From Caulobacter sp. (GTDB lineage Bacteria > Pseudomonadota > Alphaproteobacteria > Caulobacterales > Caulobacteraceae), in the NCBI GenBank assembly GCA_029866155.1, contig JARWZW010000031.1, positions 62,001 through 126,000 on the forward strand: a DNA stretch of 64,000 nt, written 5' to 3'. A program made the translations under genes and the position numbers. The notes below the pieces were generated by a model. It was not told where the DNA came from. It ran no database searches and was given only the letters and a program-made list of their open reading frames with translations. Below, in pieces: positions 1-64,000 of this stretch (position 1 is its first letter; the number at the start of each line of letters is the position of its first letter).

Positions 1-1
1 G

Positions 2-376
2 CCAGGCGAATCGGTCTGTCTTTCGGGCCCCCTGGGAGCGGGCAAGACCAGCCTGGCCAGGGCCCTGATCCGGGCCCTGACCTCGCCGGATGAAGAGACC
101 CCCAGTCCGACCTTCACCCTGGTGCAGTTCTATGAGGGGCCTGGCCTGAGCCTCGCCCATTTCGATCTCTATCGTCTGACCGATCCGGACGAGGCCTATG
201 AAATCGGTCTGGATGAGGCGCTGGAGACCGGGGCCGCCCTGATCGAATGGCCGGAGCGACTGGAGGGTCGCCTTCCCCCCGACCGTTTGGATATAGAGAT
301 TGCCCTGGACGGAGAGGGGCGCACGGCGCGCCTTACGCCCCATGGCGCCTGGAAGGAACGATGGCTTGAGCTCTGA
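2..376 (+). CDS. tsaE: TsaE, tRNA threonylcarbamoyladenosine biosynthesis ATPase (5' end missing)
   Basis: TsaE is the small ATPase that works with TsaB and TsaD to make the t6A modification of ANN-decoding tRNAs. The open frame runs in from the window edge, so the N terminus is missing. The Walker A motif GPLGAGKTS lies about 10 codons in, followed by the family signature SPTFTLV (about residue 36), the Walker B-like HFDLYRL and the C-terminal EWPERL motif. These appear in the usual TsaE order and the C-terminal length is normal. The next gene (amgK) overlaps its 3' end, so the two are probably co-transcribed. Identification is secure; only the start is unseen. Confidence 0.93.
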   Translation, partial: PGESVCLSGPLGAGKTSLARALIRALTSPDEETPSPTFTLVQFYEGPGLSLAHFDLYRLTDPDEAYEIGLDEALETGAALIEWPERLEGRLPPDRLDIEIALDGEGRTARLTPHGAWKERWLEL

Positions 377-1457
377 ACGCGAGGCGGTGAAGGCGGATTT
401 TCTGGCCCGTCATGGTCTGGGCGCCGCCCGGCGTCAGCCCCTGGCCGGCGACGCATCGACCCGCGCCTATGAGCGGCTGCAGCCCCTGGACGGCCCAAGC
501 CTGATCTTCATGGACCAGCCGCCAAAGGCCGAGACCGTCGCCTGTCCGCCCGACGCCACGGTCGAGGAGCGCCGCGCCCTGGGCTTCAACGCCGCCTACC
601 GGCTGGCCGCCGGCCGGGTCGACGCCTTTGTCGCCTGCGCCCGCCATCTGCGCAGCCTTGGCCTTTCGGCGCCCGAGGTCGTGGCCTTTGACGCCGAGGC
701 CGGCCTGGCGGTGCTCGAGGACCTGGGGGACGGGCTCTATGCCCGGCAGATCGAGGACGGCGCCGACGAGGCCCTGCTCTATGACGCCGCCATCGACGCC
801 CTGGCCGCCCTGCATGCCGCCCCGCCGCCCGACCTCCTGGGAGAGGCCGATGCACACTGGCCCCTGCTGACCTATGACCAGCTGGCCCTGACCATGGCCA
901 GCGACCTGTTTGTCGAGTGGCTGCCGAAGCTTCGGCCCTCACTTTCCCTGGACGCGGCCGCCCTCGAGGGCTGGGAGCAGGTCTGGACCCCGATCCGCGC
1001 CAGGGCCGAGACCAAGGCGGATGTCTTCTGCCATCGCGACTATCATGCCGAAAACCTGATCTGGTTGCCGGACCGCCAGGGCGCCGCCCGGGTCGGGCTG
1101 ATCGATTTCCAGGATGCGGTGAAGGCTCACAGGGTTTGGGACCTGTCCATGCTGCTGCATGACGCCCGGCGCGACGTGAGCCCGGAGCGGGAGCTGGCCG
1201 GGCTGGAGCGGTATCTGGCCCTGCATCCTGCCCTCGACCGGGCTCTGTTCCTGGCCGATTTCCACGCCCTGGGCGCCCTGAACATCGCCAGGATCCTGGG
1301 CATCTTCGCGCGGCTGGTCATCCGGGACGGCAAGCCGCGCTACGAGGCCTTCATGCCCCGGCTCTGGGGCTATCTGGATCGATGCCTGGCCGACCCGGCC
1401 CTGATCGACCTCAAGGCCTGGTTTGACCGCCATGTTCCCGCCGGGGCGAGGGGATGA
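342..1457 (+). CDS. amgK: AmgK-like N-acetylmuramate/N-acetylglucosamine kinase
   Basis: This 371-residue protein has the aminoglycoside-phosphotransferase fold. The catalytic-loop motif HRDYHAEN has its aspartate at about residue 233, and the metal-binding IDFQD motif is at about 255. In the family, AmgK phosphorylates the anomeric position of MurNAc released from recycled peptidoglycan. The assignment rests on the fold plus the overlapping downstream murU, since this pair defines the anabolic recycling route that bypasses fosfomycin-sensitive MurA. The ATG at 342 lies inside tsaE; a TTG at 366 is an alternative start. A generic phosphotransferase role is possible if the pairing is coincidental. 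Confidence 0.82.
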   Translation: MAPGRNDGLSSEREAVKADFLARHGLGAARRQPLAGDASTRAYERLQPLDGPSLIFMDQPPKAETVACPPDATVEERRALGFNAAYRLAAGRVDAFVACARHLRSLGLSAPEVVAFDAEAGLAVLEDLGDGLYARQIEDGADEALLYDAAIDALAALHAAPPPDLLGEADAHWPLLTYDQLALTMASDLFVEWLPKLRPSLSLDAAALEGWEQVWTPIRARAETKADVFCHRDYHAENLIWLPDRQGAARVGLIDFQDAVKAHRVWDLSMLLHDARRDVSPERELAGLERYLALHPALDRALFLADFHALGALNIARILGIFARLVIRDGKPRYEAFMPRLWGYLDRCLADPALIDLKAWFDRHVPAGARG

Positions 1458-2203
1458 TGACTTCAGAACAGACCCCTCCCGTTCCAGACACGGCCATGGT
1501 CCTGGCCGCCGGCCTCGGCACCCGCATGCGGCCCCTGACCGATGACCGGCCCAAGGCCCTGGTCGAGGTCGGCGGCAAGGCCCTGATGGACCACATGCTG
1601 GAGCGGCTGGCGACCGCCGGTGTCACCACGGCCGTGGTCAATGTCCATTATTTCGCCGACCGGATGGAGGCCCATCTGGCCGAGCGGACCGCCCGGGGCC
1701 TGGCGCCCCGGATCGTCGTCTCGGACGAGCGCGCCCAGGCCCTGGAAACCGGCGGCGGCGTCAAGCAGGCCCTGCCTCTCTTGCCGGATCAGCCCTTCTG
1801 GGTGGCCAATATCGATTCCGTCTGGATCGAGGACGGGGTCTCGGCCGTTCAGGCCGTGGCCCGAGCCTGGGACCCGGACCTTATGGATGTCTGCCTGATG
1901 CTGGCCCCGACCCAAGGATCCCTTGGCTTCCATGACACCGGCGATGTCTTCCTGGAACCGGGTGGCCGGGTGCGGTTCAAGGCGCCGGGAGAGATTGCGC
2001 CCCTGGTCTATGTCGGGGTCCATATCTGCAAGCCCTCGGTGGTGGCTGACGGTCCCGAAGGGCCTTTCTCCCTGTTGCCGGTCTGGAAGCGTCTGGCCAG
2101 CGAGGGCCGGGTGTTCGGCGTCTCCCCGCCGGGGCTCTGGATGCATGTCGGCGACCCGGCGGCCCGGGATGCCGCCCAGGCGCGGCTGGCTCCTGCCCGG
2201 TGA
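1454..2203 (+). CDS. murU: MurU-like N-acetylmuramate-1-phosphate uridylyltransferase
   Basis: The protein is a 249-residue sugar-phosphate nucleotidyltransferase. Residues 16-25 hold the nucleotide-binding motif VLAAGLGTRM, followed by RPKALVEV, in which the lysine contacts phosphate. The length matches MurU rather than the longer GlmU or GalU. MurU converts MurNAc-1-phosphate, the AmgK product, to UDP-MurNAc in the cytoplasm. The start ATG overlaps the amgK stop (ATGA), giving tight translational coupling. Mannose-1-phosphate guanylyltransferase relatives are similar in sequence, so the neighbour is what favours MurU. Confidence 0.83.
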   Translation: MMTSEQTPPVPDTAMVLAAGLGTRMRPLTDDRPKALVEVGGKALMDHMLERLATAGVTTAVVNVHYFADRMEAHLAERTARGLAPRIVVSDERAQALETGGGVKQALPLLPDQPFWVANIDSVWIEDGVSAVQAVARAWDPDLMDVCLMLAPTQGSLGFHDTGDVFLEPGGRVRFKAPGEIAPLVYVGVHICKPSVVADGPEGPFSLLPVWKRLASEGRVFGVSPPGLWMHVGDPAARDAAQARLAPAR

Positions 2204-2595
2204 AGGTCCTCAAGGCCGGCCTGGCCTATTTCGCCATGACGTTCGCCGTCGGCTTCTTGCTGGGAGCCCTGCGGGTCGCGCTTGTGGCGCCCCGGGTCGG
2301 CGATCTTGCGGCTGTGCTCATCGAACTGCCCCTGATGCTGGCGGCCAGCTGGTTCATCTGCCGCCGCCTGACGGCCATCCTGGCGATTGCGGCCCGGGTT
2401 CCGGATCGGCTGGCCATGGGCGCCCTGGCCTTCACCCTTCTGATGATCACCGAACTGGCCCTGGCGGGACCCCTGTTCGGTCGCAGCCTGTCCCAGTCCC
2501 TGACCGGCATGGCGACCGACGCCGGACTTCTCGGCCTGGCTGGCCAGATCCTGTTCGGACTGGTTCCGTTGCTACAGCTCAAGCGGCGACGCTGA
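2200..2595 (+). CDS. Small four-helix membrane protein, unknown function
   Basis: This 131-residue protein is made almost entirely of four hydrophobic segments (about residues 5-27, 32-50, 65-85 and 102-125), with a short basic tail (LKRRR). Translation probably starts at the GTG at 2200, which overlaps the murU stop as GTGA, so it should be expressed with amgK-murU. I do not recognise a family with certainty. The position suggests a cell-envelope role, but nothing in the sequence identifies a substrate or partner. Confidence 0.7.
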   Translation: MKVLKAGLAYFAMTFAVGFLLGALRVALVAPRVGDLAAVLIELPLMLAASWFICRRLTAILAIAARVPDRLAMGALAFTLLMITELALAGPLFGRSLSQSLTGMATDAGLLGLAGQILFGLVPLLQLKRRR

Positions 2596-2617
2596 AGGCA
2601 GCCCTGGCGAGGGGGCC

Positions 2618-3034
2618 TCAGCCCTCGAGAGACCGCAAAAGGTCCGGATCGCGCCGGGCCTGGGCGACGAGGCCATCGGGATCGTCCCGGCCTTCCATGT
2701 CCAGGATGTCGCGCAGCCTGGGAAGGCGGGACGTGACCTCCTTCAAGGCCTGCGGATCGGCTGCATTGGCCTGCAGGGCGGCGGCCACCACATGTTTGCA
2801 ACGCAGGCCGCCGTCCTGGAAGTCCGGGCAGGTGCAGCGGGCTCCGGCTCCATCGGCCGAGGGCAGGTCCACCACATAGGCGATGCCCCGTTCGCCCATC
2901 ACATGGGCCAGCAACCCTTCGGGTCCCTGATCGACCAGGCTGACCCAGCCATGGGTGAAATAGTTTTCGCCCCGCATGACCCGGGCCTCGGGCATGTCGG
3001 CGGTCAGGGCGGCGATGTCGAACAGGGCGGTCAC
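2618..3034 (-). CDS. SWIM zinc-finger protein
   Basis: The protein is about 138 residues from a GTG start at 3034. The motif CTCPDFQDGGLRCKH (residues about 67-81) is the CxC-x(n)-CxH pattern of the SWIM zinc finger, a fold used for DNA or protein binding. The N-terminal part (RGENYFTHGWV) resembles the region before SWIM domains in bacterial helicase-associated proteins, but no helicase domain is present. It lies downstream of the metallopeptidase gene on the same strand. No ATG is available nearby in this frame, so the start is uncertain. Its partner is unknown. Confidence 0.75.
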   Translation of the reverse strand: MTALFDIAALTADMPEARVMRGENYFTHGWVSLVDQGPEGLLAHVMGERGIAYVVDLPSADGAGARCTCPDFQDGGLRCKHVVAAALQANAADPQALKEVTSRLPRLRDILDMEGRDDPDGLVAQARRDPDLLRSLEG

Positions 3035-3071
3035 AGGGCGGTCATAGCCGATTCGTTCACGGTTTGCCCCA

Positions 3072-3482
3072 TCACTCAGCCTCCACCCGGTGGATGTCTT
3101 CATCCGAAAGGCCGAAATGGTGGCCGATCTCATGGACCAGGACATGGGTGACCAGGTCCCCCAGGGGCAGATCGCCCCTCTGGGCCCATTCATCCAGGAT
3201 CGGGCGGCGATAGAGAAAGATCATCGGGGCCATGGGGGCCGGGCCCAGGATGGACCGGTTGGCAAGGTCGACGCCGCTATAGAGCCCTGTCAGTTCAAAG
3301 GCGTCCTCGATCCCCAGGTCCGCCAGAACCGACTCCTCGGCGAAGTCCTCGATACGGATCAGGGCCTCGCCCGCCAGGCCGCGGAACGGCTGGGGCAGGC
3401 TGTCGAAGGCGGCCTGGGCCAGGGCGGCGAAGTCATCAAGGGTGGGGGCGGGGGCCTGGGACCAGTCAATCATTCCAGCCAT
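3072..3482 (-). CDS. Metallopeptidase-like zincin, DUF1025 family
   Basis: A protein of about 136 residues with the zincin signature HVLVHEIGHHFGLSDEDI near its C terminus (HExxH with a third ligand about seven residues later), as in the small predicted metallopeptidases of the DUF1025 family. There is no signal peptide, so it is probably cytoplasmic. The start at 3482 has an AGGGA sequence four bases upstream; a second in-frame ATG at 3473 is also possible. Its substrate is unknown. It is divergent from divL, with about 100 bp between the two starts. Confidence 0.82.
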   Translation of the reverse strand: MAGMIDWSQAPAPTLDDFAALAQAAFDSLPQPFRGLAGEALIRIEDFAEESVLADLGIEDAFELTGLYSGVDLANRSILGPAPMAPMIFLYRRPILDEWAQRGDLPLGDLVTHVLVHEIGHHFGLSDEDIHRVEAE

Positions 3483-3564
3483 ATGGTCCCTATGGCCCCG
3501 CCCCGCCAGAGTCTGGCGGCGCCCTGTTCCCGCGAGGGGTGATCCCGGCCTATGATGGTCCCTT

Positions 3565-3569
3565 GATTC
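3565..3569. promoter_or_regulatory. GATTC (GANTC) site just before the divL start
   Basis: GATTC lies 13 bases before the divL ATG. GANTC is the CcrM methylation site in Caulobacterales and its methylation state tunes several cell-cycle promoters. Five-base sites occur often by chance, so the regulatory meaning here is only a suggestion. Confidence 0.25.
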
Positions 3570-3582
3570 GAGGGGCGCGGCT

Positions 3583-5901
3583 ATGGGCCCATCCATTCTC
3601 ATTCTGGCGGCGGCGGCTGGTTCGGTCAGCCTGGCGGTCTGTGCGACCCTCTGGGCGGTCGCCCAGCGGCGGGCCGGCGACGCGCGCGCCATCGCCCTTG
3701 AAGGCCAGATCGACCAGCTGCGCGCCGGGTCCCAGGCGGCCAGGGCTTCCGCCGAGGCCTTTGACTGCGCCCTGGTCGTGGTCGATGACGGCCAGGCCGT
3801 CCTGGCCTCGGGCGAAGAGGCCCTGGCCGCCTGTCTCGCGGCCTTCGATCTGGACGAAGGCGAGGTCCGGACCCTGATCGAGGCCATGATCAGCGCCGAC
3901 GCCGACCACGCCCGACGCCTGAAGGTCCTGATGGAGAAGGGCGAGCCCTGCGCCTTTGAGTCCCGTGGAACCTATGGGGCCGTCTCGGTCGAGGGGCGGG
4001 CGGCCGGCGCCCAGGTCTGGCTGCGGCTGACGGCCCTTTCGGCGGGCGAGGCGGCCCTGCCCACCGCCGCCCGGCTGGCGGCCTTTCTCGACGCCCAGGG
4101 AGAGGCGGCCTGGATCGCCTCGGCTGATGGCGCGGTCCAGTGGGCCAACTCCGTCTGGCTTGAAGCCGTCGGGGCCCAGGACCTTGCGGACGCCGTCAGC
4201 CGGAAACTGTCCTTCGACCCGGAAACCGAGGTCCTGGCCCGGGAGTCGGCCGAGGCTGGCGAGCGGCGCGAAACCGTCAAGCGGATCACGGTCCTGGGTC
4301 GCCGCCGGGCCTTCCGGATCCGCGCCATGCCGCTTGAGGGAGGCGATGTCGCCCTCAGCGCCCGGGACCTGACCGAGTCCGAGGATATCCGGGAGGCCCT
4401 GAAGCGTCATGTCGCCGCCCATGACGAGACCCTGAACCATATCGCCGAGGCTGTGGCGATCTTCAGCCAGAACCGGAAACTGTCTTTCCACAATGCCGCC
4501 TTCGCCGAGCTCTGGGCCCTGGAGCCGGCCTGGCTGGCCGATCATCCGACCCATGGCGAGATTCTCGACCGGCTGCGCCAGCGCCGCCGGCTGCCGGAAA
4601 CCGCCGACTATGCCGGCTGGAAGGCTGCGGAACTGGCGCGCTATGAATCCCTGGGGCCGCACCCTGATGATCTCTGGAGCCTGCCGGACGGCCGGACCCT
4701 GCGCGTCGTGCATCAGCCCCACCCCCTGGGCGGCGCCCTCCTGCTCTTTTCCGACATCACCGACGAGCTGAAGCTCAAGGCCCGCTACAACGCTTTCATC
4801 CAGGTCCAGCAGGCGACCCTGGACAAGCTGAACGACGCCGTGGCGGTGTTCGGCGCCGATGGCCGCCTGCGGCTGCATAACGAGGCCTTTGCCGGGTTCT
4901 GGAACATCGCCCCGGCCGATCTGGATGGTCCGGTGGATTTCGAGGGCGTCGTGGCCCGCTGCCTGCCCCGGCTGCATGACCAGATCTTCTGGACCGAGCT
5001 CAAGGGGCGGATCGCCGACCCCGATCCCAAGTCCCGGGCCCCGGCCTCGGGCGAGGTGCGGACCAGCGACCGGCGGATCGTCTCCTGGCAGTCCCGGCCC
5101 CTGCCGGATGGCGCCACCCTGATCGCCTTCGCTGACATCACCGACACCCGCCGGCTGGAAAGCGCCCTGGCCGACCGGGAATCCGCTCTGGCCGAGGCGG
5201 AACGGTTGAAGCGCGAGTTCGTCGGCAATGTTTCCTATGAACTGCGGACCCCCCTGACCACGATCATCGGCTATTCCGAGATTCTGGAGCGGATGGGCGA
5301 CGCCCTGCCGGAACGGGCCCGGGGCCATCTGGCCGCCGTCCGGTCCGCTGGCGCCCAGCTTGGCCGGTCGATCGACGATGTTCTGGACATTGCCGCCATC
5401 GATGCCGGCGAAATGGCCCTGGATGTGGCGGATATCCGGGTTGGCGAGCTGCTGTCCGAAACCCGGACGCGCTGGGCTGACCGGTTCGAGGCGAGTCAGC
5501 TGTCCCTGATCCTCGACTGCGATCCGGAGGCCGGCCTGATTCGCGGCGACGCCAGACGGTTCGCCCAGGTCCTCGACCATCTGGTTGAGAACGGCCTGCG
5601 CCAGACGCCGGCCGGCGGCAGCGTCACCCTGTCAGCCCGCCGCGCCCCGGGCGAGGTCATGCTGGCCGTCGCCGACACGGGCCGGGGGATCCCCTTCCAT
5701 GTCCAGGCCCATATCTTCGACCGGTTTGTCGGGCGAGATCGTGGCGGTCCCGGCCTGGGCCTGGCCCTGGTCAAGTGCCTGGTCGAACTGCATGGCGGAT
5801 GGGTGGCGCTGGAAAGCGAACCCGGAAACGGGGCAGTCTTCACCTGCCACCTGCCCGAAACCTCGCAGGTCCAGGGCGATCAGCGTGAACTGGGTCTGTA
5901 G
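3583..5901 (+). CDS. divL: DivL, cell-cycle pseudo-histidine kinase with tyrosine at the phospho-site
   Basis: The protein is 772 residues: one N-terminal membrane segment (about 3-25), a linker, several PAS-like sensor modules between about 80 and 510, a dimerisation helix and an HATPase domain. The canonical H-box reads VSYELRTPLT, so Tyr552 (TAT at 5236-5238) replaces the phospho-accepting histidine. This substitution and the length (769 residues in Caulobacter, Tyr550) are diagnostic for DivL. In the family, DivL is polar, senses phosphorylated DivK and controls the CckA-CtrA phosphorelay. The ATP-lid region still has DTGRGIP and GPGLGLALVK, so nucleotide binding looks intact. The ATG follows an AGGGGCG ribosome-binding site. 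Ends convergent with the ferredoxin gene. Confidence 0.95.
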   Translation: MGPSILILAAAAGSVSLAVCATLWAVAQRRAGDARAIALEGQIDQLRAGSQAARASAEAFDCALVVVDDGQAVLASGEEALAACLAAFDLDEGEVRTLIEAMISADADHARRLKVLMEKGEPCAFESRGTYGAVSVEGRAAGAQVWLRLTALSAGEAALPTAARLAAFLDAQGEAAWIASADGAVQWANSVWLEAVGAQDLADAVSRKLSFDPETEVLARESAEAGERRETVKRITVLGRRRAFRIRAMPLEGGDVALSARDLTESEDIREALKRHVAAHDETLNHIAEAVAIFSQNRKLSFHNAAFAELWALEPAWLADHPTHGEILDRLRQRRRLPETADYAGWKAAELARYESLGPHPDDLWSLPDGRTLRVVHQPHPLGGALLLFSDITDELKLKARYNAFIQVQQATLDKLNDAVAVFGADGRLRLHNEAFAGFWNIAPADLDGPVDFEGVVARCLPRLHDQIFWTELKGRIADPDPKSRAPASGEVRTSDRRIVSWQSRPLPDGATLIAFADITDTRRLESALADRESALAEAERLKREFVGNVSYELRTPLTTIIGYSEILERMGDALPERARGHLAAVRSAGAQLGRSIDDVLDIAAIDAGEMALDVADIRVGELLSETRTRWADRFEASQLSLILDCDPEAGLIRGDARRFAQVLDHLVENGLRQTPAGGSVTLSARRAPGEVMLAVADTGRGIPFHVQAHIFDRFVGRDRGGPGLGLALVKCLVELHGGWVALESEPGNGAVFTCHLPETSQVQGDQRELGL

Positions 5902-5941
5902 AAACCGGCAGCCTCGCGGTCCGCACGGTCAGATCGGATTG

Positions 5942-5973
5942 TCCCGCTCGAGGCCCTGGAGCCAGGAGCGGGA
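5942..5973. terminator. Stem-loop between convergent divL and ferredoxin genes
   Basis: TCCCGCTC (5942-5949) pairs exactly with GAGCGGGA (5966-5973), with an inner CTGG/CCAG pair. It sits in the 83-bp gap between two converging genes, where a bidirectional terminator is expected. There is no clear T-run, so intrinsic termination is not proven. Confidence 0.4.
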
Positions 5974-5984
5974 TACCGTTGAAA

Positions 5985-7575
<1,591 letters not shown>

Positions 7576-7928
7576 GTCCCGCCCTCTCCATGAAGTTCCA
7601 GAAAATGACGTCGGCGTCACTTTTCTGCAAGTCCTGTCTTATCCCGTCAGCGACCGGCTGACAAAGGCCTTTGAGCCCGTTCCGTTCTGATCGAACGGAT
7701 CACAACGGAAAAACGGGCTCTGATTCAAGGTGATGGAGCATGGTTCAATCCGATGACCGGGTCACGTCCATCGGACCATCCTCTAGAACAGAACCCCGCC
7801 CAGGGTGAAATGCCGCGCCCTTCCCTGTCCCGCCAAAAGGGCGCTCGGCTGCCCCTCCGCGGCAAGGTGACGCTGGCCGGAGCCGGCGCCCGGGGGCCAG
7901 GGGCCGACTTTCGCGGGCCCCGGCCCGG
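7576..7928. other. Gene-free stretch upstream of the ferredoxin reductase
   Basis: This gap between the reductase start and the sdhB stop holds one palindromic repeat (7673-7730, annotated separately). The rest shows no coding potential I trust and no clear promoter. GC-rich sequence near 7880-7925 could end the sdh transcript, but it lacks a T-run. Confidence 0.6.
7673..7730. repeat. Palindromic dispersed repeat, copy 1
   Basis: GAGCCCGTT (7673-7681) pairs with AACGGGCTC (7712-7720), with a further inner CCGTT..AACGG pairing and a TGATTCAA tail. The reverse complement of 44176-44232 is a close copy with the same layout, so this is a dispersed REP-like element. It lies between transcription units, as REP elements usually do. 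Confidence 0.7.
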
Positions 7929-8711
7929 TCAGAGCACCCGTTCTGCCAGCATCTTCTTGACCTCTGCGATGGCCAGGGCCGGGTTCAGCCCCTTGGGGCA
8001 GACCTGGGCGCAGTTCATGATGGTGTGGCAGCGATAGAGCTTGAAGGGGTCGTCCAGGGCGTCCAGTCGTTCGCCGGTGGCCTCGTCGCGGCTGTCGATC
8101 AGCCAGCGATAGGATTGCAGCAGGGTGGCCGGGCCCAGGTACCGCTCGCCATTCCACCAGTAGCTCGGGCAGCTGGTGGTGCAGCAGGCGCAGAGGATGC
8201 ACTCATAGAGGCCGTCCAGCTTGGCCCGGTCTTCCGGGGCCTGGCGCCATTCCTTCTGGGGCTCGGGGGTCTCGGTGTGGAGCCAGGGCTCGATGGAGGC
8301 ATACTGGGCGTAGAACATGGTCAGGTCGGGGACCAAGTCCTTGACCACCGGCATGCTGGGTAGCGGGCTGATGGTGATTTCCTTGCCGGGGACCTCGTCC
8401 CAGCCCTTGGTGCAGGCCAGGGTGTTACGGCCGCCGATATTCATGGAGCAGGAGCCGCAGACCCCCTCACGGCAGGACCGGCGGAAGGTCAGGGTCGGAT
8501 CGATCTCGTTCTTGATGTGGATCAGGACGTCCAGCAGCATCGGACCACAGGCGTCGACATCGACGTCATAGGTGTCCCAGCGCGGATTGGCCGATCCTTC
8601 GGGATCGTAGCGGTAGATCTTGAAGGTCTTGACCCGCTTGGCGCCGGCCGGGGCGGCATAATGGCGGCCCTTGCCGATGCGGGAGTTCTTGGGAAGCGAA
8701 AGCTGGACCAT
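7929..8711 (-). CDS. sdhB: Succinate dehydrogenase iron-sulfur subunit
   Basis: A 260-residue SdhB. The N-terminal ferredoxin-like domain carries [10 protein letters not shown] (near residue 80) for the [2Fe-2S] cluster. The C-terminal domain has [11 protein letters not shown] and [14 protein letters not shown] for the [4Fe-4S] and [3Fe-4S] clusters. SdhB passes electrons from the SdhA flavin to quinone at the inner membrane in the TCA cycle and respiratory chain. It is the last gene of the reverse-strand operon. Length and motifs are normal. Unusually, a GFA-family gene separates it from sdhA. Confidence 0.98.
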
Positions 8712-8769
8712 CAGGCGGGATCCTTGGGGTCGAAAAACAGGTGGAATGCGGAACTCTTGGCGGCGCCGG

Positions 8770-9180
8770 TCATGCCCGGCCCTCGCTGCGAAGACGCGGA
8801 TAGCTGGTCAGGGACGGGACATCGTCCATCCAGCGGACCCGGCTGGAGACCCAGGTCTGGTCCTTTGGCGGCGTCGCGTCGGGATCATCCAGGGTCGCCG
8901 TGGTGACATCGATCTCGCCCGGATGGGCGGTGCTCTGGAAGGTGACCTGGGCGCCGCACCGGGGGCAGAAGCTGCGGGTTCCGGTGTCCGATGAGGCGTA
9001 GCGGGTCGGCTTGCCCTCGGTGAAGCGGAAGTCCCGCGGCCGGATGCTGAACCAGGCCACGGCCGGGGCGCCGGTCGTGCCCCGGCACAGGCTGCAATGG
9101 CACAGGGTCTCCTCAAAGGGGACGCCCGCCGCCTCGTACCGCAGAAATCCGCACTGACAGCCGCCGGTCAGCACGATCAA
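8770..9180 (-). CDS. GFA-family (CENP-V fold) zinc protein
   Basis: About 136 residues. The zinc-binding pattern is complete: [10 protein letters not shown] near the N terminus, CHCSLCR at about residues 27-33 and FCPRCGAQV at about 71-79. Members are annotated as glutathione-dependent formaldehyde-activating (Gfa-like) proteins, but most have no proven activity. The likely TTG start at 9180 overlaps the sdhA stop (TTGA); a GTG at 9174 is an alternative. It must be co-transcribed with sdhCDA and sdhB, which is not the usual arrangement. Confidence 0.87.
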
Positions 9181-10964
9181 TAGACCCGGGTCTTGGGCGG
9201 GATATAGGCGATCTCGTTGGTCATGGTGTAGCTGTGGACCGGTCGGGCATCGTAACGGACAGCGCCCGTGACGTCGTCGAACCAGGCCAGGGTGTGGGTC
9301 ATCCATTCGCCGTCGTTGCGGTCCGGATAGTCCTCCCGGGCATGGGCGCCGCGGCTCTCGGTGCGGTGCAGGGCCCCGCCGACCGTGACGGCCGCCTGGC
9401 CGACCAGGTTGTCGAACTCCAGGGTTTCCATCAGGTCGCTGTTCCAGACCAGGCCGCGGTCGACCACCTTGATGTCGGCCCGACCGGCGATCACCTTGGC
9501 TACGCGCTCGACGCCCGAGGCCAGGGTCTCGCCGGTGCGGAACACGGCGGCGTCTTCCTGCATGGCCTTCTGCATGTCCAGCCGCAGGTCGGCGGTCGAG
9601 GTCGAGCCATTGGCGTTGCGGAAGCGGTCGAACCTGGCCAGGTGGGCCTCGGTGTAGCTGTCCTTCATTTCCGGCTGGGTGGCGCCCGCCTTGACCGTGT
9701 CGGCGCAGCGGAGGCCGACGGCCCGGCCAAACACCACGAGGTCGATCAGGCTGTTGCTGCCCAGGCGGTTGGCGCCGTGAACCGAGACGCAGGCGGCTTC
9801 GCCGACGGCCATCAGGCCGGGGACGGGGGTGTCCGGCTGGCCGTCCTTCAGGGTCAGGACCTCGCCGTGATAATTGGTCGGGATGCCGCCCATATTGTAG
9901 TGGACGGTCGGCAGGACCGGGATCGGGGCCTTGGTCACATCGACCCCGGCAAAGACCTTGGCGGTCTCGGAAATCCCCGGCAGCCGCTCATGCAGGACCT
10001 TGGGGTCCAGGTGATCCAGATGCAGGAAGATGTGGTCCTTGTTGGGGCCCACGCCCCGGCCTTCGCGGATCTCGATGGTCATGGCCCGGCTGACCATGTC
10101 CCGGGGGGCTAGGTCCTTCACGGAGGGCGCGTAGCGCTCCATGAACCGCTCGCCCTCGCTGTTGGTCAGATAGCCGCCCTCGCCCCGGGCGCCTTCGGTG
10201 ATCAGGCAGCCGGCGCCATAGATGCCGGTCGGATGGAACTGGACGAATTCCATGTCCTGCAGGGGCAGGCCGGCGCGTAGCACCATGGCGTTGCCGTCAC
10301 CGGTGCAGGTATGGGCGCTGGTGGCGCTGAAATAGGCCCGGCCATAGCCGCCTGTGGCCAGGATCACCTTCTGGGCCTGGAACCGGTGCAGGGTGCCGTC
10401 GTCCAGCTTCCAGGCGGTGACGCCGCGGCAGACGCCGTCTTCCATGATCAGGTCGAGGGCGAAATACTCGATGAAGAACTCCACGTTCCGGCGCAGGCTC
10501 TGGCCGTACATGGTGTGCAGCATGGCGTGGCCGGTGCGGTCGGCGGCGGCGCAGGTCCGCTGGATCGGCGCCTCGCCATAGTTCTTGGTCATGCCGCCAA
10601 AGGCGCGCTGGTAGATCTTGCCCTCGGCCGTGCGGCTGAAGGGCACGCCCCAATGTTCCAGCTCATAGACGGCGGCCGGCGCATTGCGGGTCAGATACTC
10701 GATGGCGTCCTGGTCCCCCAGCCAGTCCGACCCCTTGACGGTGTCGTACATGTGCCAGCGCCAGTCATCCTCGCCCATATTGCCCAGGCTGGCGGAGATT
10801 CCGCCCTGGGCCGCCACGGTATGGGAGCGGGTCGGGAACACCTTGCTGACGCAGGCGGTCTTCAGCCCGGCCTCGGCGCAGCCAAGGGCGGCCCGCAGGC
10901 CGGAGCCGCCGGCCCCGACAACAACGACGTCATAGGTATGGTCGATGAACTGATAGGTCGCCAT
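9177..10964 (-). CDS. sdhA: Succinate dehydrogenase flavoprotein subunit
   Basis: A 595-residue SdhA. The dinucleotide-binding motif [14 protein letters not shown] is at about residues 13-26. His48 in [10 protein letters not shown] is the expected site of covalent FAD attachment. The motif [10 protein letters not shown] and the later [11 protein letters not shown] belong to the succinate-oxidising active site. It catalyses succinate to fumarate on the cytoplasmic face of complex II. It starts 2 bp after sdhD ends and is the third gene of sdhC-sdhD-sdhA. Length and motifs are typical of alphaproteobacteria. Confidence 0.98.
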
Positions 10965-10966
10965 GG

Positions 10967-11359
10967 CTAGAGAGCCGCTCCCAGCGCGATCTTGAGGATC
11001 GAAATCACGGCCAGGCCACCGGCCAGGACGCAGATGAAAAGATTGGCGATCAGGGCCGCCATACGCAGAAACCGGGTCTCGAGATAGTCCTCGATCACCA
11101 CCCGCAGCCCGTCATGCATGTGGCGTATGCCGACCACGAAGGTCAGGACCATCAGCAGGGCGTTGAGCGGCTGGCCAAGCCAGACGATGGCCCCGTCACG
11201 GGACATGGGCGCCAGCTGGAGTGCGGCATAGACCACCCAGAGAATCAGCGGGACCAGGGCGAGGGAGCCCACCCGTTCCGAAATCCAGTGGCCGGCCCCA
11301 TGGCCGGCGGCGCCGTTGCCCCGGGCGCGGGACAGGGGCGTGCGGTAGGGATGGCTCAT
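10967..11359 (-). CDS. sdhD: Succinate dehydrogenase membrane anchor subunit
   Basis: About 130 residues with three transmembrane helices (about 30-50, 62-82 and 100-125). The motif [13 protein letters not shown] is the SdhD signature, with a haem/quinone-site histidine and the conserved aspartate. It anchors SdhA/B to the membrane together with SdhC. The ATG at 11359 overlaps the sdhC stop (TGATG); a GTG three bases earlier is also possible. Confidence 0.95.
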
Positions 11360-11766
11360 CACAGGGCTCCCATCAGACCGGCCACGGCCCAGACGGCGAT
11401 CGCCGCCACCAGGCCAAAGGCGATGACTGCGGCGCTGCTGACATTGGCCGACTTGACGTCCATGCCGCGACCCGCGTCCCAGACCAGATGCCGCACGCCG
11501 TTGCCAAGGTGGTAGAAGAGGGCGACCGTCACTAGAAACAGCACGGCCTTGCCCGGGATCGTGCCCAGCAGACCCATATAGAGGCCATAGGCTTCAGGCC
11601 CGGCGGCCAGGGTCACGACCCAGGCGGCGGCCAGCAGGGTTGCGCCATAGAGCCCGACCCCAGTCACCCGGTGGAGGATCGAGGTCAGCATGGTCACATG
11701 CCAGCGCCAGACCTGGAGGTGCGGCGAGAGCGGGCGTTCACGCACGCCCGGAGAGGCTTCTGTCAT
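11359..11766 (-). CDS. sdhC: Succinate dehydrogenase cytochrome b556 subunit
   Basis: A 135-residue membrane subunit. It begins with the family motif RPLSPHLQVWRW, contains SILHRVTG (the serine and arginine of the quinone pocket) and later FYHLGNGVRHLVWD, where histidines ligate haem b. There are three predicted helices. It is the first gene of the reverse-strand operon sdhC-sdhD-sdhA-GFA-sdhB, so the operon promoter should lie in the region above 11766. Confidence 0.96.
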   Translation of the reverse strand: MTEASPGVRERPLSPHLQVWRWHVTMLTSILHRVTGVGLYGATLLAAAWVVTLAAGPEAYGLYMGLLGTIPGKAVLFLVTVALFYHLGNGVRHLVWDAGRGMDVKSANVSSAAVIAFGLVAAIAVWAVAGLMGAL

Positions 11767-12059
11767 CGCTGTTCCGGATTGATGGGGCCGATATCGGACA
11801 CGACCCCGGATTTAACCCCCGGGACGCGGGTGTCAAACAAAAGCAGGCCAGAAGCGAACCGGAAGCGCCGGGCGCCTCAACGGGCGGCGGCTGCTTCGGC
11901 CGCCTATGGCGACATATCCCCGCCGCCCCGGCGTCCGGACCGCAACCCGCGCAAGGATTGCCTTCGCACCCTCATCCCTGCAGCGTTAGGGTGACGCCCA
12001 GACCCCAACCCACTGACGGTCGCAGGGCCCTGTCGTGCCTTTCGATCGGGAGACCGGAC
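11767..12059. promoter_or_regulatory. Divergent intergenic region, sdhC / RTX protein
   Basis: These 293 bp separate two divergently transcribed genes and so should contain both promoters. The part nearest sdhC is less GC-rich than its surroundings. I cannot point to a confident -35/-10 pair. The RTX gene start is preceded by GGGAG at 12049-12053. Confidence 0.45.
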
Positions 12060-13784
12060 ATGGCTGACCCCGACCAAACTGTCCTGGCGTCCAGGATTCC
12101 GCCGCACCGGACTTCGGCGCCCGCGCTCATGGACCCCCCGAAACCGGATCTCCCGAAACCGGATCTACCTGCCTTCGAGGCCTGGTCTGCTGCAGTCCAG
12201 GGCCCAGACCGTCGGTCCAGTCTGGTTCTCCCGGGTCAGGGGCCCTCCCTTGCCGACCTTTCCGCCGATCCCCTGGCGCGAGACCTCGCCCAGACCGGTC
12301 TGACCCCCCTGGCCCTGATCCATGGCACGACCGGGTCCGACTTCATCCACCGCAGCGGCGACGGCCTGGTCGCTCCGGTCGGATTCAATGACGTTCTCGG
12401 CGTGACAACCGGCGACGACAGCCTGTTTGGCGGCGACGGCGACGACATCCTCCATGGCGACGCGGGCAGGGACCGGCTGGACGGCGCCCCGGGACAGGAC
12501 ATCCTGGTCGGGGGCCGCGGCAATGACATCTATTTCGTCCGCGCCCAGGACGGCGACATCCTGATCGAGGCGGCGGACGGCGGCCTTGATGTCGTCTCCT
12601 GCGATGGCAGTTTTACCCTGCCCGACAATGTCGAGAACCTTGATATCCGGGCCGGGGCCTTCGCCACCGTGGTCGCCACCGGAAACAATCAGGCCAACCT
12701 GATCCGGTCCGGATATGACAACTATGGCGCCCTCCACGGCCTGGGGGGCGATGACACCCTGAGGGGCAGCAATCGTGATGACGTGCTCGATGGCGGAACC
12801 GGGGCCGACAGCCTGTCCGGCTGGGAGGGCAACGACACCTATTATGTCGACCACCCGGCCGACAGGATCCGGGATACTGACGGCATCGACATGGTCAAGG
12901 CCTCGACCTCCTGGATCCTGGCCAGCGGTCTGGAAAACCTGACCCTGCTGGGCGACTTCGGACTTTTCGGGACCGGCAACGGGGCGGCCAACTCCATGGA
13001 GGGCAATGAAGCGTCCAATCTGCTCTCCGGCCTGGACGGGGATGACAGGCTGTTCGGGGCGGACGGCGACGACACCCTCGACGGGGGCGGCGGCAGTGAC
13101 CTGCTGTTCGGCGATGCCGGGGTCGACTGGATGGTCGGCGGTCCGGGCGACGACAGCTACTGGGTGGACAGCCCCGGCGAACGGACCCTCGAGGCCGCCG
13201 ATGAAGGCTATGACACGGTGTTCGCAAGCCTGGACTGGGCCCTGGCGGACGGCCTCGAAGCCCTGGTCCTGACCGGCCTTGGCAAGGCGTCCGGCCTGGG
13301 CAACGGGCTGAACAACAGCCTGCTGGGCAATGACGGCAAGAACAGCCTGAGGGGCGGCGATGGCGATGACCTGCTGAACGGCCAGGCCGGCAACGACCGG
13401 CTGTTCGGCGGCGCCGGCGATGATGTCCTGGTCGGGGCCCAGGGCGCGGACTGGCTGGTCGGGGACGGAGGCGCCGACATCTTTGTCTTCAAGACCCCCG
13501 GCGGCACGGCGCCTGGGGCCCCTGACGCCCTCGTCGATTTCAGCCAGAGCGACGGCGACCGCATCGACCTGCGGGAGATGGACGCTGACACCAGCCTCGC
13601 CGGCGACCAGGCCTTCACCCTAGGCGGCTCTGTCTTCAGCGGCCTGGCCGGGGACCTGATCCAGACCCTTGACGACGCCGGCCGTCCGGTCCTGCGGGGC
13701 GACATCAACGGAGATGCAGTCGCGGATTTCGAGATTCGCCTGTCCGGCGGGCCCGTCCTGACGGCGTCGGACTTCCTGCTCTAG
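12060..13784 (+). CDS. RTX-type calcium-binding repeat protein, probably secreted
   Basis: 574 residues from the ATG at 12060 (GGGAG upstream). Glycine/aspartate nonapeptide repeats (GGxGxDxLx) occur in blocks at about residues 118-155, 226-262, 318-365 and 428-470. The C-terminal region (about 470-574) resembles the M10/serralysin C-terminal domain. Such repeats bind calcium and fold after type I secretion through an uncleaved C-terminal signal. No protease motif or other catalytic domain is evident, and no type I secretion genes lie in the window. A 15-bp tandem duplication near the N terminus encodes PKPDL twice. It may be a surface or matrix protein; the role is unknown. Confidence 0.85.
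   Translation: MADPDQTVLASRIPPHRTSAPALMDPPKPDLPKPDLPAFEAWSAAVQGPDRRSSLVLPGQGPSLADLSADPLARDLAQTGLTPLALIHGTTGSDFIHRSGDGLVAPVGFNDVLGVTTGDDSLFGGDGDDILHGDAGRDRLDGAPGQDILVGGRGNDIYFVRAQDGDILIEAADGGLDVVSCDGSFTLPDNVENLDIRAGAFATVVATGNNQANLIRSGYDNYGALHGLGGDDTLRGSNRDDVLDGGTGADSLSGWEGNDTYYVDHPADRIRDTDGIDMVKASTSWILASGLENLTLLGDFGLFGTGNGAANSMEGNEASNLLSGLDGDDRLFGADGDDTLDGGGGSDLLFGDAGVDWMVGGPGDDSYWVDSPGERTLEAADEGYDTVFASLDWALADGLEALVLTGLGKASGLGNGLNNSLLGNDGKNSLRGGDGDDLLNGQAGNDRLFGGAGDDVLVGAQGADWLVGDGGADIFVFKTPGGTAPGAPDALVDFSQSDGDRIDLREMDADTSLAGDQAFTLGGSVFSGLAGDLIQTLDDAGRPVLRGDINGDAVADFEIRLSGGPVLTASDFLL
12137..12166 (+). repeat. 15-bp perfect tandem duplication in the RTX gene
   Basis: The 15-base unit at 12137-12151 is repeated exactly at 12152-12166. 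It keeps the reading frame and encodes a doubled PKPDL segment in the N-terminal linker. Identical copies suggest recent slippage. Confidence 0.8.
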
Positions 13785-13791
13785 CTGACCG

Positions 13792-14910
13792 TCAGTCCCG
13801 TTCCTGTTCCAGCCAGGCGGTGGACTGCATTTCCTCCAGGCGCGAGACGGTGCGCTCAAACTCGAAGGAGCCATCGCCCTCTGGATAGAGGTCTCGCGGC
13901 CGCACCGCCGCCAGGGCGACCAGCCGGACCCGGGCCTCGTACAGGGCGTCGACCAGGGTGTTGAACCGCTTGGCGGAGTCGCGGCGGGCCGGCGTCAGCC
14001 GCGGCACGTCTTCCAGAAACACGGTGTGGAACCGGGCCGCGAGGGCCAGATAGTCCTGCGGCCCCAGGGCGTTCTCGCAGAGGCCGGGGAAGCTGGTCCG
14101 CACGAGCCCGCCGCTGGCCCGGGGCAGATGCAGCCGCCGGCCCAGCACCTCCAGGGTGGCTCCGGTCTCGGCCTGGCCGTCCAGCATGTCGTTCCAGAGC
14201 CGGTCGAACTGTCGCTGGTTGTCGGGATCGTCCGGCGCCAGCCAGACCCGGGCCGAGCGCAGCCGGTCCAGGCGAAAATCCTTGGGGCCCTTCACCGCCA
14301 CGATCTCCATCCGGGTCTTCAGCATGTCGACAAAAGGCAGGAACAGCTGGCGGTTCAGCCCGTCCTTGTAGAGATCGTCCGGCGGCCTGTTGGAGGTGGC
14401 CACCAGGGTCACCCCCCGCTCGAACAGGGCTTCGAACAAGCGGCCCAGGATCATGGCGTCGGCGATGTCGGTGACCTGCAACTCGTCGAAACACAGCAGC
14501 CGGGCGTCGGCGGCGATGGCGTCGGCCGTCGGGGCGATGGGATCATCCCCTTTCGCCTGGCCGAACAGCGCCTTGCGGGCGGCGGCGTCTCCCTTGCGCC
14601 AGGCGTCCACATAGGCGTGAACCTCGGCCATGAATCCGTGGAAGTGGATGCGGCGCTTTTTCACCACCGGGGCGCTGTCGAAGAACAGGTCCATCAGCAT
14701 GGACTTTCCCCGGCCGACCGGTCCCCAGATATAGAGGCCTCGCTGGCCCTTGGGCTTGCGGCCGAACAGGGAAAACCCAGGCTCCCCGGCCCGGTCGAGA
14801 TCGGATTCCAGGCGGGACAGGGCCTCCACCGCCCGTTCCTGGGCGGCGTCCGGCTGGATCAGCCCCTCGGCAAGGCGCTGGCGATAGGCGGTGCGGACGG
14901 AAGTGGGCAT
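13792..14910 (-). CDS. zapE: ZapE, AFG1-like cell-division ATPase
   Basis: A 372-residue AFG1/ZapE-family P-loop ATPase. Walker A GPVGRGKSM is near residue 83 and Walker B LLCFDELQVTD is near residue 148, followed by the sensor-region motif TSNRPPDDLY. In Escherichia coli, ZapE associates with the Z-ring and is needed for division under low oxygen. The neighbouring sdh operon is a common context in alphaproteobacteria. It ends 7 bp from the RTX gene stop (convergent). No anomalies seen. Confidence 0.93.
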   Translation of the reverse strand: MPTSVRTAYRQRLAEGLIQPDAAQERAVEALSRLESDLDRAGEPGFSLFGRKPKGQRGLYIWGPVGRGKSMLMDLFFDSAPVVKKRRIHFHGFMAEVHAYVDAWRKGDAAARKALFGQAKGDDPIAPTADAIAADARLLCFDELQVTDIADAMILGRLFEALFERGVTLVATSNRPPDDLYKDGLNRQLFLPFVDMLKTRMEIVAVKGPKDFRLDRLRSARVWLAPDDPDNQRQFDRLWNDMLDGQAETGATLEVLGRRLHLPRASGGLVRTSFPGLCENALGPQDYLALAARFHTVFLEDVPRLTPARRDSAKRFNTLVDALYEARVRLVALAAVRPRDLYPEGDGSFEFERTVSRLEEMQSTAWLEQERD

Positions 14911-14948
14911 GGGGTCCTGGCCAGATCAGCGGGTCAGCAGGGGTGAAT

Positions 14949-15608
14949 TCAGTGACGGGCGGGCGCCGCGCGCAGGTCTGCCCGCAGATAGCGATAGGAC
15001 TCCCGGTCCTCGCAGGCGCAGGCCATCATCCTGCCGTCCTGGGTCCACCAGATGAGGGTCGGATAGCGAATGCCGGCCGGGCTGACCTTGACCCCGTTGG
15101 CGGCCAGCAGCGGTCGCAGGTCCTGGACCATCTTCCGGCTGGCCTGGACCACGGCGGTGCGGGCCATGTCGCCATCGGCCGGGATCAGGCCCGGCGCCGT
15201 CCAGGCGTCGGCCGGTACGGCGGCCCAGCTTTCGAACAGGGTCCAGTCCCGGTTTATCCAGAGTTCCGCCACGGTGGTCCGCTCGGCCGGGGTGGATTTC
15301 TCGACGCCGTTGATATTGTCCCTGGCGATCTCGATCACCCGGGTGTCGACCCCCGCGGCATGCAGGGCCGGAAACACCTCGGTCTTGAACCGGATACAGT
15401 CCGGACAGCTGCGGAACCCGATCATATAGAGCCGGGGGCCGGTCAGCTTGGGCGAGACATAGCCCGCCGCCTCGAGAATCCTGACGATCTCGCCCTGGTG
15501 GCGGGTCACGACCTGGGGCCGCCAGCGAAGGTCCAGCCACCACCAGGCGCCCAGGCCGCCGCCGGCGAGGACGGCGATCAGCACAAGCCAGAGAATGACC
15601 TTGTTCAT
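14949..15608 (-). CDS. Membrane-anchored thioredoxin-fold protein
   Basis: 219 residues. An N-terminal hydrophobic segment (about residues 5-25) should anchor the protein with the rest in the periplasm. Residues 68-72 read SCPDC, a CxxC redox motif in a thioredoxin-like setting (GFRSCPDCIRFKTEVFPAL). The remainder resembles DsbC/DsbG-type or thioredoxin-like proteins but is divergent. A role in periplasmic thiol redox is likely; the substrate is unknown. It is divergent from rsmI. Confidence 0.75.
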   Translation of the reverse strand: MNKVILWLVLIAVLAGGGLGAWWWLDLRWRPQVVTRHQGEIVRILEAAGYVSPKLTGPRLYMIGFRSCPDCIRFKTEVFPALHAAGVDTRVIEIARDNINGVEKSTPAERTTVAELWINRDWTLFESWAAVPADAWTAPGLIPADGDMARTAVVQASRKMVQDLRPLLAANGVKVSPAGIRYPTLIWWTQDGRMMACACEDRESYRYLRADLRAAPARH

Positions 15609-15732
15609 GGGCGGTCCTGATCCTTGCAGCGGTCCGGGCTTGCGGCCGGTTCCCCTCTATCCCTTGACGGACGCCGGGCGGCAAGGCGCTGTATCCTGCA
15701 ACCTTCTCCTGACCGGTCGCCAACGAGGTTTC

Positions 15733-16617
15733 GTGTCCAAACGTCCGCCTGTTCCCGCCCTGTCCGAGGCGCCCCTGGCCCCGGGCCTCTATCTGGTCGC
15801 CACCCCGATCGGCAATCTGCGGGACATCACCCTGCGGGCCCTGGACGTGCTGAACGCCTGCGACCTGGTCCTGGCCGAGGATACCCGGGTCACAGCCAAG
15901 CTGCTGACCGCCTATGGCCTGTCGAAACGGATGGAGCGGTTCGACGAACATGCGGCCGCGCGTGAGGACCCGCGCGGCCCCACGACGAAGACCCTGGCCC
16001 TTCTGGCCGAAGGGGGCCGGGTGGCCCTGGTCAGCGATGCCGGAACCCCCATGGTCAGCGACCCGGGCTATGGTCTTGCCCGGGCCGCCATCGCCGCCGG
16101 CCATTCCGTGTTCCCGATCCCGGGCCCGTCCGCGGCCCTGGCGGCCCTGACCCTGGCGGGCCTGCCGACCGACCGCTTCCTGTTCGCCGGGTTTCCGCCG
16201 CCGCGCAGCGCCGCCCGCCGGACCTTCCTGGCGGAACTGGCCAATCTGCGGGCCACCCTGATCTTCTTCGAGGGCGGCTCGCGGCTGGCCGCCAGCCTGG
16301 CCGACATGGCCGAGGTGTTCGGTCCCCGTCCCGCCGCCGTGGCCCGGGAACTGACCAAGCTGCATGAGACCTGCGTCCGGGGGACCCTGGATGTCCTGGC
16401 CCGGGATCCGGCCCTGGATGATCCCAAGGGCGAGATCGTCATCATCGTCGGGCCGGGCGAGGCGGAGGTGGCCACGGCGGCCGACGCCCAGTCGGCCCTG
16501 GCCGAGGCCCTCACCCGCCTGCCCCCGGGCGAGGCCGCCTCGGAAGTGGCCAGGAGCCTTGGCCTGCCCCGCCGCGATCTCTACCGGATGGCGCTGGCCA
16601 TGCGGGAAGGCCGGTGA
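15733..16617 (+). CDS. rsmI: 16S rRNA (cytidine(1402)-2'-O)-methyltransferase
   Basis: A 294-residue RsmI of the tetrapyrrole-methylase fold. The signature ATPIGNLRDIT near the N terminus, LAEDTRVTAKLL, VSDAGTPMVSDPG and the FPGPSAALAAL-like segment appear in order. It 2'-O-methylates C1402 in the ribosomal P-site using S-adenosylmethionine. The likely start is the GTG at 15733, where homology begins. The downstream yraN starts at a GTG overlapping the stop (GTGA), the usual rsmI-yraN pairing. Confidence 0.96.
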   Translation: MSKRPPVPALSEAPLAPGLYLVATPIGNLRDITLRALDVLNACDLVLAEDTRVTAKLLTAYGLSKRMERFDEHAAAREDPRGPTTKTLALLAEGGRVALVSDAGTPMVSDPGYGLARAAIAAGHSVFPIPGPSAALAALTLAGLPTDRFLFAGFPPPRSAARRTFLAELANLRATLIFFEGGSRLAASLADMAEVFGPRPAAVARELTKLHETCVRGTLDVLARDPALDDPKGEIVIIVGPGEAEVATAADAQSALAEALTRLPPGEAASEVARSLGLPRRDLYRMALAMREGR

Positions 16618-16991
16618 GCCAGGCCCGCCGGCAGAGAGGCGGGGCGGCGCGCCGGTCAGGCCGCCGGGCCGAGGTCTGGGCCGCCCTGGTCCTGCTGCTG
16701 CGCGGCTACCGGATCCTGGGGTTTCGCCTGCGCACCCGACAGGGCGAGATCGACCTTCTGGCCCTCAAGGGCCGGGTCCTGGCGGTGGTCGAGGTCAAGA
16801 GCCGGCTGACTGCCCAGGCGGCGCTTGAAGCCGTGCGGCCGGACCAGCGGGAGCGGCTGCGAAGGGCCGGCGGCCAGCTCATGCAGAACCGGCCGTCCCT
16901 CAAGGGCTGCACCCTGCGTCTGGACCTGATGGTGGTCAGCCCTGGCCGCTGGCCACGCCATATTCCCGATGCCTGGCCGGGAGGCTATTGA
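16614..16991 (+). CDS. yraN: YraN family (UPF0102) endonuclease-fold protein
   Basis: A 125-residue UPF0102/YraN protein. The conserved core RTRQGEIDLLA...VVEVKSR carries the GEIDLI-like and ExK residues of the restriction-endonuclease-like fold. Its biological role is not settled; a Holliday-junction or DNA-repair nuclease role has been suggested for the fold. It is translationally coupled to rsmI and to the following gene, whose start region overlaps its stop. Confidence 0.92.
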   Translation: MSQARRQRGGAARRSGRRAEVWAALVLLLRGYRILGFRLRTRQGEIDLLALKGRVLAVVEVKSRLTAQAALEAVRPDQRERLRRAGGQLMQNRPSLKGCTLRLDLMVVSPGRWPRHIPDAWPGGY

Positions 16992-16996
16992 GCCCC

Positions 16997-17812
16997 ATGA
17001 CCCGCGACGACGCCCTTGCGACCCTGACCCGGCTTGGCCTGTCGCCGGACGAGGCCTTTCCCCTGTTCGAGGCGGCCCTGGCCTGCGCCGTGCACGAGAC
17101 CCCCGGCCGCGACACAGCCGCCGCAGAGGCCCTTGGCCGGGACGCCATCGAGCGCCTGACCCATCACCTAGATCAGCTCGGCGGCGAGGCGGCCCTGGCC
17201 GAAGCCCTGGCCGGCGACCTTCGGCTGACCGGCGACCTGATGACCTATGACCACCCGGACAATGCCGACCTGATCGCCCTGTCGCACCGGCGCAAGGGCC
17301 TGCCGGTCATGCTGGGGGTGATCTATCTGCACGCCGCCCGGGCATGCGGCCTCAAGGTCCAGGGGGTGGACTTCCCGGGTCATTTCCTGCTGCGCATCGA
17401 GACCGCCGAGGGTCTGATGGCCCTCGACCCGTTTGGCGATGGCCGGTTGGTGCTGCCCTCCGAGCTCAGCCGGATGGCCTTGAGGGCTGGACTGGACCCC
17501 GCTCAGGCCAGCCAGCCGGCCGGGTTGATGGCGCCGGTCAGTGATCGCAGCGTGCTGTTGCGGCTGCAGAACAATCTCATGGCCCGGACCCATGACGCCG
17601 GGGACTGGGCCGGCGCCGAACGAGCGGCCCTGAGACGGGCCCTACTTGTTCCCCTGGTCCCGGCTCTCTGGCTCGACGTCGCCCGGGCGCGGGAGGCCCA
17701 GGGCGCCCTTGGCGGCGCCCTTCAGGCCCTGGACCGGGCCGGCGCGCTTCAGGGAGAGGCCGCCCTGGCCGCCAGGACCAGCCGAGATCGGCTGCGGCGC
17801 ACCCTCAACTGA
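16997..17812 (+). CDS. SirB1/transglutaminase-like protein with TPR-type C terminus
   Basis: About 271 residues from the ATG at 16997 (GGGAGG 12 bases upstream); a TTG at 16988 overlapping the yraN stop is possible. The core SHRRKGLPVMLGVIYLHAARACGLKVQGVDFPGHFLLRI-type region (about residues 91-130) is the SirB1-family transglutaminase-like domain, with the FPGHFLLR and LDPF motifs. The last 90 residues are alanine-rich helices typical of tetratricopeptide repeats. Its biochemical function is unknown. It lies in an apparent rsmI-yraN operon. Confidence 0.87.
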   Translation: MTRDDALATLTRLGLSPDEAFPLFEAALACAVHETPGRDTAAAEALGRDAIERLTHHLDQLGGEAALAEALAGDLRLTGDLMTYDHPDNADLIALSHRRKGLPVMLGVIYLHAARACGLKVQGVDFPGHFLLRIETAEGLMALDPFGDGRLVLPSELSRMALRAGLDPAQASQPAGLMAPVSDRSVLLRLQNNLMARTHDAGDWAGAERAALRRALLVPLVPALWLDVARAREAQGALGGALQALDRAGALQGEAALAARTSRDRLRRTLN

Positions 17813-17908
17813 CGCCATTGACGAAGGGCCCGACCGGAAATTCCGTGAGGCCTATGGTGAAACCGCCTCGGCGGCCTCAAGTTAGCGACACATGTTTCCG
17901 GAGCTCCC

Positions 17909-18859
17909 ATGACCCTGCGCGTCGCCGTCCAGATGGATCCCATCGGCGGAATCAACATCGATACCGATTCCAGCTTCCTGATGATGCTGAACGCCCAGGA
18001 GCGCGGGCACAGCCTCTGGGTCTATTCGCCGGACCATCTGTCCCTGGAAAACGGCCGGGTCCGGGCCAGGGCCCAGGCGGTGACCATCCGGCCGGTCAAG
18101 GGCGACCATGTGACCGCCGGTCCCTTTGTGACCCTGGACCTGGCCGAGGACATCGATGTGGTCCTGATGCGTCAGGACCCGCCCTTCGACATGGCCTATA
18201 TCACCGCCACCCATTTCCTCGACGCGGTGCATCCGGCCACCCTGGTGGTCAACAATCCGACCGAGGTGCGCAACGCGCCTGAAAAGCTGTTCGTCACCGG
18301 CTTCCCGGGCGTCCAGCCGCCAACCCTGATCAGCGGTGATCCCGAGGCCATCCGCGACTTCCAGGACCGCCATGGCGATATCGTGCTCAAGCCCCTCTAT
18401 GGCGGCGGCGGGTCGGGCGTGGTGCGGCTCCTGAAGGGTGACCCGAATCTCGACGCCCTGCTGGAACTGCATGTCATGATCGGCCGCGAGCCGGTCATCG
18501 CCCAGGCCTTCATCCCGGCGGTCAGCAAGGGCGACAAGCGTATCCTGCTGGTCGACGGCCAGCCGGTCGGGGCCATCAACCGGGTGCCGGCCACCGGACA
18601 GGTGCGCAGCAACCTGGCCCGGGGCGGCCGGGCCGAAGCCGTGGACCTGACCGCCCGCGACCTGGAGCTCTGCGCCATCATCGGGCCGGAACTGCAGCGC
18701 CGGGGCCTGCTGTTTGTCGGGGTGGATGTGATCGGCGATTACCTGACCGAGATCAACGTCACCTCGCCCACCGGCGCCCAGCAGCTGAAGCGGTTCGGGG
18801 GGCCGGACGTGACTCTCGCGCTATGGGAGAAGATCGAGGCGCTCCGTGCGGCGGGATGA
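17909..18859 (+). CDS. gshB: Glutathione synthetase
   Basis: 316 residues, the normal length of bacterial GshB. The N-terminal [15 protein letters not shown], the substrate-site [11 protein letters not shown] and the ATP-grasp region [11 protein letters not shown] are all present, as is the C-terminal EINVTSPTG. It ligates gamma-glutamylcysteine and glycine using ATP to make glutathione in the cytoplasm. An AGCTCCC/GGAG ribosome-binding region precedes the ATG. The gene stands 96 bp downstream of the SirB1-like gene. Confidence 0.98.
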
Positions 18860-19117
18860 CATGTCGCCTTGTGGGCGAGTCTGAACTGTGACGGTTAGGC
18901 GACTGTTTGCGAACAGCTTCCTCCGATGTTCTTGGTTTGATCCGGTCCTGTTCTGGCCCGCGATGGGCGTCTGTGGATAAGTCGCGTAACTTCAAACGCT
19001 TACCCTTTGTAAATGAGAACATCTGCCTGCCCGGCTGATCGGCAGGCCTGTTCCATTAATGTTCTTGCCACCAAAATGAGTTTATGGTGCCATGGCCCCG
19101 CAGTCAGGGGAAATGTC
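18860..19117. promoter_or_regulatory. Upstream region of comM with a DnaA-box match
   Basis: This 258-bp non-coding gap has lower GC than its neighbours. It holds an exact TGTGGATAA (18972-18980), the reverse complement of the DnaA box TTATCCACA. It also holds a stem-loop, GCCTGCC (19025-19031) with GGCAGGC (19041-19047). The comM ATG at 19118 follows AGGGGA. A single DnaA box can be chance; regulation is speculative. Confidence 0.4.
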
Positions 19118-20701
19118 ATGGTGGCAAAGGTGGTCACGGTCGCCTTCCAGGGGGTCGAGGCCCGGCGGGTGGATGTCGAGGTCCAGCTGACCGGCGGCGA
19201 GGGCGCCATCATCGTGGTCGGCCTTGGGGACAAGGCCGTCGCGGAAAGCCGGGAGCGGGTGCGCGGCGCCTTTACGGGTCTGGGCCTGGCGGTGCCGGGC
19301 CAGCGGGTGGTGGTCAATCTGGCCCCGGCCGACCTGCCCAAGGAGGGCAGCCATTACGACCTGCCCATCGCGCTCGCCATCATGGGGGCCATGGGGGTCA
19401 TCCCCCTGGACGCCCTGACCGGCTGGGCCGCCATCGGCGAACTGTCCCTGGATGGCGGTGTCTCGGCCGTGGCCGGGGCCCTGCCCGCCGCCATCGCCGC
19501 CGGGTCCATGGGCCTGGGGCTGATCTGCCCGGAAGCCTGCGGGGCGGAGGCGGCCTGGGCCGGCGAGACCCGCATCCTGGCGCCCCGCTCCCTGATCAGC
19601 CTGATCAATCATTTCCGGGGCACACAGATCATGTCGCCGCCGGAACCCGGTCCGGTCATCCAGTCCACCGGCGGGCCGGACCTCAAGGACGTACGGGGCC
19701 AGGAACAGGCCAAGCGGGCGCTGGAGATCGCCGCCGCCGGCGGCCACAACCTGCTCTATGTCGGTCCGCCGGGGTCCGGAAAATCCATGCTGGCCCAGAG
19801 ATTGCCCGGCCTGCTGCCGCCGCTGACCGCGACCGAGCTGCTGGAGACCAGTATGGTCCATTCCGTGGCCGGACTGATCGCCCGGGGAACCCTGACCCGC
19901 GACCGCCCCTTCCGCAGCCCGCATCACTCGGCCAGCATGGCGGCCCTGACCGGAGGGGGAACCAAGGCCAGGCCCGGCGAGGTGTCCCTGGCCCATAACG
20001 GCGTGCTGTTCCTCGACGAACTGCCCGAATTCGCCGTCCAGGCCCTGGATTCCCTGCGCCAGCCCCTGGAGACCGGCGAGGTGATGGTGGCCCGGGCCAA
20101 TGCCCATATCCGCTATCCGGCCCGGGTCCAGCTGGTCGCCGCCATGAACCCCTGTCGCTGCGGCCATGGGGGCGGCGGCAAGGGCGCCTGCGGCAAGGCC
20201 CCCCGCTGCCAGAGGGACTATCAGGGCCGGGTGTCCGGCCCCCTGATGGACCGCATCGACCTGGTGGTCGACACCCCGCCGGTCACCGCCGCCGACCTGG
20301 CCCTGCCGCCGCCCTCCGAGGGCACGGCCGAGGCCGCCGCCCGGGTCGCCGCCGCCCGCAGCCTGCAGATCGACCGGGCGGCCGACTATGGCGAGGGGGC
20401 GGCCGTGATCAACGCCCGGGCTGACGGCGCCTTTCTCGAGGCCAGCCTGGCCCTGGACGAAGCGGCGCGGGCCCTGATGAGCCGGGCCGCCGAGGCTGGC
20501 CGCCTGACCGCCCGCGGCTGGACCCGGACCCTCAGACTGGCCCGCACCATCGCTGATCTGGACCAGTCGGAAGGGGTCAGGCGGATCCATATCGCCGAGG
20601 CCCTGATCTATCGCCGGGTGGGACCTGAGGCGGAGGGGCAGCGCGAAGCGGCCGCCGCGCCGCCTGCCGCCGGACGACCCCGCCTCAATCTGCGGAGTTG
20701 A
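19118..20701 (+). CDS. comM: YifB/ComM family Mg-chelatase-like AAA+ ATPase
   Basis: 527 residues. The N-terminal ChlI-like domain ([28 protein letters not shown]) is followed by Walker [10 protein letters not shown] at about residues 216-224, Walker [11 protein letters not shown] and the Mg-chelatase C-terminal domain with the cysteine-containing PCRCGH segment. In transformable bacteria ComM is a hexameric helicase that extends branch migration during natural transformation. No competence pilus genes are in view. The ATG at 19118 is chosen for its AGGGGA and for the start of homology. Confidence 0.94.
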
Positions 20702-20758
20702 CGCGGCGGCTCGCCTCGTGGCCCCCTGTGCGGAGCGGGGCGAAGACCCCAGGACAGA

Positions 20759-20774
20759 CCTGTCCCCGGACAGG
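20759..20774. promoter_or_regulatory. Perfect palindrome upstream of the P450 gene
   Basis: CCTGTCC (20759-20765) and GGACAGG (20768-20774) form a perfect inverted repeat 22 bases before the P450 start. It could be a repressor operator or a stem-loop in the 5' untranslated region. No regulator gene lies beside it, so the role is unproven. Confidence 0.35.
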
Positions 20775-20795
20775 CATTTCAAGGGAGTCCAGGCC

Positions 20796-22049
20796 ATGGC
20801 GGACGGGTCCGTTTCCAAGTCAATGCGGGATCAGGCCTATGCCATCCCCCTGGACCAGATCGATGTCAGCCATCCCGAGCTCTGGCGAACCGACAGCCAC
20901 TGGCCCTATTTCGAGCGGCTGCGGAACGAGGACCCGGTCCATTTCTGCAAGGAAAGCCTGTTTGGCCCCTACTGGTCGGTCACCCGCTATGACGACATCA
21001 TGGCGGTCGACACCAACCATCAGGTCTTCTCGTCCGAGGCCGAGCTGGGCGGCATCACCATTGTCGACCAGGGCGCCGAGCTTCGGCTGCCCATGTTCAT
21101 CGCCATGGACCCGCCCAAGCATGACCAGCAGCGCAAGGTGGTCAGTCCGGCGGTCTCCCCGACAAACCTTCAACTGTTCGAGCCCCTGATCCGCGAGCGG
21201 GCCGCGAAGATCCTGGATGAACTGCCCCGGGGCGAGACCTTCGACTGGGTCGACCGGGTGTCCATCGAACTGACCACTCAGATGCTGGCCACCCTGTTCG
21301 ACTTCCCCTTCGAGCAGCGCCGCAAGCTGACCTACTGGTCCGATATCGCCACCACCATCCCGGGTCCCGGCATGGCGGTGGAGACCGAAGAGGAAAAGCT
21401 GGCCGTCCTGATGGAGTGCCTGGGGGCCTTCACCGAGCTCTGGAACCAGCGGGTCAACGTCCCGCCGACCGGCGACCTGATCTCGATGCTGGCCCATGGC
21501 GAGGCGACCCGGAACATGAGCCCCGAGGAATATCTGGGCAATCTGATCCTGCTGATCGTCGGTGGCAACGATACCACCCGCAACAGCATCACCGGCTCGA
21601 TCTATGCCCTGAACCAGAACCCGGACCAGTACCAGAAACTGCGCGACAACCCCGCCCTGATCCCGTCCATGGTCTCCGAGACCATCCGCTGGCAGACCCC
21701 GCTCGCCCATATGCGCCGCACGGCCCTGGCGGATATCGAGCTGGGCGGCAAGCTGATCCGCAAGGGCGACAAGGTTGTCATGTGGTATGTCTCGGGCAAC
21801 CGCGATGACCGCGTCATCCAGACCCCCGACCGCTACATCATCGACCGGGAACGGCCCCGACAGCACATGTCCTTCGGCTATGGCGTCCACCGCTGTGTCG
21901 GCAACCGCCTGGCCGAGCTGCAGCTGCGGGTGATCTGGGAAGAGATCCTGAAACGCTATCCGGTTATCGAGGTCATGGGCGAACCCGAACGGGTCCCCTC
22001 GCCCTTTGTGAAGGGTTATCTCGGCCTTCCGGTCCGTATTCCGGCCTGA
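20796..22049 (+). CDS. Cytochrome P450, CYP153-like alkane/fatty-acid hydroxylase
   Basis: 417 residues from the ATG at 20796 (AGGGAG upstream). The oxygen-activating I-helix motif GGNDTT is at about residues 256-261, ExxR (Glu295-Arg298) is in SETIRWQTP, and the haem-ligating Cys367 lies in [12 protein letters not shown]. The combination [24 protein letters not shown] and MWYVSGNRD is characteristic of CYP153, soluble P450s that hydroxylate the terminal carbon of medium-chain alkanes and fatty acids. It needs a [2Fe-2S] ferredoxin and an FAD reductase; a matching pair is encoded at 5985-7575. The family call is from memory of its motifs. Confidence 0.88.
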
Positions 22050-22171
22050 TCGACCGGTCGCGCCCCGACCGCTGCGGGGCGTGATGGCGTCGATCCCGAA
22101 CCTTTGCGCGCAAAACCTCCGGGCCTGGGCTATGTCGACGCCTCAGGCGACCTTCCTGGAGCAGGACAGAC

Positions 22172-23293
22172 ATGATCAGGCGATTTTTCCTCGCAGCAGG
22201 CCTCGCGGCGGCCCTGGCCATGCCCGCGCCGACCGTCTCTGCCGCCACCGTCCTGACCGGCGACCGGCTGGACGGCGTGCCGGTGATCGAGCGACTGGAT
22301 GTCTCTGACGCGCCCCTAGGCCAGATCACCCGCTATTATTTCCGGGTGACGAACCAGGCCTCCGGCCAGGGCTGGTATGTGCCGGTGCTGGTGGCCAGGG
22401 GGGCCAAACCCGGCAAGAAGCTTTTGCTGACGGCCGCCATCCATGGCGACGAGCTGAATGGTATCGATGTCATCCACCAGCTGTTCGCCGGTCTCGATCC
22501 CGCCCGGATGTCGGGAACCGTGGTGGCCATTCCCGGCCTCAACGCCCCGGGCCTGCTCAATGCCAGCCGCAATTTCACCCCCAGCCATGGCGGCGGCGGC
22601 CAGAACCTAAACCGGGAAATGCCCGATGTGCGCAGCAGCGAGGCGCCCGGCGACAGCGTCGGGGCCCTCTATGCCGGCCGCCTCTGGTCGCAACTGTTCA
22701 TCGGCAATGCCGACGCCGCGATCGACCTCCATACCCAGTCCACAGGCACGGTCTATCCGGTCTATGTCTTTGCCGAGACCGCCGCCGCCCGGCGGATGGC
22801 AGACCTGATCCGGCCGGATGTCATCGCGATGGACGCAGGCATCAAGGGCTCGGTGGAAAACATGCTGAACGCCGCCGGCGTGCCCGCTGTCACCCTCGAA
22901 CTGGGCGCGCCCCTGGTCTTTGACCGGGAGATGGTGCGCCGGGGCCTGCGGGGCGTGCGCAATGTCATGATCGACATGGGGATCACCCCGGGATCGCCCG
23001 ACCTGTCCGGCCCGCCGCCCTTCGTCGGCAACCGCAGTGTCGATGTCACGGCCAGCCGCGGCGGCCTGGCCCGGATCCTGGTGGCCCTGGGCGACCGGGT
23101 AAAGGCCGGCCAGCCGGTCGCCACCCTGTCCGACCCCTTCGGCCGGATCATCGCCACGGAAACCGCGACCCAGGACGGCCAGGTCACCGCCCTGGCCACG
23201 GCCCCGACCCGCGAGGTCGGCTCCATGCTGGTCCGCATCCTGGCCTGGTCGGACGACGAGGTCTGCAAGGCGAACGGCTGCACCGGGACCTGA
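22172..23293 (+). CDS. Secreted succinylglutamate desuccinylase/aspartoacylase-family zinc hydrolase
   Basis: 373 residues. Residues 1-24 form a signal peptide ending in VSAA. The zinc ligands fit the AstE/AspA (M14-like) pattern: His91 and Glu94 in HGDELNG and His187 in DLHT. The C-terminal region (about 285-350) has a biotinyl/lipoyl-like beta segment (LVALGDRVKAGQPVATL), as in other long family members. It would be periplasmic, cleaving an amide of an unknown substrate. It precedes a TonB receptor on the same strand, suggesting linked uptake and processing. Confidence 0.85.
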   Translation: MIRRFFLAAGLAAALAMPAPTVSAATVLTGDRLDGVPVIERLDVSDAPLGQITRYYFRVTNQASGQGWYVPVLVARGAKPGKKLLLTAAIHGDELNGIDVIHQLFAGLDPARMSGTVVAIPGLNAPGLLNASRNFTPSHGGGGQNLNREMPDVRSSEAPGDSVGALYAGRLWSQLFIGNADAAIDLHTQSTGTVYPVYVFAETAAARRMADLIRPDVIAMDAGIKGSVENMLNAAGVPAVTLELGAPLVFDREMVRRGLRGVRNVMIDMGITPGSPDLSGPPPFVGNRSVDVTASRGGLARILVALGDRVKAGQPVATLSDPFGRIIATETATQDGQVTALATAPTREVGSMLVRILAWSDDEVCKANGCTGT

Positions 23294-23377
23294 TTCCGTC
23301 AGAGCCCGTTAAGGCCCCCCAATCAAGCTTCACATTCCACAGCTATAGCCGTTTCCGAACCGCTCGGGGACCTGACC

Positions 23378-25744
23378 ATGCACGACCTGAAACATCTGAC
23401 CGTGGCGGGTTTCGCCGCGCCGCTCATCCTGGCCATGGCGCCGACGGCCGTCCTCGCCCAGGAGCCGCCGGGACCAGCAGAACCGGACGCCGAGGCGGCC
23501 TCGGTCGACGCTCTGGTCGTTCTGGGCCGCGGCCAGCCCCGTCAGGTCCAGACCGTCGATGGTTCCGCCCTGGAGGTGCTGGTCCCCGGCGCAAGCCCGA
23601 TCAAGGCCCTCGAGCAGCTGCCCGGCGTCTATTTCAGTGGCTCCGATCCCTTCGGAAACTACGAATATGCCGCCACCCTCTATCTGCGCGGCTTCAGCCA
23701 GACCCAGCTGGGCTTCACCCTGGACGGGGTGCCCCTGGGCGACATGAACTATTCCAACCACAACGGCCTGCATATCAGCCGGGCGACCATCGGCGAGAAC
23801 ATCGCCATGGCCCAGCTGGCCCAGGGCGCCAGCGATCTGGACGCCGCCTCCACCAGCAATCTGGGCGGCACCCTTCGGTTCATCAGCCGCCAGCCGGCTG
23901 ACAGCTTTGGGATAGACGTCTCGGCGGCGGCCGGCAGCGACGACTATCGCCGGGTCTTTGCCCGTCTGGACAGCGGCGAAGTCGGCCCCACCGGCCTGAA
24001 GGCCTCGCTGGCCTATGCCGACAGTTCCACCGGCCTGTGGAAGGGCGAGGGGGAACAGTCCGCCCGCCAGGTCAATTTTCGGGTCGAACAGCCCGTGGCC
24101 GAGGGTCGCTTAAGTTTCTGGGTCAATGGCAGCCAGCGCCGCGAAAACGACTATCTGGAACAGTCGCGCCAGCAGATGGCCCGTCGCGGCTATTTCGCCA
24201 ACTATCTGCAGCCCGACTATGACCTGGCCGTCTTCATTGCCGATGTGGCCAACAACCGCGATGACACGGGCCTGGGCATCGTCACCAACGCCGCCGCCGG
24301 GACCGACTATCCGGCCGGGTTCGAAACCCCGGACGATGCCTATTACCAGGGCGCGGGCCTGAGGGACGACCTCATCGGCGCCCTCACCCTGGACCTGCCG
24401 TTCGGCGAGAGGGTCCAGTTCAGCGGCACGGTCTATAGCCACACCAACAAGGGCCAGGGCCCCTGGTTTACCCCTTATGTGCCGTCCCCCAACGCCCTGG
24501 ACCCCCTGGCGACGAGCGACAACTCACCCCTGTCCTTCCGGGGCTTCAGCTATGACTTCACCCGCTGGGGCGCCCTGGCCTCGGCCGAGGTCGCCCTTGG
24601 CCAGCACCGGCTGTCGGCCGGCGGCTGGTATGAGTCCAACCATTCGCGGGAGGGCTATCGCTATTACGGCCTGGACCGCGACCGGCCGGGCCGCAGTTCC
24701 CTGTCGTTCCAGGAAAACCCCTTCTATGTGGACGACTACTACAGCTTCGAAACCGAGACGGTGAAGCTCTATGTCCAGGACAGCTGGCGGCCCGTGGATG
24801 GCCTGACCCTGCAGTTTGGTTTCAAGGCCCTGTCGGTGGTCAGCCGGGCGACCAAGGAGATCGAGGACAACAGCCCCGTCGGCCCGGGCGACGACGGCTA
24901 TACCTTCGGCGAGATCGAGGTCGAGGACAGCTTCCTGCCCCAGGCCGGCTTTGCCTGGCGGATCAACCCCGCCAACGAGATCTTCGGCTCCTATGGCGAG
25001 AGCGTCGCCGCCTTCGCCTCCCAGGCCGGCGGGGTCAATGCCAATGGCGGTCAGGCGGCCATCGATGACGCCATCGCCAATCTGCAGCCGGAACGGTCCA
25101 AGACCCTGGAACTGGGCTGGCGCTGGCGGGGTGAGCGGCTGGAGGCCCTGGTCGCCGCCTATGCCGTGCGGTTCGACAACCGCCTGGCCTATTTCTCGGC
25201 CTCGGATTCCCCGATCCTGGTCTCGGAAACCATCTATCGCAACGTCGGCTCGGTCGACACGCTTGGCCTGGAGGCCACGCTGCGGGCCCGGTTCACCGAC
25301 GCCCTGTCGGCCATGGCCAGCTATACCTATAACCATTCCGAATATCAGGACGATGTCCTGACCGACGCCGGGGTGCTGGAGATCGCCACCCGGGGCAAGC
25401 GGGTGGCCGGGGCGCCCCAGGACCTGCTGAAGCTGGACCTGTCCTATGACGACGGCGCCCTCTTCGCCGGAGTCTCCTACGCCTATAACGGCGAGTGGTT
25501 CTATACCTACGAGAACGACAATCCGGTGGAGGCCTATGGCCTGGTCGACCTGAACCTGGGCTACCGGTTCAAGGGAACCTGGGCCAATGGCCTGGAGATC
25601 TCGCTCAACGTCAGCAACCTGACCGACGAGCGCTACATTGCCGCCAATGCCGGCCTGGTGGAGCGCGATCCGGACGGCGACCAGCAGGTCCTGCTGACCG
25701 GCGCCCCCCGGACCGCCTTCATCACCCTGAGCAAGGCCTTCTAG
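23378..25744 (+). CDS. TonB-dependent outer-membrane receptor
   Basis: 788 residues. A signal peptide (about 1-27, ending AVLAQ) precedes a plug domain with VDALVVLG as a candidate TonB box and LYLRGFSQTQLGFTLDGVPLGDMNY, then a beta-barrel ending in LSKAF with a terminal aromatic residue as expected for outer-membrane insertion. It should import a bulky ligand using the TonB system. The ligand cannot be read from sequence. It lies 84 bp downstream of the periplasmic hydrolase and is probably co-expressed with it. Confidence 0.93.
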   Translation: MHDLKHLTVAGFAAPLILAMAPTAVLAQEPPGPAEPDAEAASVDALVVLGRGQPRQVQTVDGSALEVLVPGASPIKALEQLPGVYFSGSDPFGNYEYAATLYLRGFSQTQLGFTLDGVPLGDMNYSNHNGLHISRATIGENIAMAQLAQGASDLDAASTSNLGGTLRFISRQPADSFGIDVSAAAGSDDYRRVFARLDSGEVGPTGLKASLAYADSSTGLWKGEGEQSARQVNFRVEQPVAEGRLSFWVNGSQRRENDYLEQSRQQMARRGYFANYLQPDYDLAVFIADVANNRDDTGLGIVTNAAAGTDYPAGFETPDDAYYQGAGLRDDLIGALTLDLPFGERVQFSGTVYSHTNKGQGPWFTPYVPSPNALDPLATSDNSPLSFRGFSYDFTRWGALASAEVALGQHRLSAGGWYESNHSREGYRYYGLDRDRPGRSSLSFQENPFYVDDYYSFETETVKLYVQDSWRPVDGLTLQFGFKALSVVSRATKEIEDNSPVGPGDDGYTFGEIEVEDSFLPQAGFAWRINPANEIFGSYGESVAAFASQAGGVNANGGQAAIDDAIANLQPERSKTLELGWRWRGERLEALVAAYAVRFDNRLAYFSASDSPILVSETIYRNVGSVDTLGLEATLRARFTDALSAMASYTYNHSEYQDDVLTDAGVLEIATRGKRVAGAPQDLLKLDLSYDDGALFAGVSYAYNGEWFYTYENDNPVEAYGLVDLNLGYRFKGTWANGLEISLNVSNLTDERYIAANAGLVERDPDGDQQVLLTGAPRTAFITLSKAF

Positions 25745-25911
25745 TGGATAGACTCTGACGCTTGGCGCCCGTCGGGCTGAGGGCGGACCGACAGAGCTGC
25801 GCTTCTACCCGGAACCAGACCCTCCGGACTGCGGTGAGGGGGGGAAGCGGTCGTTAGCGCGTTTAGCGTGGCGGGCGACAACAGTGACTACCACGCGGGG
25901 CCGGGTACGAA

Positions 25912-26331
25912 ATGCGAGTGACGAAAGAAGACAGCAGCGACCTTGATTTTGTCGTTCAATGCCTGATGACCGGGGCGATCGATGTCCCCGAACTTAGGGC
26001 GTGGTGCGAGCATCTCATCGCGACGTCAGCCGAGGTTCCGGACTGGGTCTTCGACCTGATCTCTTTCGAGGAAGCGCCTTACCATGTTTATCGCGTGATC
26101 GGGTTCGCGCCGCATGGCAGTGACGCCAATCGTCACGCAATCGCCGGGATCGCCCTGAAACGCGGGCGCACGGTCGATGCCACCGTATTCAACCCCGCCA
26201 CAGCTCAAACCGCGCTCAGCCGGCACCCGGAAGTCATGGGACGTTTCAACGAGACGTTTCCCTTCCTCGGGGAAGCCTGCGAGCATTGTCGCTATCCTGA
26301 ATGTCTGCAGCGGGTCGCTTCTACCGGTTGA
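25912..26331 (+). CDS. Hypothetical protein with a C-terminal cysteine cluster
   Basis: 139 residues with no family I recognise. The sequence looks protein-like, with a tryptophan-rich middle (VPDWVFDLISFEEAPYHVY) and a C-terminal CEHCRYPEC that could bind a metal. There is no signal peptide or membrane segment. Codon use is less GC-biased at third positions than in surrounding genes, and the ribosome-binding site is weak. It sits alone between a TonB receptor and a reverse-strand gene. Possibly acquired; function unknown. Confidence 0.6.
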   Translation: MRVTKEDSSDLDFVVQCLMTGAIDVPELRAWCEHLIATSAEVPDWVFDLISFEEAPYHVYRVIGFAPHGSDANRHAIAGIALKRGRTVDATVFNPATAQTALSRHPEVMGRFNETFPFLGEACEHCRYPECLQRVASTG

Positions 26332-26425
26332 GTTCAGAGCGCAAAGCGGACCTTGGGGTTTTCGTCGGCCGTGCCCGACCTTCGGGACTCAAAAGCCAGA
26401 CCTTGACCACGAGGCCGTGCGACCC

Positions 26426-27517
26426 TCAGCGCCGGGGTGCGATGAAGGCGAAGGGCTGGCCGGCCCCGGGGTCGAAGGCCTTCCAGTCCTGGCCCAGCAG
26501 GGTCAGGATACTGGCCGCCACCTGCCGGGTCTCGGCGCAGCTGGCGCCCTTGTAGACCCCGGCGCCCTGCGGCTTCAGGCCCGGACCCAGGGCCGCGAAC
26601 CAGACATCGCCCGATCCCGCCACGCCGGTGCTGTTGTACTGCGGATCATAGTCCGGATTGAGCTGGTGATAGCGGATGGCCGAATGGTCCTTCCAGGCGG
26701 CCAAAGGCGCGTGACCCCGGCCATGGTCCGTGCTGACGATCAGGGTGGTCTGGTTCCGGTAATAGGGATCGGCCTGCAGCATGTCCCAGAGCTCGCGCAG
26801 GAAGTCGTCGCCCCGCTCCATGGCCGCCAGATACTGGTCATAGTCGCCCTGGTGGGCCAGTTCATCGGTGTCGCCAAAGGCCACATAGAGCAGCCTTGCG
26901 CGGTCGGTGCGGAGGGCGTCCCGGGCAAACCGCGCGGTCAGGACGTCAGTGGGATAGCGGCCCTCCAGGCGCGGATTGACCGGCACGCCGCTGCGCTGGC
27001 TGTTGACGATCTTGGGAAACAGGGTCCAGGTCCCGACCATCTGGACCTGGCGCTCGAAGCCGGGCCGTTTCTTCAGCCATTCCAGGATGGTGACGTTCTC
27101 GTTCCATTTGTCGTCGTTCTCGACGATGCGCGCGTCCGGCCGCCCGGTCAGGATCTCGTTATAGCCGGGATAGGAAAACCACATGTCATTGGCCACCCGG
27201 GCGCAGTCGCCGGCGTCGCGGTCGCCCAGCAGCACCCCGTCCCTGGCCATGACGCCATGGACAAAGGGCATCAGGGCCCTGCGGCGGTTGACCGGGTCCA
27301 GATAGGCCGGCTTGACCCAGGATTCGTACAGGTCCGGCTCGACATAGGCCTTCTCGGCCGACATCAGAGGATCGGCGCCCCGGAAGACATCCTCCCAGCG
27401 GATGCCGTCAAACGTCACCAGCACCACCTTGGGCTCCCTGACCGGGGCGGATTGGGCCAGGGCCGGGCTGCAGATCAGCAGACTGGCCAGACCGAGGGCC
27501 GACAGGATCAGACGCAT
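26426..27517 (-). CDS. Secreted alkaline-phosphatase-superfamily phosphodiesterase
   Basis: About 363 residues from the ATG at 27517. Residues 1-22 are a signal peptide (ending SPALAQ). The core KVVLVTFDGIRWEDVFRG resembles the metal-binding start of type I phosphodiesterase/nucleotide pyrophosphatase enzymes, and STDHGRG near residue 265 is a second metal-site motif. It would act in the periplasm on a phosphoester. No partner gene is apparent. Upstream lies a repeat-rich intergenic region. Confidence 0.85.
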   Translation of the reverse strand: MRLILSALGLASLLICSPALAQSAPVREPKVVLVTFDGIRWEDVFRGADPLMSAEKAYVEPDLYESWVKPAYLDPVNRRRALMPFVHGVMARDGVLLGDRDAGDCARVANDMWFSYPGYNEILTGRPDARIVENDDKWNENVTILEWLKKRPGFERQVQMVGTWTLFPKIVNSQRSGVPVNPRLEGRYPTDVLTARFARDALRTDRARLLYVAFGDTDELAHQGDYDQYLAAMERGDDFLRELWDMLQADPYYRNQTTLIVSTDHGRGHAPLAAWKDHSAIRYHQLNPDYDPQYNSTGVAGSGDVWFAALGPGLKPQGAGVYKGASCAETRQVAASILTLLGQDWKAFDPGAGQPFAFIAPRR

Positions 27518-27658
27518 GGCAGGGGTCCCGGATGGATTGACTGTCCTCTGGATAGGCCCGTCGCGCGACAGTTGCTTGACAGGCGGCGGACAGTTGCCGG
27601 GACAAGCGACCGCCAGGCTGATCGAACATGGCAATATCCCGCGCAATCAAACTCAACT

Positions 27659-27791
27659 ATTCGTCATCCTGAGTAGGTCGCGAAGCGACCGTGTCGAAGG
27701 ACGCAAACTGCTCGCCAATGCCCTCGAAAGCCCTTGAAAGACGGTGCGTTCTTCGACACGCCGCCTGCGGCCGCTACTCAGAATGACGAAT
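27659..27791. repeat. Large imperfect inverted repeat (REP/BIME-like)
   Basis: The left arm (27659-27705) and right arm (27745-27791) are reverse complements over about 47 bp. Each arm starts ATTCGTCAT and includes CTGAGTAG and GTGTCGAAG. Each arm also has a smaller internal palindrome (GGTCGCGAAGCGACC on the left, GCCGCCTGCGGC on the right). Flanking CAAACTCA-like bases may extend the repeat. The layout is that of a paired REP element; 39 bp separate the arms. Confidence 0.75.
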
Positions 27792-28156
27792 GGAGTGCGA
27801 TGAGTTTGAACAGGTGTGACAGCACAACAATTGCCGAGCCCAAACAACGGTGACAGTGCCCTGATCGTTTCCATTCCGGAATTCCAGGAACACCTTACAT
27901 AAACCCGCAGTTATCGGTCTTGGTGCGTGCTTTCGGGTTTGACTGGCGCCGCCATCCCCGCGCCCTGAAACCCCGGACCCCGGCGTTCCCCTCCGCTCTG
28001 GCCAGGTGGCGCGAAATCGAGTCGAGGTCAGGGTCGTGGTCTGCCATGGGCTGGCCCCAACAGGTTGGCAGCCGGCGAAGCCGTCGGATGAGGGGCCGCG
28101 CCGGCAATAACAGCTTGATCTGGAATGACTTTCAAACACCGGCCGCGCGGAAAGGC

Positions 28157-28201
28157 CCCCTCAACCGTCAGCCTGCGGCTGCCACCTTTTCCCGCGAGGG
28201 G
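28157..28201. repeat. Nested palindromic element
   Basis: CCCCTC (28157-28162) pairs with GAGGGG (28196-28201), and CAGCC (28069+100, i.e. 28169-28173) pairs with GGCTG (28177-28181). Such nested palindromes are typical of intergenic REP-like sequences in GC-rich alphaproteobacteria. No second close copy was found in the window. Confidence 0.5.
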
Positions 28202-28326
28202 AGGAGGAATTGCGAGCTTGACCAGCCGCCGCCGCCCCTCTTGACCACCCGCCCCCCCGGGGCGTTCACTTCCGCCCGAACGCGCCCGTTTCAGAGGCGC
28301 TGCATCAGGACCCGGGAGGACCAGCC

Positions 28327-29508
28327 ATGCCCTATGTCGAGGGTCAGACTGTGCATGACGCCGACGCCCATGTGATGGAGCTGCCCGGAACCATCCCTCC
28401 CTATGCCGACCCCGCCTGGCGAGAGGCCCTGGCCGAGCGCATCCGCCACAGGAAGGATTCCGACGGCTGGGCGCAGCAGGCCCGGGACCTGCAGCAGGAC
28501 GCCGAGTTCCGCGAAGGGGCGGCCGACAACCTTCTGGCCCGCAAGAACTATCAGGCGCTGGGCGCCTTTGACCGGGCCGACCGGCCCCGGGCCCTGGACC
28601 TGCTGGGGTTCGCCAGCCAGCTGGTGTTTTCCACGGCGGGCCTGGCCCTGTTCGACCTGGAGCATGACGCGGACCCGGCCCTGTCGGTCCAGGCGGCCCG
28701 GGCCCATAACCGGATGATGGTCGACTATTGCAGCATCGACCGGCGGCTGCTGCCCACGGCCTATGTCCCCCTGGCCGATCGCAGCCAGACCCTGAACGTG
28801 GCCAGGGAAGCCATCGCCCTGGGGGCCAGGGGCCTGATGATCCCAAGCCGCACGCCCTACGGTCACAGCCCCAGCCACCGGGATTTCGAGCCCCTCTGGG
28901 CCCTGGCCCAGGAAGCCGGCCTGCCCATCCTGTTCCATGTCGGCGGCGAGCTGAAGATGGACGCGGCCTATGTGGAAAACGGCGGCCCCCGGGTGCTGGA
29001 TTTCCATGGCGGGGCCGAGAACTTCACCGCCCTGACCTTCATGGCCATTCCCCTGTCGGTCTGGCAGACCCTGTCGGCCCTGGTTCTGGACGGGGTGTTC
29101 GACCGCTATCCGGCCCTGAAGTTCGGGGCCATCGAGCTGGGCGCCAGCTGGCTGCCCAGCCTGATGCATTTTCTGGATTCCGCCGCCGCCGCCTTTGGCA
29201 AGGAAGAGCGGGTGCAGCGACTGTCGGCCCGGCCCAGCGACATCCTGCGCCGCCAGCTGCGGGTCACCCCCTATCCGCATGAGAATGTCGGCTGGATCAT
29301 CGACAATGTCGGCCCGGACATGGCCCTGTTCTCGTCCGATTACCCCCATGTCGAGGGCGGGCGGAACCCGATGAAGCGGTTCAATGACAGCCTGTCCGGG
29401 GCCTCGCCAGCGGCCCGCCGGGGCTTTTTCCGGGACAATTTCATCAACCTGATGGGCGCCGGCCTGGACGCCGACCTGCACGACCTGCCGGGCCTGGCGG
29501 CGGCCTGA
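28327..29508 (+). CDS. Amidohydrolase-2 family metal-dependent hydrolase
   Basis: 393 residues. The N terminus has DADAHVME, the DxDxH-like metal motif of the amidohydrolase-2 (ACMSD/decarboxylase-like) family. Later motifs include GLPILFHVGGE, KFGAIELGASWLPSLM and SSDYPHVEGG, which supply the remaining ligands. Members hydrolyse or decarboxylate aromatic and cyclic substrates. GGGAGG precedes the ATG. The substrate is unknown, but it fits the aromatic or hydrophobic catabolism theme of the region. Confidence 0.88.
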   Translation: MPYVEGQTVHDADAHVMELPGTIPPYADPAWREALAERIRHRKDSDGWAQQARDLQQDAEFREGAADNLLARKNYQALGAFDRADRPRALDLLGFASQLVFSTAGLALFDLEHDADPALSVQAARAHNRMMVDYCSIDRRLLPTAYVPLADRSQTLNVAREAIALGARGLMIPSRTPYGHSPSHRDFEPLWALAQEAGLPILFHVGGELKMDAAYVENGGPRVLDFHGGAENFTALTFMAIPLSVWQTLSALVLDGVFDRYPALKFGAIELGASWLPSLMHFLDSAAAAFGKEERVQRLSARPSDILRRQLRVTPYPHENVGWIIDNVGPDMALFSSDYPHVEGGRNPMKRFNDSLSGASPAARRGFFRDNFINLMGAGLDADLHDLPGLAAA

Positions 29509-29509
29509 G

Positions 29510-29759
29510 TCAGGCGGCCCTGGTTCGACGTCGCCGCGGCAAGGGCCTGTCGATAATCGGCCGCCGTCTCGAGGCCTGACAGGTCCGGCCCCCGGTCCGG
29601 CTTGCGGGGTTTGCAGTAGAGATCGGCCAGCCGGCGGGACCCCATGCCCTTGGCCAGCGGCTTGTCCTTCTGGAAGACGGACCGACGACGCTCAAGGTCA
29701 TCGGCCCCATAGAGCCGGCCGCCAAATTCAAATCCTGTCGGCCCGTCGCCAACCCGCCC
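29510..29759 (-). pseudogene. Likely decayed small gene (coding-like frame without a start)
   Basis: One reverse-strand frame is coding-like after a TAA at 29760-29762. It reads PTGFEFGGRLYGADDLE..., then KGMGSRRLADLYC and DLSGLETAADYRQALAA, with GC-rich third positions. There is no ATG, GTG or TTG before the internal ATG at 29645, and the frame runs on through the 3' end of the amidohydrolase without a stop of its own. Loss of both start and stop suggests a decaying gene, or an unusual or mis-sequenced start. The family is not recognised. Confidence 0.35.
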
Positions 29760-29787
29760 TTAACCGACCCTCGTTACTGTCCCGGCC

Positions 29788-31296
29788 ATGACGACCCAGG
29801 CCATTACCCCCGAACAGCTCGCCACCCTCAGCCATGAGTTCCGCACCCCGCTGAACGGCGTGCTGGGCATGGCCAGGTTGCTGGACGGCACCGACCTCAG
29901 CCCCGAACAGCGGTCCTATGTCTCGGCCCTCAAGGAAAGCGGCGACCATCTGCTGGGGCTCGTCAATGACGTGCTGGATCTGGCGCGGCTGGGCGCCGGC
30001 AAGGTCGAGATCCATCCAGCCCCCATGGATGTCGAGAACCTGCTCCGGCAGGTGGCCGAGCTGATGAGTCCCCGGGCCCATGAGAAGGGCATCGAGATCG
30101 CCTGGGCGGCGGCGCCGCGGCTGGGCCTGGTCAAGGGCGACGAGGGCCGGCTGCGGCAGGTTCTGCTCAACTACGCCGGCAACGCCGTGAAGTTCACCGA
30201 GTCCGGCGGGGTGCTGCTGGCGGCCGAACCCGACGGGGCCGGCGGGGTGAGGTTCACGGTCAGCGACAGCGGCCCCGGCGTGCCGGCTGCCGTGCGAACC
30301 CGCATCTTCGAGCCCTTCATCCATGCAGACCCCAGCCATGGCGGATCGGCCCTGGGCGGGGCGGGCCTGGGCCTGGCCATCGTCAAGCGCCTGGCCGACG
30401 CCATGGGCGCCGATGTCGGGGTGACGGATGCCCCGGGGGGCGGCGCCCGCTTCTGGTTCACCGCCCCCCTGCCGGCCAATGGCCCCATCGTTCTGGACCA
30501 GAGTCTCAAGGGCAAGACCGTGGTGGTGGCCAGTCCCAACCTTGCGGTTCGCCGGGCCGCCTGCCGTCAGGTCGAGGCCTGCGGCGGCCGGGCCCTGTCC
30601 AGCGCCGGGGTGGCCGGCGCGGTGTCCAAGGCCCCCGAGGGTTCGGTCCTGCTGATCGACCATCGCCTGCTGCAGGGCCGGCGCGGCCTGAACCCCCCAG
30701 CTGGCCGGCAGTCCATCGTCCTGCTGCGGCAGGACGAACGCGACCAGATCGAGCCCTGTCGCAAGGCGGGTTTCGCCGGCTATCTGATCAAGCCCCTTCG
30801 CCGGGCGTCCCTGGCCGCCCGGGTCCTGGCGGCCCTGACCGAGGCGCCGGCCTTTGAATCGGCTGCCACCGAGGATGACCGCATCGCCCCGGCCTGCGCC
30901 CCCGGCGCCAGGGTCCTGCTGGCCGAGGACAACCCCATCAACGCCCTCCTGGCCCGCACCCTGCTGGAGCGGGAGGGGGCCGTGGTCGACCGCGCCGCCA
31001 GCGGCGAGGAAACCCTGGCCGCCCTGGAGGCCGCTTCCTACGACATGGTCCTGATGGATGTGCGGATGCCCGGAATGTCCGGCCTGGACGCCACCCGGAT
31101 CCTGCGGGAGCGGGGGGTGACCATCCCGATCGTGGCCCTGACCGCCAACGCCTTCGAGGACGACCGCCGGGCCTGCCTGGCGGCGGGCATGGATGATTTT
31201 CTGGTCAAGCCCCTGACCGCCGCCGGGCTTCGCGCGGCCCTGGCCCGCTGGGCCCGCTGGACGGAGCGGTCGGCTCAGGCCAAGCTGGCGGTCTAG
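29788..31296 (+). CDS. Soluble hybrid histidine kinase with two receiver domains
   Basis: 502 residues without any membrane or sensor domain. It starts almost at the H-box (LSHEFRTPLNGVLGMARLL, His at about 16), followed by HATPase motifs NYAGNAVKF, SDSGPGVP and GGAGLGLAIVKRL. A degenerate receiver spans about residues 238-350 (LLIDHRLL keeps an aspartate, and YLIKPLRR the lysine). A canonical receiver spans about 370-490 (LLAEDNPIN, phospho-acceptor in VLMDVRMPG, FLVKPLT). It may join the cell-cycle or stress phosphorelays typical of this group. The input signal is unknown. Confidence 0.92.
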   Translation: MTTQAITPEQLATLSHEFRTPLNGVLGMARLLDGTDLSPEQRSYVSALKESGDHLLGLVNDVLDLARLGAGKVEIHPAPMDVENLLRQVAELMSPRAHEKGIEIAWAAAPRLGLVKGDEGRLRQVLLNYAGNAVKFTESGGVLLAAEPDGAGGVRFTVSDSGPGVPAAVRTRIFEPFIHADPSHGGSALGGAGLGLAIVKRLADAMGADVGVTDAPGGGARFWFTAPLPANGPIVLDQSLKGKTVVVASPNLAVRRAACRQVEACGGRALSSAGVAGAVSKAPEGSVLLIDHRLLQGRRGLNPPAGRQSIVLLRQDERDQIEPCRKAGFAGYLIKPLRRASLAARVLAALTEAPAFESAATEDDRIAPACAPGARVLLAEDNPINALLARTLLEREGAVVDRAASGEETLAALEAASYDMVLMDVRMPGMSGLDATRILRERGVTIPIVALTANAFEDDRRACLAAGMDDFLVKPLTAAGLRAALARWARWTERSAQAKLAV

Positions 31297-31336
31297 TCCT
31301 GCGCTCTACGCGCCGGGACCCTCCGGGGAGCGTTGC

Positions 31337-33457
31337 ATGGCGAACGAGGCGGCGAAGACAGCAGAGCCCTCCGGCGGCATGACCGCCAACCAGCTGCTGT
31401 TCGGATTTTCCGGCCGGGTCGAGCGCCTGCAGGTCTGGCTGGTGGCCGTGGCCTCCGCCGCTATCTTCGGCCTGTTCTGGGCTCTGGTGAACCTGCGCGC
31501 GCCGGCCGACCCCACAGCGGTCCCGCCCCCCCGCCCGCCGGGCGCTGAAATCCTCGACGCCCTGCCAGTAGTCATCGGAATCGGCCTGATCTGGCCCCTG
31601 GCCGCCATCGGGGTGAAGCGCTGCCACGACCGGGGGCGCAGCGGCTGGTGGATGCTGGCCGCCCTGGTTCCGGTCCTGGGCTGGGCCTGGCTGGTCTATG
31701 ACCTGGCCATTGCCCGGGGCAGCCCTGCGCCCAACCGCTTCGGCCCCGCGCCCTCGGCCCTGACCGGGGGAGACCAGGGCCAGGCCACGCGGGACGTGCG
31801 CAGCACCACCGTCATGTTCTTCCTGGGGTTTGCCGCCGGCCTGCCGACCCTGCTGATCTTCGACACCCTGTCCATCTGGCTGCGGGACGTCGGCCTGTCC
31901 CTGCAGGTGATCGGCTTTTTCACGCTTGCGACCCTGTTCACGGCCCTGAAGTTCCTCTGGGCGCCGATCGTTGATCGCACCGCCATCCCGGGCCTGACCC
32001 GCTGGCTGGGCCACCGGCGGTCCTGGATGCTGGTCTCCCAGGCAGTGATCATCCTGGGCCTGGCGCTGATTTCCGGGACGGACCCGCTGCGCAACCTCGG
32101 CCTGCTGGCCGCCTTTGCCGTCATGGTCGGGTTCGCCTCGGCCAACCAGGACATCGTCATCGACGCCTGGCGGATCGAGGTGGCCGAGGACGCCAAGCAG
32201 GGCGCCATGGCCGCGGCCTACCAGTGGGGCTACCGGATCGCGATCATCGTGGCCGGCGCCGTGCCCCTGATCCTGGCCGAGATCTTCACCTGGAGCCTGT
32301 CCTATGCGGCCATGGCCGGGGTGATGGCGGTCGGCGTCCTGGCCGCCCTGGCGGCGCCTCGCGAGGCCCAGCATACGGTCCGGCCCATCGACACCCGGGG
32401 CCTGGCCCCCCGGCCGGCCCAGGAAGTGGCGGAGTCCCTCTTGCGCGGGCTGCTGCTGCTGCTGGGCGCCCTGCTGCTGGGCACCGGCCTGACGGGTGAT
32501 CCCGGTGGGGCCGGCGCCCTGCTGAAGATGCTGGGGGCGACCGGCGGCGCCGACGCCCTGACCGGCCTGTTCGAGTCCGACGCCAAGGTCTGGCTGCAGC
32601 TGGGCGGGGTGCTGGGCGGCTTTGGCGCCATCGCCCTGGCGGCCTGGCCGATCCCCGGCCATCCGACCCGGCCCGGCGTCTTCCTGTCCTCGGCCCTGGG
32701 CCAGCCCGTGGTCGAGTTCTTCGGGCGCTACGGCAAGCTGGCCGGGGTGATCCTGGCCCTGATCTGCCTCTACCGGGTCAGCGATTTTGTCCTGAACATC
32801 AATGGCGCCTTCTATGTCGATCTGGGCTTCACCAAGCTGGAGATCGCCGAGGTCCGCAAGGTGTTCGGGGCCGTGATGTCGATCCTGGGGGTCACCCTGG
32901 GCGGTCTGTCGGTGTTGCGGTTCGGCCTGATGCGATCCCTGATCATCGGCGCCTTCCTGGGAAGCTTCAGCAACCTGGCCTTCGCCTGGCTGGCCATGGA
33001 GGGCCACAGCATCTACGCCCTGATGTTCGCCATCGCCGCCGACAATATCGGCGGCGGTTTCGCCGGCACGGCCCTGATCGCCTACATGTCCAGCCTGACC
33101 AGCATCGGATTCACCGCAACCCAGTACGCCCTGTTCTCGTCCCTCTATGCGCTGCTGGGCAAGCTGATCGCCAGCCAGTCCGGCCGCATCGTCGAGGCGG
33201 CGGCCAAGGCGGCCGACGGCACGGGCGCCCTGGCCGGCCTGAAGGGTCTGATGTCGCGCCTGCCGCCGGAAAGCTACGCCCAGGCGCTCGAGAAATCAGG
33301 GGTCTCGCCCGCCGCCCTGGGGACCGGCTATCTGGTCTTCTACGTCTATACGACGGTCATCGGCCTGGCGGGGATGGTGCTGGTCTTCTTCGTGGCGGCC
33401 CGCCAGCCTGCGGCGGATCAACAGGCCGGGGAAGACGGTCAGGGCAAGGAGGACTGA
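31337..33457 (+). CDS. ampG: AmpG-like MFS permease with N-terminal DUF805 domain
   Basis: 706 residues, much longer than typical AmpG (about 430-500). Residues about 20-135 form a DUF805 domain: membrane helices plus KRCHDRGRSGWWML, its signature. Residues about 155-690 are a major-facilitator transporter of the AmpG type (FFLGFAAGLPTLLIFDTLSIWLRD near its start, SANQDIVIDAW, and a long insert near 340-430). AmpG imports anhydro-muropeptides from the periplasm for recycling. The ATG follows GGGGAG. The substrate is inferred from similarity and from amgK-murU at the window start; an acetyl-CoA or siderophore transporter role is not excluded. Confidence 0.85.
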   Translation: MANEAAKTAEPSGGMTANQLLFGFSGRVERLQVWLVAVASAAIFGLFWALVNLRAPADPTAVPPPRPPGAEILDALPVVIGIGLIWPLAAIGVKRCHDRGRSGWWMLAALVPVLGWAWLVYDLAIARGSPAPNRFGPAPSALTGGDQGQATRDVRSTTVMFFLGFAAGLPTLLIFDTLSIWLRDVGLSLQVIGFFTLATLFTALKFLWAPIVDRTAIPGLTRWLGHRRSWMLVSQAVIILGLALISGTDPLRNLGLLAAFAVMVGFASANQDIVIDAWRIEVAEDAKQGAMAAAYQWGYRIAIIVAGAVPLILAEIFTWSLSYAAMAGVMAVGVLAALAAPREAQHTVRPIDTRGLAPRPAQEVAESLLRGLLLLLGALLLGTGLTGDPGGAGALLKMLGATGGADALTGLFESDAKVWLQLGGVLGGFGAIALAAWPIPGHPTRPGVFLSSALGQPVVEFFGRYGKLAGVILALICLYRVSDFVLNINGAFYVDLGFTKLEIAEVRKVFGAVMSILGVTLGGLSVLRFGLMRSLIIGAFLGSFSNLAFAWLAMEGHSIYALMFAIAADNIGGGFAGTALIAYMSSLTSIGFTATQYALFSSLYALLGKLIASQSGRIVEAAAKAADGTGALAGLKGLMSRLPPESYAQALEKSGVSPAALGTGYLVFYVYTTVIGLAGMVLVFFVAARQPAADQQAGEDGQGKED

Positions 33458-33459
33458 GG

Positions 33460-33855
33460 ATGCGTTTCTGGAAGATCATCTTCGGACTGGCGGCGGGCTT
33501 CAACTTCCTGGTGGGCCTGCCCCTGCTGCTGGCGCCCCGGGCCTTCTACGCCGCCGCCGGCCAGCCCCTGCCCGATGACCTGATGTCGGTCCAGACCTCG
33601 GCCCTGCTGATCACCGTCTTTGGCGTGGGCTACGCCATGGCGGCCAGGGACCCGGTCTGGGCCCGGCCAGTGATCTGGCTGGGGATCATGGGCAAGACCC
33701 CTCTTCCGGTGCTGGTCTGGCTCAATATCCTGGCGGGCCGGGCCACCCTGAACAGCCTGTGGATCACCCTGGTGGACCTGGCCTTCGCCGCCCTGTTCGT
33801 GCTGTTCCTGGTGCGAAACCCCGCCCCCCGACCTGCGCCGGCCAGCCAGGCCTGA
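33460..33855 (+). CDS. Small four-helix membrane protein, unknown function
   Basis: 131 residues with four predicted membrane helices (about 5-27, 43-62, 70-88 and 95-118) and a proline/alanine-rich tail. It begins 2 bp after the AmpG-like stop and is probably translated with it. I do not recognise a family. It may be an accessory to the transporter, but nothing in the sequence shows this. It converges with xerC. Confidence 0.75.
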   Translation: MRFWKIIFGLAAGFNFLVGLPLLLAPRAFYAAAGQPLPDDLMSVQTSALLITVFGVGYAMAARDPVWARPVIWLGIMGKTPLPVLVWLNILAGRATLNSLWITLVDLAFAALFVLFLVRNPAPRPAPASQA

Positions 33856-33859
33856 GGCC

Positions 33860-34801
33860 TCAGCCGCGCGGATGGGCAGCGCTGTAGGCGGCCATCAGCC
33901 CGGCCGCATCCACCTCGGTATAGCGCTGGGTGGTGGACAGGGAGGCATGTCCCAGCAGTTCCTGGATGGCGCGAAGATCGGCCCCGGCCCCCAGCAGATG
34001 GGTGGCGAAACTGTGCCTCAGGGCATGGGGCGTCGCCCGGTCCGGCAGGCCCAGCCGCCCCCTCAGGCGCTGCATCGAGGCCTGGACATGGCGCGGCGAC
34101 AGGGCCCCGCCGCGCCTGGCGATGAACAGCGGGCCTGACCGGTCCACAACGAAGGGAAGGGCGGTCAGATAGGCCTCCACCGCCTCGCGCACCACCGCCA
34201 GCACCGGAACCATCCGGGTCTTGCCGCCCTTGCCGGTGATCCTCAGCGTTTCCGGCAGAGGCGCATCAGCCCCTGTCAGGGTCAGGGCTTCGGAGATCCG
34301 CAGGCCGCAGCCCCACAGAAGGGTCAGGACCGCCTGGTCGCGCAGGCCTTCCCAGTCGTCCTGGTCCGGGTCGGCGCCGGCCTCCTGGATCAGCCCCCGG
34401 GCCTGGTCCTCGCTCACCGGCCTGGGCGCGCCGGGACGGACCTTCGGGCCGCGCACCAGGTCAAGACCGGGGCAGGGAAGCCCGAGGCGCCGGTCCAGAT
34501 AGCCGTGAAAGGACCTCACCGCCGACAGGGCCTGGGACAGGGACCGGGCCGCAAGCAGCTTCTCCCCGTTGCGGCCGCCCCGACGGTCCGCCAGCCAGGC
34601 CCGCACCTCGGCCGCCGTGACGCTGGCCATGTCGGACAGGGCCGGGGCCCCGCCGCGATGGCGGGCCAGAAAGTTCAGATAGGACTCCGCGCCGGCCCGA
34701 TAGGCCTCCAGGGTGCGGGGCGAGGCGCGTCGTTCGGCGGCCATATGGATCAGCCAGGCCTCGAGCGCCGCAGCTCCGCTGCCCGGGCTTGTCTGAGTCA
34801 A
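33860..34801 (-). CDS. xerC: XerC-type tyrosine recombinase
   Basis: About 313 residues. The N-terminal SAM-like DNA-binding domain (LEAYRAGAESYLNFL) is followed by the catalytic set: the first Arg in LWGCGLRISEAL, HALRHSFATHLLGAGADLRA with His/Arg, LGHASLSTTQRYTEV with the second His and nucleophilic Tyr. XerC with XerD resolves chromosome dimers at dif under FtsK control. The TTG at 34801 overlaps the DUF484 stop (TTGA); this start is preferred because homology begins there. The DUF484-xerC pairing is widely conserved. Confidence 0.94.
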   Translation of the reverse strand: MTQTSPGSGAAALEAWLIHMAAERRASPRTLEAYRAGAESYLNFLARHRGGAPALSDMASVTAAEVRAWLADRRGGRNGEKLLAARSLSQALSAVRSFHGYLDRRLGLPCPGLDLVRGPKVRPGAPRPVSEDQARGLIQEAGADPDQDDWEGLRDQAVLTLLWGCGLRISEALTLTGADAPLPETLRITGKGGKTRMVPVLAVVREAVEAYLTALPFVVDRSGPLFIARRGGALSPRHVQASMQRLRGRLGLPDRATPHALRHSFATHLLGAGADLRAIQELLGHASLSTTQRYTEVDAAGLMAAYSAAHPRG

Positions 34802-35481
34802 GGCACCGGCCAGCGTTCGGCCGTCCGCTCGAACACGCGGGCGAGGAAGGCCACCAGCTCGGAACCCATATCCTCGGAAAATCCGGCCGGATCGGGCGAG
34901 GCGAAGGCCAGGACGCCCTGCCGGGCCGGTTCCCACAGGGCCAGTCGCACCAGGGCCATGGACTTGACCTGTCCGGCGGTCTCGCCAAACAGATGGGCGG
35001 CCGGGGCGTGGAATCCCATCCGGGCCAGCTTCCGGGGACCCAGGATCAGGTCGGCCTGGCCCTCGACCAGGGCAAACCAGCCGGCCGGAACCCTGGCCGG
35101 GCCTTCCAGGGCGACCATGGCCCCGATCAGGCCAAACCGCAGGGTCGCCACCTCGTCCACCCGGCGGGCAAGGTCGGCATGGTTTCGGGCTTCCAGCAGG
35201 TCGATGATCGCCGCATGGGTCTGGGCCTGGGCGGAGAAATTGGCGCGAGCCGTGGCCTCCAGCCGTCGCCGGGCGGAGGATTCCCGTCTGGCGGCGGCGC
35301 TGACCCGGGCCAGGGCGGCCGGTCCGAAATCCACGATATTGGCGGCGTCCAGCCTCAGGCCCAGATCGGCCAGCAGCTCGGGATCGTTCCGCAACAGGTC
35401 GCCATTGCGCCGGATCAGGTCCCGAAGGGCCGCCAGATCCGGGGATGTATCCAGCCGCTTGACCTGCGCCCCGTCCGTCAT
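34798..35481 (-). CDS. DUF484 family protein
   Basis: 227 residues. The N-terminal LIRRNGDLLRNDPELLADLGLR is the DUF484 start. A helical region (about 60-110) then leads into a GAF-like domain (about 110-225). The family is found next to xerC in many Proteobacteria, as here, with overlapping stop and start. Its function is unknown; the GAF-like fold suggests ligand sensing. Confidence 0.9.
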   Translation of the reverse strand: MTDGAQVKRLDTSPDLAALRDLIRRNGDLLRNDPELLADLGLRLDAANIVDFGPAALARVSAAARRESSARRRLEATARANFSAQAQTHAAIIDLLEARNHADLARRVDEVATLRFGLIGAMVALEGPARVPAGWFALVEGQADLILGPRKLARMGFHAPAAHLFGETAGQVKSMALVRLALWEPARQGVLAFASPDPAGFSEDMGSELVAFLARVFERTAERWPVP

Positions 35482-35499
35482 GCCGTCGCCTCGAGAGTT

Positions 35500-36153
35500 C
35501 TAGAGAATCGACTGGCCCGTTGCGCGCCAGTCCGCCAGAAACTGATCAAGACCCTTTTCGGTTAAGGGGTGCTTGAAGAGGGCCTCGAAAATGTTCGGGG
35601 GCAGGGTGGCGCAGTCGGCGCCCAACTCGGCGCAACGGGCGATATGGCCGGTGGTGCGGATCGAGGCGGCGAGGATTTCGGTGTCGAAGCCGTAGTTGTC
35701 ATAGACGGTGCGGATGTCGCCGATCAGGGCGCAGCCGTCAGAGCCATGGTCATCCAGACGGCCGACAAAGGGCGAGACATAGGTGGCGCCGGCCTTGGCT
35801 GCCATCAGGGCCTGGGCGACCGAGAAACAGAGGGTGACATTGGTCGACAGTCCGTCCCGGGCGAAGGCCGCGCAGGCGATCAGGCCCTCGCGGGTCAGGG
35901 GCAGCTTGATGACCACATTGGGCGCGATGTCGGCCAGCCTGCGCCCCTCGGCCAGCATGTCGCTGGCGCCCGTCGCGGCGACCTCGGCGCTCACTGGCCC
36001 CTCGACGAGGCCGCAAATCTCGGCGATGACCTCCGCCATGGGACGACCGGACTTGGCGATCAGGGTGGGATTGGTGGTGACCCCGTCCACAAGGCCGGTC
36101 TGGACCAGGTCCGCCAGCACGGCGGTGTCGGTGGTGTCGAGGAACAGCTGCAT
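35500..36153 (-). CDS. tal: Transaldolase / fructose-6-phosphate aldolase-like
   Basis: 217 residues, the short transaldolase (TalC/FSA-like) form. It opens with MQLFLDTTD, has [14 protein letters not shown], and carries the Schiff-base lysine in [26 protein letters not shown] and [10 protein letters not shown] complete the family set. It acts in the non-oxidative pentose-phosphate pathway. It is divergent from priA with about 110 bp between the starts, so promoters for both should be there. Confidence 0.95.
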
Positions 36154-36264
36154 GACGTCCGGGTCCGGTTGGCTTGGGAAAGCCGCTTTCTACACCAGCC
36201 CTGTGACGGATGCATCCCGGCCGACGCGGCTGAGTGGCGCTGCCGGACAGGCGAGACCCATCGC

Positions 36265-38427
36265 ATGAGCCGCATCGCCTCGGTCCTGTTGCCCATGCCC
36301 CTGCCGGAGGCCTTCGACTATGCCGAGCCGGACGGCATGGCCCTGCAGGTCGGGGACCAGGTGGCCGTGCCCCTGGGGCCGCGCCGCATAAGGGGCGTGG
36401 TGACGGCCCTCAGGGAAGGCGCCGGCGGCAATCGGCCGCTCAAGCCGGTCGAGCAGAGGCTGGAGGACCCGCCCCTGCCCGCCAGCACCCTGGCCTTTGT
36501 CGAATGGGCGGCCCGCTATGCCGGCGACAGCCCGGGCCAGCCCCTGGCCATGGCCCTGCGGGGGCTGCGGGCGCCGCGTCCCCGGCCCGAGCGGGTTGTT
36601 GTGGCCACAGGCTCCGCTCCGGCCCGCGCCACCCCGGCCCGCAGCCGGGTTCTGGAGATCGCCGCCCGTCAGGCCCTCGCCGCCCCTCGCCTGGCCGAGG
36701 CGGCCGCTGTCTCAGGCGGCGTCATCAAGGGCCTGCTGGACGAAGGCTGTCTGGCGATCGAGGAGCGACATGCGATCCGCCTGGCCCAGGTCCTGGACAC
36801 CGGGCCCCGGGCCGACCTGCTCAATCCCGGCCAGGCGGCGGCGGCCGCCGCCCTGGGCGAACGCCTGAAGTCCGGCGGCTTCTGCGCCACCCTGCTGGAC
36901 GGGGTGACCGGCTCGGGCAAGACCGAGGTCTATCTGGAACTGGCCGCCCAGGCCCTGGCCGCTGACCCGGAGGCCCAGGTCCTGATCCTGCTGCCGGAGA
37001 TCGCCCTGACCCAGGCGGTCATCGCCCGGGTGACGGCCCGGTTCGGCGCCGCCCCGGGTGAGTGGCATTCAGCGGTCCCCCCGCCCCGTCGTCGCACCCT
37101 GTGGGAAGACGTGGCCGAGGGCCGGACCCGGATCGTGGTGGGGGCCCGGTCCGCCCTGTTCCTGCCGTTTCGCAGCCTGGCCCTGATCGTGGTGGATGAG
37201 GAACATGACGCCTCCTACAAGCAGGAGGAGGGGTTCATCTATCAGGGCCGGGACCTCGCCGTGGCCCGGGCCCATATCGAGGGCTGCAGCATCGTCCTGG
37301 CCTCGGCCACGCCATCCCTGGAGACCCTGTGGAACGCCCAGCAGGGCCGCTATGGCTGGCTGCGGCTGTCGGCCCGGCATGGCGTCGCCACCCTGCCGGA
37401 TGTGGAGCTGATCGACCTGCGCCAGACCCCGCCGGAGCGGGATCACTGGCTGTCGCCGCCCCTGCGCGCCGCCATGGCCGAAACCCTGCTCAGGGGCGAG
37501 CAGGTGCTGCTGTTCCTGAACCGTCGCGGCTATGCCCCTGTGGTGCTCTGCCGGGCCTGCGGCGAGCGGCTGACGGCCCCCGACACCGACAGCTGGCTGG
37601 TTGAGCATCGCTATACCGGGCGGCTGGTCTGTCACCTGACCGGCTTTTCCATGCCCAAGCCTGACCGCTGCCCCCATTGCGGGGCCCGTGACAGCCTGGT
37701 CTCCATCGGTCCCGGGGTGGAGCGGGTGGAAGAGGAGGCCAGGGCGCTGTTCCCGGAGGCCCGGACGGCGATCTTCTCGTCCGACACCATGATGAGCGGC
37801 GAGGCGGCCCGGGCCCTGGTGGCCCAGATGGAGCAGGGCGAGATCGATATCCTGGTGGCCACCCAGGCGGCGGCCAAGGGCCACAACTTCCCCGGCCTGA
37901 CCCTGGTGGGTGTGGTGGACGCCGATCTTGGCCTTCGCGGCGGGGATCTCCGGGCGGGGGAGCGGACTTTCCAGCTTCTGGCCCAGGCCAGCGGCCGGGC
38001 GGGCCGGGCCGATCGTCCGGGCCGCGCCCTGTTGCAGAGCTGGGCCCCCGACCATCCGGTCATGCAGGCCCTGGCGGCCGGGGATCGCGACGGCTTCATC
38101 GCCACCGAGATGGACCTGCGACAGGTCAGCGGACTACCGCCCTTCGGCCGGCTGGCGGCGGTCATCCTCTCTGGTCCGGATGGTCCGGCCCTGGAAGCCT
38201 TCGCCCAGCAGATGGCGGCGGCGGCCCCCAACACCACCGGGGTCGACATCTTCGGACCGGCCGATGCGCCCCTGTCCCTGATCCGCGGGCGGCGGCGAAA
38301 GCGGTTCCTGGTCCGGTCCGAGCGGTCTGTGGACCTGTCGGCCTATATGGCCGCCTGGCGGGCCCGGGTCAGGCCGCCCGGAGCGATCCGGGTGACCATC
38401 GACATCGATCCCTACAGCTTCCTCTAG
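36265..38427 (+). CDS. priA: PriA, replication restart primosome helicase
   Basis: 720 residues from the ATG at 36265. The N-terminal DNA-binding domain begins VLLPMPLPEAFDYA. Walker A GVTGSGKTEVYL (about 213-224), DEEHD of the DEAH box, the zinc-binding region with CRACG and CPHCG, and LVATQAAAKGHNFPGL of the helicase C domain follow in order. PriA recognises stalled forks and reloads DnaB. The zinc region lacks the spacing seen in gammaproteobacteria but has the form common in alphaproteobacteria. Confidence 0.97.
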   Translation: MSRIASVLLPMPLPEAFDYAEPDGMALQVGDQVAVPLGPRRIRGVVTALREGAGGNRPLKPVEQRLEDPPLPASTLAFVEWAARYAGDSPGQPLAMALRGLRAPRPRPERVVVATGSAPARATPARSRVLEIAARQALAAPRLAEAAAVSGGVIKGLLDEGCLAIEERHAIRLAQVLDTGPRADLLNPGQAAAAAALGERLKSGGFCATLLDGVTGSGKTEVYLELAAQALAADPEAQVLILLPEIALTQAVIARVTARFGAAPGEWHSAVPPPRRRTLWEDVAEGRTRIVVGARSALFLPFRSLALIVVDEEHDASYKQEEGFIYQGRDLAVARAHIEGCSIVLASATPSLETLWNAQQGRYGWLRLSARHGVATLPDVELIDLRQTPPERDHWLSPPLRAAMAETLLRGEQVLLFLNRRGYAPVVLCRACGERLTAPDTDSWLVEHRYTGRLVCHLTGFSMPKPDRCPHCGARDSLVSIGPGVERVEEEARALFPEARTAIFSSDTMMSGEAARALVAQMEQGEIDILVATQAAAKGHNFPGLTLVGVVDADLGLRGGDLRAGERTFQLLAQASGRAGRADRPGRALLQSWAPDHPVMQALAAGDRDGFIATEMDLRQVSGLPPFGRLAAVILSGPDGPALEAFAQQMAAAAPNTTGVDIFGPADAPLSLIRGRRRKRFLVRSERSVDLSAYMAAWRARVRPPGAIRVTIDIDPYSFL

Positions 38428-38428
38428 G

Positions 38429-38465
38429 GCATGTTCCGGTAGGTGTGATGCGGTTATCGGGACAG
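38429..38465. repeat. Truncated copy of the GCATGTTCCG-type palindromic repeat
   Basis: From just after the priA stop, 37 bases match 44122-44158 closely (GCATGTTCCG, TAGGTGTGA, then TATCGG). The inner CCG.TA/TA.CGG stem is kept, but the closing AACATGC arm seen at 44160 is missing. It is a partial member of that dispersed family. Confidence 0.6.
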
Positions 38466-38475
38466 TTTCCGGCCG

Positions 38476-39237
38476 TCACGCCCTCAGCCGATAGCCTGTC
38501 TTGAAGATCCAGAAGATGCCGGCCAGGCAGAGCGCCATGAAGCCGAAGGTGGCGGCGATGCTGATCCCCACCCCGACGTCCGATACGCCATAGAAGCTCC
38601 AGCGGAAGCCGCTGACCAGATAGACCACCGGGTTGAACAGGGTGACCTTCTGCCAGAAGTCCGGCAGCATGCTGATGGAATAGAAACTGCCGCCCAGAAA
38701 GGTCAGGGGCGTGACGATCAGCATCGGCACGATCTGCAGTTTCTCGAACCCGTCGGCCCAGACCCCGAGGATGAAGCCGAACAGGCTGAAGGTGAAGGCC
38801 GTCAGGACCAGGAAGCCCAGCATGACAAGGGGATGCTGGATCTCGTAGGCGACGAACAGACGGGCCGTGATCAGGATGATCACCCCCAGGATCACCGACT
38901 TGGTGGCCGCCGCCCCGACATAGCCCGCCACCACCTCCAGCCAGGAGATGGGCGCCGACAGGACCTCATAGATGGTGCCCGAGAACTTGGGCATGTAGAT
39001 GCCGAAACTGGCGTTGGAGATGCTTTCCGTCAGCAGACTGAGCATCACCAGGCCCGGGATGATATAGGCGCCATAGGAGACGCCGTCGATCTGGCCCATC
39101 CGCCCGCCGATGGCCGAGCCGAAGACCACGAAATAGAGCGAGGTCGACAGCACCGGGGAGGCGATGGACTGCATGATCGTCCGCCAGGTGCGGGACAGCT
39201 CGAAGATATAGATGGCGCGGATGGCGTGCAGGTTCAT
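38476..39237 (-). CDS. ABC-2 type transporter permease
   Basis: 253 residues with six membrane segments and the ABC-2 signature region ending in [16 protein letters not shown], typical of the DrrB/NodJ/YadH-like permeases. It is translationally coupled to the ATPase gene upstream (the ATPase stop overlaps its ATG). Together they form an exporter for a drug, polysaccharide or lipid; the substrate is unknown. Confidence 0.93.
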
Positions 39238-40187
39238 GGCCGGGCCCTCACCAGAGAAACAAAGATATCCTCCAGGCTGGACTGGTGGGTCTGCAGGTCC
39301 TTGAAATCGATGCCGAGGCCATGGAGGCGCCGGATCAGGTCGGCGATGCCGGTCTCCTCGGCCTGGGCGTCGAAACTGTAGACCAGCTCGTGACCATCCG
39401 CCTGCAGGGCCAGGGGCTCTCCGGCCAGTTCCGCCGGCAGGACCGCCAGAGGATTGCGCAGATGCAGGGTCAGCTGCTTGCGGCCCAGCTTGCGCATCAG
39501 GGCGTCCTTGTCCTCGACCAGGATGATCCGGCCGTTGCTGATCACTCCGATCCGGTCGGCCATCTCCTCGGCCTCCTCGATATAGTGGGTGGTCAGGATG
39601 ATGGTCACCCCGGTGTCGCGAAGCGCCCGGACCATGTCCCACATGTCCTTGCGCAGCTCCACATCGACCCCGGCGGTGGGTTCGTCCAGGAACAGGATGC
39701 GCGGCTCGTGGCTCAGGGCCTTGGCGATCATCACCCGCCGCTTCATGCCCCCCGACAGGGTCATGATCTTGGCGTCCTTCTTGTCCCATAGGGACAGGTC
39801 GCGCAGCAGCTTTTCGATGAAGGCCGGGTTGGGCGGCTTGCCGAACAGGCCCCGGCTGAAGGTGACGGTCGCCCGGACGGTCTCGAAGGCGTCGGTGCTG
39901 ATCTCCTGCGGCACCAGGCCGATCTTGGTCCGGGCCGAGCGATAGTCGATGGCGATGTCATGGCCATCGGCGATGACCCGGCCTTCGGTGGCCCGGACAA
40001 TGCCGCAGATGATGCTGATCAGGGTGGTCTTGCCCGCCCCGTTGGGTCCAAGCAGGGCGAAGATCTCGCCCGGCCGGATGTCTAGATCGACCTCGCTCAG
40101 GGCCGCATGCCCCCCGGCATAACGCTTGGACAGGCCGCGGATCTGGATGATCCCGGGCGTTTCTATCGGTGATGGATATGGCTGCAC
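39234..40187 (-). CDS. ABC transporter ATP-binding protein (YadG/DrrA-like)
   Basis: About 317 residues. Walker [11 protein letters not shown]-loop LVPQE, signature LSGGMKRRV, Walker [11 protein letters not shown] and H-loop LTTHYIEEA are all present, so it is an active ATPase. The C-terminal extension (about 230-317) is typical of exporters of the ABC-2 class. The start is the GTG at 40187, preceded by GAGGGGG. It forms an operon with the permease, overlapping by ATGA. Confidence 0.94.
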
Positions 40188-40427
40188 GGATCCCCCTCGG
40201 CGGCTGTGGCGGACAGATGGGGTGGATCGAACCGGTTGGCTAGCGCAAGTCCGGGCCCGTGCGCCCTTATCCTTGCGAATTCGCCACGCGCTGGACGATC
40301 GGCAAGGATGACCCTCCTGACTCTGTCCCAAGGATATCCCAGATCGCCCCTTCCCCATATGAACCGCGATAACTAAACTAAGGACCGAGACGGCCCGTGA
40401 GCGGCCGCTGACGCCAGGGAGCGAGCC
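40188..40427. promoter_or_regulatory. Divergent promoter region, ABC exporter / aldehyde dehydrogenase
   Basis: 240 bp between divergent genes. A less GC-rich segment (about 40355-40385) reads AACTAAACTAAGG and may be part of a promoter for the aldehyde dehydrogenase. The rest holds nothing I can name. The dehydrogenase ATG follows AGGGAGCG. Confidence 0.4.
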
Positions 40428-41867
40428 ATGCGCGATTATCTGAAGTTCTACATTGACGGCAAATGGGTGGATCCGGTCACCCCCAAGACCCTCGAAGTCA
40501 TCAATCCCGCCACCGAAGACGTGGCCGGCCATATCTCCATGGGTTCGGAAGCCGATGTCGACGCCGCCGTGAAGGCCGCGCAGAAGGCCTTCACCAGCTT
40601 CAGCCAGACCACCCGCGAACAGCGGATCGAACTGCTCGAGCGGATCGTCGTCGAGTACCAGAAGCGCTACGAGGATATGGCCAAGGCCATCACCGAGGAA
40701 ATGGGCGCCCCGTCCTGGCTGGCCCAGCGCGCCCAGGCCGCCATGGGCCTTGGCCATCTCCAGACCGCCATCGAGGTCCTTAAGACCTACAAATTCGAGG
40801 AAGACCGCGGCACCACCCGCCTGGTCAAGGAACCGATCGGCGTCTGCGGCTTCATCACCCCCTGGAACTGGCCGGTGAACCAGATCGCCTGCAAGGTGGC
40901 CCCGGCCATCGCGACGGGCTGCACCATGGTGCTAAAGCCTTCGGAAGTCGCACCCTTCAGCGGCTATATCTGGACCGAGATCCTGCATGCCGCCGGCGTG
41001 CCGGCTGGCGTCTACAACATGGTCAATGGCGACGGCCCCGTGGTCGGCGCCGCCATCAGCAGCCATCCGGGCGTCGACATGGTGTCCTTCACCGGTTCGA
41101 CCCGGGCCGGCATCGAAGTGGCCAGGAACGCCGCCCCGACCGTCAAGCGGGTTCACCAGGAACTTGGCGGCAAGAGCCCCAACATCATTCTGGAAGACGC
41201 TGACTTCGCCAAGGCCGTGGCCGGCGGCGTCGGTTCCGTGATGATGAACTCCGGACAGTCCTGCAACGCCCCGACCCGCATGCTGGTCCCGGCCAAGAAG
41301 ATGGACGAGGTCATCGCCATCGCCCGCGCCACCGCCGAAGCCCACACCGTCGGCGACCCCAATGGCAATTCCAAGATGGGCCCGGTGGTTTCCGAGATCC
41401 AGTGGAACAAGATCCAGGGCCTGATCCAGAAGGGCATCGACGAGGGCGCCACCCTGGTGTCCGGCGGCGTCGGCCGTCCCGAAGGCCTGGACAAGGGCTA
41501 TTATGTAAAGCCCACCGTCTTCGCCAATGTGACCAACGAGATGTCCATCGCCAAGGAAGAGATCTTTGGCCCGGTGGTCTCCATCCTCGGCTATGACACG
41601 GTCGAGGAAGCGGTCCATGTCGGCAACGACACCGAATATGGTCTGGCCGCCTATATCTCCGGCACCGACCAGGCCAAGATCCGCGAAGTGGCCAGCAAGC
41701 TGCGGGCCGGTCAGGTCAATATCAACAGCGCCGGCACCGACATGATGGCCCCCTTCGGCGGCTTCAAGATGAGCGGCAACGGCCGCGAATGGGGCGACCA
41801 CGCCTTCGGGGAATTCCTCGAGACCAAGGCCGTCCTGGGCTACTCGGCGCCGCAAGCCGCCGAATAG
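40428..41867 (+). CDS. NAD(P)-dependent aldehyde dehydrogenase
   Basis: 479 residues, normal for the family. The general base Glu245 lies in QELGGKSPN and the nucleophile Cys279 in [17 protein letters not shown] (cofactor region), FTGSTRAG (dinucleotide-binding) and EEIFGPV are also present. It oxidises an aldehyde to its acid. Codon use is strongly optimised (AAG, GGC, ACC), suggesting high expression, and a strong terminator follows. In this neighbourhood it could take aldehydes from alkane or aromatic breakdown, but specificity cannot be read. Confidence 0.95.
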
Positions 41868-41892
41868 GCTTCAGGTCGCAAGGCTGAAAATC

Positions 41893-41926
41893 AGGCCTCC
41901 CCGGGAAACCAGGGAGGCCTTTTTTT
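41893..41926 (+). terminator. Rho-independent terminator after the aldehyde dehydrogenase
   Basis: AGGCCTCCC (41893-41901) pairs perfectly with GGGAGGCCT (41912-41920), with a 10-base loop and a run of seven T ending at 41926. This is a textbook intrinsic terminator 26 bp after the stop codon. Confidence 0.93.
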
Positions 41927-41934
41927 GGTTGATC

Positions 41935-42217
41935 CTGCCTCCTTGGGGCAGGGGGACCATCGCCAAGCGAGGGTGGATGGCGTCCCCATCGGTGGGTCGG
42001 CTGTGCGGACCGACCGGTGACATGGGATAATCACCCTCCCCGCTTCGAGCGCCCCGGAGAGTTCATGATCTGCCCTGCCAAAACCGGAAAAAGATCCGAG
42101 AAAACGCCGGACAAATCGGGACCGAAATCGGCCACCACCCGGACAACAACAGGACCGAAATCGGCGACCACCCGGACAACGGCAGGACCCCAAACGACCT
42201 GTCCAACAGGACGGACC
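41935..42217 (+). repeat. 283-bp structured dispersed repeat, copy A
   Basis: Aligns without gaps to the reverse complement of 59684-59966, with about 52 mismatches by hand count (about 82% identity). Order: hairpin CTGCCTC/GGGGCAG (41935-41951), a second region bounded by GGGGAC/GTCCCC, a 6-bp hairpin (41995-42000 with 42010-42015), the invariant GGGATAATCA, a purine-rich CGGAGA, then an ATG at 42065 opening a short frame with a 33-bp unit repeated twice (42119-42151, 42152-42184). It sits between the dehydrogenase terminator and the CoA-ligase gene. No transposase is nearby. Confidence 0.8.
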
Positions 42218-42430
42218 GCGCGTCAGCAGAGATGGCGACAGCGCTGCGCCAGCGCAGAATCATGTCAAAACTTGCATATATACAAAGACATATCAGAGTC
42301 GTCCGACCCATCGGCCGTCATTCGCGATGGGGCTGCCGCATGGTCCCGAATGCGATGTTCTGATTTTTCTTTGCCAATCGGAAACATCAGCCTGAACACA
42401 GCACGAAGAAATCTTGCGAAAGCGCGCTAA
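42065..42430 (+). other. Short open frame carried by repeat copy A (coding status unclear)
   Basis: Opens MICPAKTGKRSEKTPDKSG, then GPKSATTRTTT and a near repeat of it, then diverges from copy B after about codon 51. Frame is kept between the two copies, and CGGAGA precedes both ATGs. However, of the codons that differ in the shared part, about five changes are silent and a dozen alter the residue, so there is no sign of protein-level selection. More likely a structured DNA or RNA repeat with a fortuitous frame. Confidence 0.25.
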
Positions 42431-42533
42431 CTCCGTCCGTCGACTCGCCCATCGCCATCTCGACATCCCATCCCGGTTTTGGTCATCTGCGCCGGAACCG
42501 TCCATCAGAGACGCAGAACCTCGGGGAAGAACC
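42218..42533. promoter_or_regulatory. Upstream region of the CoA-ligase gene
   Basis: About 316 bp after repeat A and before the CoA-ligase ATG. The part at about 42262-42295 is AT-rich (CTTGCATATATACAAAG) and is the best place for a promoter. No confident operator is visible. The gene start is preceded by CGGGGAAG. Confidence 0.4.
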
Positions 42534-44105
<1,572 letters not shown>

Positions 44106-44120
44106 GGCTTGAACACCCTC

Positions 44121-44168
44121 GAGCATGTTCCGATAGGTGTGAAGCGGCTATCGGATCCAAACATGCTC
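44121..44168. repeat. Complete GAGCATGTT-type nested palindromic repeat
   Basis: GAGCATGTT (44121-44129) pairs with AACATGCTC (44160-44168) and, inside it, CCGATAG (44130-44136) pairs with CTATCGG (44148-44154). Both stems are perfect. A partial copy follows priA at 38429. It lies 15 bp after the CoA-ligase stop. Confidence 0.8.
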
Positions 44169-44175
44169 TAACACT

Positions 44176-44232
44176 TTGAATCAGAGCCTGTTTTTCCACT
44201 ATGATCGGTTCGAACATAGCGGAACAGGCTCT
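44176..44232. repeat. Palindromic dispersed repeat, copy 2 (inverted relative to 7673)
   Basis: GAGCCTGTT (44184-44192) pairs with AACAGGCTC (44223-44231). The reverse complement of this segment matches 7673-7730 over its whole length, including the TGATTCAA tail, with the outer stem changed in a paired way (T/A for C/G). It abuts the GAGCATGTT repeat, so two families are stacked here. Confidence 0.78.
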
Positions 44233-44277
44233 CGCGGAAACCATGTCCCCCTTGGCCGATCAAAGCCGGAGCGCCCC

Positions 44278-45246
44278 ATGACCCCCAACTTCCAGATGAT
44301 CCAGACCAATGGCGTGACCCTGAGGGCTGTGGTCGAGGGGACCGGCCCCCTCGTGGTCATGGTCCATGGCTTTCCCGAAAGCTGGTACAGCTGGCGCCAC
44401 CAGATCGGTCCCATCGCGGCGGCCGGTTTCACCGCCTGCGCCATTGACGTCCGGGGCTATGGCGGCTCCGACAAGCCCCATCCGGTGGAGGCCTACAGTC
44501 TCGAGGCCCTGACCGGCGACGTGGCCGGGGTGATCGAGGCCCTGTCGCCCGACGGAACCGGCGTGCTGATCGGCCATGACTGGGGGGCCCCCATTGTCTG
44601 GAACACCGCCCTGACGCGGCCTGACCGGGTGCGGGCCGTGGCGGGCCTGTCGGTGCCCTATACCGGGGTTCCGGCCTTCAACTTCCTGGACCTGGTCAAG
44701 GTCGCCTTCACCGACAAGGGCCGGTTCTTCTACCAGGTCTATTTCCAGGACGAGGGGGTGGCCGAGGCCGAGATGGAGGCCGATGCCCGCGGCGCTCTGC
44801 GGCGCTTCTACTACGCCATCAGCGGCGATGCGCCGGATGGAACCTGGCCCGTGGACAAGCCCCATGGCGCGCCCCTGCTGGAGCGGCTTCCCGACCCCCA
44901 GCCCTTTCCGGCCTGGCTGACCGAGGCGGACATCGACTATTTCACCGCCGAGTTCGAGGCCTCGGGCTTTCGCGGCCCCATCAACCGCTACCGCAACCAT
45001 GGCCGGGACTTCGACTGGCTCCAGGGCTTCAAGGACCGGGTCCTGGACCAGCCCTCGCTGTTCATCGGCGGCAATCGCGACCTGGTTCTGAAGATGCTGC
45101 CCGGAGTCGATCCCCTGGCAGTGATGACCCCGCATCTGCCGGGCCTTCGCGGCGCGACCGTGCTGGACGGCTGCGGCCACTGGACCCAGCAGGAGCAGCC
45201 GGAAGCGGTGACGGCCCTGTTGCTGGACTGGCTCAAGGGCCTCTGA
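44278..45246 (+). CDS. Alpha/beta hydrolase, epoxide hydrolase-like
   Basis: 322 residues from the ATG at 44278. HGFPESWYSWRHQ carries the oxyanion HGxP motif. The nucleophile Asp101 lies in GHDWGAPI, and the catalytic His301 in GCGHWTQQEQP. Asp nucleophile plus HGxP is the pattern of epoxide hydrolases (and fluoroacetate/haloalkane dehalogenases), so epoxide ring opening is the best guess. It lies downstream of a CoA ligase and upstream of a feruloyl-CoA-synthase-like gene. Confidence 0.88.
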   Translation: MTPNFQMIQTNGVTLRAVVEGTGPLVVMVHGFPESWYSWRHQIGPIAAAGFTACAIDVRGYGGSDKPHPVEAYSLEALTGDVAGVIEALSPDGTGVLIGHDWGAPIVWNTALTRPDRVRAVAGLSVPYTGVPAFNFLDLVKVAFTDKGRFFYQVYFQDEGVAEAEMEADARGALRRFYYAISGDAPDGTWPVDKPHGAPLLERLPDPQPFPAWLTEADIDYFTAEFEASGFRGPINRYRNHGRDFDWLQGFKDRVLDQPSLFIGGNRDLVLKMLPGVDPLAVMTPHLPGLRGATVLDGCGHWTQQEQPEAVTALLLDWLKGL

Positions 45247-45325
45247 AAAGCGGTGTTTGACTCCCCTTGGGGCAGGGCTAGTCTCAAGGGAACAACGATA
45301 AAATGAGCTTTCAGGGAGAGCGCCG

Positions 45326-47191
45326 ATGACCCCGCCCGATGGCGCGGCTGCAGTTGCGGCTGTGCGGCCTGATTTCAAATCCCTGCCCATGAAGGGTCCG
45401 GATGTGACGGTCGAGCGCCGGGCGGATGGCAGCGTCCTGGTTCGCTCCAACCATGCTCCCGGCCAGGGCCCGCGCTCGATCGCCCACCTGTTGCGCGACA
45501 AGGCGGCCCTCCATCCGGACCGGCCCTATATGCGCCAGCGCGAGCCGGGCCACGGTCCCTGGCGGGGCGTCAGCTACGGCGAGACCCTGGGCTTTGCCGA
45601 GGCCATCGCCCAGTGGCTGCTGGACCGCGGCCTGACCGCCGAGGACAGCGTCATGGTCCTGTCCGCCAACAGTATCGAGCATGCCCTTGTGGCGCTGGGC
45701 TGCTATACGGCCGGAGTTCCTGTGGCTCCGATCAGCCCGGCCTACAGCCTGATCTCCAGCGACCACGCCAAGCTGAAACACTGCGTCTCGGTGGTGAAGC
45801 CCAGGGTGATCTTCGCCCAGTCCGGCGCGATGTTCGCCCGGGCCTTCGAGACCCTGAAGGGCCTGGGCCAGGACCTGGTCCTTGTGACCGTCGACGGCGA
45901 GGGTGACGGCGCGGTCGCCTTCGCCGAATTGCTGGCCACCCCCCCGACCGCCGCCGTCGAGGCGGCCCGGGAGGCCCTGGACCACCATACCGTGGCCAAG
46001 TACCTCTTTACCTCAGGCTCGACCGGTATGCCCAAGGCGGCCCCCCAGACCTTCGGCATGATGGCCGGGGTGATCGCCGGCCAGGACGGCCTGAGGTCAG
46101 AGGATCCGGATCCGGACTACATCCCCGAGAGCCTGGAATGGATGCCCTGGAGCCATATCAGCGCCGGCAATATCGGGTTCAACGGCAATCTCTGGGCCGG
46201 AGGCACTGTCTATCTGGACGAGGGAAAGCCCCTGCCGGGGCTGTTCGAGACGACGATCAAGAACCTCTATGAGGTCTCGCCCACGGTCTTCGGCTCCGCC
46301 CCCATCGCCTTCGGCATGCTGGCCGAGGCCATGGAACGCGACCCCGTGCTGCGCAAGTCGTTCTTCAGGAACCTTCGCTACATGGGCTACGGCGGCGCGA
46401 CCCTGAGCAATGACGTCAATGAGCGGCTCCAGGCCCTGGCCATCGCCGAGACCGGCCAGCGCATGCCCCTGACCACCATGTATGGCGCCACGGAAACGCA
46501 AGGCATCACCGTCACCCACTGGGCGACAGAGACGGTCGGGCTGGTCGGCCTGCCCCTGCCGGGGATCACGCTGAAGCTGGTCCCCAACGGGACCAAGATG
46601 GAGGTGCGGGTCAAGGGCCCCACGGTCACCAGTGGCTATGTCGGCGATCCGGAAAAGACCGCCGCCGCCTTTGACGAGGAAGGCTTCTACAAGCTGGGCG
46701 ACGCCGCCCGGTTCATTGACGAGGACGATCCGGCCCAGGGCCTGATGTTCGACGGCCGGGTTACCGAGGACTTCAAGCTGGACAGCGGAACCTGGGTCTC
46801 CGTCGGCACCCTGAGGCCCGAGATCGTCGCCGCCTGCACACCCTGGATGCAGGATGCGGTGATCACGGGCCAGGACAGGCCCTTCATCGGCGCCATGATC
46901 TGGCCCTCCATGGCTGGAATGCAGTCCCTGGCGTCGGACCAGGGCCCAGGTTCGCCCCTCGAGAAACTCAAGGTCCTGGTGGCGGACAGCCTCGCAGCCT
47001 TCAACGCCACGGCCGGCGGACTGTCGCGCCGCATCGGCCGCTTCACCATCATGATGGAGCCGCCGTCCATCGATGCCGGGGAGATCACCGACAAGGGCTA
47101 TGTCAACCAGCGCGCCACCCTGGAACGTCGCTCTGCCCTGGTGGACAGTCTGTATTCCGACGATGTCCCGGATCATGTCGTCCAGCTCTAG
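45326..47191 (+). CDS. Feruloyl-CoA synthase-like AMP-binding enzyme
   Basis: 621 residues. The adenylation loop is LFTSGSTGMPKAAPQT (about 231-246) and YGATETQG follows; the long form with a C-terminal DGRVTEDFKLDSGTWVSVG is typical of feruloyl-CoA synthases, which differ from ordinary acyl-CoA ligases at this point. It would activate a hydroxycinnamate or related aryl acid. The ATG follows GGGAGAG. A TTGACT with TAGTCT 16-17 bp downstream (about 45257-45285) may be its promoter. Confidence 0.9.
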   Translation: MTPPDGAAAVAAVRPDFKSLPMKGPDVTVERRADGSVLVRSNHAPGQGPRSIAHLLRDKAALHPDRPYMRQREPGHGPWRGVSYGETLGFAEAIAQWLLDRGLTAEDSVMVLSANSIEHALVALGCYTAGVPVAPISPAYSLISSDHAKLKHCVSVVKPRVIFAQSGAMFARAFETLKGLGQDLVLVTVDGEGDGAVAFAELLATPPTAAVEAAREALDHHTVAKYLFTSGSTGMPKAAPQTFGMMAGVIAGQDGLRSEDPDPDYIPESLEWMPWSHISAGNIGFNGNLWAGGTVYLDEGKPLPGLFETTIKNLYEVSPTVFGSAPIAFGMLAEAMERDPVLRKSFFRNLRYMGYGGATLSNDVNERLQALAIAETGQRMPLTTMYGATETQGITVTHWATETVGLVGLPLPGITLKLVPNGTKMEVRVKGPTVTSGYVGDPEKTAAAFDEEGFYKLGDAARFIDEDDPAQGLMFDGRVTEDFKLDSGTWVSVGTLRPEIVAACTPWMQDAVITGQDRPFIGAMIWPSMAGMQSLASDQGPGSPLEKLKVLVADSLAAFNATAGGLSRRIGRFTIMMEPPSIDAGEITDKGYVNQRATLERRSALVDSLYSDDVPDHVVQL

Positions 47192-47243
47192 ACCGCCGCC
47201 TCGCCCCCTGGGGTGAGGGACCAGAACCAAGAAGGAGATCGCC

Positions 47244-48173
47244 GTGCTCGACCCCCATTTCCGCGCCATGCTGGACGAGGCTGCGGCCATAGAGGCGCCG
47301 CCCCTGGACGCCCTGCCCGTGGAACTGATCCGCATGGGCTATGTCGCCCAGCGCGCCGGGCTTGACGCCGGCGCCCCCAAGGACCTGGCCGTCCGCGATC
47401 TGGAAATCCCCGGCCCCGGCGGGCCTATCCGGGCGCGCCACTATGCGCCCAAGGACGCCCCGGCCGTGACCGGCGGCCTTGTCTATTTCCACGGCGGCGG
47501 CTTTGTGGTCGGCGATCTGGAAACCCATGACGACTTCATGCGTCGGCTCTGCGCCGCCTCCGGCGTCCGGGTCCTGGCCGTCGACTATCGCCTGGCGCCG
47601 GAACACCCCTTCCCGGCGGCCCATGACGACGCTCTGGCGGCGACCTGCTGGGCCTTCGACCATGCCGCGGAGATCGGCTTCGACCCGGCCAGGATCGCCG
47701 TGGGCGGATGCAGCGCCGGTGGCAACCTGGCCGCCTGCATGGCCCTGGAATTGCGGGATGATCCGGTCCGCAGACTGGCCTTCCAGCTCCTGCTCTATCC
47801 GGTGACAGCGATGGAGCAGGACACAGCCTCGCGCCGCGAACTGGCCACCGGCTATGTCCTGACCGCCGAGATCATGGCCTGGTTCGGCAAGCACTTCGCC
47901 GCCGCCGGCCATCCCCAGGGCCGCAGGGCGGAACCTGCCCATGTTGAAAACCTGAGCGGCCTGGCGCCGGCCTTCATCGCCACCGCAGGGTTCGATCCGC
48001 TGCAGGACGAGGGCCGCGACTACGCCATCCGCCTGAACGCAGCCGGCGTGACCGCCCGGCATCGCCATTATGAGACCTTCGTCCATGACTTCTACATCAT
48101 GGCCTCGGTCTGCCCGGCGGTGATCCCGGCCATCGAGGAGACCGCAGCGGCCCTGAAGGCGGGGTTGGTCTGA
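47244..48173 (+). CDS. Alpha/beta hydrolase, hormone-sensitive-lipase-family esterase
   Basis: 309 residues. HGGGFVVGD (from about 83) is the oxyanion motif of the HSL/GDXG family. The nucleophile elbow reads GGCSAGGN with Ser157; the family consensus has Asp where Cys156 is found here. The acid (DPLQDEG) and histidine (FVHDFY) follow. It hydrolyses small esters. It follows the feruloyl-CoA-synthase-like gene by 52 bp and may release acids for it. Confidence 0.9.
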   Translation: MLDPHFRAMLDEAAAIEAPPLDALPVELIRMGYVAQRAGLDAGAPKDLAVRDLEIPGPGGPIRARHYAPKDAPAVTGGLVYFHGGGFVVGDLETHDDFMRRLCAASGVRVLAVDYRLAPEHPFPAAHDDALAATCWAFDHAAEIGFDPARIAVGGCSAGGNLAACMALELRDDPVRRLAFQLLLYPVTAMEQDTASRRELATGYVLTAEIMAWFGKHFAAAGHPQGRRAEPAHVENLSGLAPAFIATAGFDPLQDEGRDYAIRLNAAGVTARHRHYETFVHDFYIMASVCPAVIPAIEETAAALKAGLV

Positions 48174-48222
48174 CGCCCTTGCGGGCTTCGACAGGTCTCG
48201 CCGGTTCACCAGCCAAAGAAAA

Positions 48223-48250
48223 GGGCGGCCCGGATTGCTCCGGGCCGCCC
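48223..48250 (-). terminator. Terminator after the second TonB receptor gene
   Basis: GGGCGGCCCGGA (48223-48234) pairs perfectly with TCCGGGCCGCCC (48239-48250). Read on the reverse strand the stem is followed by TTTTCTTT, so it fits an intrinsic terminator for the receptor gene, and it could also serve the convergent esterase. Confidence 0.88.
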
Positions 48251-48276
48251 CAATCATTTCGCCTTGGTTCCAGAGA

Positions 48277-50769
48277 CTAGAACTTGCTGCGCAGGGTCAC
48301 CCCGTAGGTGCGCGGGGCGCCCAGGAAGGTGTCGTAGGTGCTGATGTTGCGGTCAGCAGCCAGGCTGTAGGGGTTGGTGGTGTCGACCTGGAACGGGCCG
48401 TTGAAGGCCACCTGGATGTAGTCCTGATCAAACAGGTTGTTCGACCAGAGTTCCAAGGTCCACATTTCGTCCTGGCTGCCGATGCCGACCCGGGCGTTCA
48501 CCAGGGTCAGGGCTTCCTGTTCCTTCACTGGATGCAGGTCCGAGCCCGTGTTGTACTCTGAGGTATACTTCAGAGCCACGTTGCCCCGGAAGCGCAGCGC
48601 CGAGCCGATATCCCGCTCATAGCTGCCCGAAAGGGAGGACGACCACTTGGGCGCAAACGGAGCCGTTGCGCCGGGCAGGCGGAAGACGCCGTTGAAGCGC
48701 GAAGGATCGCTCAGGTCTGCCGCCGTGAACTCGCCGAACTTGGTTTCGGCATAGGTCACGCCGCCCTGCATGGTCAGGCCGTCCAGGGGGGTGAACCAGA
48801 CGAAGTCCGCGTCAACGCCCTTGGAGGTCAGCTCGGGGATGGACTCCACGATGAAGGCCGTACCGACAAAGGTGTTGAGCTGGAAGTCGGTGTATTCCTG
48901 ATAGAAGGCCGTGGCGTTCAGCAGCAGGGAATTGTCCAGCCACTTGGTCTTCAGGCCGATTTCATAGCTGTCGGCGAACTCAGCGGCGAAGCTGGTGTCC
49001 GGATTGGCCGTGAAGTTGGGGCCCGTTCCTGTAATCAGGATCTTGCCCGAACGGTCGAGGTTGAAACCGCCGCCCTTGTAGCCACGGGCGAAGGAGCCAT
49101 AGAGCATGGCGTCTTCGGTCAGGTTCCAGGCCAGCTTGACCGTTCCCGTCAGTTCTTCCTCGCTGCGCTGCTGGCTGAAGGTGCCAAGCGCGTCGAAGTC
49201 GTTGTTGAGGGCGTTCAGGCAGAGGCCGCCGGTGATGGCGTTTGCCGTGGCCGTGCCTGCCAGACCGGCGAGGGTCAGGTAGCGGGCTTCGGCCTGGTCG
49301 CAGGACGATCCGGTGGTGCTATAGGTGGTTGTCAGGGCCTTGTCCGACCAGCTGTAACGCAGGCCGGCCGTCAGCTTCAGGGACTCGGTGATCGCCCAGG
49401 TGTTGTCCGTGAAGATCGCCAGGGTCTCGTCTTCCTGGGTGTAACGGTCATCCGAGCCGGTGCCGGCCTGGTGGATCGTGCCCGGGGTCAGGCCCAGCAG
49501 AGCCGGGACATTGCCCAGGACGCGGCTGTCGAAATAGGCGTAGAAATCGGAGCCCGACTTCAGGACCGAGCGGCTGTTGAGGTCTTCCTTGGCGTAGAAG
49601 ACACCGGCGAGCCAGTCGACAGGACCGGCCTGGCCGGCCAGGCGGACTTCTTCCGAGAACTGGTCGAACTTGACGTAGTTGGTGCCGTCGTTCGGGCGAT
49701 AGGCGATGTCAGCCGCGGTGAAGTCACTGTCCTGGCCCGTCTCGGCGCCCCAGCTGCGGGCGGCGGTGATTGAGGTCAGGGAGATGTCCGGGGTGATGTC
49801 CCAGTTCAGTTCGCCGGAGACGCCCTTGTCCTGGATGACCTGTCCGGTGTTGCGGTTACCATAGGCAATGCGCTTGAACGGCTTGGCCGTCAGGTCGATG
49901 CCGCCGGGCTGCACCTGGTTGACGAAGTTGGCGCGGCTGTTGGCGGCCGTTCCGACCTGAAGCTGGGTGGCCAGGCAGCAGTTTTCGTTACGCTCGGTGT
50001 AGTCGGCAATCAGCCGGATGGTGACGTCGTTGCTCGGGGTGGCGAGGATCTGGCCGCGCAGGGTCCAGAAATCCTGATCCACGTCCTGGGTGTTGGTCCG
50101 GGGGCCGTCGCCGGTGCGAACGTCGAGGTAGCCGTCCCGTTCGCGGCGCGCGAAGAACAGCCGGCCCGCGACATTGTCGCCAAGAACCGGACCGGTCACC
50201 GAAACGGCTGCGCCGATGGCGCCATAGTTCCCGACGGTCAGTTCACCGGTGCCGCCGAAGTCGAACCTGGGCTCGGCGGTGAGGATGTTGATGACGCCGG
50301 CCGAGGTGTTCTTGCCGAACAGGGTGCCCTGGGGTCCTTTCAGGACCTCGATGCGCTGCAGTTCGCCCAGGTCGCCGAACGAGACGCCATTGCGGGGGCG
50401 ATAGACGCCGTCGATCACGATCCCGACGGAGGATTCAAGGCCGGGGTTGTCGCCGACGGTGCCCACGCCGCGGATCCGGGCGGTGGTGACGGTTTCGTTG
50501 GAGGTCGAGGTGACCGTCAGGCCTGGGGTCAGGATCGTCAGATCCTTGATGTCCTTGACGCCGGCGTCCTGCATCAGCTCGCCGGAGAGAGCTGTGACGG
50601 TGGCCGGGACGTCCTGGAGGTTCTGTTCCCGCTTATTGGCGGTGACGATGATGCTGTCGACGGTGTTTTCATCCACGGTCGGCTCTTCTTGAGCGAAGGC
50701 GGCGGAAGCCATGACGGCGGAAAGCACGGCGGCGGATGCCGACGCGCGCAACAATTGGCGGATACGCAT
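48277..50769 (-). CDS. TonB-dependent outer-membrane receptor
   Basis: 830 residues. Signal peptide about 1-26 (ending SAAFAQ), TonB box region DSIIVTANKR, plug with VLKGPQGTLFGKNTSAGVINI, and a barrel ending in VTLRSKF. The GPQGTLFGKNTSAG motif marks the large receptor group abundant in Caulobacterales and Sphingomonadales, often linked to uptake of aromatic or hydrophobic compounds. Its position opposite the CoA ligases and hydrolases suggests it imports their substrate, which is an inference from context. Confidence 0.95.
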   Translation of the reverse strand: MRIRQLLRASASAAVLSAVMASAAFAQEEPTVDENTVDSIIVTANKREQNLQDVPATVTALSGELMQDAGVKDIKDLTILTPGLTVTSTSNETVTTARIRGVGTVGDNPGLESSVGIVIDGVYRPRNGVSFGDLGELQRIEVLKGPQGTLFGKNTSAGVINILTAEPRFDFGGTGELTVGNYGAIGAAVSVTGPVLGDNVAGRLFFARRERDGYLDVRTGDGPRTNTQDVDQDFWTLRGQILATPSNDVTIRLIADYTERNENCCLATQLQVGTAANSRANFVNQVQPGGIDLTAKPFKRIAYGNRNTGQVIQDKGVSGELNWDITPDISLTSITAARSWGAETGQDSDFTAADIAYRPNDGTNYVKFDQFSEEVRLAGQAGPVDWLAGVFYAKEDLNSRSVLKSGSDFYAYFDSRVLGNVPALLGLTPGTIHQAGTGSDDRYTQEDETLAIFTDNTWAITESLKLTAGLRYSWSDKALTTTYSTTGSSCDQAEARYLTLAGLAGTATANAITGGLCLNALNNDFDALGTFSQQRSEEELTGTVKLAWNLTEDAMLYGSFARGYKGGGFNLDRSGKILITGTGPNFTANPDTSFAAEFADSYEIGLKTKWLDNSLLLNATAFYQEYTDFQLNTFVGTAFIVESIPELTSKGVDADFVWFTPLDGLTMQGGVTYAETKFGEFTAADLSDPSRFNGVFRLPGATAPFAPKWSSSLSGSYERDIGSALRFRGNVALKYTSEYNTGSDLHPVKEQEALTLVNARVGIGSQDEMWTLELWSNNLFDQDYIQVAFNGPFQVDTTNPYSLAADRNISTYDTFLGAPRTYGVTLRSKF

Positions 50770-51472
50770 GTCCTGTCCTGGGTTTTTGGCGCGGGTGTCA
50801 GACCGTGCGGGTTTGGGGAGGAAGATCGGACCGAGGAAGCCCTATCAACTTGACGGTCGTCACCTAGGGTGAGCCCCGCAGGTCAAGCAAGATTAATCCC
50901 TTGTAACAAAGGGAAAACGCCGATCTCGTGTCGCGAATGTGACAGCAGTACCGTCAAAAATCAGGGTTCCTCCGTCAGATTCCTGACGGCGCGAACTTTT
51001 TCGCCGCCATGCTCAGAGTGAGGGCTCTGGCAATTGTGGCGATGACCGATTCGGTCACCAGGCCCGGCTGGACTTTGGCTCCTTGCTGGCCGCCCTGAAC
51101 GGCCAATCTGGGCTCAAAAAAAAACAGACGGGGACGACCACCCGGCAGGGCCTGGCCACTCCGAGCTGCTGCAGCCAGGTCGGGTCCGTCTGCTTCTGGA
51201 TAAGCTCCAGGGCGAAGAGGCTGTCAGTGGCCTTCAGGAGGGGTCAGCCGCGCAGCTCGCCGCCTGGCGACAGATTGAACATCAGAAACACCAGGGCCTG
51301 AGCAACCATGCTTCCTGAGCCTCTTATACTGGCAAGACTATCCCCCCGCCGGCCTCGGTGTGGAGATACCCAGGGGTCTGGCGCCTGGATGTGGGGCTGC
51401 CCCGACAAAGGTGGCCGGAGTGGGAACCAGAACCGGCTTGTCCGGAGCCGAATATCGCCCCATCTCAAGCGC
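50770..51472. other. 703-bp stretch upstream of the TonB receptor and selO
   Basis: It holds the receptor's promoter region, a TCCCTT/AAGGGA palindrome around 50897-50913, and the remains of a reverse-strand gene (50975-51309, annotated separately). The last 160 bp before selO contain no feature I can name. Confidence 0.5.
50975..51309 (-). pseudogene. Decayed small gene with in-frame stop and frameshift
   Basis: The reverse strand has an ATG at 51309 behind AGGA, then MVAQALVFLMFNLSPGGEL, then an in-frame TGA (51244-51246). The same frame continues protein-like (ATDSLFALELIQKQTDPTWL) to a nine-T run (51116-51124). A shift there opens EPRLAVQ...LVTESVIATIARALTLSM to a stop at 50975. One stop plus one frameshift suggests a recently broken gene. 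The family is not recognised, and the two lesions could partly be sequencing errors. Confidence 0.4.
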
Positions 51473-52906
51473 ATGCCCGTCTCCACAGCCTATCGCCCCG
51501 ATCCCCGACTGATGACCCTCGGATCTGACTTCGCAGATCCCGTGTCTCCGGCCGATTTTCCGTCGATGGTCTTGCGCTGGCGCCATGACAGGGCGGCCGC
51601 CACCGTCGGGTTGGAGGGGCTGGATGACGCCGAATGGCTGGCCGCCTTTGGCCAGTTCAAGCCCCTGCCGGGGAACCAGCCCGGGCCCCTGGCCCTGCGC
51701 TATCACGGCCATCAGTTCCGGAGCTACAACCCCGACCTCGGGGATGGTCGAGGGTTCCTGTTCGGACAACTCAGGGAGGCGGATTCGGGCCGGCTTCTGG
51801 ATCTGGCCACCAAGGGGTCAGGCCAGACACCCTGGTCCCGGCGTGGCGATGGCCGGTTGACCCTGAAGGGCGGGGTGCGGGAAGTCCTGGCCGCCGCGAT
51901 GCTGGAAGCCCTGGGCGTGCCCACCAGCCGGGCTTTGTCCCTGGTCGAGACCGGCGAGGCCCTGCAGCGCAATGATGAGCCCAGCCCGACCCGCTCTGCC
52001 GTCCTGACCCGGCTGTCCCATAGCCATATCCGTTTCGGCAGCTTCCAGCGCCATGCCTATCATGAACGTACGGATCTGCTGACCATCCTTATGGACCACT
52101 GTATCCAGGACTATTTTCCCCATCTGGAGGCTGAGCCGGACCGCCCGGCCGCCCTTCTAGCCGAGGTTGTAGCCCGCACTGCCCGGCTGGTCGCCCGCTG
52201 GATGACTGCGGGCTTTGTCCACGGCGTTCTGAACACCGACAACATGGTGGTGACCGGCGAGAGTTTCGACTACGGCCCTTGGCGGTTCCTGCCGCGCAAC
52301 GACCCCAATTTCACGGCCGCCTACTTCGACGAAAGCGGCCTGTACAGCTTCGGTCGCCAGCCGGAGGCCGCCCACTGGAACCTGCAGCAACTGGCCGGAT
52401 GCCTGACCCAGATCGGCGACGAGGCCAGCCTGGTCACCGCTCTCAGCGGATTTGCCGCCGCTTATCGACAGGCACTATTGCAGTCCATGATCGCTCGGCT
52501 CGGCCTGGTTTCCCGCGATCCCGATCGCGATCTGGCCCTGGTCAATGCCGCCTTCAGGGCTCTGGCGGCTGGGGGCGAGGCGCTACGCTGGGAGCCTTTT
52601 TTCTTCGACTGGTTCGGCGGCATGGCCTCTGAACCTCGGGCGATGGCAGGTCCCCGGGCCCTCCTCTATGAAGGCGAGGAAGCCCGTCATTTTCGTCAGT
52701 TGCTGTCCGGGTTCGAGCCGGACCGGCCACAGCGCCTGGATCATCCGATGTTCAGCGTCACCGAGCCAGAGGAACTGCTCGTCGAAGAGGTAGAGGCCCT
52801 TTGGGCGCCCATCGCCGCCGGGGACGACTGGTCCGCCCTTCGGGGAAAACTGGAGCGAATCGAGGCGGCGCGCATCGCCTGGGATCTACCGCCTGTTCCT
52901 GTCTGA
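51473..52906 (+). CDS. selO: SelO-family protein adenylyltransferase (YdiU)
   Basis: 477 residues of the SelO pseudokinase family. GNQPGPLALRYHGHQF near residue 63, LDLATKGSGQTPWSRRGDGRLTLKGG-type core with the nucleotide-binding lysines, and VHGVLNTDNMVVTGE plus YGPW (the metal site) are conserved. In the family the enzyme binds ATP in reverse orientation and transfers AMP to proteins during redox stress. The start at 51473 is where homology begins. No C-terminal selenocysteine/cysteine pair is visible. Confidence 0.93.
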   Translation: MPVSTAYRPDPRLMTLGSDFADPVSPADFPSMVLRWRHDRAAATVGLEGLDDAEWLAAFGQFKPLPGNQPGPLALRYHGHQFRSYNPDLGDGRGFLFGQLREADSGRLLDLATKGSGQTPWSRRGDGRLTLKGGVREVLAAAMLEALGVPTSRALSLVETGEALQRNDEPSPTRSAVLTRLSHSHIRFGSFQRHAYHERTDLLTILMDHCIQDYFPHLEAEPDRPAALLAEVVARTARLVARWMTAGFVHGVLNTDNMVVTGESFDYGPWRFLPRNDPNFTAAYFDESGLYSFGRQPEAAHWNLQQLAGCLTQIGDEASLVTALSGFAAAYRQALLQSMIARLGLVSRDPDRDLALVNAAFRALAAGGEALRWEPFFFDWFGGMASEPRAMAGPRALLYEGEEARHFRQLLSGFEPDRPQRLDHPMFSVTEPEELLVEEVEALWAPIAAGDDWSALRGKLERIEAARIAWDLPPVPV

Positions 52907-52912
52907 CCCTGC

Positions 52913-54421
52913 TTACTTCACGGGCCGAGCCGAAGCCGGCGTCCGGCCGCTGCGGAGCTTGCGGGCCGGTGGCTTGGGGGGCGGTGAAGGCAGGCGCAAC
53001 TCGAAGACTGTGCCGTCCGGGCCGGTGCTGGCCAGGACCAGATCGCCGCCATGGGCGAGGGCCAGTTCTCGGGAAATGGCCAGGCCCAGGCCCGTGCCGC
53101 CGTGGCGCGCCGATCCGACGAAAGGCTGGAACAGATTGACCGCCGCCCGTTGCGGCAAACCTGGACCATTGTCCGCCAGTCGGAGCACTGCCTGATCACC
53201 TTCCTGGAACAGGGACACTGTGATCTGGCCCGGCTCGCTGCGTTTCATCTCGGTGATGGCCTGGCGTGCATTGCGCATCAGGTTCATCAGGATGCGGTGA
53301 AGTTGGTCCGGATCGGCCAGGACCGTCGCCCCTTCGGGCGCTTCGATGGTCAGGGCGACCCCGTCCTTTTCCAGGGCAGCATCTTCGGACGCCGCCTCCA
53401 GGGCGGGTCGGAGAGGGACGGGCCGAAGGTCCGGAGCCATCTCCGACGACTTGCCATAGGCCAGGACATTGGTCGCCAGGGTGACGGCGCGGTCCAGGGC
53501 CCGTTCCAGTCGCGGCATGGCCTGAGCCACCTTGGGATCACCGATCGCCGCAAGCCGGTCCGAGGCGATCTGGGCGCTGGTCAACATGTTGCGCAGATCG
53601 TGATTGATCTTGGCCACCGCCTCTCCCAGGGCTGCCAGGCGTGAACGGGACTGCAGTGCCGCCAGCAGGTCGCCCTGCATATGGTCCAGTTCGGCCTCTG
53701 CCCGGCCGATCTCGTCCCGCCGTCCGGACATCTGGACCCTCGCCCGCGGGTCCTCCGGATCCACCCGGAAGCGCTCGATGGCCCGGGTAATCCGCTGCAT
53801 CGGCCGAACCAGGAAAGTGTTAAGCGAAAGATAGACCAGGCCGCCGACGACCAGGGCGGCGAAGACCGTCACCGCGAGCAGCCGCCAGAGATAGCCGATC
53901 AGTTCAAGCCTCAGGGGATCATCCGGGATGACGATGTCGATAAACTCGGAGTCCTTCAGCAGTCGGGGTTCGGCAACCACCCGGACCATCCGGCCCTGCC
54001 CGCCAAACAGGGTCTGGAACGGGGCGGAAATCCAGCTGCCCGGGTTCTGGCGTCTCAGGTCAACCAGATAAGGCGTCTGCATGGTCCGGGGCGCAGCCAG
54101 GACCAGCCGCCGCATCCCGTCGGTCTGGATGGCCACCGAGACCACACCCGCCCCGTCCAGCAAGCGGGTCGAGAGCTGCCGCGTCACCTTGCCATCCGGG
54201 GCCACCTCGGTGGCAAGGGCCGCCAGTTCCGCCGACCGTACCCTGTCCAGCAGCCACTGCTCTTCGAATGCCGCCAGCACCAGCGGCAGGACCATGAGGG
54301 AGGTGATGGACACAAACAGTGTGGTCAGGACCAGCAGGCGCGCTGACAGGCCGCCGGGCCAGAGCCAACGGCGGTCGCGCGGGGCGGGGATATGTTCCGA
54401 CTGCGGCGCGGCCTCGGCCAT
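52913..54421 (-). CDS. Membrane sensor histidine kinase
   Basis: 502 residues. Two membrane helices (about 28-52 and 178-200) flank a periplasmic domain; a HAMP domain follows (about 203-260). The H-box-like segment is KINHDLRNML with His274, and the ATPase domain carries NLMRNARQAI, DNGPGLP and GGTGLGLAISREL. No response regulator is adjacent. It follows the disulfide oxidoreductase by 14 bp on the same strand and is probably the last gene of that operon. It converges with selO. Confidence 0.93.
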   Translation of the reverse strand: MAEAAPQSEHIPAPRDRRWLWPGGLSARLLVLTTLFVSITSLMVLPLVLAAFEEQWLLDRVRSAELAALATEVAPDGKVTRQLSTRLLDGAGVVSVAIQTDGMRRLVLAAPRTMQTPYLVDLRRQNPGSWISAPFQTLFGGQGRMVRVVAEPRLLKDSEFIDIVIPDDPLRLELIGYLWRLLAVTVFAALVVGGLVYLSLNTFLVRPMQRITRAIERFRVDPEDPRARVQMSGRRDEIGRAEAELDHMQGDLLAALQSRSRLAALGEAVAKINHDLRNMLTSAQIASDRLAAIGDPKVAQAMPRLERALDRAVTLATNVLAYGKSSEMAPDLRPVPLRPALEAASEDAALEKDGVALTIEAPEGATVLADPDQLHRILMNLMRNARQAITEMKRSEPGQITVSLFQEGDQAVLRLADNGPGLPQRAAVNLFQPFVGSARHGGTGLGLAISRELALAHGGDLVLASTGPDGTVFELRLPSPPPKPPARKLRSGRTPASARPVK

Positions 54422-54435
54422 GCTCCCGCTTTAGG

Positions 54436-55848
54436 TCACGCGACGCGTTTGAGCAACGCGACCAGTGCTCGCGTCCGGGGAGAAAACAGCAGCGGCGTGA
54501 AGTAACTGCCGGCCAGCCGCTTGCCGATCTCGGCGCGGGTTGGATAGGCGACCACCCCGGACGCCAGCACGCTTAGCTTCATCTTCGTCCCCATGGCCTG
54601 GACAAGGGGCTGGATCAGGTCCCCGGCATGGGCGCCAACGATGCCGGCACCCAGGATATTGCCCTTGCTATCGAGGATCAGCTTGCCGAAACCGGCCGTA
54701 TCGCCCTCTGCCTGGGCTCGGTCGTTGTCGTGGAAGGGCTGGATCAGCACCTTGACCCCATGGCCATGGGCCGCCCGGGCCTGCGCCTCGGTCATGCCCA
54801 CCGAGGCCAGCTCTGGCTGGGTATAGGTGGCGTGGGGAATCAGCAGGGTTTCGACATTGATCGGGGCGGCGAACAGGGTGCGCCGGACGATCAGCCCGGC
54901 ATGGGCCCCGGCGGCGTGGGTAAAGGCGCCCCGGCCGGTGATGTCGCCGATGGCGTAGACCCGGGGGTTGCTGGTGCGCAGCTGGCGATCGGTGACGATC
55001 CCCTGGGGAGTCGACTCAACCCCGGCCCTGTCGAGATCCAGTCCTTCCAGATTGGGCCGGCGGCCGGCGGCGACCAGCAGGTGGCTGCCCTGGATCGTCT
55101 CGCCGCCTTCCAGAACCACGGACGGACCGGCTGGCAGGGCAGTGACTGATTGGACGGAGACGCCCTCGCGCAGGTCAATTCCTTCACTTCGCACGGCCTC
55201 GATCACCACGGCGGCCAGATCGGGGTCGTCCTTGGCCAGGGCTTTGCCGGCTTCGATGACAGTGACAGCGGCGCCGAGGCGGCGGAAGGCCTGGCCCAGC
55301 TCCAGGCCAATGGGTCCGCCACCGATGATGATGAGGTGCTCCGGCAGGGCCTTGAGTTCGAACACCGTCTCATTGGTCAGGTAGGGCGCTTCGCCCAGGC
55401 CCGGGATTGGCGGAATGGCGGCCCGCGACCCCGCGGCGATGATGATCTTGCGGGCCAGGACTGTGACGCTGTCGCTGGCGACGGTGCGATGATCGACGAA
55501 GCGGGCGCTTTCCCGCACGACCTTGACCCCCAGGCCTTCGAACCGCTCCTGGCTGTCGATGGGGGCAATGGTCTCGATCGTCCGGTGGACATGAGCCATC
55601 ACTGCCGAAAAATCGACTTTCGGCTCGGCATGAATCCCGAGGCGGCCGGCATGGCGCGCTTCATGGGCGGCCTTGGCCGCAGAGATCAGGGCCTTGGAGG
55701 GAACGCAGCCAGTGTTCAGGCAATCCCCGCCCATTTCGCCGCGCTCGAACAGCACAACCTTGAGGCCTAGCTGGGCGGCGCCCGAGGCGACGGACAGTCC
55801 GCCGGATCCAGCCCCGATGACGGCGACATCGACCTTGAGAGTCTTCAT
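54436..55848 (-). CDS. Pyridine nucleotide-disulfide oxidoreductase (MerA/LPD-like)
   Basis: 470 residues. FAD site VAVIGAGSGGLSVA, redox-active CLNTGCVPSK (Cys43, Cys48), NAD(P)H site IIIGGGPIGLELGQAF and IGDITG are all present. The C terminus reads AYPTRAEIGKR instead of the HPTLSE of lipoamide dehydrogenases, so it is not a standard LPD and lacks mercury-binding cysteines. The start overlaps the TVP38 stop. Proteins of this type often pair with TVP38 membrane proteins; the substrate is unknown. Confidence 0.9.
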   Translation of the reverse strand: MKTLKVDVAVIGAGSGGLSVASGAAQLGLKVVLFERGEMGGDCLNTGCVPSKALISAAKAAHEARHAGRLGIHAEPKVDFSAVMAHVHRTIETIAPIDSQERFEGLGVKVVRESARFVDHRTVASDSVTVLARKIIIAAGSRAAIPPIPGLGEAPYLTNETVFELKALPEHLIIIGGGPIGLELGQAFRRLGAAVTVIEAGKALAKDDPDLAAVVIEAVRSEGIDLREGVSVQSVTALPAGPSVVLEGGETIQGSHLLVAAGRRPNLEGLDLDRAGVESTPQGIVTDRQLRTSNPRVYAIGDITGRGAFTHAAGAHAGLIVRRTLFAAPINVETLLIPHATYTQPELASVGMTEAQARAAHGHGVKVLIQPFHDNDRAQAEGDTAGFGKLILDSKGNILGAGIVGAHAGDLIQPLVQAMGTKMKLSVLASGVVAYPTRAEIGKRLAGSYFTPLLFSPRTRALVALLKRVA

Positions 55849-56555
55849 TGGGCCGTCGCCTTCTTGTCGGTGAAGCGCCGGATCAGAATCGGCAGCAGGG
55901 ACAGCAGGGCCAGCCCGACGAGGGGCAACAGGATCTGCGGTTCGAAGATGATCGAGAGGTTGGGTTCTTTCCCTGTGGCAAAGGCGTGGTTCAAGCTCGC
56001 GCCCAGGCTGGAATAGACCAGAGATCCCGGCGCCATGCCGATCAGGGAGGCCAGGACAAAGGTCGCCAGCGGGATTCTGACCAGGCCGGCGGCGATATTG
56101 ACCACGAAGAAGGGGGCGGCCGGCACAAGACGCAGGACCAACAGATAGGAAAAGGCGTCCTTGGCGATCCCGGCCTCGATCTTGGCCAGGCCTGACCCCG
56201 CCCGCTTGGCCAGTGTCCCGCCAAAGGCGGTGCGGCAGACCAGGAAGACGATGCTGGCCCCCAGGGTCGCCGAGACCAGGGAGGCGGCGCCGCCCAGCCA
56301 GGGGCCGAACAACAGGCCCGCCGCCAGGGTCATGAACAGGGCGCCAGGCAGGGACAGGGCGGTGACCGCCACATAGAGTCCCATGAAGGCGGCCAGGGCC
56401 AGCCAGCGATTGGCGGCGACAAAGGCAGTCAGGGCCTCGTGATTCGCCCGCAGTTCATCCAGGCTCAGGTGTCGGGTCAGGCCGCTGGCGAAGGCCGCGG
56501 CCACCAAGCCGGCGAGTAGCAACAGCGGTCCGAACCGCTTGAGAAAACTGATCAC
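55845..56555 (-). CDS. TVP38/TMEM64 family membrane protein
   Basis: 236 residues, about six membrane segments. The core PGALFMTLAAGLLFGPWLG and the later VRIPLATFVLASLIGMAPGSLVYSSLG-type region are the SNARE-associated (DedA-related) domain of the TVP38 family. Likely a lipid scramblase or ion-coupled transporter; the true activity is unsettled. It is coupled by ATGA overlaps to DUF547 upstream and the oxidoreductase downstream. Confidence 0.92.
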   Translation of the reverse strand: MISFLKRFGPLLLLAGLVAAAFASGLTRHLSLDELRANHEALTAFVAANRWLALAAFMGLYVAVTALSLPGALFMTLAAGLLFGPWLGGAASLVSATLGASIVFLVCRTAFGGTLAKRAGSGLAKIEAGIAKDAFSYLLVLRLVPAAPFFVVNIAAGLVRIPLATFVLASLIGMAPGSLVYSSLGASLNHAFATGKEPNLSIIFEPQILLPLVGLALLSLLPILIRRFTDKKATAQ

Positions 56556-57397
56556 CGCCCACCCCCGGTCTGATTGAGTTTCCAGTCATAGGCGTTGCCG
56601 CCGATGGATGAAACAGTGGCCAGTTGCGCCTTGAGGCCTGGCGCAGCGTGGCGGACCAGATGAGCGATCACGCCGGCGTCACTGCCGCCAAAGTCTGCCT
56701 TGAACCAGACATAGATGGAGGAAACGACCAGCTTGCCCCGGACCATCCGCGCGCCCCGCGGGTGATTGACATAGGCGCGGGCGGCGGCGTCCAGATCGGT
56801 CTCCAGGCCGGCTGCGGTCCAGGCCTGTCGTCGCAGGTCCGGGCAGCTGACCGAGGCGCAGTTGAGCGCATAATGGATACGAGGATCCTTGAATCCGGCG
56901 CGGAGGATCTTGTGTTCGATCTGGTCCAGCGACAGCCTGAGACCGGCGACCGACAGGGTCGGGGTCTTCCACGGCCCTATGGCGAGGGGATTGGGCCGGA
57001 TATCCTGGATCGACCCGATCGGCCAGGCGTCCAGCACCAGACGGATGGTCTCTGCATTGTAGAGGTTGGCCCAATAGGCCATCTGACCCTGGCGCGTCAG
57101 TTGGCGGGGATCCTGCACCTGCAGGCCGGACAGATACCGGCCAAGAGCTGCGCGGTCAGCGGTCGAGCCCTGCCAGGCGCCGTAGTCGACCCGGTCAACC
57201 CCGTCCGGGCCCCTGGAAACATAGCGGGTGAGTAGCCGGGTCCAGTCGCCATGGCCGATCTCCCGGACGCCCGGTTTCGTGGGCCAGAGGGCCGAAGGTC
57301 CGCTGGCTGCCTCCGCCGGGGTCGCCAGACCCTCCAGGGCCAGGCCGCCGGTGGCCGAGGCGCCGACAATTCCCTTTATCATCTGTCGTCTCTGCAT
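56552..57397 (-). CDS. DUF547 protein with probable Tat/Sec signal
   Basis: 281 residues. The N terminus MQRRQMIKGIVGASATGG has a double arginine and a hydrophobic stretch, as in an exported protein. The DUF547 domain spans about 60-270 (QMAYWANLYNAETIRLVL, KDPRIHYALNCASVSCPDL). The cysteine in NCASVSCP suggests a papain-like fold, but no activity is proven for the family. It is the first gene of a four-gene operon with TVP38, the oxidoreductase and a sensor kinase. Confidence 0.9.
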   Translation of the reverse strand: MQRRQMIKGIVGASATGGLALEGLATPAEAASGPSALWPTKPGVREIGHGDWTRLLTRYVSRGPDGVDRVDYGAWQGSTADRAALGRYLSGLQVQDPRQLTRQGQMAYWANLYNAETIRLVLDAWPIGSIQDIRPNPLAIGPWKTPTLSVAGLRLSLDQIEHKILRAGFKDPRIHYALNCASVSCPDLRRQAWTAAGLETDLDAAARAYVNHPRGARMVRGKLVVSSIYVWFKADFGGSDAGVIAHLVRHAAPGLKAQLATVSSIGGNAYDWKLNQTGGGR

Positions 57398-57510
57398 CCG
57401 GCTCAGATCCTGCCACTTACCTGAAATCTAGTCTCATTTGCAGCTCATGCCATAGTCCCGGGATCACGAAGCGCCGCTCCGGTCCTGAACCCTGATTGAC
57501 CGGCCCGTGA

Positions 57511-58554
57511 TCATGCCGCGCCGACCGCCGCCGATATCGAGGCAAACCCGTCGGCCCTGAGACGGGCGGCCAGGTCCCTGGCGATACGGGTCGCGAGGCC
57601 CGGCCCCTCATAGACCAGGGCCGAATAGAGCTGGACCGCCGCCGCGCCCGCCCGGATCTTGGCGTAGGCGTCAGCCCCGGAGGCGATTCCGCCGGCCCCG
57701 ATCAGGACCAGGCCAAGGCTGTTGGCGGCATGGAACCGCGCCAGGACCTGGGTCGAGGGGGTCATGAGCGGTGCGCCGGACAGGCCGCCGGTCTCACTGG
57801 CCTGCGGGCTGGACAGGCTGGCTGGTCGGGCGATGGTGGTGTTGGAGACGATGATGCCGGAAAGGCCGTGGGCGGCGCTGACCGACAGGATGGTCTCGAC
57901 CTCCCCGTCCTCCAGGTCCGGCGCCACCTTCAGGAAGACCGGGGCTGGGCCCGCCAGGGGCCTGCGCGCCTCTGCCAGCCGGCCCAGAAGCTCCTCGAGG
58001 GCGTCGCGGGTCTGGAGCGCCCGCAGGCCGGGGGTATTGGGCGAGGAGATGTTGACGGTGAAGTAGTCGGCCAGGCCCCAGAGCCGGGTCAGGCCGATGA
58101 CATAGTCGCCGATCCGGTCCGCAGAGTCCTTGTTGGCCCCGATATTGGCCCCGACCACCCCGGTCCGCGGACGCCGTGCCAGGCGGCCGGCAAAGGCTTC
58201 CAGGCCCTGATTGTTGAAGCCCATCCGATTGATCACCGCCCGGTCGGGGGTCAGGCGGAACAGCCGGGGCCGGGGATTTCCGGCCTGGGGCAGGGGTGTG
58301 ACGGTGCCGCATTCCACAAAGCCGAACCCGGCGGCCAGCATGGCGTCCGGCGCCTGGGCGTTCTTGTCGAAACCCGCCGCCAGGCCGATCGGGCCGGGCA
58401 GGGCCAGGCCGGCCAGGCTGGTCGCCAGGATCGGGTCCGGCTGGGATCGAACACGCGGTCCAAGGCCCGCCTCCAGTCCTGCAATAGTCAGGCCGTGGGC
58501 GTCCTCCGGGTCCAGCAGATGCAGGCCCCGGGCGGCGATGTCATGCAGGCTCAT
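57511..58554 (-). CDS. pyrD: Dihydroorotate dehydrogenase (quinone), class 2
   Basis: 347 residues. IGLAAGFDKNAQAPDAML, NRMGFNNQGLEAF, VNISSPNTPGLRALQ and GAGGIASGADAYAKIRAGA are the class 2 PyrD signatures, with the catalytic-serine region in FTVNISSPNT. It oxidises dihydroorotate and reduces quinone in pyrimidine synthesis at the membrane. It starts within the last bases of the DUF952 gene (ATGA). Confidence 0.98.
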   Translation of the reverse strand: MSLHDIAARGLHLLDPEDAHGLTIAGLEAGLGPRVRSQPDPILATSLAGLALPGPIGLAAGFDKNAQAPDAMLAAGFGFVECGTVTPLPQAGNPRPRLFRLTPDRAVINRMGFNNQGLEAFAGRLARRPRTGVVGANIGANKDSADRIGDYVIGLTRLWGLADYFTVNISSPNTPGLRALQTRDALEELLGRLAEARRPLAGPAPVFLKVAPDLEDGEVETILSVSAAHGLSGIIVSNTTIARPASLSSPQASETGGLSGAPLMTPSTQVLARFHAANSLGLVLIGAGGIASGADAYAKIRAGAAAVQLYSALVYEGPGLATRIARDLAARLRADGFASISAAVGAA

Positions 58555-58907
58555 GCCCGGAAGTCTCCATCCAGGTCGCCGAGGATCGGGGTTCCGCCCT
58601 CATCCAGCGGGGCCGATCGGACCTTGATCGCCAGGGTTGGGTCGAGGGGGCCATACAGATGTGGAAACAGGTCGCCGCCGCGGGAGGGCTCCCAGCGCAG
58701 GGTCTCGCCCAGGGTCCCTGCATCGAAGGCGACCAGCATCACATCGGCCAGTCCGGAAAAATACCGCCGGGCGGTTTCCGGCGCCTGGGCTGCGGTAGAG
58801 AAATGGATGTAACCATCAGCCAGATCAACCGCCGATCCGGCGAATCGTCCCGCCTCGACCGCCGCCTGCCATTCCGACGCCGACAGCAGCTTGTAGACCA
58901 GGGTCAT
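58551..58907 (-). CDS. DUF952 family protein
   Basis: 118 residues. YKLLSASEWQAAVEAGRFAGSAVDLADGYIHFST is the DUF952 core with a conserved aspartate-glycine turn and YIHFS. The family's activity is unknown; the fold is ADP-ribosyltransferase-like. It is coupled to sixA upstream and pyrD downstream by overlapping start/stop codons, so sixA-DUF952-pyrD is one unit. Confidence 0.92.
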   Translation of the reverse strand: MTLVYKLLSASEWQAAVEAGRFAGSAVDLADGYIHFSTAAQAPETARRYFSGLADVMLVAFDAGTLGETLRWEPSRGGDLFPHLYGPLDPTLAIKVRSAPLDEGGTPILGDLDGDFRA

Positions 58908-59413
58908 TCCCCGGCTCCGCCGCCGTGGTCTGACGCATGGAACAGGCCGTCATAGGCTGGCCGGCCGGCGGCGTCGAAGGTGAAGGCGGCGACGCTGGCG
59001 GTCGAGAACTTGGCGCCGGCCCGGCTCATTTCCGTCGCCCCGGCCCCGCCCTGGCGCAGCAGGGCCAGGCTCAGGTCCTGGAGTCCCGGATTGTGGCCGA
59101 TGACCAGGACCGTATCCCTTGCCTCGCCAAGGGTTTCGGCCAGGGCCCAGATAACAGTATCCGAGGCCAGATAGAGGTCCCGGCGGACCTGAATCTCGGC
59201 GTCCGGAAAAGTGGGCGCCACGGCGGCCCAGGTGTCCTGAGTGCGGGCCGCGGCGCTGACCAGCACCAGATCCGGCCTGAACTCTTCGTCCTTCAGGACG
59301 CGGCCCATCAAGGCGGCGTCAAACCGTCCCCGTTCGGTCAGGCGCCGGTCAAAATCGCCGCCAGGTGCGCTGCGCTCGGCCTTGCCATGCCGAAAGAGGA
59401 TGAGCCGGTTCAT
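58904..59413 (-). CDS. sixA: SixA-like histidine phosphatase
   Basis: 169 residues from the ATG at 59413. LILFRHGKAE carries the RHG motif with the phospho-accepting histidine at about residue 9, and VIGHNPGLQ supplies the second conserved histidine. The length fits SixA, which dephosphorylates phosphohistidine in phosphotransferase proteins. The same frame stays open without a stop for another 141 codons upstream, into repeat copy B, so a longer chimeric start at 59836 cannot be excluded by sequence, but homology begins at 59413. Confidence 0.9.
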   Translation of the reverse strand: MNRLILFRHGKAERSAPGGDFDRRLTERGRFDAALMGRVLKDEEFRPDLVLVSAAARTQDTWAAVAPTFPDAEIQVRRDLYLASDTVIWALAETLGEARDTVLVIGHNPGLQDLSLALLRQGGAGATEMSRAGAKFSTASVAAFTFDAAGRPAYDGLFHASDHGGGAGE

Positions 59414-59683
59414 GGTTTTCGGTTTAGCGGCCGCAGGCGATTTTCTCCAGTGGGCAAGAGGGCCCGGAAAGTCGCCTGTCAACAACCGGCGCCTCGCGCA
59501 GTTTTCGGCAGCACCCGAGCACAAGAAAACGCCATCAGAAAATTCACGCGCCGGTCGGCGGGTGACGGACCGGCTGGACGGAACCGTGGGCTGGCCCTGG
59601 ACTCTGGCCAAGTCGTTGTATTCAAACGGTTTATCAGGCGATTCCGTGCTGGTTGAGAGTCCTGGCCCGCCCAACGGGCGCCG

Positions 59684-59966
59684 AGTCCGTCCCGTCGGAA
59701 GGGTCGTTTGCTGTCCTGTTCTTGTCCCGGTGGTCGCCGATTTCGGTCCTGTCGTTGTCCGGGTGGTCGCCGATTTCGGTCCCGATTTGTCCGGCGTTTT
59801 TCCGGATTTTTCGACGGTTCGGGCAGGGCGGGACATGGGTTCTCCGGGCGCATCGAAGCGGGGAGTGTGATTATCCCATTTTACCGGCTGGTCCGCGCAG
59901 CCAGCCCACCGGGGGGGACCCCGTCCACCATCGCTGCGCCAAGGTCCCGCTGCCCCGAAGGGGCAG
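59684..59966 (-). repeat. 283-bp structured dispersed repeat, copy B
   Basis: The reverse complement aligns end to end without gaps to 41935-42217 (copy A). Hairpins: CTGCCCC/GGGGCAG (59950-59966) and GGCTGG/CCAGCC (59901-59906 with 59886-59891, on the reverse strand). The latter differs from copy A at two stem positions on each side, and the pairing is kept. GGGATAATCA and CGGAGA before the ATG at 59836 are also kept, as is the 33-bp unit in two copies (59750-59782, 59717-59749). Confidence 0.8.
59717..59782 (-). repeat. 33-bp tandem repeat inside copy B
   Basis: Two adjacent 33-base units on the reverse strand, each starting GGACCGAAATCGGCGACCAC. The matching pair in copy A is at 42119-42184. 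The units encode GPKSATT-type repeats in the short frame. Only two copies are present, without spacers, so it is not a CRISPR array. Confidence 0.75.
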
Positions 59967-60066
59967 AATCTTCAGGGATGCTCCCCCAGGGCCGCGGACC
60001 GGGTTCGGGGGCGCTGTCAGGCGCGCAGCGGCTGACTAAGGGGAGTCAGCGGGCGGTTGCTGCCGG
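59947..60066 (+). repeat. Hairpin repeat family C, longer copy
   Basis: Shares CTGCCCC/GGGGCAG (59950-59966), GGATGCTC, CCCAGG, AGCGGCTGACTA and GGGCGGT with 61091-61180, in the same order. It has about 30 extra bases in the middle. GCTGACT (60031-60037) also pairs with AGTCAGC (60044-60050). It overlaps the end of repeat B, so two families share one hairpin here. Confidence 0.65.
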
Positions 60067-60201
60067 TGAACTCGCTGCGATCTCTCCTGATACAGACGGC
60101 GCTCCACAATGCCAGATGGGCGCAGTAAAACTTTTAGAACGGTGATTGCAGAATGCGCTTTGGTCTGGCAGCATACCTACTGACGGATGCTGGGACCGCC
60201 C

Positions 60202-60609
60202 ATGAGAGTTGCGACAGGGTCTGATCGACTGAGGTTCGCCGTGACAGGGCCCTTGATCCTGGTCCTCATCGCAACGGTCTGTCTGGGTTCAGCCTGTTCG
60301 GCGTCCTGCGAAAATGAGATTGTGGTCCGCTCCCCAAGTCCCGACGGGAAAAGATCCGCTGTGATCTTTTCCCGCAACCGCGGCGCGACGGTTGGATTTA
60401 ACTATCAGGTGTCCATCGTCGCCGGTGGCAAGGCCCCCACCGGCGTGGGCAACGTCTTGGTGGTTGATCAGGCGCCGGCCTATTCGGCTCGGTTCAGGCC
60501 GGTCTGGAATGGGAACAGTTCCGTCACGGTTCCGATCCCGCCGGGTGCGCGGGTGTTCACGAAGGTGAATAGCGTCGCGGGTGTGGGCGTAACGTTCCGG
60601 CAGTTTTAG
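60202..60609 (+). CDS. Small secreted or lipoprotein-like protein, DUF5412-like
   Basis: About 135 residues. A hydrophobic segment (about 14-32) ends in LGSAC and looks like a signal peptide or weak lipobox. The mature part CENEIVVRSPSPDGKRSAVIF resembles small proteins of the DUF5412 type, which begin with a similar statement of a denatured beta domain. GGGA lies seven bases before the ATG at 60202; an ATG at 60187 is also possible. It starts the accessory patch before yefM-yoeB. Function unknown. Confidence 0.65.
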   Translation: MRVATGSDRLRFAVTGPLILVLIATVCLGSACSASCENEIVVRSPSPDGKRSAVIFSRNRGATVGFNYQVSIVAGGKAPTGVGNVLVVDQAPAYSARFRPVWNGNSSVTVPIPPGARVFTKVNSVAGVGVTFRQF

Positions 60610-60642
60610 AAGACTGTGGTGCTTCACAGGGAGATTTAATCA

Positions 60643-60945
60643 ATGAACGATATTCGCTTCATTGGATTCATTTCATTGTACGTATGCGCATTTCTTTATC
60701 TGGTTCTTACCGTGCTTTTCACGATTTTATTAAAAAGAAGAATTTCAAATAAATCATTAATGCCGAATGTTATTTCCGCTAATCCGGTTGAGACAATAAG
60801 GTGGAGCGGATTCGTGTTTACAGATGCGAGGCATTATTCAGAGGGTTTCACGTTGATTGTTTTGTATATTGTTCGGGCGTTGTTGGTATTTTTCATGATC
60901 GGATTTCCAATAGCGATGTATTTAATAATCACCACACCCCGCTGA
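60643..60945 (+). CDS. Low-GC small membrane protein, probably acquired
   Basis: 100 residues with two membrane segments (about 5-30 and 70-95). The gene is strikingly AT-rich compared with everything around it (estimated near 40% GC), and it uses AT-ending codons (ATT, TTA, AAT). GGAGAT precedes the ATG. No family is recognised. Base composition indicates recent horizontal transfer. It starts 33 bp after the previous gene, and the two may share a transcript. Confidence 0.7.
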   Translation: MNDIRFIGFISLYVCAFLYLVLTVLFTILLKRRISNKSLMPNVISANPVETIRWSGFVFTDARHYSEGFTLIVLYIVRALLVFFMIGFPIAMYLIITTPR

Positions 60946-61242
60946 GCAATTTGAATTGATGCGACGGGTCGTCCCGGGCCTGCTGTCTGATCAAGCCAAC
61001 GCTGTGTGAAGCTCCACCACAACGACGCCAACGCATGTGAAGATCGACGTCTCCAACAGCGCCCAATCTCCACTGCCCCAGCCGGTGCGGACCCCTTCCC
61101 CGGAGGGGAAGGATCTCCGAGGATGCTCTCCCAGGCGCGAAGCGGCTGACTAGGGGGGCGTCAAAGGGCGGTCGTCGCCATTTCGAGTCGCAGCTGCCCG
61201 GCCAGCCTTGCCCCTGCGTACAAAAATACGTACAATCACCCA
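60946..61242. promoter_or_regulatory. Intergenic region before yefM-yoeB, with repeat C copy 2 and an operator
   Basis: 297 bp. 61091-61180 is the shorter copy of repeat family C, with a perfect 8-bp hairpin CCTTCCCC/GGGGAAGG (61094-61101, 61105-61112). The last bases hold a GTACA...GTACA pattern (61218-61234) that fits an operator for the antitoxin-toxin pair. Confidence 0.55.
61218..61234. promoter_or_regulatory. Probable YefM-YoeB operator
   Basis: Two GTACA boxes (61218-61222 and 61230-61234) lie 8 bp before the yefM ATG. YefM-YoeB operators in other bacteria are built from TGTACA-type boxes, so autoregulation by the complex is likely. The exact boundaries are a guess. Confidence 0.5.
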
Positions 61243-61497
61243 ATGCGCACCACCTCCTACAGCGAGCTTCGCAAGACCCTGGCCGCCACACTGGACCGGG
61301 TCCATGCAGACCATGAGCCGGTGGTGATCACCCGTGACAAGGGCCGCCCGGCGGCGGTGTTGATGTCGCTGGAGGATTTCGCCTCCTATGAAGAAACCCG
61401 CTACCTGCTGCGGAGTCCTGCCAATGCGGCGCGGCTGCTGGAGGCCGTCGAACAGATGGACCAGGGCGGAGGGCAGGCCCGGTCTCTCGCTGAATGA
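61243..61497 (+). CDS. yefM: YefM/Phd-type antitoxin
   Basis: 84 residues. MRTTSYSELRKTLAATLDRV is the Phd/YefM DNA-binding N-terminal region, and the tail (about 60-84) would cover the toxin active site. It binds its own promoter and neutralises YoeB. It overlaps the toxin gene by ATGA, the usual arrangement for tight control of the ratio. Confidence 0.95.
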   Translation: MRTTSYSELRKTLAATLDRVHADHEPVVITRDKGRPAAVLMSLEDFASYEETRYLLRSPANAARLLEAVEQMDQGGGQARSLAE

Positions 61498-61748
61498 AGC
61501 TGGTCTTTCACCAGCAGGCCTGGGAAGACTATCTCCATTGGCAGGCGCATGACCCCAAACTTCTGTTGCGCCTGAACGGCCTGATCAAGGAATGCAGCCG
61601 GACCCCCTTCACCGGAACCGGAAAGCCTGAACCCCTGCGCGGCCCGCTGGCTGGCTGGTGGTCGCGCCGCCTGACCCAGGAACATCGCCTGGTCTATCGC
61701 CCGTCCGAGGACGGCCTGCTGATCGCCCAGTGTCGCTATCACTATTGA
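61494..61748 (+). CDS. yoeB: YoeB-type mRNA interferase toxin
   Basis: 84 residues, the exact length of Escherichia coli YoeB. The catalytic residues expected by alignment are in place: Glu46 (GTGKPE), Arg65 (EHR) and the C-terminal His83-Tyr84 (RYHY). It cleaves mRNA at the ribosomal A site when the antitoxin is lost. It lies in an accessory patch and appears intact. Confidence 0.95.
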   Translation: MKLVFHQQAWEDYLHWQAHDPKLLLRLNGLIKECSRTPFTGTGKPEPLRGPLAGWWSRRLTQEHRLVYRPSEDGLLIAQCRYHY

Positions 61749-61793
61749 GGCCTCGGACATCCTATTTGTGCGGAAGCCGGACCATTTCCGATA

Positions 61794-61821
61794 TGGCCCC
61801 GAGAGGCAGGATCGAACTACC
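61794..61821 (-). other. tRNA 3' fragment (T-arm, acceptor strand, CCA)
   Basis: On the reverse strand GGTAG-TTCGATC-CTGCC is a proper T-arm (5-bp stem with one G-T pair), followed by a 7-base acceptor strand TCTCGGG, a discriminator G and encoded CCA (61794-61796). No matching 5' acceptor CCCGAGA, D-arm or anticodon arm exists within 100 bp upstream. It is a partial tRNA, as left behind at an integration site. The parent tRNA cannot be named. Confidence 0.55.
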
Positions 61822-61888
61822 AGCGGACACCCCACTCTTCCAGCCGTAGGCGCTCAGACCGCAATCCGCCCCCTCCCCATCCCGCCCG

Positions 61889-61917
61889 TTGACAAGCCCC
61901 GGCCGGGCGGCTCTAGA
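61889..61917 (+). promoter_or_regulatory. Sigma-70-like promoter of metX
   Basis: TTGACA (61889-61894), a 17-bp spacer and TCTAGA (61912-61917) are followed 23 bp later by the metX ATG. The -35 is consensus and the -10 differs at two positions. There is no SAM-II riboswitch-like sequence in the short leader. Confidence 0.7.
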
Positions 61918-61940
61918 GCGCCTTCCCTTTTGGCGGCGAC

Positions 61941-63080
61941 ATGACATCCAGCGACACCAGCCCTGTTGAAGATGGCGGCATCTGGCGGTTTGGGCCCGAC
62001 CATCCGCTGCGGCTGGACTCCGGGGCCAGGCTGCAGGGGCTGGAAATCGCCTGGCGCAGCTATGGGCGGCTGAACGCCGACGGCTCCAATGCCGTGCTGA
62101 TCTGCCATGCCCTGACTCTGGACCAGCATGCCGCGGGGACCCACCCGGTGTCTGGCAAGCCGGGTTGGTGGACCCGGTTGATCGGGCCGGGCCGGCCGCT
62201 GGATCCGGCCGACTGGTTCATCCTCTGCTCCAATGTGGTGGGCGGCTGCAACGGATCGACGGGGCCAGGCTCCATCGACCCGGCGACGGGGGCGCCCTAT
62301 GGCGTCAGTTTCCCGGTCATCACCGTCGGCGACATGGTGCGGGCCCAGGTCATGCTGGTCGAGGCCATGGGCATCGGCAAGCTGGCGGCGGTGGTCGGCG
62401 GCTCCATGGGCGGCATGCAGGTTCTGCAATGGGCGGCCAGCTATCCGGAGCGGCTGCGCAGCGCGGTCTGCGTGGCCTCCGCCGCCCGCCATTCGGCCCA
62501 GAACATCGCCTTTCATGAGGTCGGTCGCCAGGCGGTGATGGCCGATCCCGACTGGCGAGGCGGGGCCTATGCCGCCGCCGGGGTGAGGCCGGAAAAGGGC
62601 CTGGCCGTGGCCCGGATGGCCGCCCACATCACTTATCTTTCTGAAGGGGCCCTGCAGCGGAAGTTCGGCCGCGAGCTGCAGAATGACGGCCTGTCCTGGG
62701 GGTTCGACGCCGATTTCCAGGTGGAGAGCTACCTGCGCCACCAGGGCGGGGCCTTTGTCGATCGCTTCGACGCCAACAGCTATCTCTACATCACCCGGGC
62801 CATGGACTATTTCGACCTGGCCGCCCCCCATGGCGGGGTCCTGGCCGAGGCCTTCCGGCCGGCTCGGGACGTCACCTTCTGCGTCCTGTCCTTCACCTCC
62901 GACTGGCTCTATCCGACGGCGGAAAGCCGCAATATCGTCCGGTCCCTGAATGCGGCGGGGGCCCGGGCCAGTTTCCTGGAAATCGAGAGCGACAAGGGTC
63001 ACGACGCCTTCCTGCTGGACGAGCCGGTGATGGACGGCGCCCTGCACGGCTTCTTCGCCTCGGTGAGGGCCTCGTTGTGA
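61941..63080 (+). CDS. metX: Homoserine O-acetyltransferase
   Basis: 379 residues, alpha/beta-hydrolase fold. The nucleophile Ser155 is in VGGSMGGMQ; the acid and base ([14 protein letters not shown] at the C terminus) follow. [10 protein letters not shown] and [12 protein letters not shown] are conserved substrate and cofactor regions. It transfers acetyl from acetyl-CoA (or succinyl in some relatives) to homoserine, the first step in methionine synthesis. The stop overlaps the metW start. Confidence 0.96.
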
Positions 63081-63727
63081 GAGAGGATTTTCGCGAGATC
63101 CTGCGGCTGGTCCGTCCCGGCGCCCGGGTGCTGGATGTCGGCTGCGGCGAGGGCGACCTGCTGGAGCTGCTGATCCGCGAAAAAGGCGCCGATGGCCGGG
63201 GCCTGGAGCTCGAGGCCCTGAAGGTGTCCGACTGCCTGGCCCGGGGCCTGTCAGTGATCCAGGGCGACGCCGACCGCGACCTGGACTATTTCCCGACCCG
63301 GGCCTTTGACTACGCCATCCTGTCCCAGACCCTGCAGGCGACCCATAACCCCCGCCATGTGCTGAACGAGCTGTTGCGGATCGCCGACCGGGCCATCGTC
63401 TCCTTCCCGAATTTCGGCCATTGGCGGGTGAGGTGGAGCCTGCTGTCCCGGGGCCGCATGCCTGAGACCCGGGCCCTGCCCTTGCCCTGGTGGTCGACCC
63501 CCAATATCCATCTCTGCAGCCTGGCCGATTTCGCCGCCCTGACCGAGGACCTGGACCTGCAGGTCGAGCATTGCGCCGCCCTTGTCAGGGGCCGGCCGGC
63601 CCGGACCATCGAGCCTGGCCGGGGCTGGGAAAACTGGCGGGCCGAAAACGCCCTGTTCCTGCTCAGCCGCCGCAGCCCGCCCTCCATTGCCGAACCGGCG
63701 GCGGCGACAGACCTGTTCGGCGCCTGA
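63077..63727 (+). CDS. metW: MetW, methionine biosynthesis methyltransferase-like protein
   Basis: 216 residues. The SAM-binding motif [13 protein letters not shown] (about residue 18) and [11 protein letters not shown] are MetW signatures, and the length is typical. MetW partners MetX and is needed for full homoserine acetyltransferase activity in several Proteobacteria. It starts at GTG 63077, overlapping the metX stop (GTGA). Confidence 0.95.
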
Positions 63728-63728
63728 G

Positions 63729-64000
63729 CTAAAGGGCGGCGGCGTCCATATGGGTCGCCAGGGCCAGGTCCAGCGCGGTGATTCCATCGGCGTCATGGGT
63801 GGTCAGCAGCACCTCGACCCGATTGTAGACATTGGACCATTCGGGATGGTGGTCGAGCTTTTCCGCCATCAGGGCGACCCGCGTCATGAATCCGAAGGCG
63901 GCGTTGAAGTCCGCGAACTTGAAGCTGCGGGTGATGGCGTCCCGGTCGCCAGGCGCGGCTGACCAGAGGGGCAGGGCCTTCAGGGCCTCGGCGACGGTGA
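63729..64000 (-). CDS. phhB: Pterin-4a-carbinolamine dehydratase (5' end missing)
   Basis: The last 90 codons are in view, running off the window edge. [17 protein letters not shown] carries the PHHPEW-like catalytic motif and [10 protein letters not shown] the second conserved region. The enzyme dehydrates the pterin made by aromatic amino-acid hydroxylases and also dimerises HNF1-type partners in animals. It converges with metW, one base between the stops. Identity is secure; the start is outside the window. Confidence 0.93.

Follow-up and report, generated by a model that had tools for sequence, protein, structure and literature searches.

Introduction

The window analysed here, a stretch of 64,000 nucleotides from a Caulobacter genome, holds two copies of a repeat in opposite orientation, A (41935-42217, +) and B (59684-59966, -). 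The question that this locus raises is what kind of element the two copies belong to and what they could do for the genome that carries them. We have compared A and B with the rest of their own genome (G000, 3.5 Mb), with the close relative G068 and with further genomes of the genus and family. From these comparisons we propose that A and B may mark places in the chromosome at which a domesticated phage begins to fill its particles with host DNA.

Results

Extent and anatomy of the two copies

The alignment of A with B is free of indels over 283 bp, as a sequence-only reading had claimed, and 231/283 bases are identical (81.6%, earlier given as about 82%; BLAST E 6e-77). The GGGATAATCA box, the CGGAGA and the ATG lie in both copies where they had been placed, and the repeat exceeds chance, as the own genome holds 23 matches to A, mostly partial. 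The outline of the unit had to be redrawn. Its 283-bp ends are not natural, since the alignment with further copies runs about 200 bp past 42217, to about 42400. Likewise, the 5' ~53 bp are not an integral part of the unit, being a REP-like hairpin that is found alone elsewhere in the own genome. A single 283-bp family is not what the own genome holds either, because B is the sole other near-full-length match to A. Of the three hairpins described before, the first alone is predicted identically in A and B, and the fold z-scores of the whole elements are -2.0 and -1.4. The term short palindromic unit applies to element positions 1-53 alone, a separate repeat, and the loci L004, L008, L012, L014, L017, L018 and L022 match A in this 5' hairpin part only. 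As described before, the short frame is open in both copies. Several other copies are without a start codon or a long frame, however, and the frame therefore does not define the family.

The anatomy that results is well supported: the element consists of the REP-like hairpin, which is separate, a leader, an RBS with ATG, and direct repeats (Table 1). The leader follows the pattern TG[GC]GATAAT-N(4-8)-CCGCTTCGA, and the repeats of A reach a lag-33 autocorrelation of 0.71 against a shuffle 95% maximum of 0.47. The 121-aa frame of A is probably not its function. In B the frame (58904-59836, -, 310 aa) extends into a SixA-like gene, the conservation of which in relatives begins at the gene's own ATG at 59413; this continuity is probably a coincidence. 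A YefM-YoeB toxin-antitoxin pair lies upstream of B (window 61243-61748, +). In the G068 orthologue of B the alignment begins at 59916, and 59917-61152, including the hairpin, is missing there.

Table 1. Features of copies A and B in window coordinates
Feature	Position	Strand	Basis or remark
A, 5' REP-like hairpin, separate family also occurring alone	41935..41987	+	matches and fold
A, second GC-rich stretch, upstream of leader	41988..42021	+	sequence, fold
A, leader ATGGGATAATCACCCTCCCCGCTTCGA, extended -10-like TGGGATAAT plus CCGCTTCGA	42022..42048	+	0 mismatches to pattern
A, CGGAGAG and ATG (RBS-like, start-like)	42055..42067	+	
A, open frame, 121 aa	42065..42430	+	not maintained across family
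A, direct repeats, 33-bp unit, class I type	42101..42190	+	match to C10 TerS 3' end
A, 3' continuation of homology, end approximate	42218..42430	+	alignment with further copies
B, REP-like hairpin	59914..59966	-	absent from G068 orthologue of B
B, second GC-rich stretch	59880..59913	-	
B, leader ATGGGATAATCACACTCCCCGCTTCGA	59853..59879	-	leader pattern search
B, CGGAGA and ATG	59834..59846	-	
B, direct repeats, class I type	59711..59799	-	match to C10 TerS 3' end
B, 3' continuation, end approximate, reaching SixA-like gene starting at 59413	59480..59683	-	

Several candidate explanations were set aside at this level. A structured RNA was rejected on the weak fold z-scores of the whole elements, and a known RNA because no Rfam family (0) reaches its gathering score within the window. 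A conserved peptide was rejected as the frames are not kept across copies. A RAYT/REP origin as the driver was rejected because PF01797 (RAYT, Y1_Tnp) was not found in the own genome, in a profile search that gave 0/1 for this genome and matches in 5 of 14 controls.

Leader and repeats are shared with small-terminase genes

Searched with at most three mismatches, the 27-base leader pattern gives 15 sites in the own genome and its reversal 0. With at most two mismatches this form occurs, among 75 genomes of the genus, in G000 and G068 only. At L035 and L036, two of the 15, the leader is followed by a gene for the small subunit of terminase (TerS), identified by Terminase_2 (PF03592, E 1e-18) and by the PHROG terminase small subunit (E 1.7e-19). 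TerS is present in three copies in the own genome: C61 is intact, C50 has an internal TGA and C10 is truncated by a contig end, with its leader lying off the contig. No phage gene was conspicuous beside them when the ORF lists were inspected by eye. Contigs also end inside TerS genes in G068 (L165-L168), as for the own C10, which is expected if near-identical copies broke the assembly. The dN/dS of TerS is about 0.08-0.36 in six pairwise comparisons, in the range of genes under selection.

The 3' end of the C10 TerS gene is matched by A at 42107-42178 (87.5%, E 7.5e-18) and by B at 59711-59794 (91.7%, E 8.8e-30), and elsewhere in the window and in a further 20 kb of its contig the best repeat match, at equal search space, has an E of 0.002. 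Both ends of A and B, the leader and the 3' array, are shared with a larger coding unit of the own genome, the TerS gene. Since they combine a TerS-type leader with repeats as in the TerS 3' end, A and B can be read as TerS genes minus the body. Their repeats match the C10 TerS, not C61 or C50, while those of the class II copy C48 match the TerS of C61 (93%) and C50 (84%), not C10; these matches show that the repeat type follows a resident TerS. A list of own leader sites, compiled from several searches and possibly incomplete, comes to 25, with three sites before phage structural genes, two before TerS and 20 without TerS. TerS-type repeats lie within 320 bp of the leader in 16 of these 20 (E <= 2.8e-7), and no such repeats were found at the other four (C5a, C31b, C16, C54), which counts against a role of the sites in packaging. 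The alignments show A and B to be TerS-less members of a dispersed module that joins the TerS leader to the TerS 3' array, with no coding body.

The earlier suggestion of a non-autonomous element is borne out in so far as A and B keep both ends of the TerS gene without its body and the site of A is without the element in four relatives; terminal inverted repeats or a target-site duplication were not noticed by eye, at junctions that are inexact. A cis-regulatory module had been suggested as well, and what stands of it is that the box is half of a leader common to phage structural genes and TerS genes. Two further features of the module were seen. A GGGGACACCATACCGAACTCC-like box lies about 100 bp upstream of the leader in several class II elements (L029, L031, L038 and others). 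In G068 C271 (L171; 1042-1175, 1280-2313, 2441-3134) a 1-kb toxin-antitoxin-like stretch lies between two direct copies of the element start, and this stretch is also present upstream of the own C50 TerS.

The leader heads structural genes of a podovirus-like cluster

The looser motif GATAAT-N(4-12)-CCGCTTCGAT is present in 11 of 299 genomes of the family, eight of this genus with 1 to 25 sites each and three with single matches elsewhere, and the reversed control gave 0 in every row. Two of these three single matches, before an aspS-like gene (G210, G258; by eye), and occurrences within apparent coding sequence (L217, L227) were taken as chance. Among the genes 3' of the leader are the portal (PF12236, E 8e-109) and tail genes, together with TerS, a 59-aa gene and a Bbp19-like gene. 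Among 89 sequence-distinct leader sites, in counts that include orthologues and use rough regex tags, there are 21 TerS, 7 59-aa, 6 portal and 4 tail genes, 36 short elements and 15 untagged sites; L048 and L049 were tagged as TerS and are short elements, the untagged L093 is TerS, and the 'short' L226 is a degenerate TerS.

The own genome has a podovirus-like cluster with a major head protein (E 4.5e-63) and a TerL (E 1.6e-87). In both sequence and gene order the cluster, on C12, agrees with G049, G037 and G043; for G068 the match covers its TerL/tail part. The structural genes keep their orthologous order across species, as is expected of a gene transfer agent (GTA). In a set of 80 viral loci, each with a portal homologue, the leader is present in four of the nine with at least 74% identity (L279, L280, L283, L285), three of these nine starting inside the portal, and in 0 of the 71 with at most 62% identity. 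The motif searches show the leader to be common to the structural genes of a podovirus-like cluster that is conserved in the clade. It resembles an extended -10 element (TGnGATAAT). At L222:12720-14797 TerL lies next to a GcrA-like (PF07750) gene, at the place where TerS is expected; the pair recurs in L241 and L283, and a GcrA-like gene is also present in L238, L282 and L284.

Occupancy and conservation in relatives

The relatives were searched for copies and these are present in G068, so that the confinement to one genome that would speak against the repeat was not observed. A sits between an aldehyde dehydrogenase and an acyl-CoA ligase gene. This site is without the element, over the full intergenic stretch, in G037, G049, G031 and G043. 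It holds a REP pair, a DUF559-like gene (by eye) and a short element of its own in G052, and other genes in G033 and G053. A itself is present in G068, and its locus is occupied both in the own species and in G052.

In the comparison of A between the own genome and G068, conservation is higher in the leader (26/27) and the repeats (80/90) than in the spacer (38/51) and the 3' part (164/212). Over the hairpins (47/53, 31/35) and the stretch 42431-42532 (91/102) the repeats show no such advantage. In B the whole element (225/233) is better conserved than its 3' part (177/204), and conservation in the leader (25/27) does not exceed that in the spacer (50/53).

A second set of short elements was found in G052, which has 25 leader sites. 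Thirteen of these sites were listed, and ten regions from among them were read. Eight combine the leader with ACTTCAAA arrays and have no TerS; C6, also without TerS, has other repeats, which by eye resemble those in the C46 TerS gene, and C123 is a structural site. The locus of A holds a ninth ACTTCAAA copy, whose leader is weaker. The ACTTCAAA repeats are phased by 11 bp, with 90 of 101 pair distances at 0 mod 11 and the 11 off-phase pairs involving two stray CTTCA outside the array. The ACTTCAAA array and the tail of nine short elements recur at the 3' end of the C74 TerS gene; compared with 13 loci this end matches the nine ACTTCAAA loci and gave no match to the C6 element and three other TerS loci, one of them cut by a contig end. 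Within the 201-aa frame of the C74 TerS the ACTTCAAA unit is read in all three frames, a pattern that speaks for constraint at the level of DNA, not of peptide. These repeats are unrelated to those of the own genome and the design is alike; it may have arisen twice, or be common to both with the repeats replaced in concert.

The other relatives fit less well. G049 has four TerS matches, with no such array seen and no short element at its 10 motif sites listed, and the sole short element of G037 has ACTTACC/CTCACC-like repeats with a periodicity not above shuffles; both results count against packaging. A weaker leader-like site was seen by eye at one further locus of G049 (L359). The corresponding locus carries short elements in G068 (L169, on C1) and another gene in the own C54.

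Defence genes beside TerS

A PADLOC hit lies within 4 kb in nine of the 11 relative TerS loci read (L096-L109), which have no visible phage neighbours. These 11, four in G049, four in G037 and one each in G052, G033 and G043, are part of 18 TerS matches in the five relatives. The types at the nine loci are a type IIG RM, PDC-S37, Mokosh A+B, Olokun A+B, HNH, TIR-NLR, Vsr (two loci) and PD-Lambda-5. The tenth locus has a NACHT protein (Pfam only), and the eleventh a radical-SAM/C39-ABC pair, with PADLOC mad3 and mad8 matches that we read as generic ABC. As controls, 10 regions at preset positions were each represented by their two longest ORFs; 0/10 regions had a convincing defence match, with two weak hits in all (QueC, 2.5e-4; IetA, 1e-6). 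The contrast is indicative only, because picking the ORFs by eye at the TerS loci favours these loci. At the own TerS loci C61 and C10 two ORFs were tested and gave no PADLOC hit, and the own C50 locus has an HTH gene (Pfam) with a partner that is toxin-like by eye. At a zwf locus, named by eye (L102, L109), G037 and G043 both have TerS and the neighbours differ (HNH versus REase/Vsr).

Discussion

Literature searches found no description of such elements or of orphan or solitary TerS genes. Judged by its parts, the module is predicted to be a late promoter with a pac-like TerS-binding array of a domesticated, GTA-like phage, a function that we rate at even chances. TG[GC]GATAAT would serve as extended -10 element of a shared late promoter, and TerS made elsewhere would bind the array in trans as a pac-like packaging signal. 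The solitary TerS is presumably served by the resident domesticated cluster. On induction of this phage system, such sites would be transcribed and would become starting points for packaging the chromosome beside them. TerS genes, their neighbours, which in relatives are often defence genes, and TerS-less copies like A and B would thereby be favoured in transfer. A more far-reaching version, which we put forward tentatively and consider doubtful, is a selfish packaging drive: TerS paralogues with their own arrays would commandeer a vertically inherited podovirus-like GTA, array-flanking chromosome, often defence islands, would be packaged first, and A and B would be cheaters that keep the signal without the gene.

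By analogy, the nearest known layout is the pac of phage SPP1, where direct repeats span promoters and the start of the TerS gene, according to the available part of PMC4737164. In SPP1 and SF6 a promoter, the TerS gene start and direct repeats form the packaging start region (available parts of PMC4737164 and PMC9611059), and of such a region we see here direct repeats, a predicted promoter-like leader and an RBS/ATG, with repeats from the gene's 3' end. The pac-like arrays thus differ from SPP1/SF6 in deriving from the 3' end of TerS. In P22 pac lies inside the TerS gene. The pac of SPP1, SF6 and P22 sits in the phage's own genome, whereas here there are about 20 dispersed chromosomal copies without the TerS body.

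The system proposed here resembles RcGTA and CcGTA in that related bacteria have retained a set of phage-derived genes and that several loci come under common control; its particles are a prediction. The portal is podovirus-like (PF12236) and presumably unlike the RcGTA type. The CcGTA activator GafY acts at about 18 further promoters, as described in the available part of PMC11150451. GTAs are described as packaging host DNA without known start sites, and no evidence for discrete start sites had been presented (PMC6854486), which counts against the packaging reading. Phage-inducible chromosomal islands encode factors that redirect phage packaging through TerS. The likeness to them is the defence cargo alongside; the difference is that TerS is solitary here, and inspection of the ORF lists by eye revealed no recognisable set of island genes. 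REP/BIME elements with RAYT, and MITEs, are alike in that short non-coding copies keep the ends of a larger gene-bearing unit. However, the resident gene here encodes a terminase small subunit, PF01797 was not found in the genome, and inverted ends or a target duplication were not noticed by eye.

Three further results count against packaging. The own TerL adjoins a GcrA-like gene and not TerS. The main tail gene of the own draft genome is split into two frames (L223:15555-17816), and G068, G049 and G052 have it in one uninterrupted frame of 753-769 aa. For SF6, the isolated TerS DNA-binding domain has no preference for the pac repeats, as stated in the available part of PMC4737164.

The strongest alternative, which we regard as rather unlikely, is that A and B are relics: TerS genes copied around the genome would have lost their bodies through deletion, leaving inert and drifting remnants. 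Several copies indeed have no start codon or long frame, the C50 TerS has its internal TGA, and the locus of A is a site of REPs and variable genes. The conservation counts bear on both sides, for the repeats of A do no better than the neighbouring hairpins and the leader of B no better than its spacer, which also speaks against packaging, but leader and repeats are better conserved than the spacer and 3' part of copy A, and in B better than the 3' part. Moreover, short elements bounded by the same two modules in two lineages, and the exact 11-bp phasing in G052, are not expected of decay.

We consider it improbable that the copies are regulatory decoys or small RNAs, in which a late promoter would give short transcripts or the arrays would titrate TerS or another regulator. 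A leader that looks like a promoter precedes the copies found, partly by construction as these were found via the leader or via matches to A or C48, and eight G052 copies have the array without a TerS body; the RNA fold signals of A and B are weak, however, and the window is without an Rfam match. Phage-derived replication origins with run-off amplification, the arrays being initiator iterons, are a very remote prospect: the phased direct repeats are iteron-like, but arrays also lie inside TerS genes and an unsystematic look identified no linked initiator gene. Translation from the ATG into a family of small Thr/Pro-rich peptides is the least credible, as the RBS-like box, ATG and open frame of A, B and their G068 orthologues are set against the missing start in several copies, the 5/8 G052 ACTTCAAA copies without a start codon at most 110 nt from the leader, and repeats read in different frames in TerS and in short elements.

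If the packaging reading is true, several TerS paralogues with dispersed matching arrays would allow biased transfer of chosen regions of the chromosome, and such biased packaging would help explain the spread of defence islands. How TerS reads DNA is called unclear and controversial in the available part of a review (PMC9611059), and the elements described here would offer a natural set of TerS/array pairs for asking this question.
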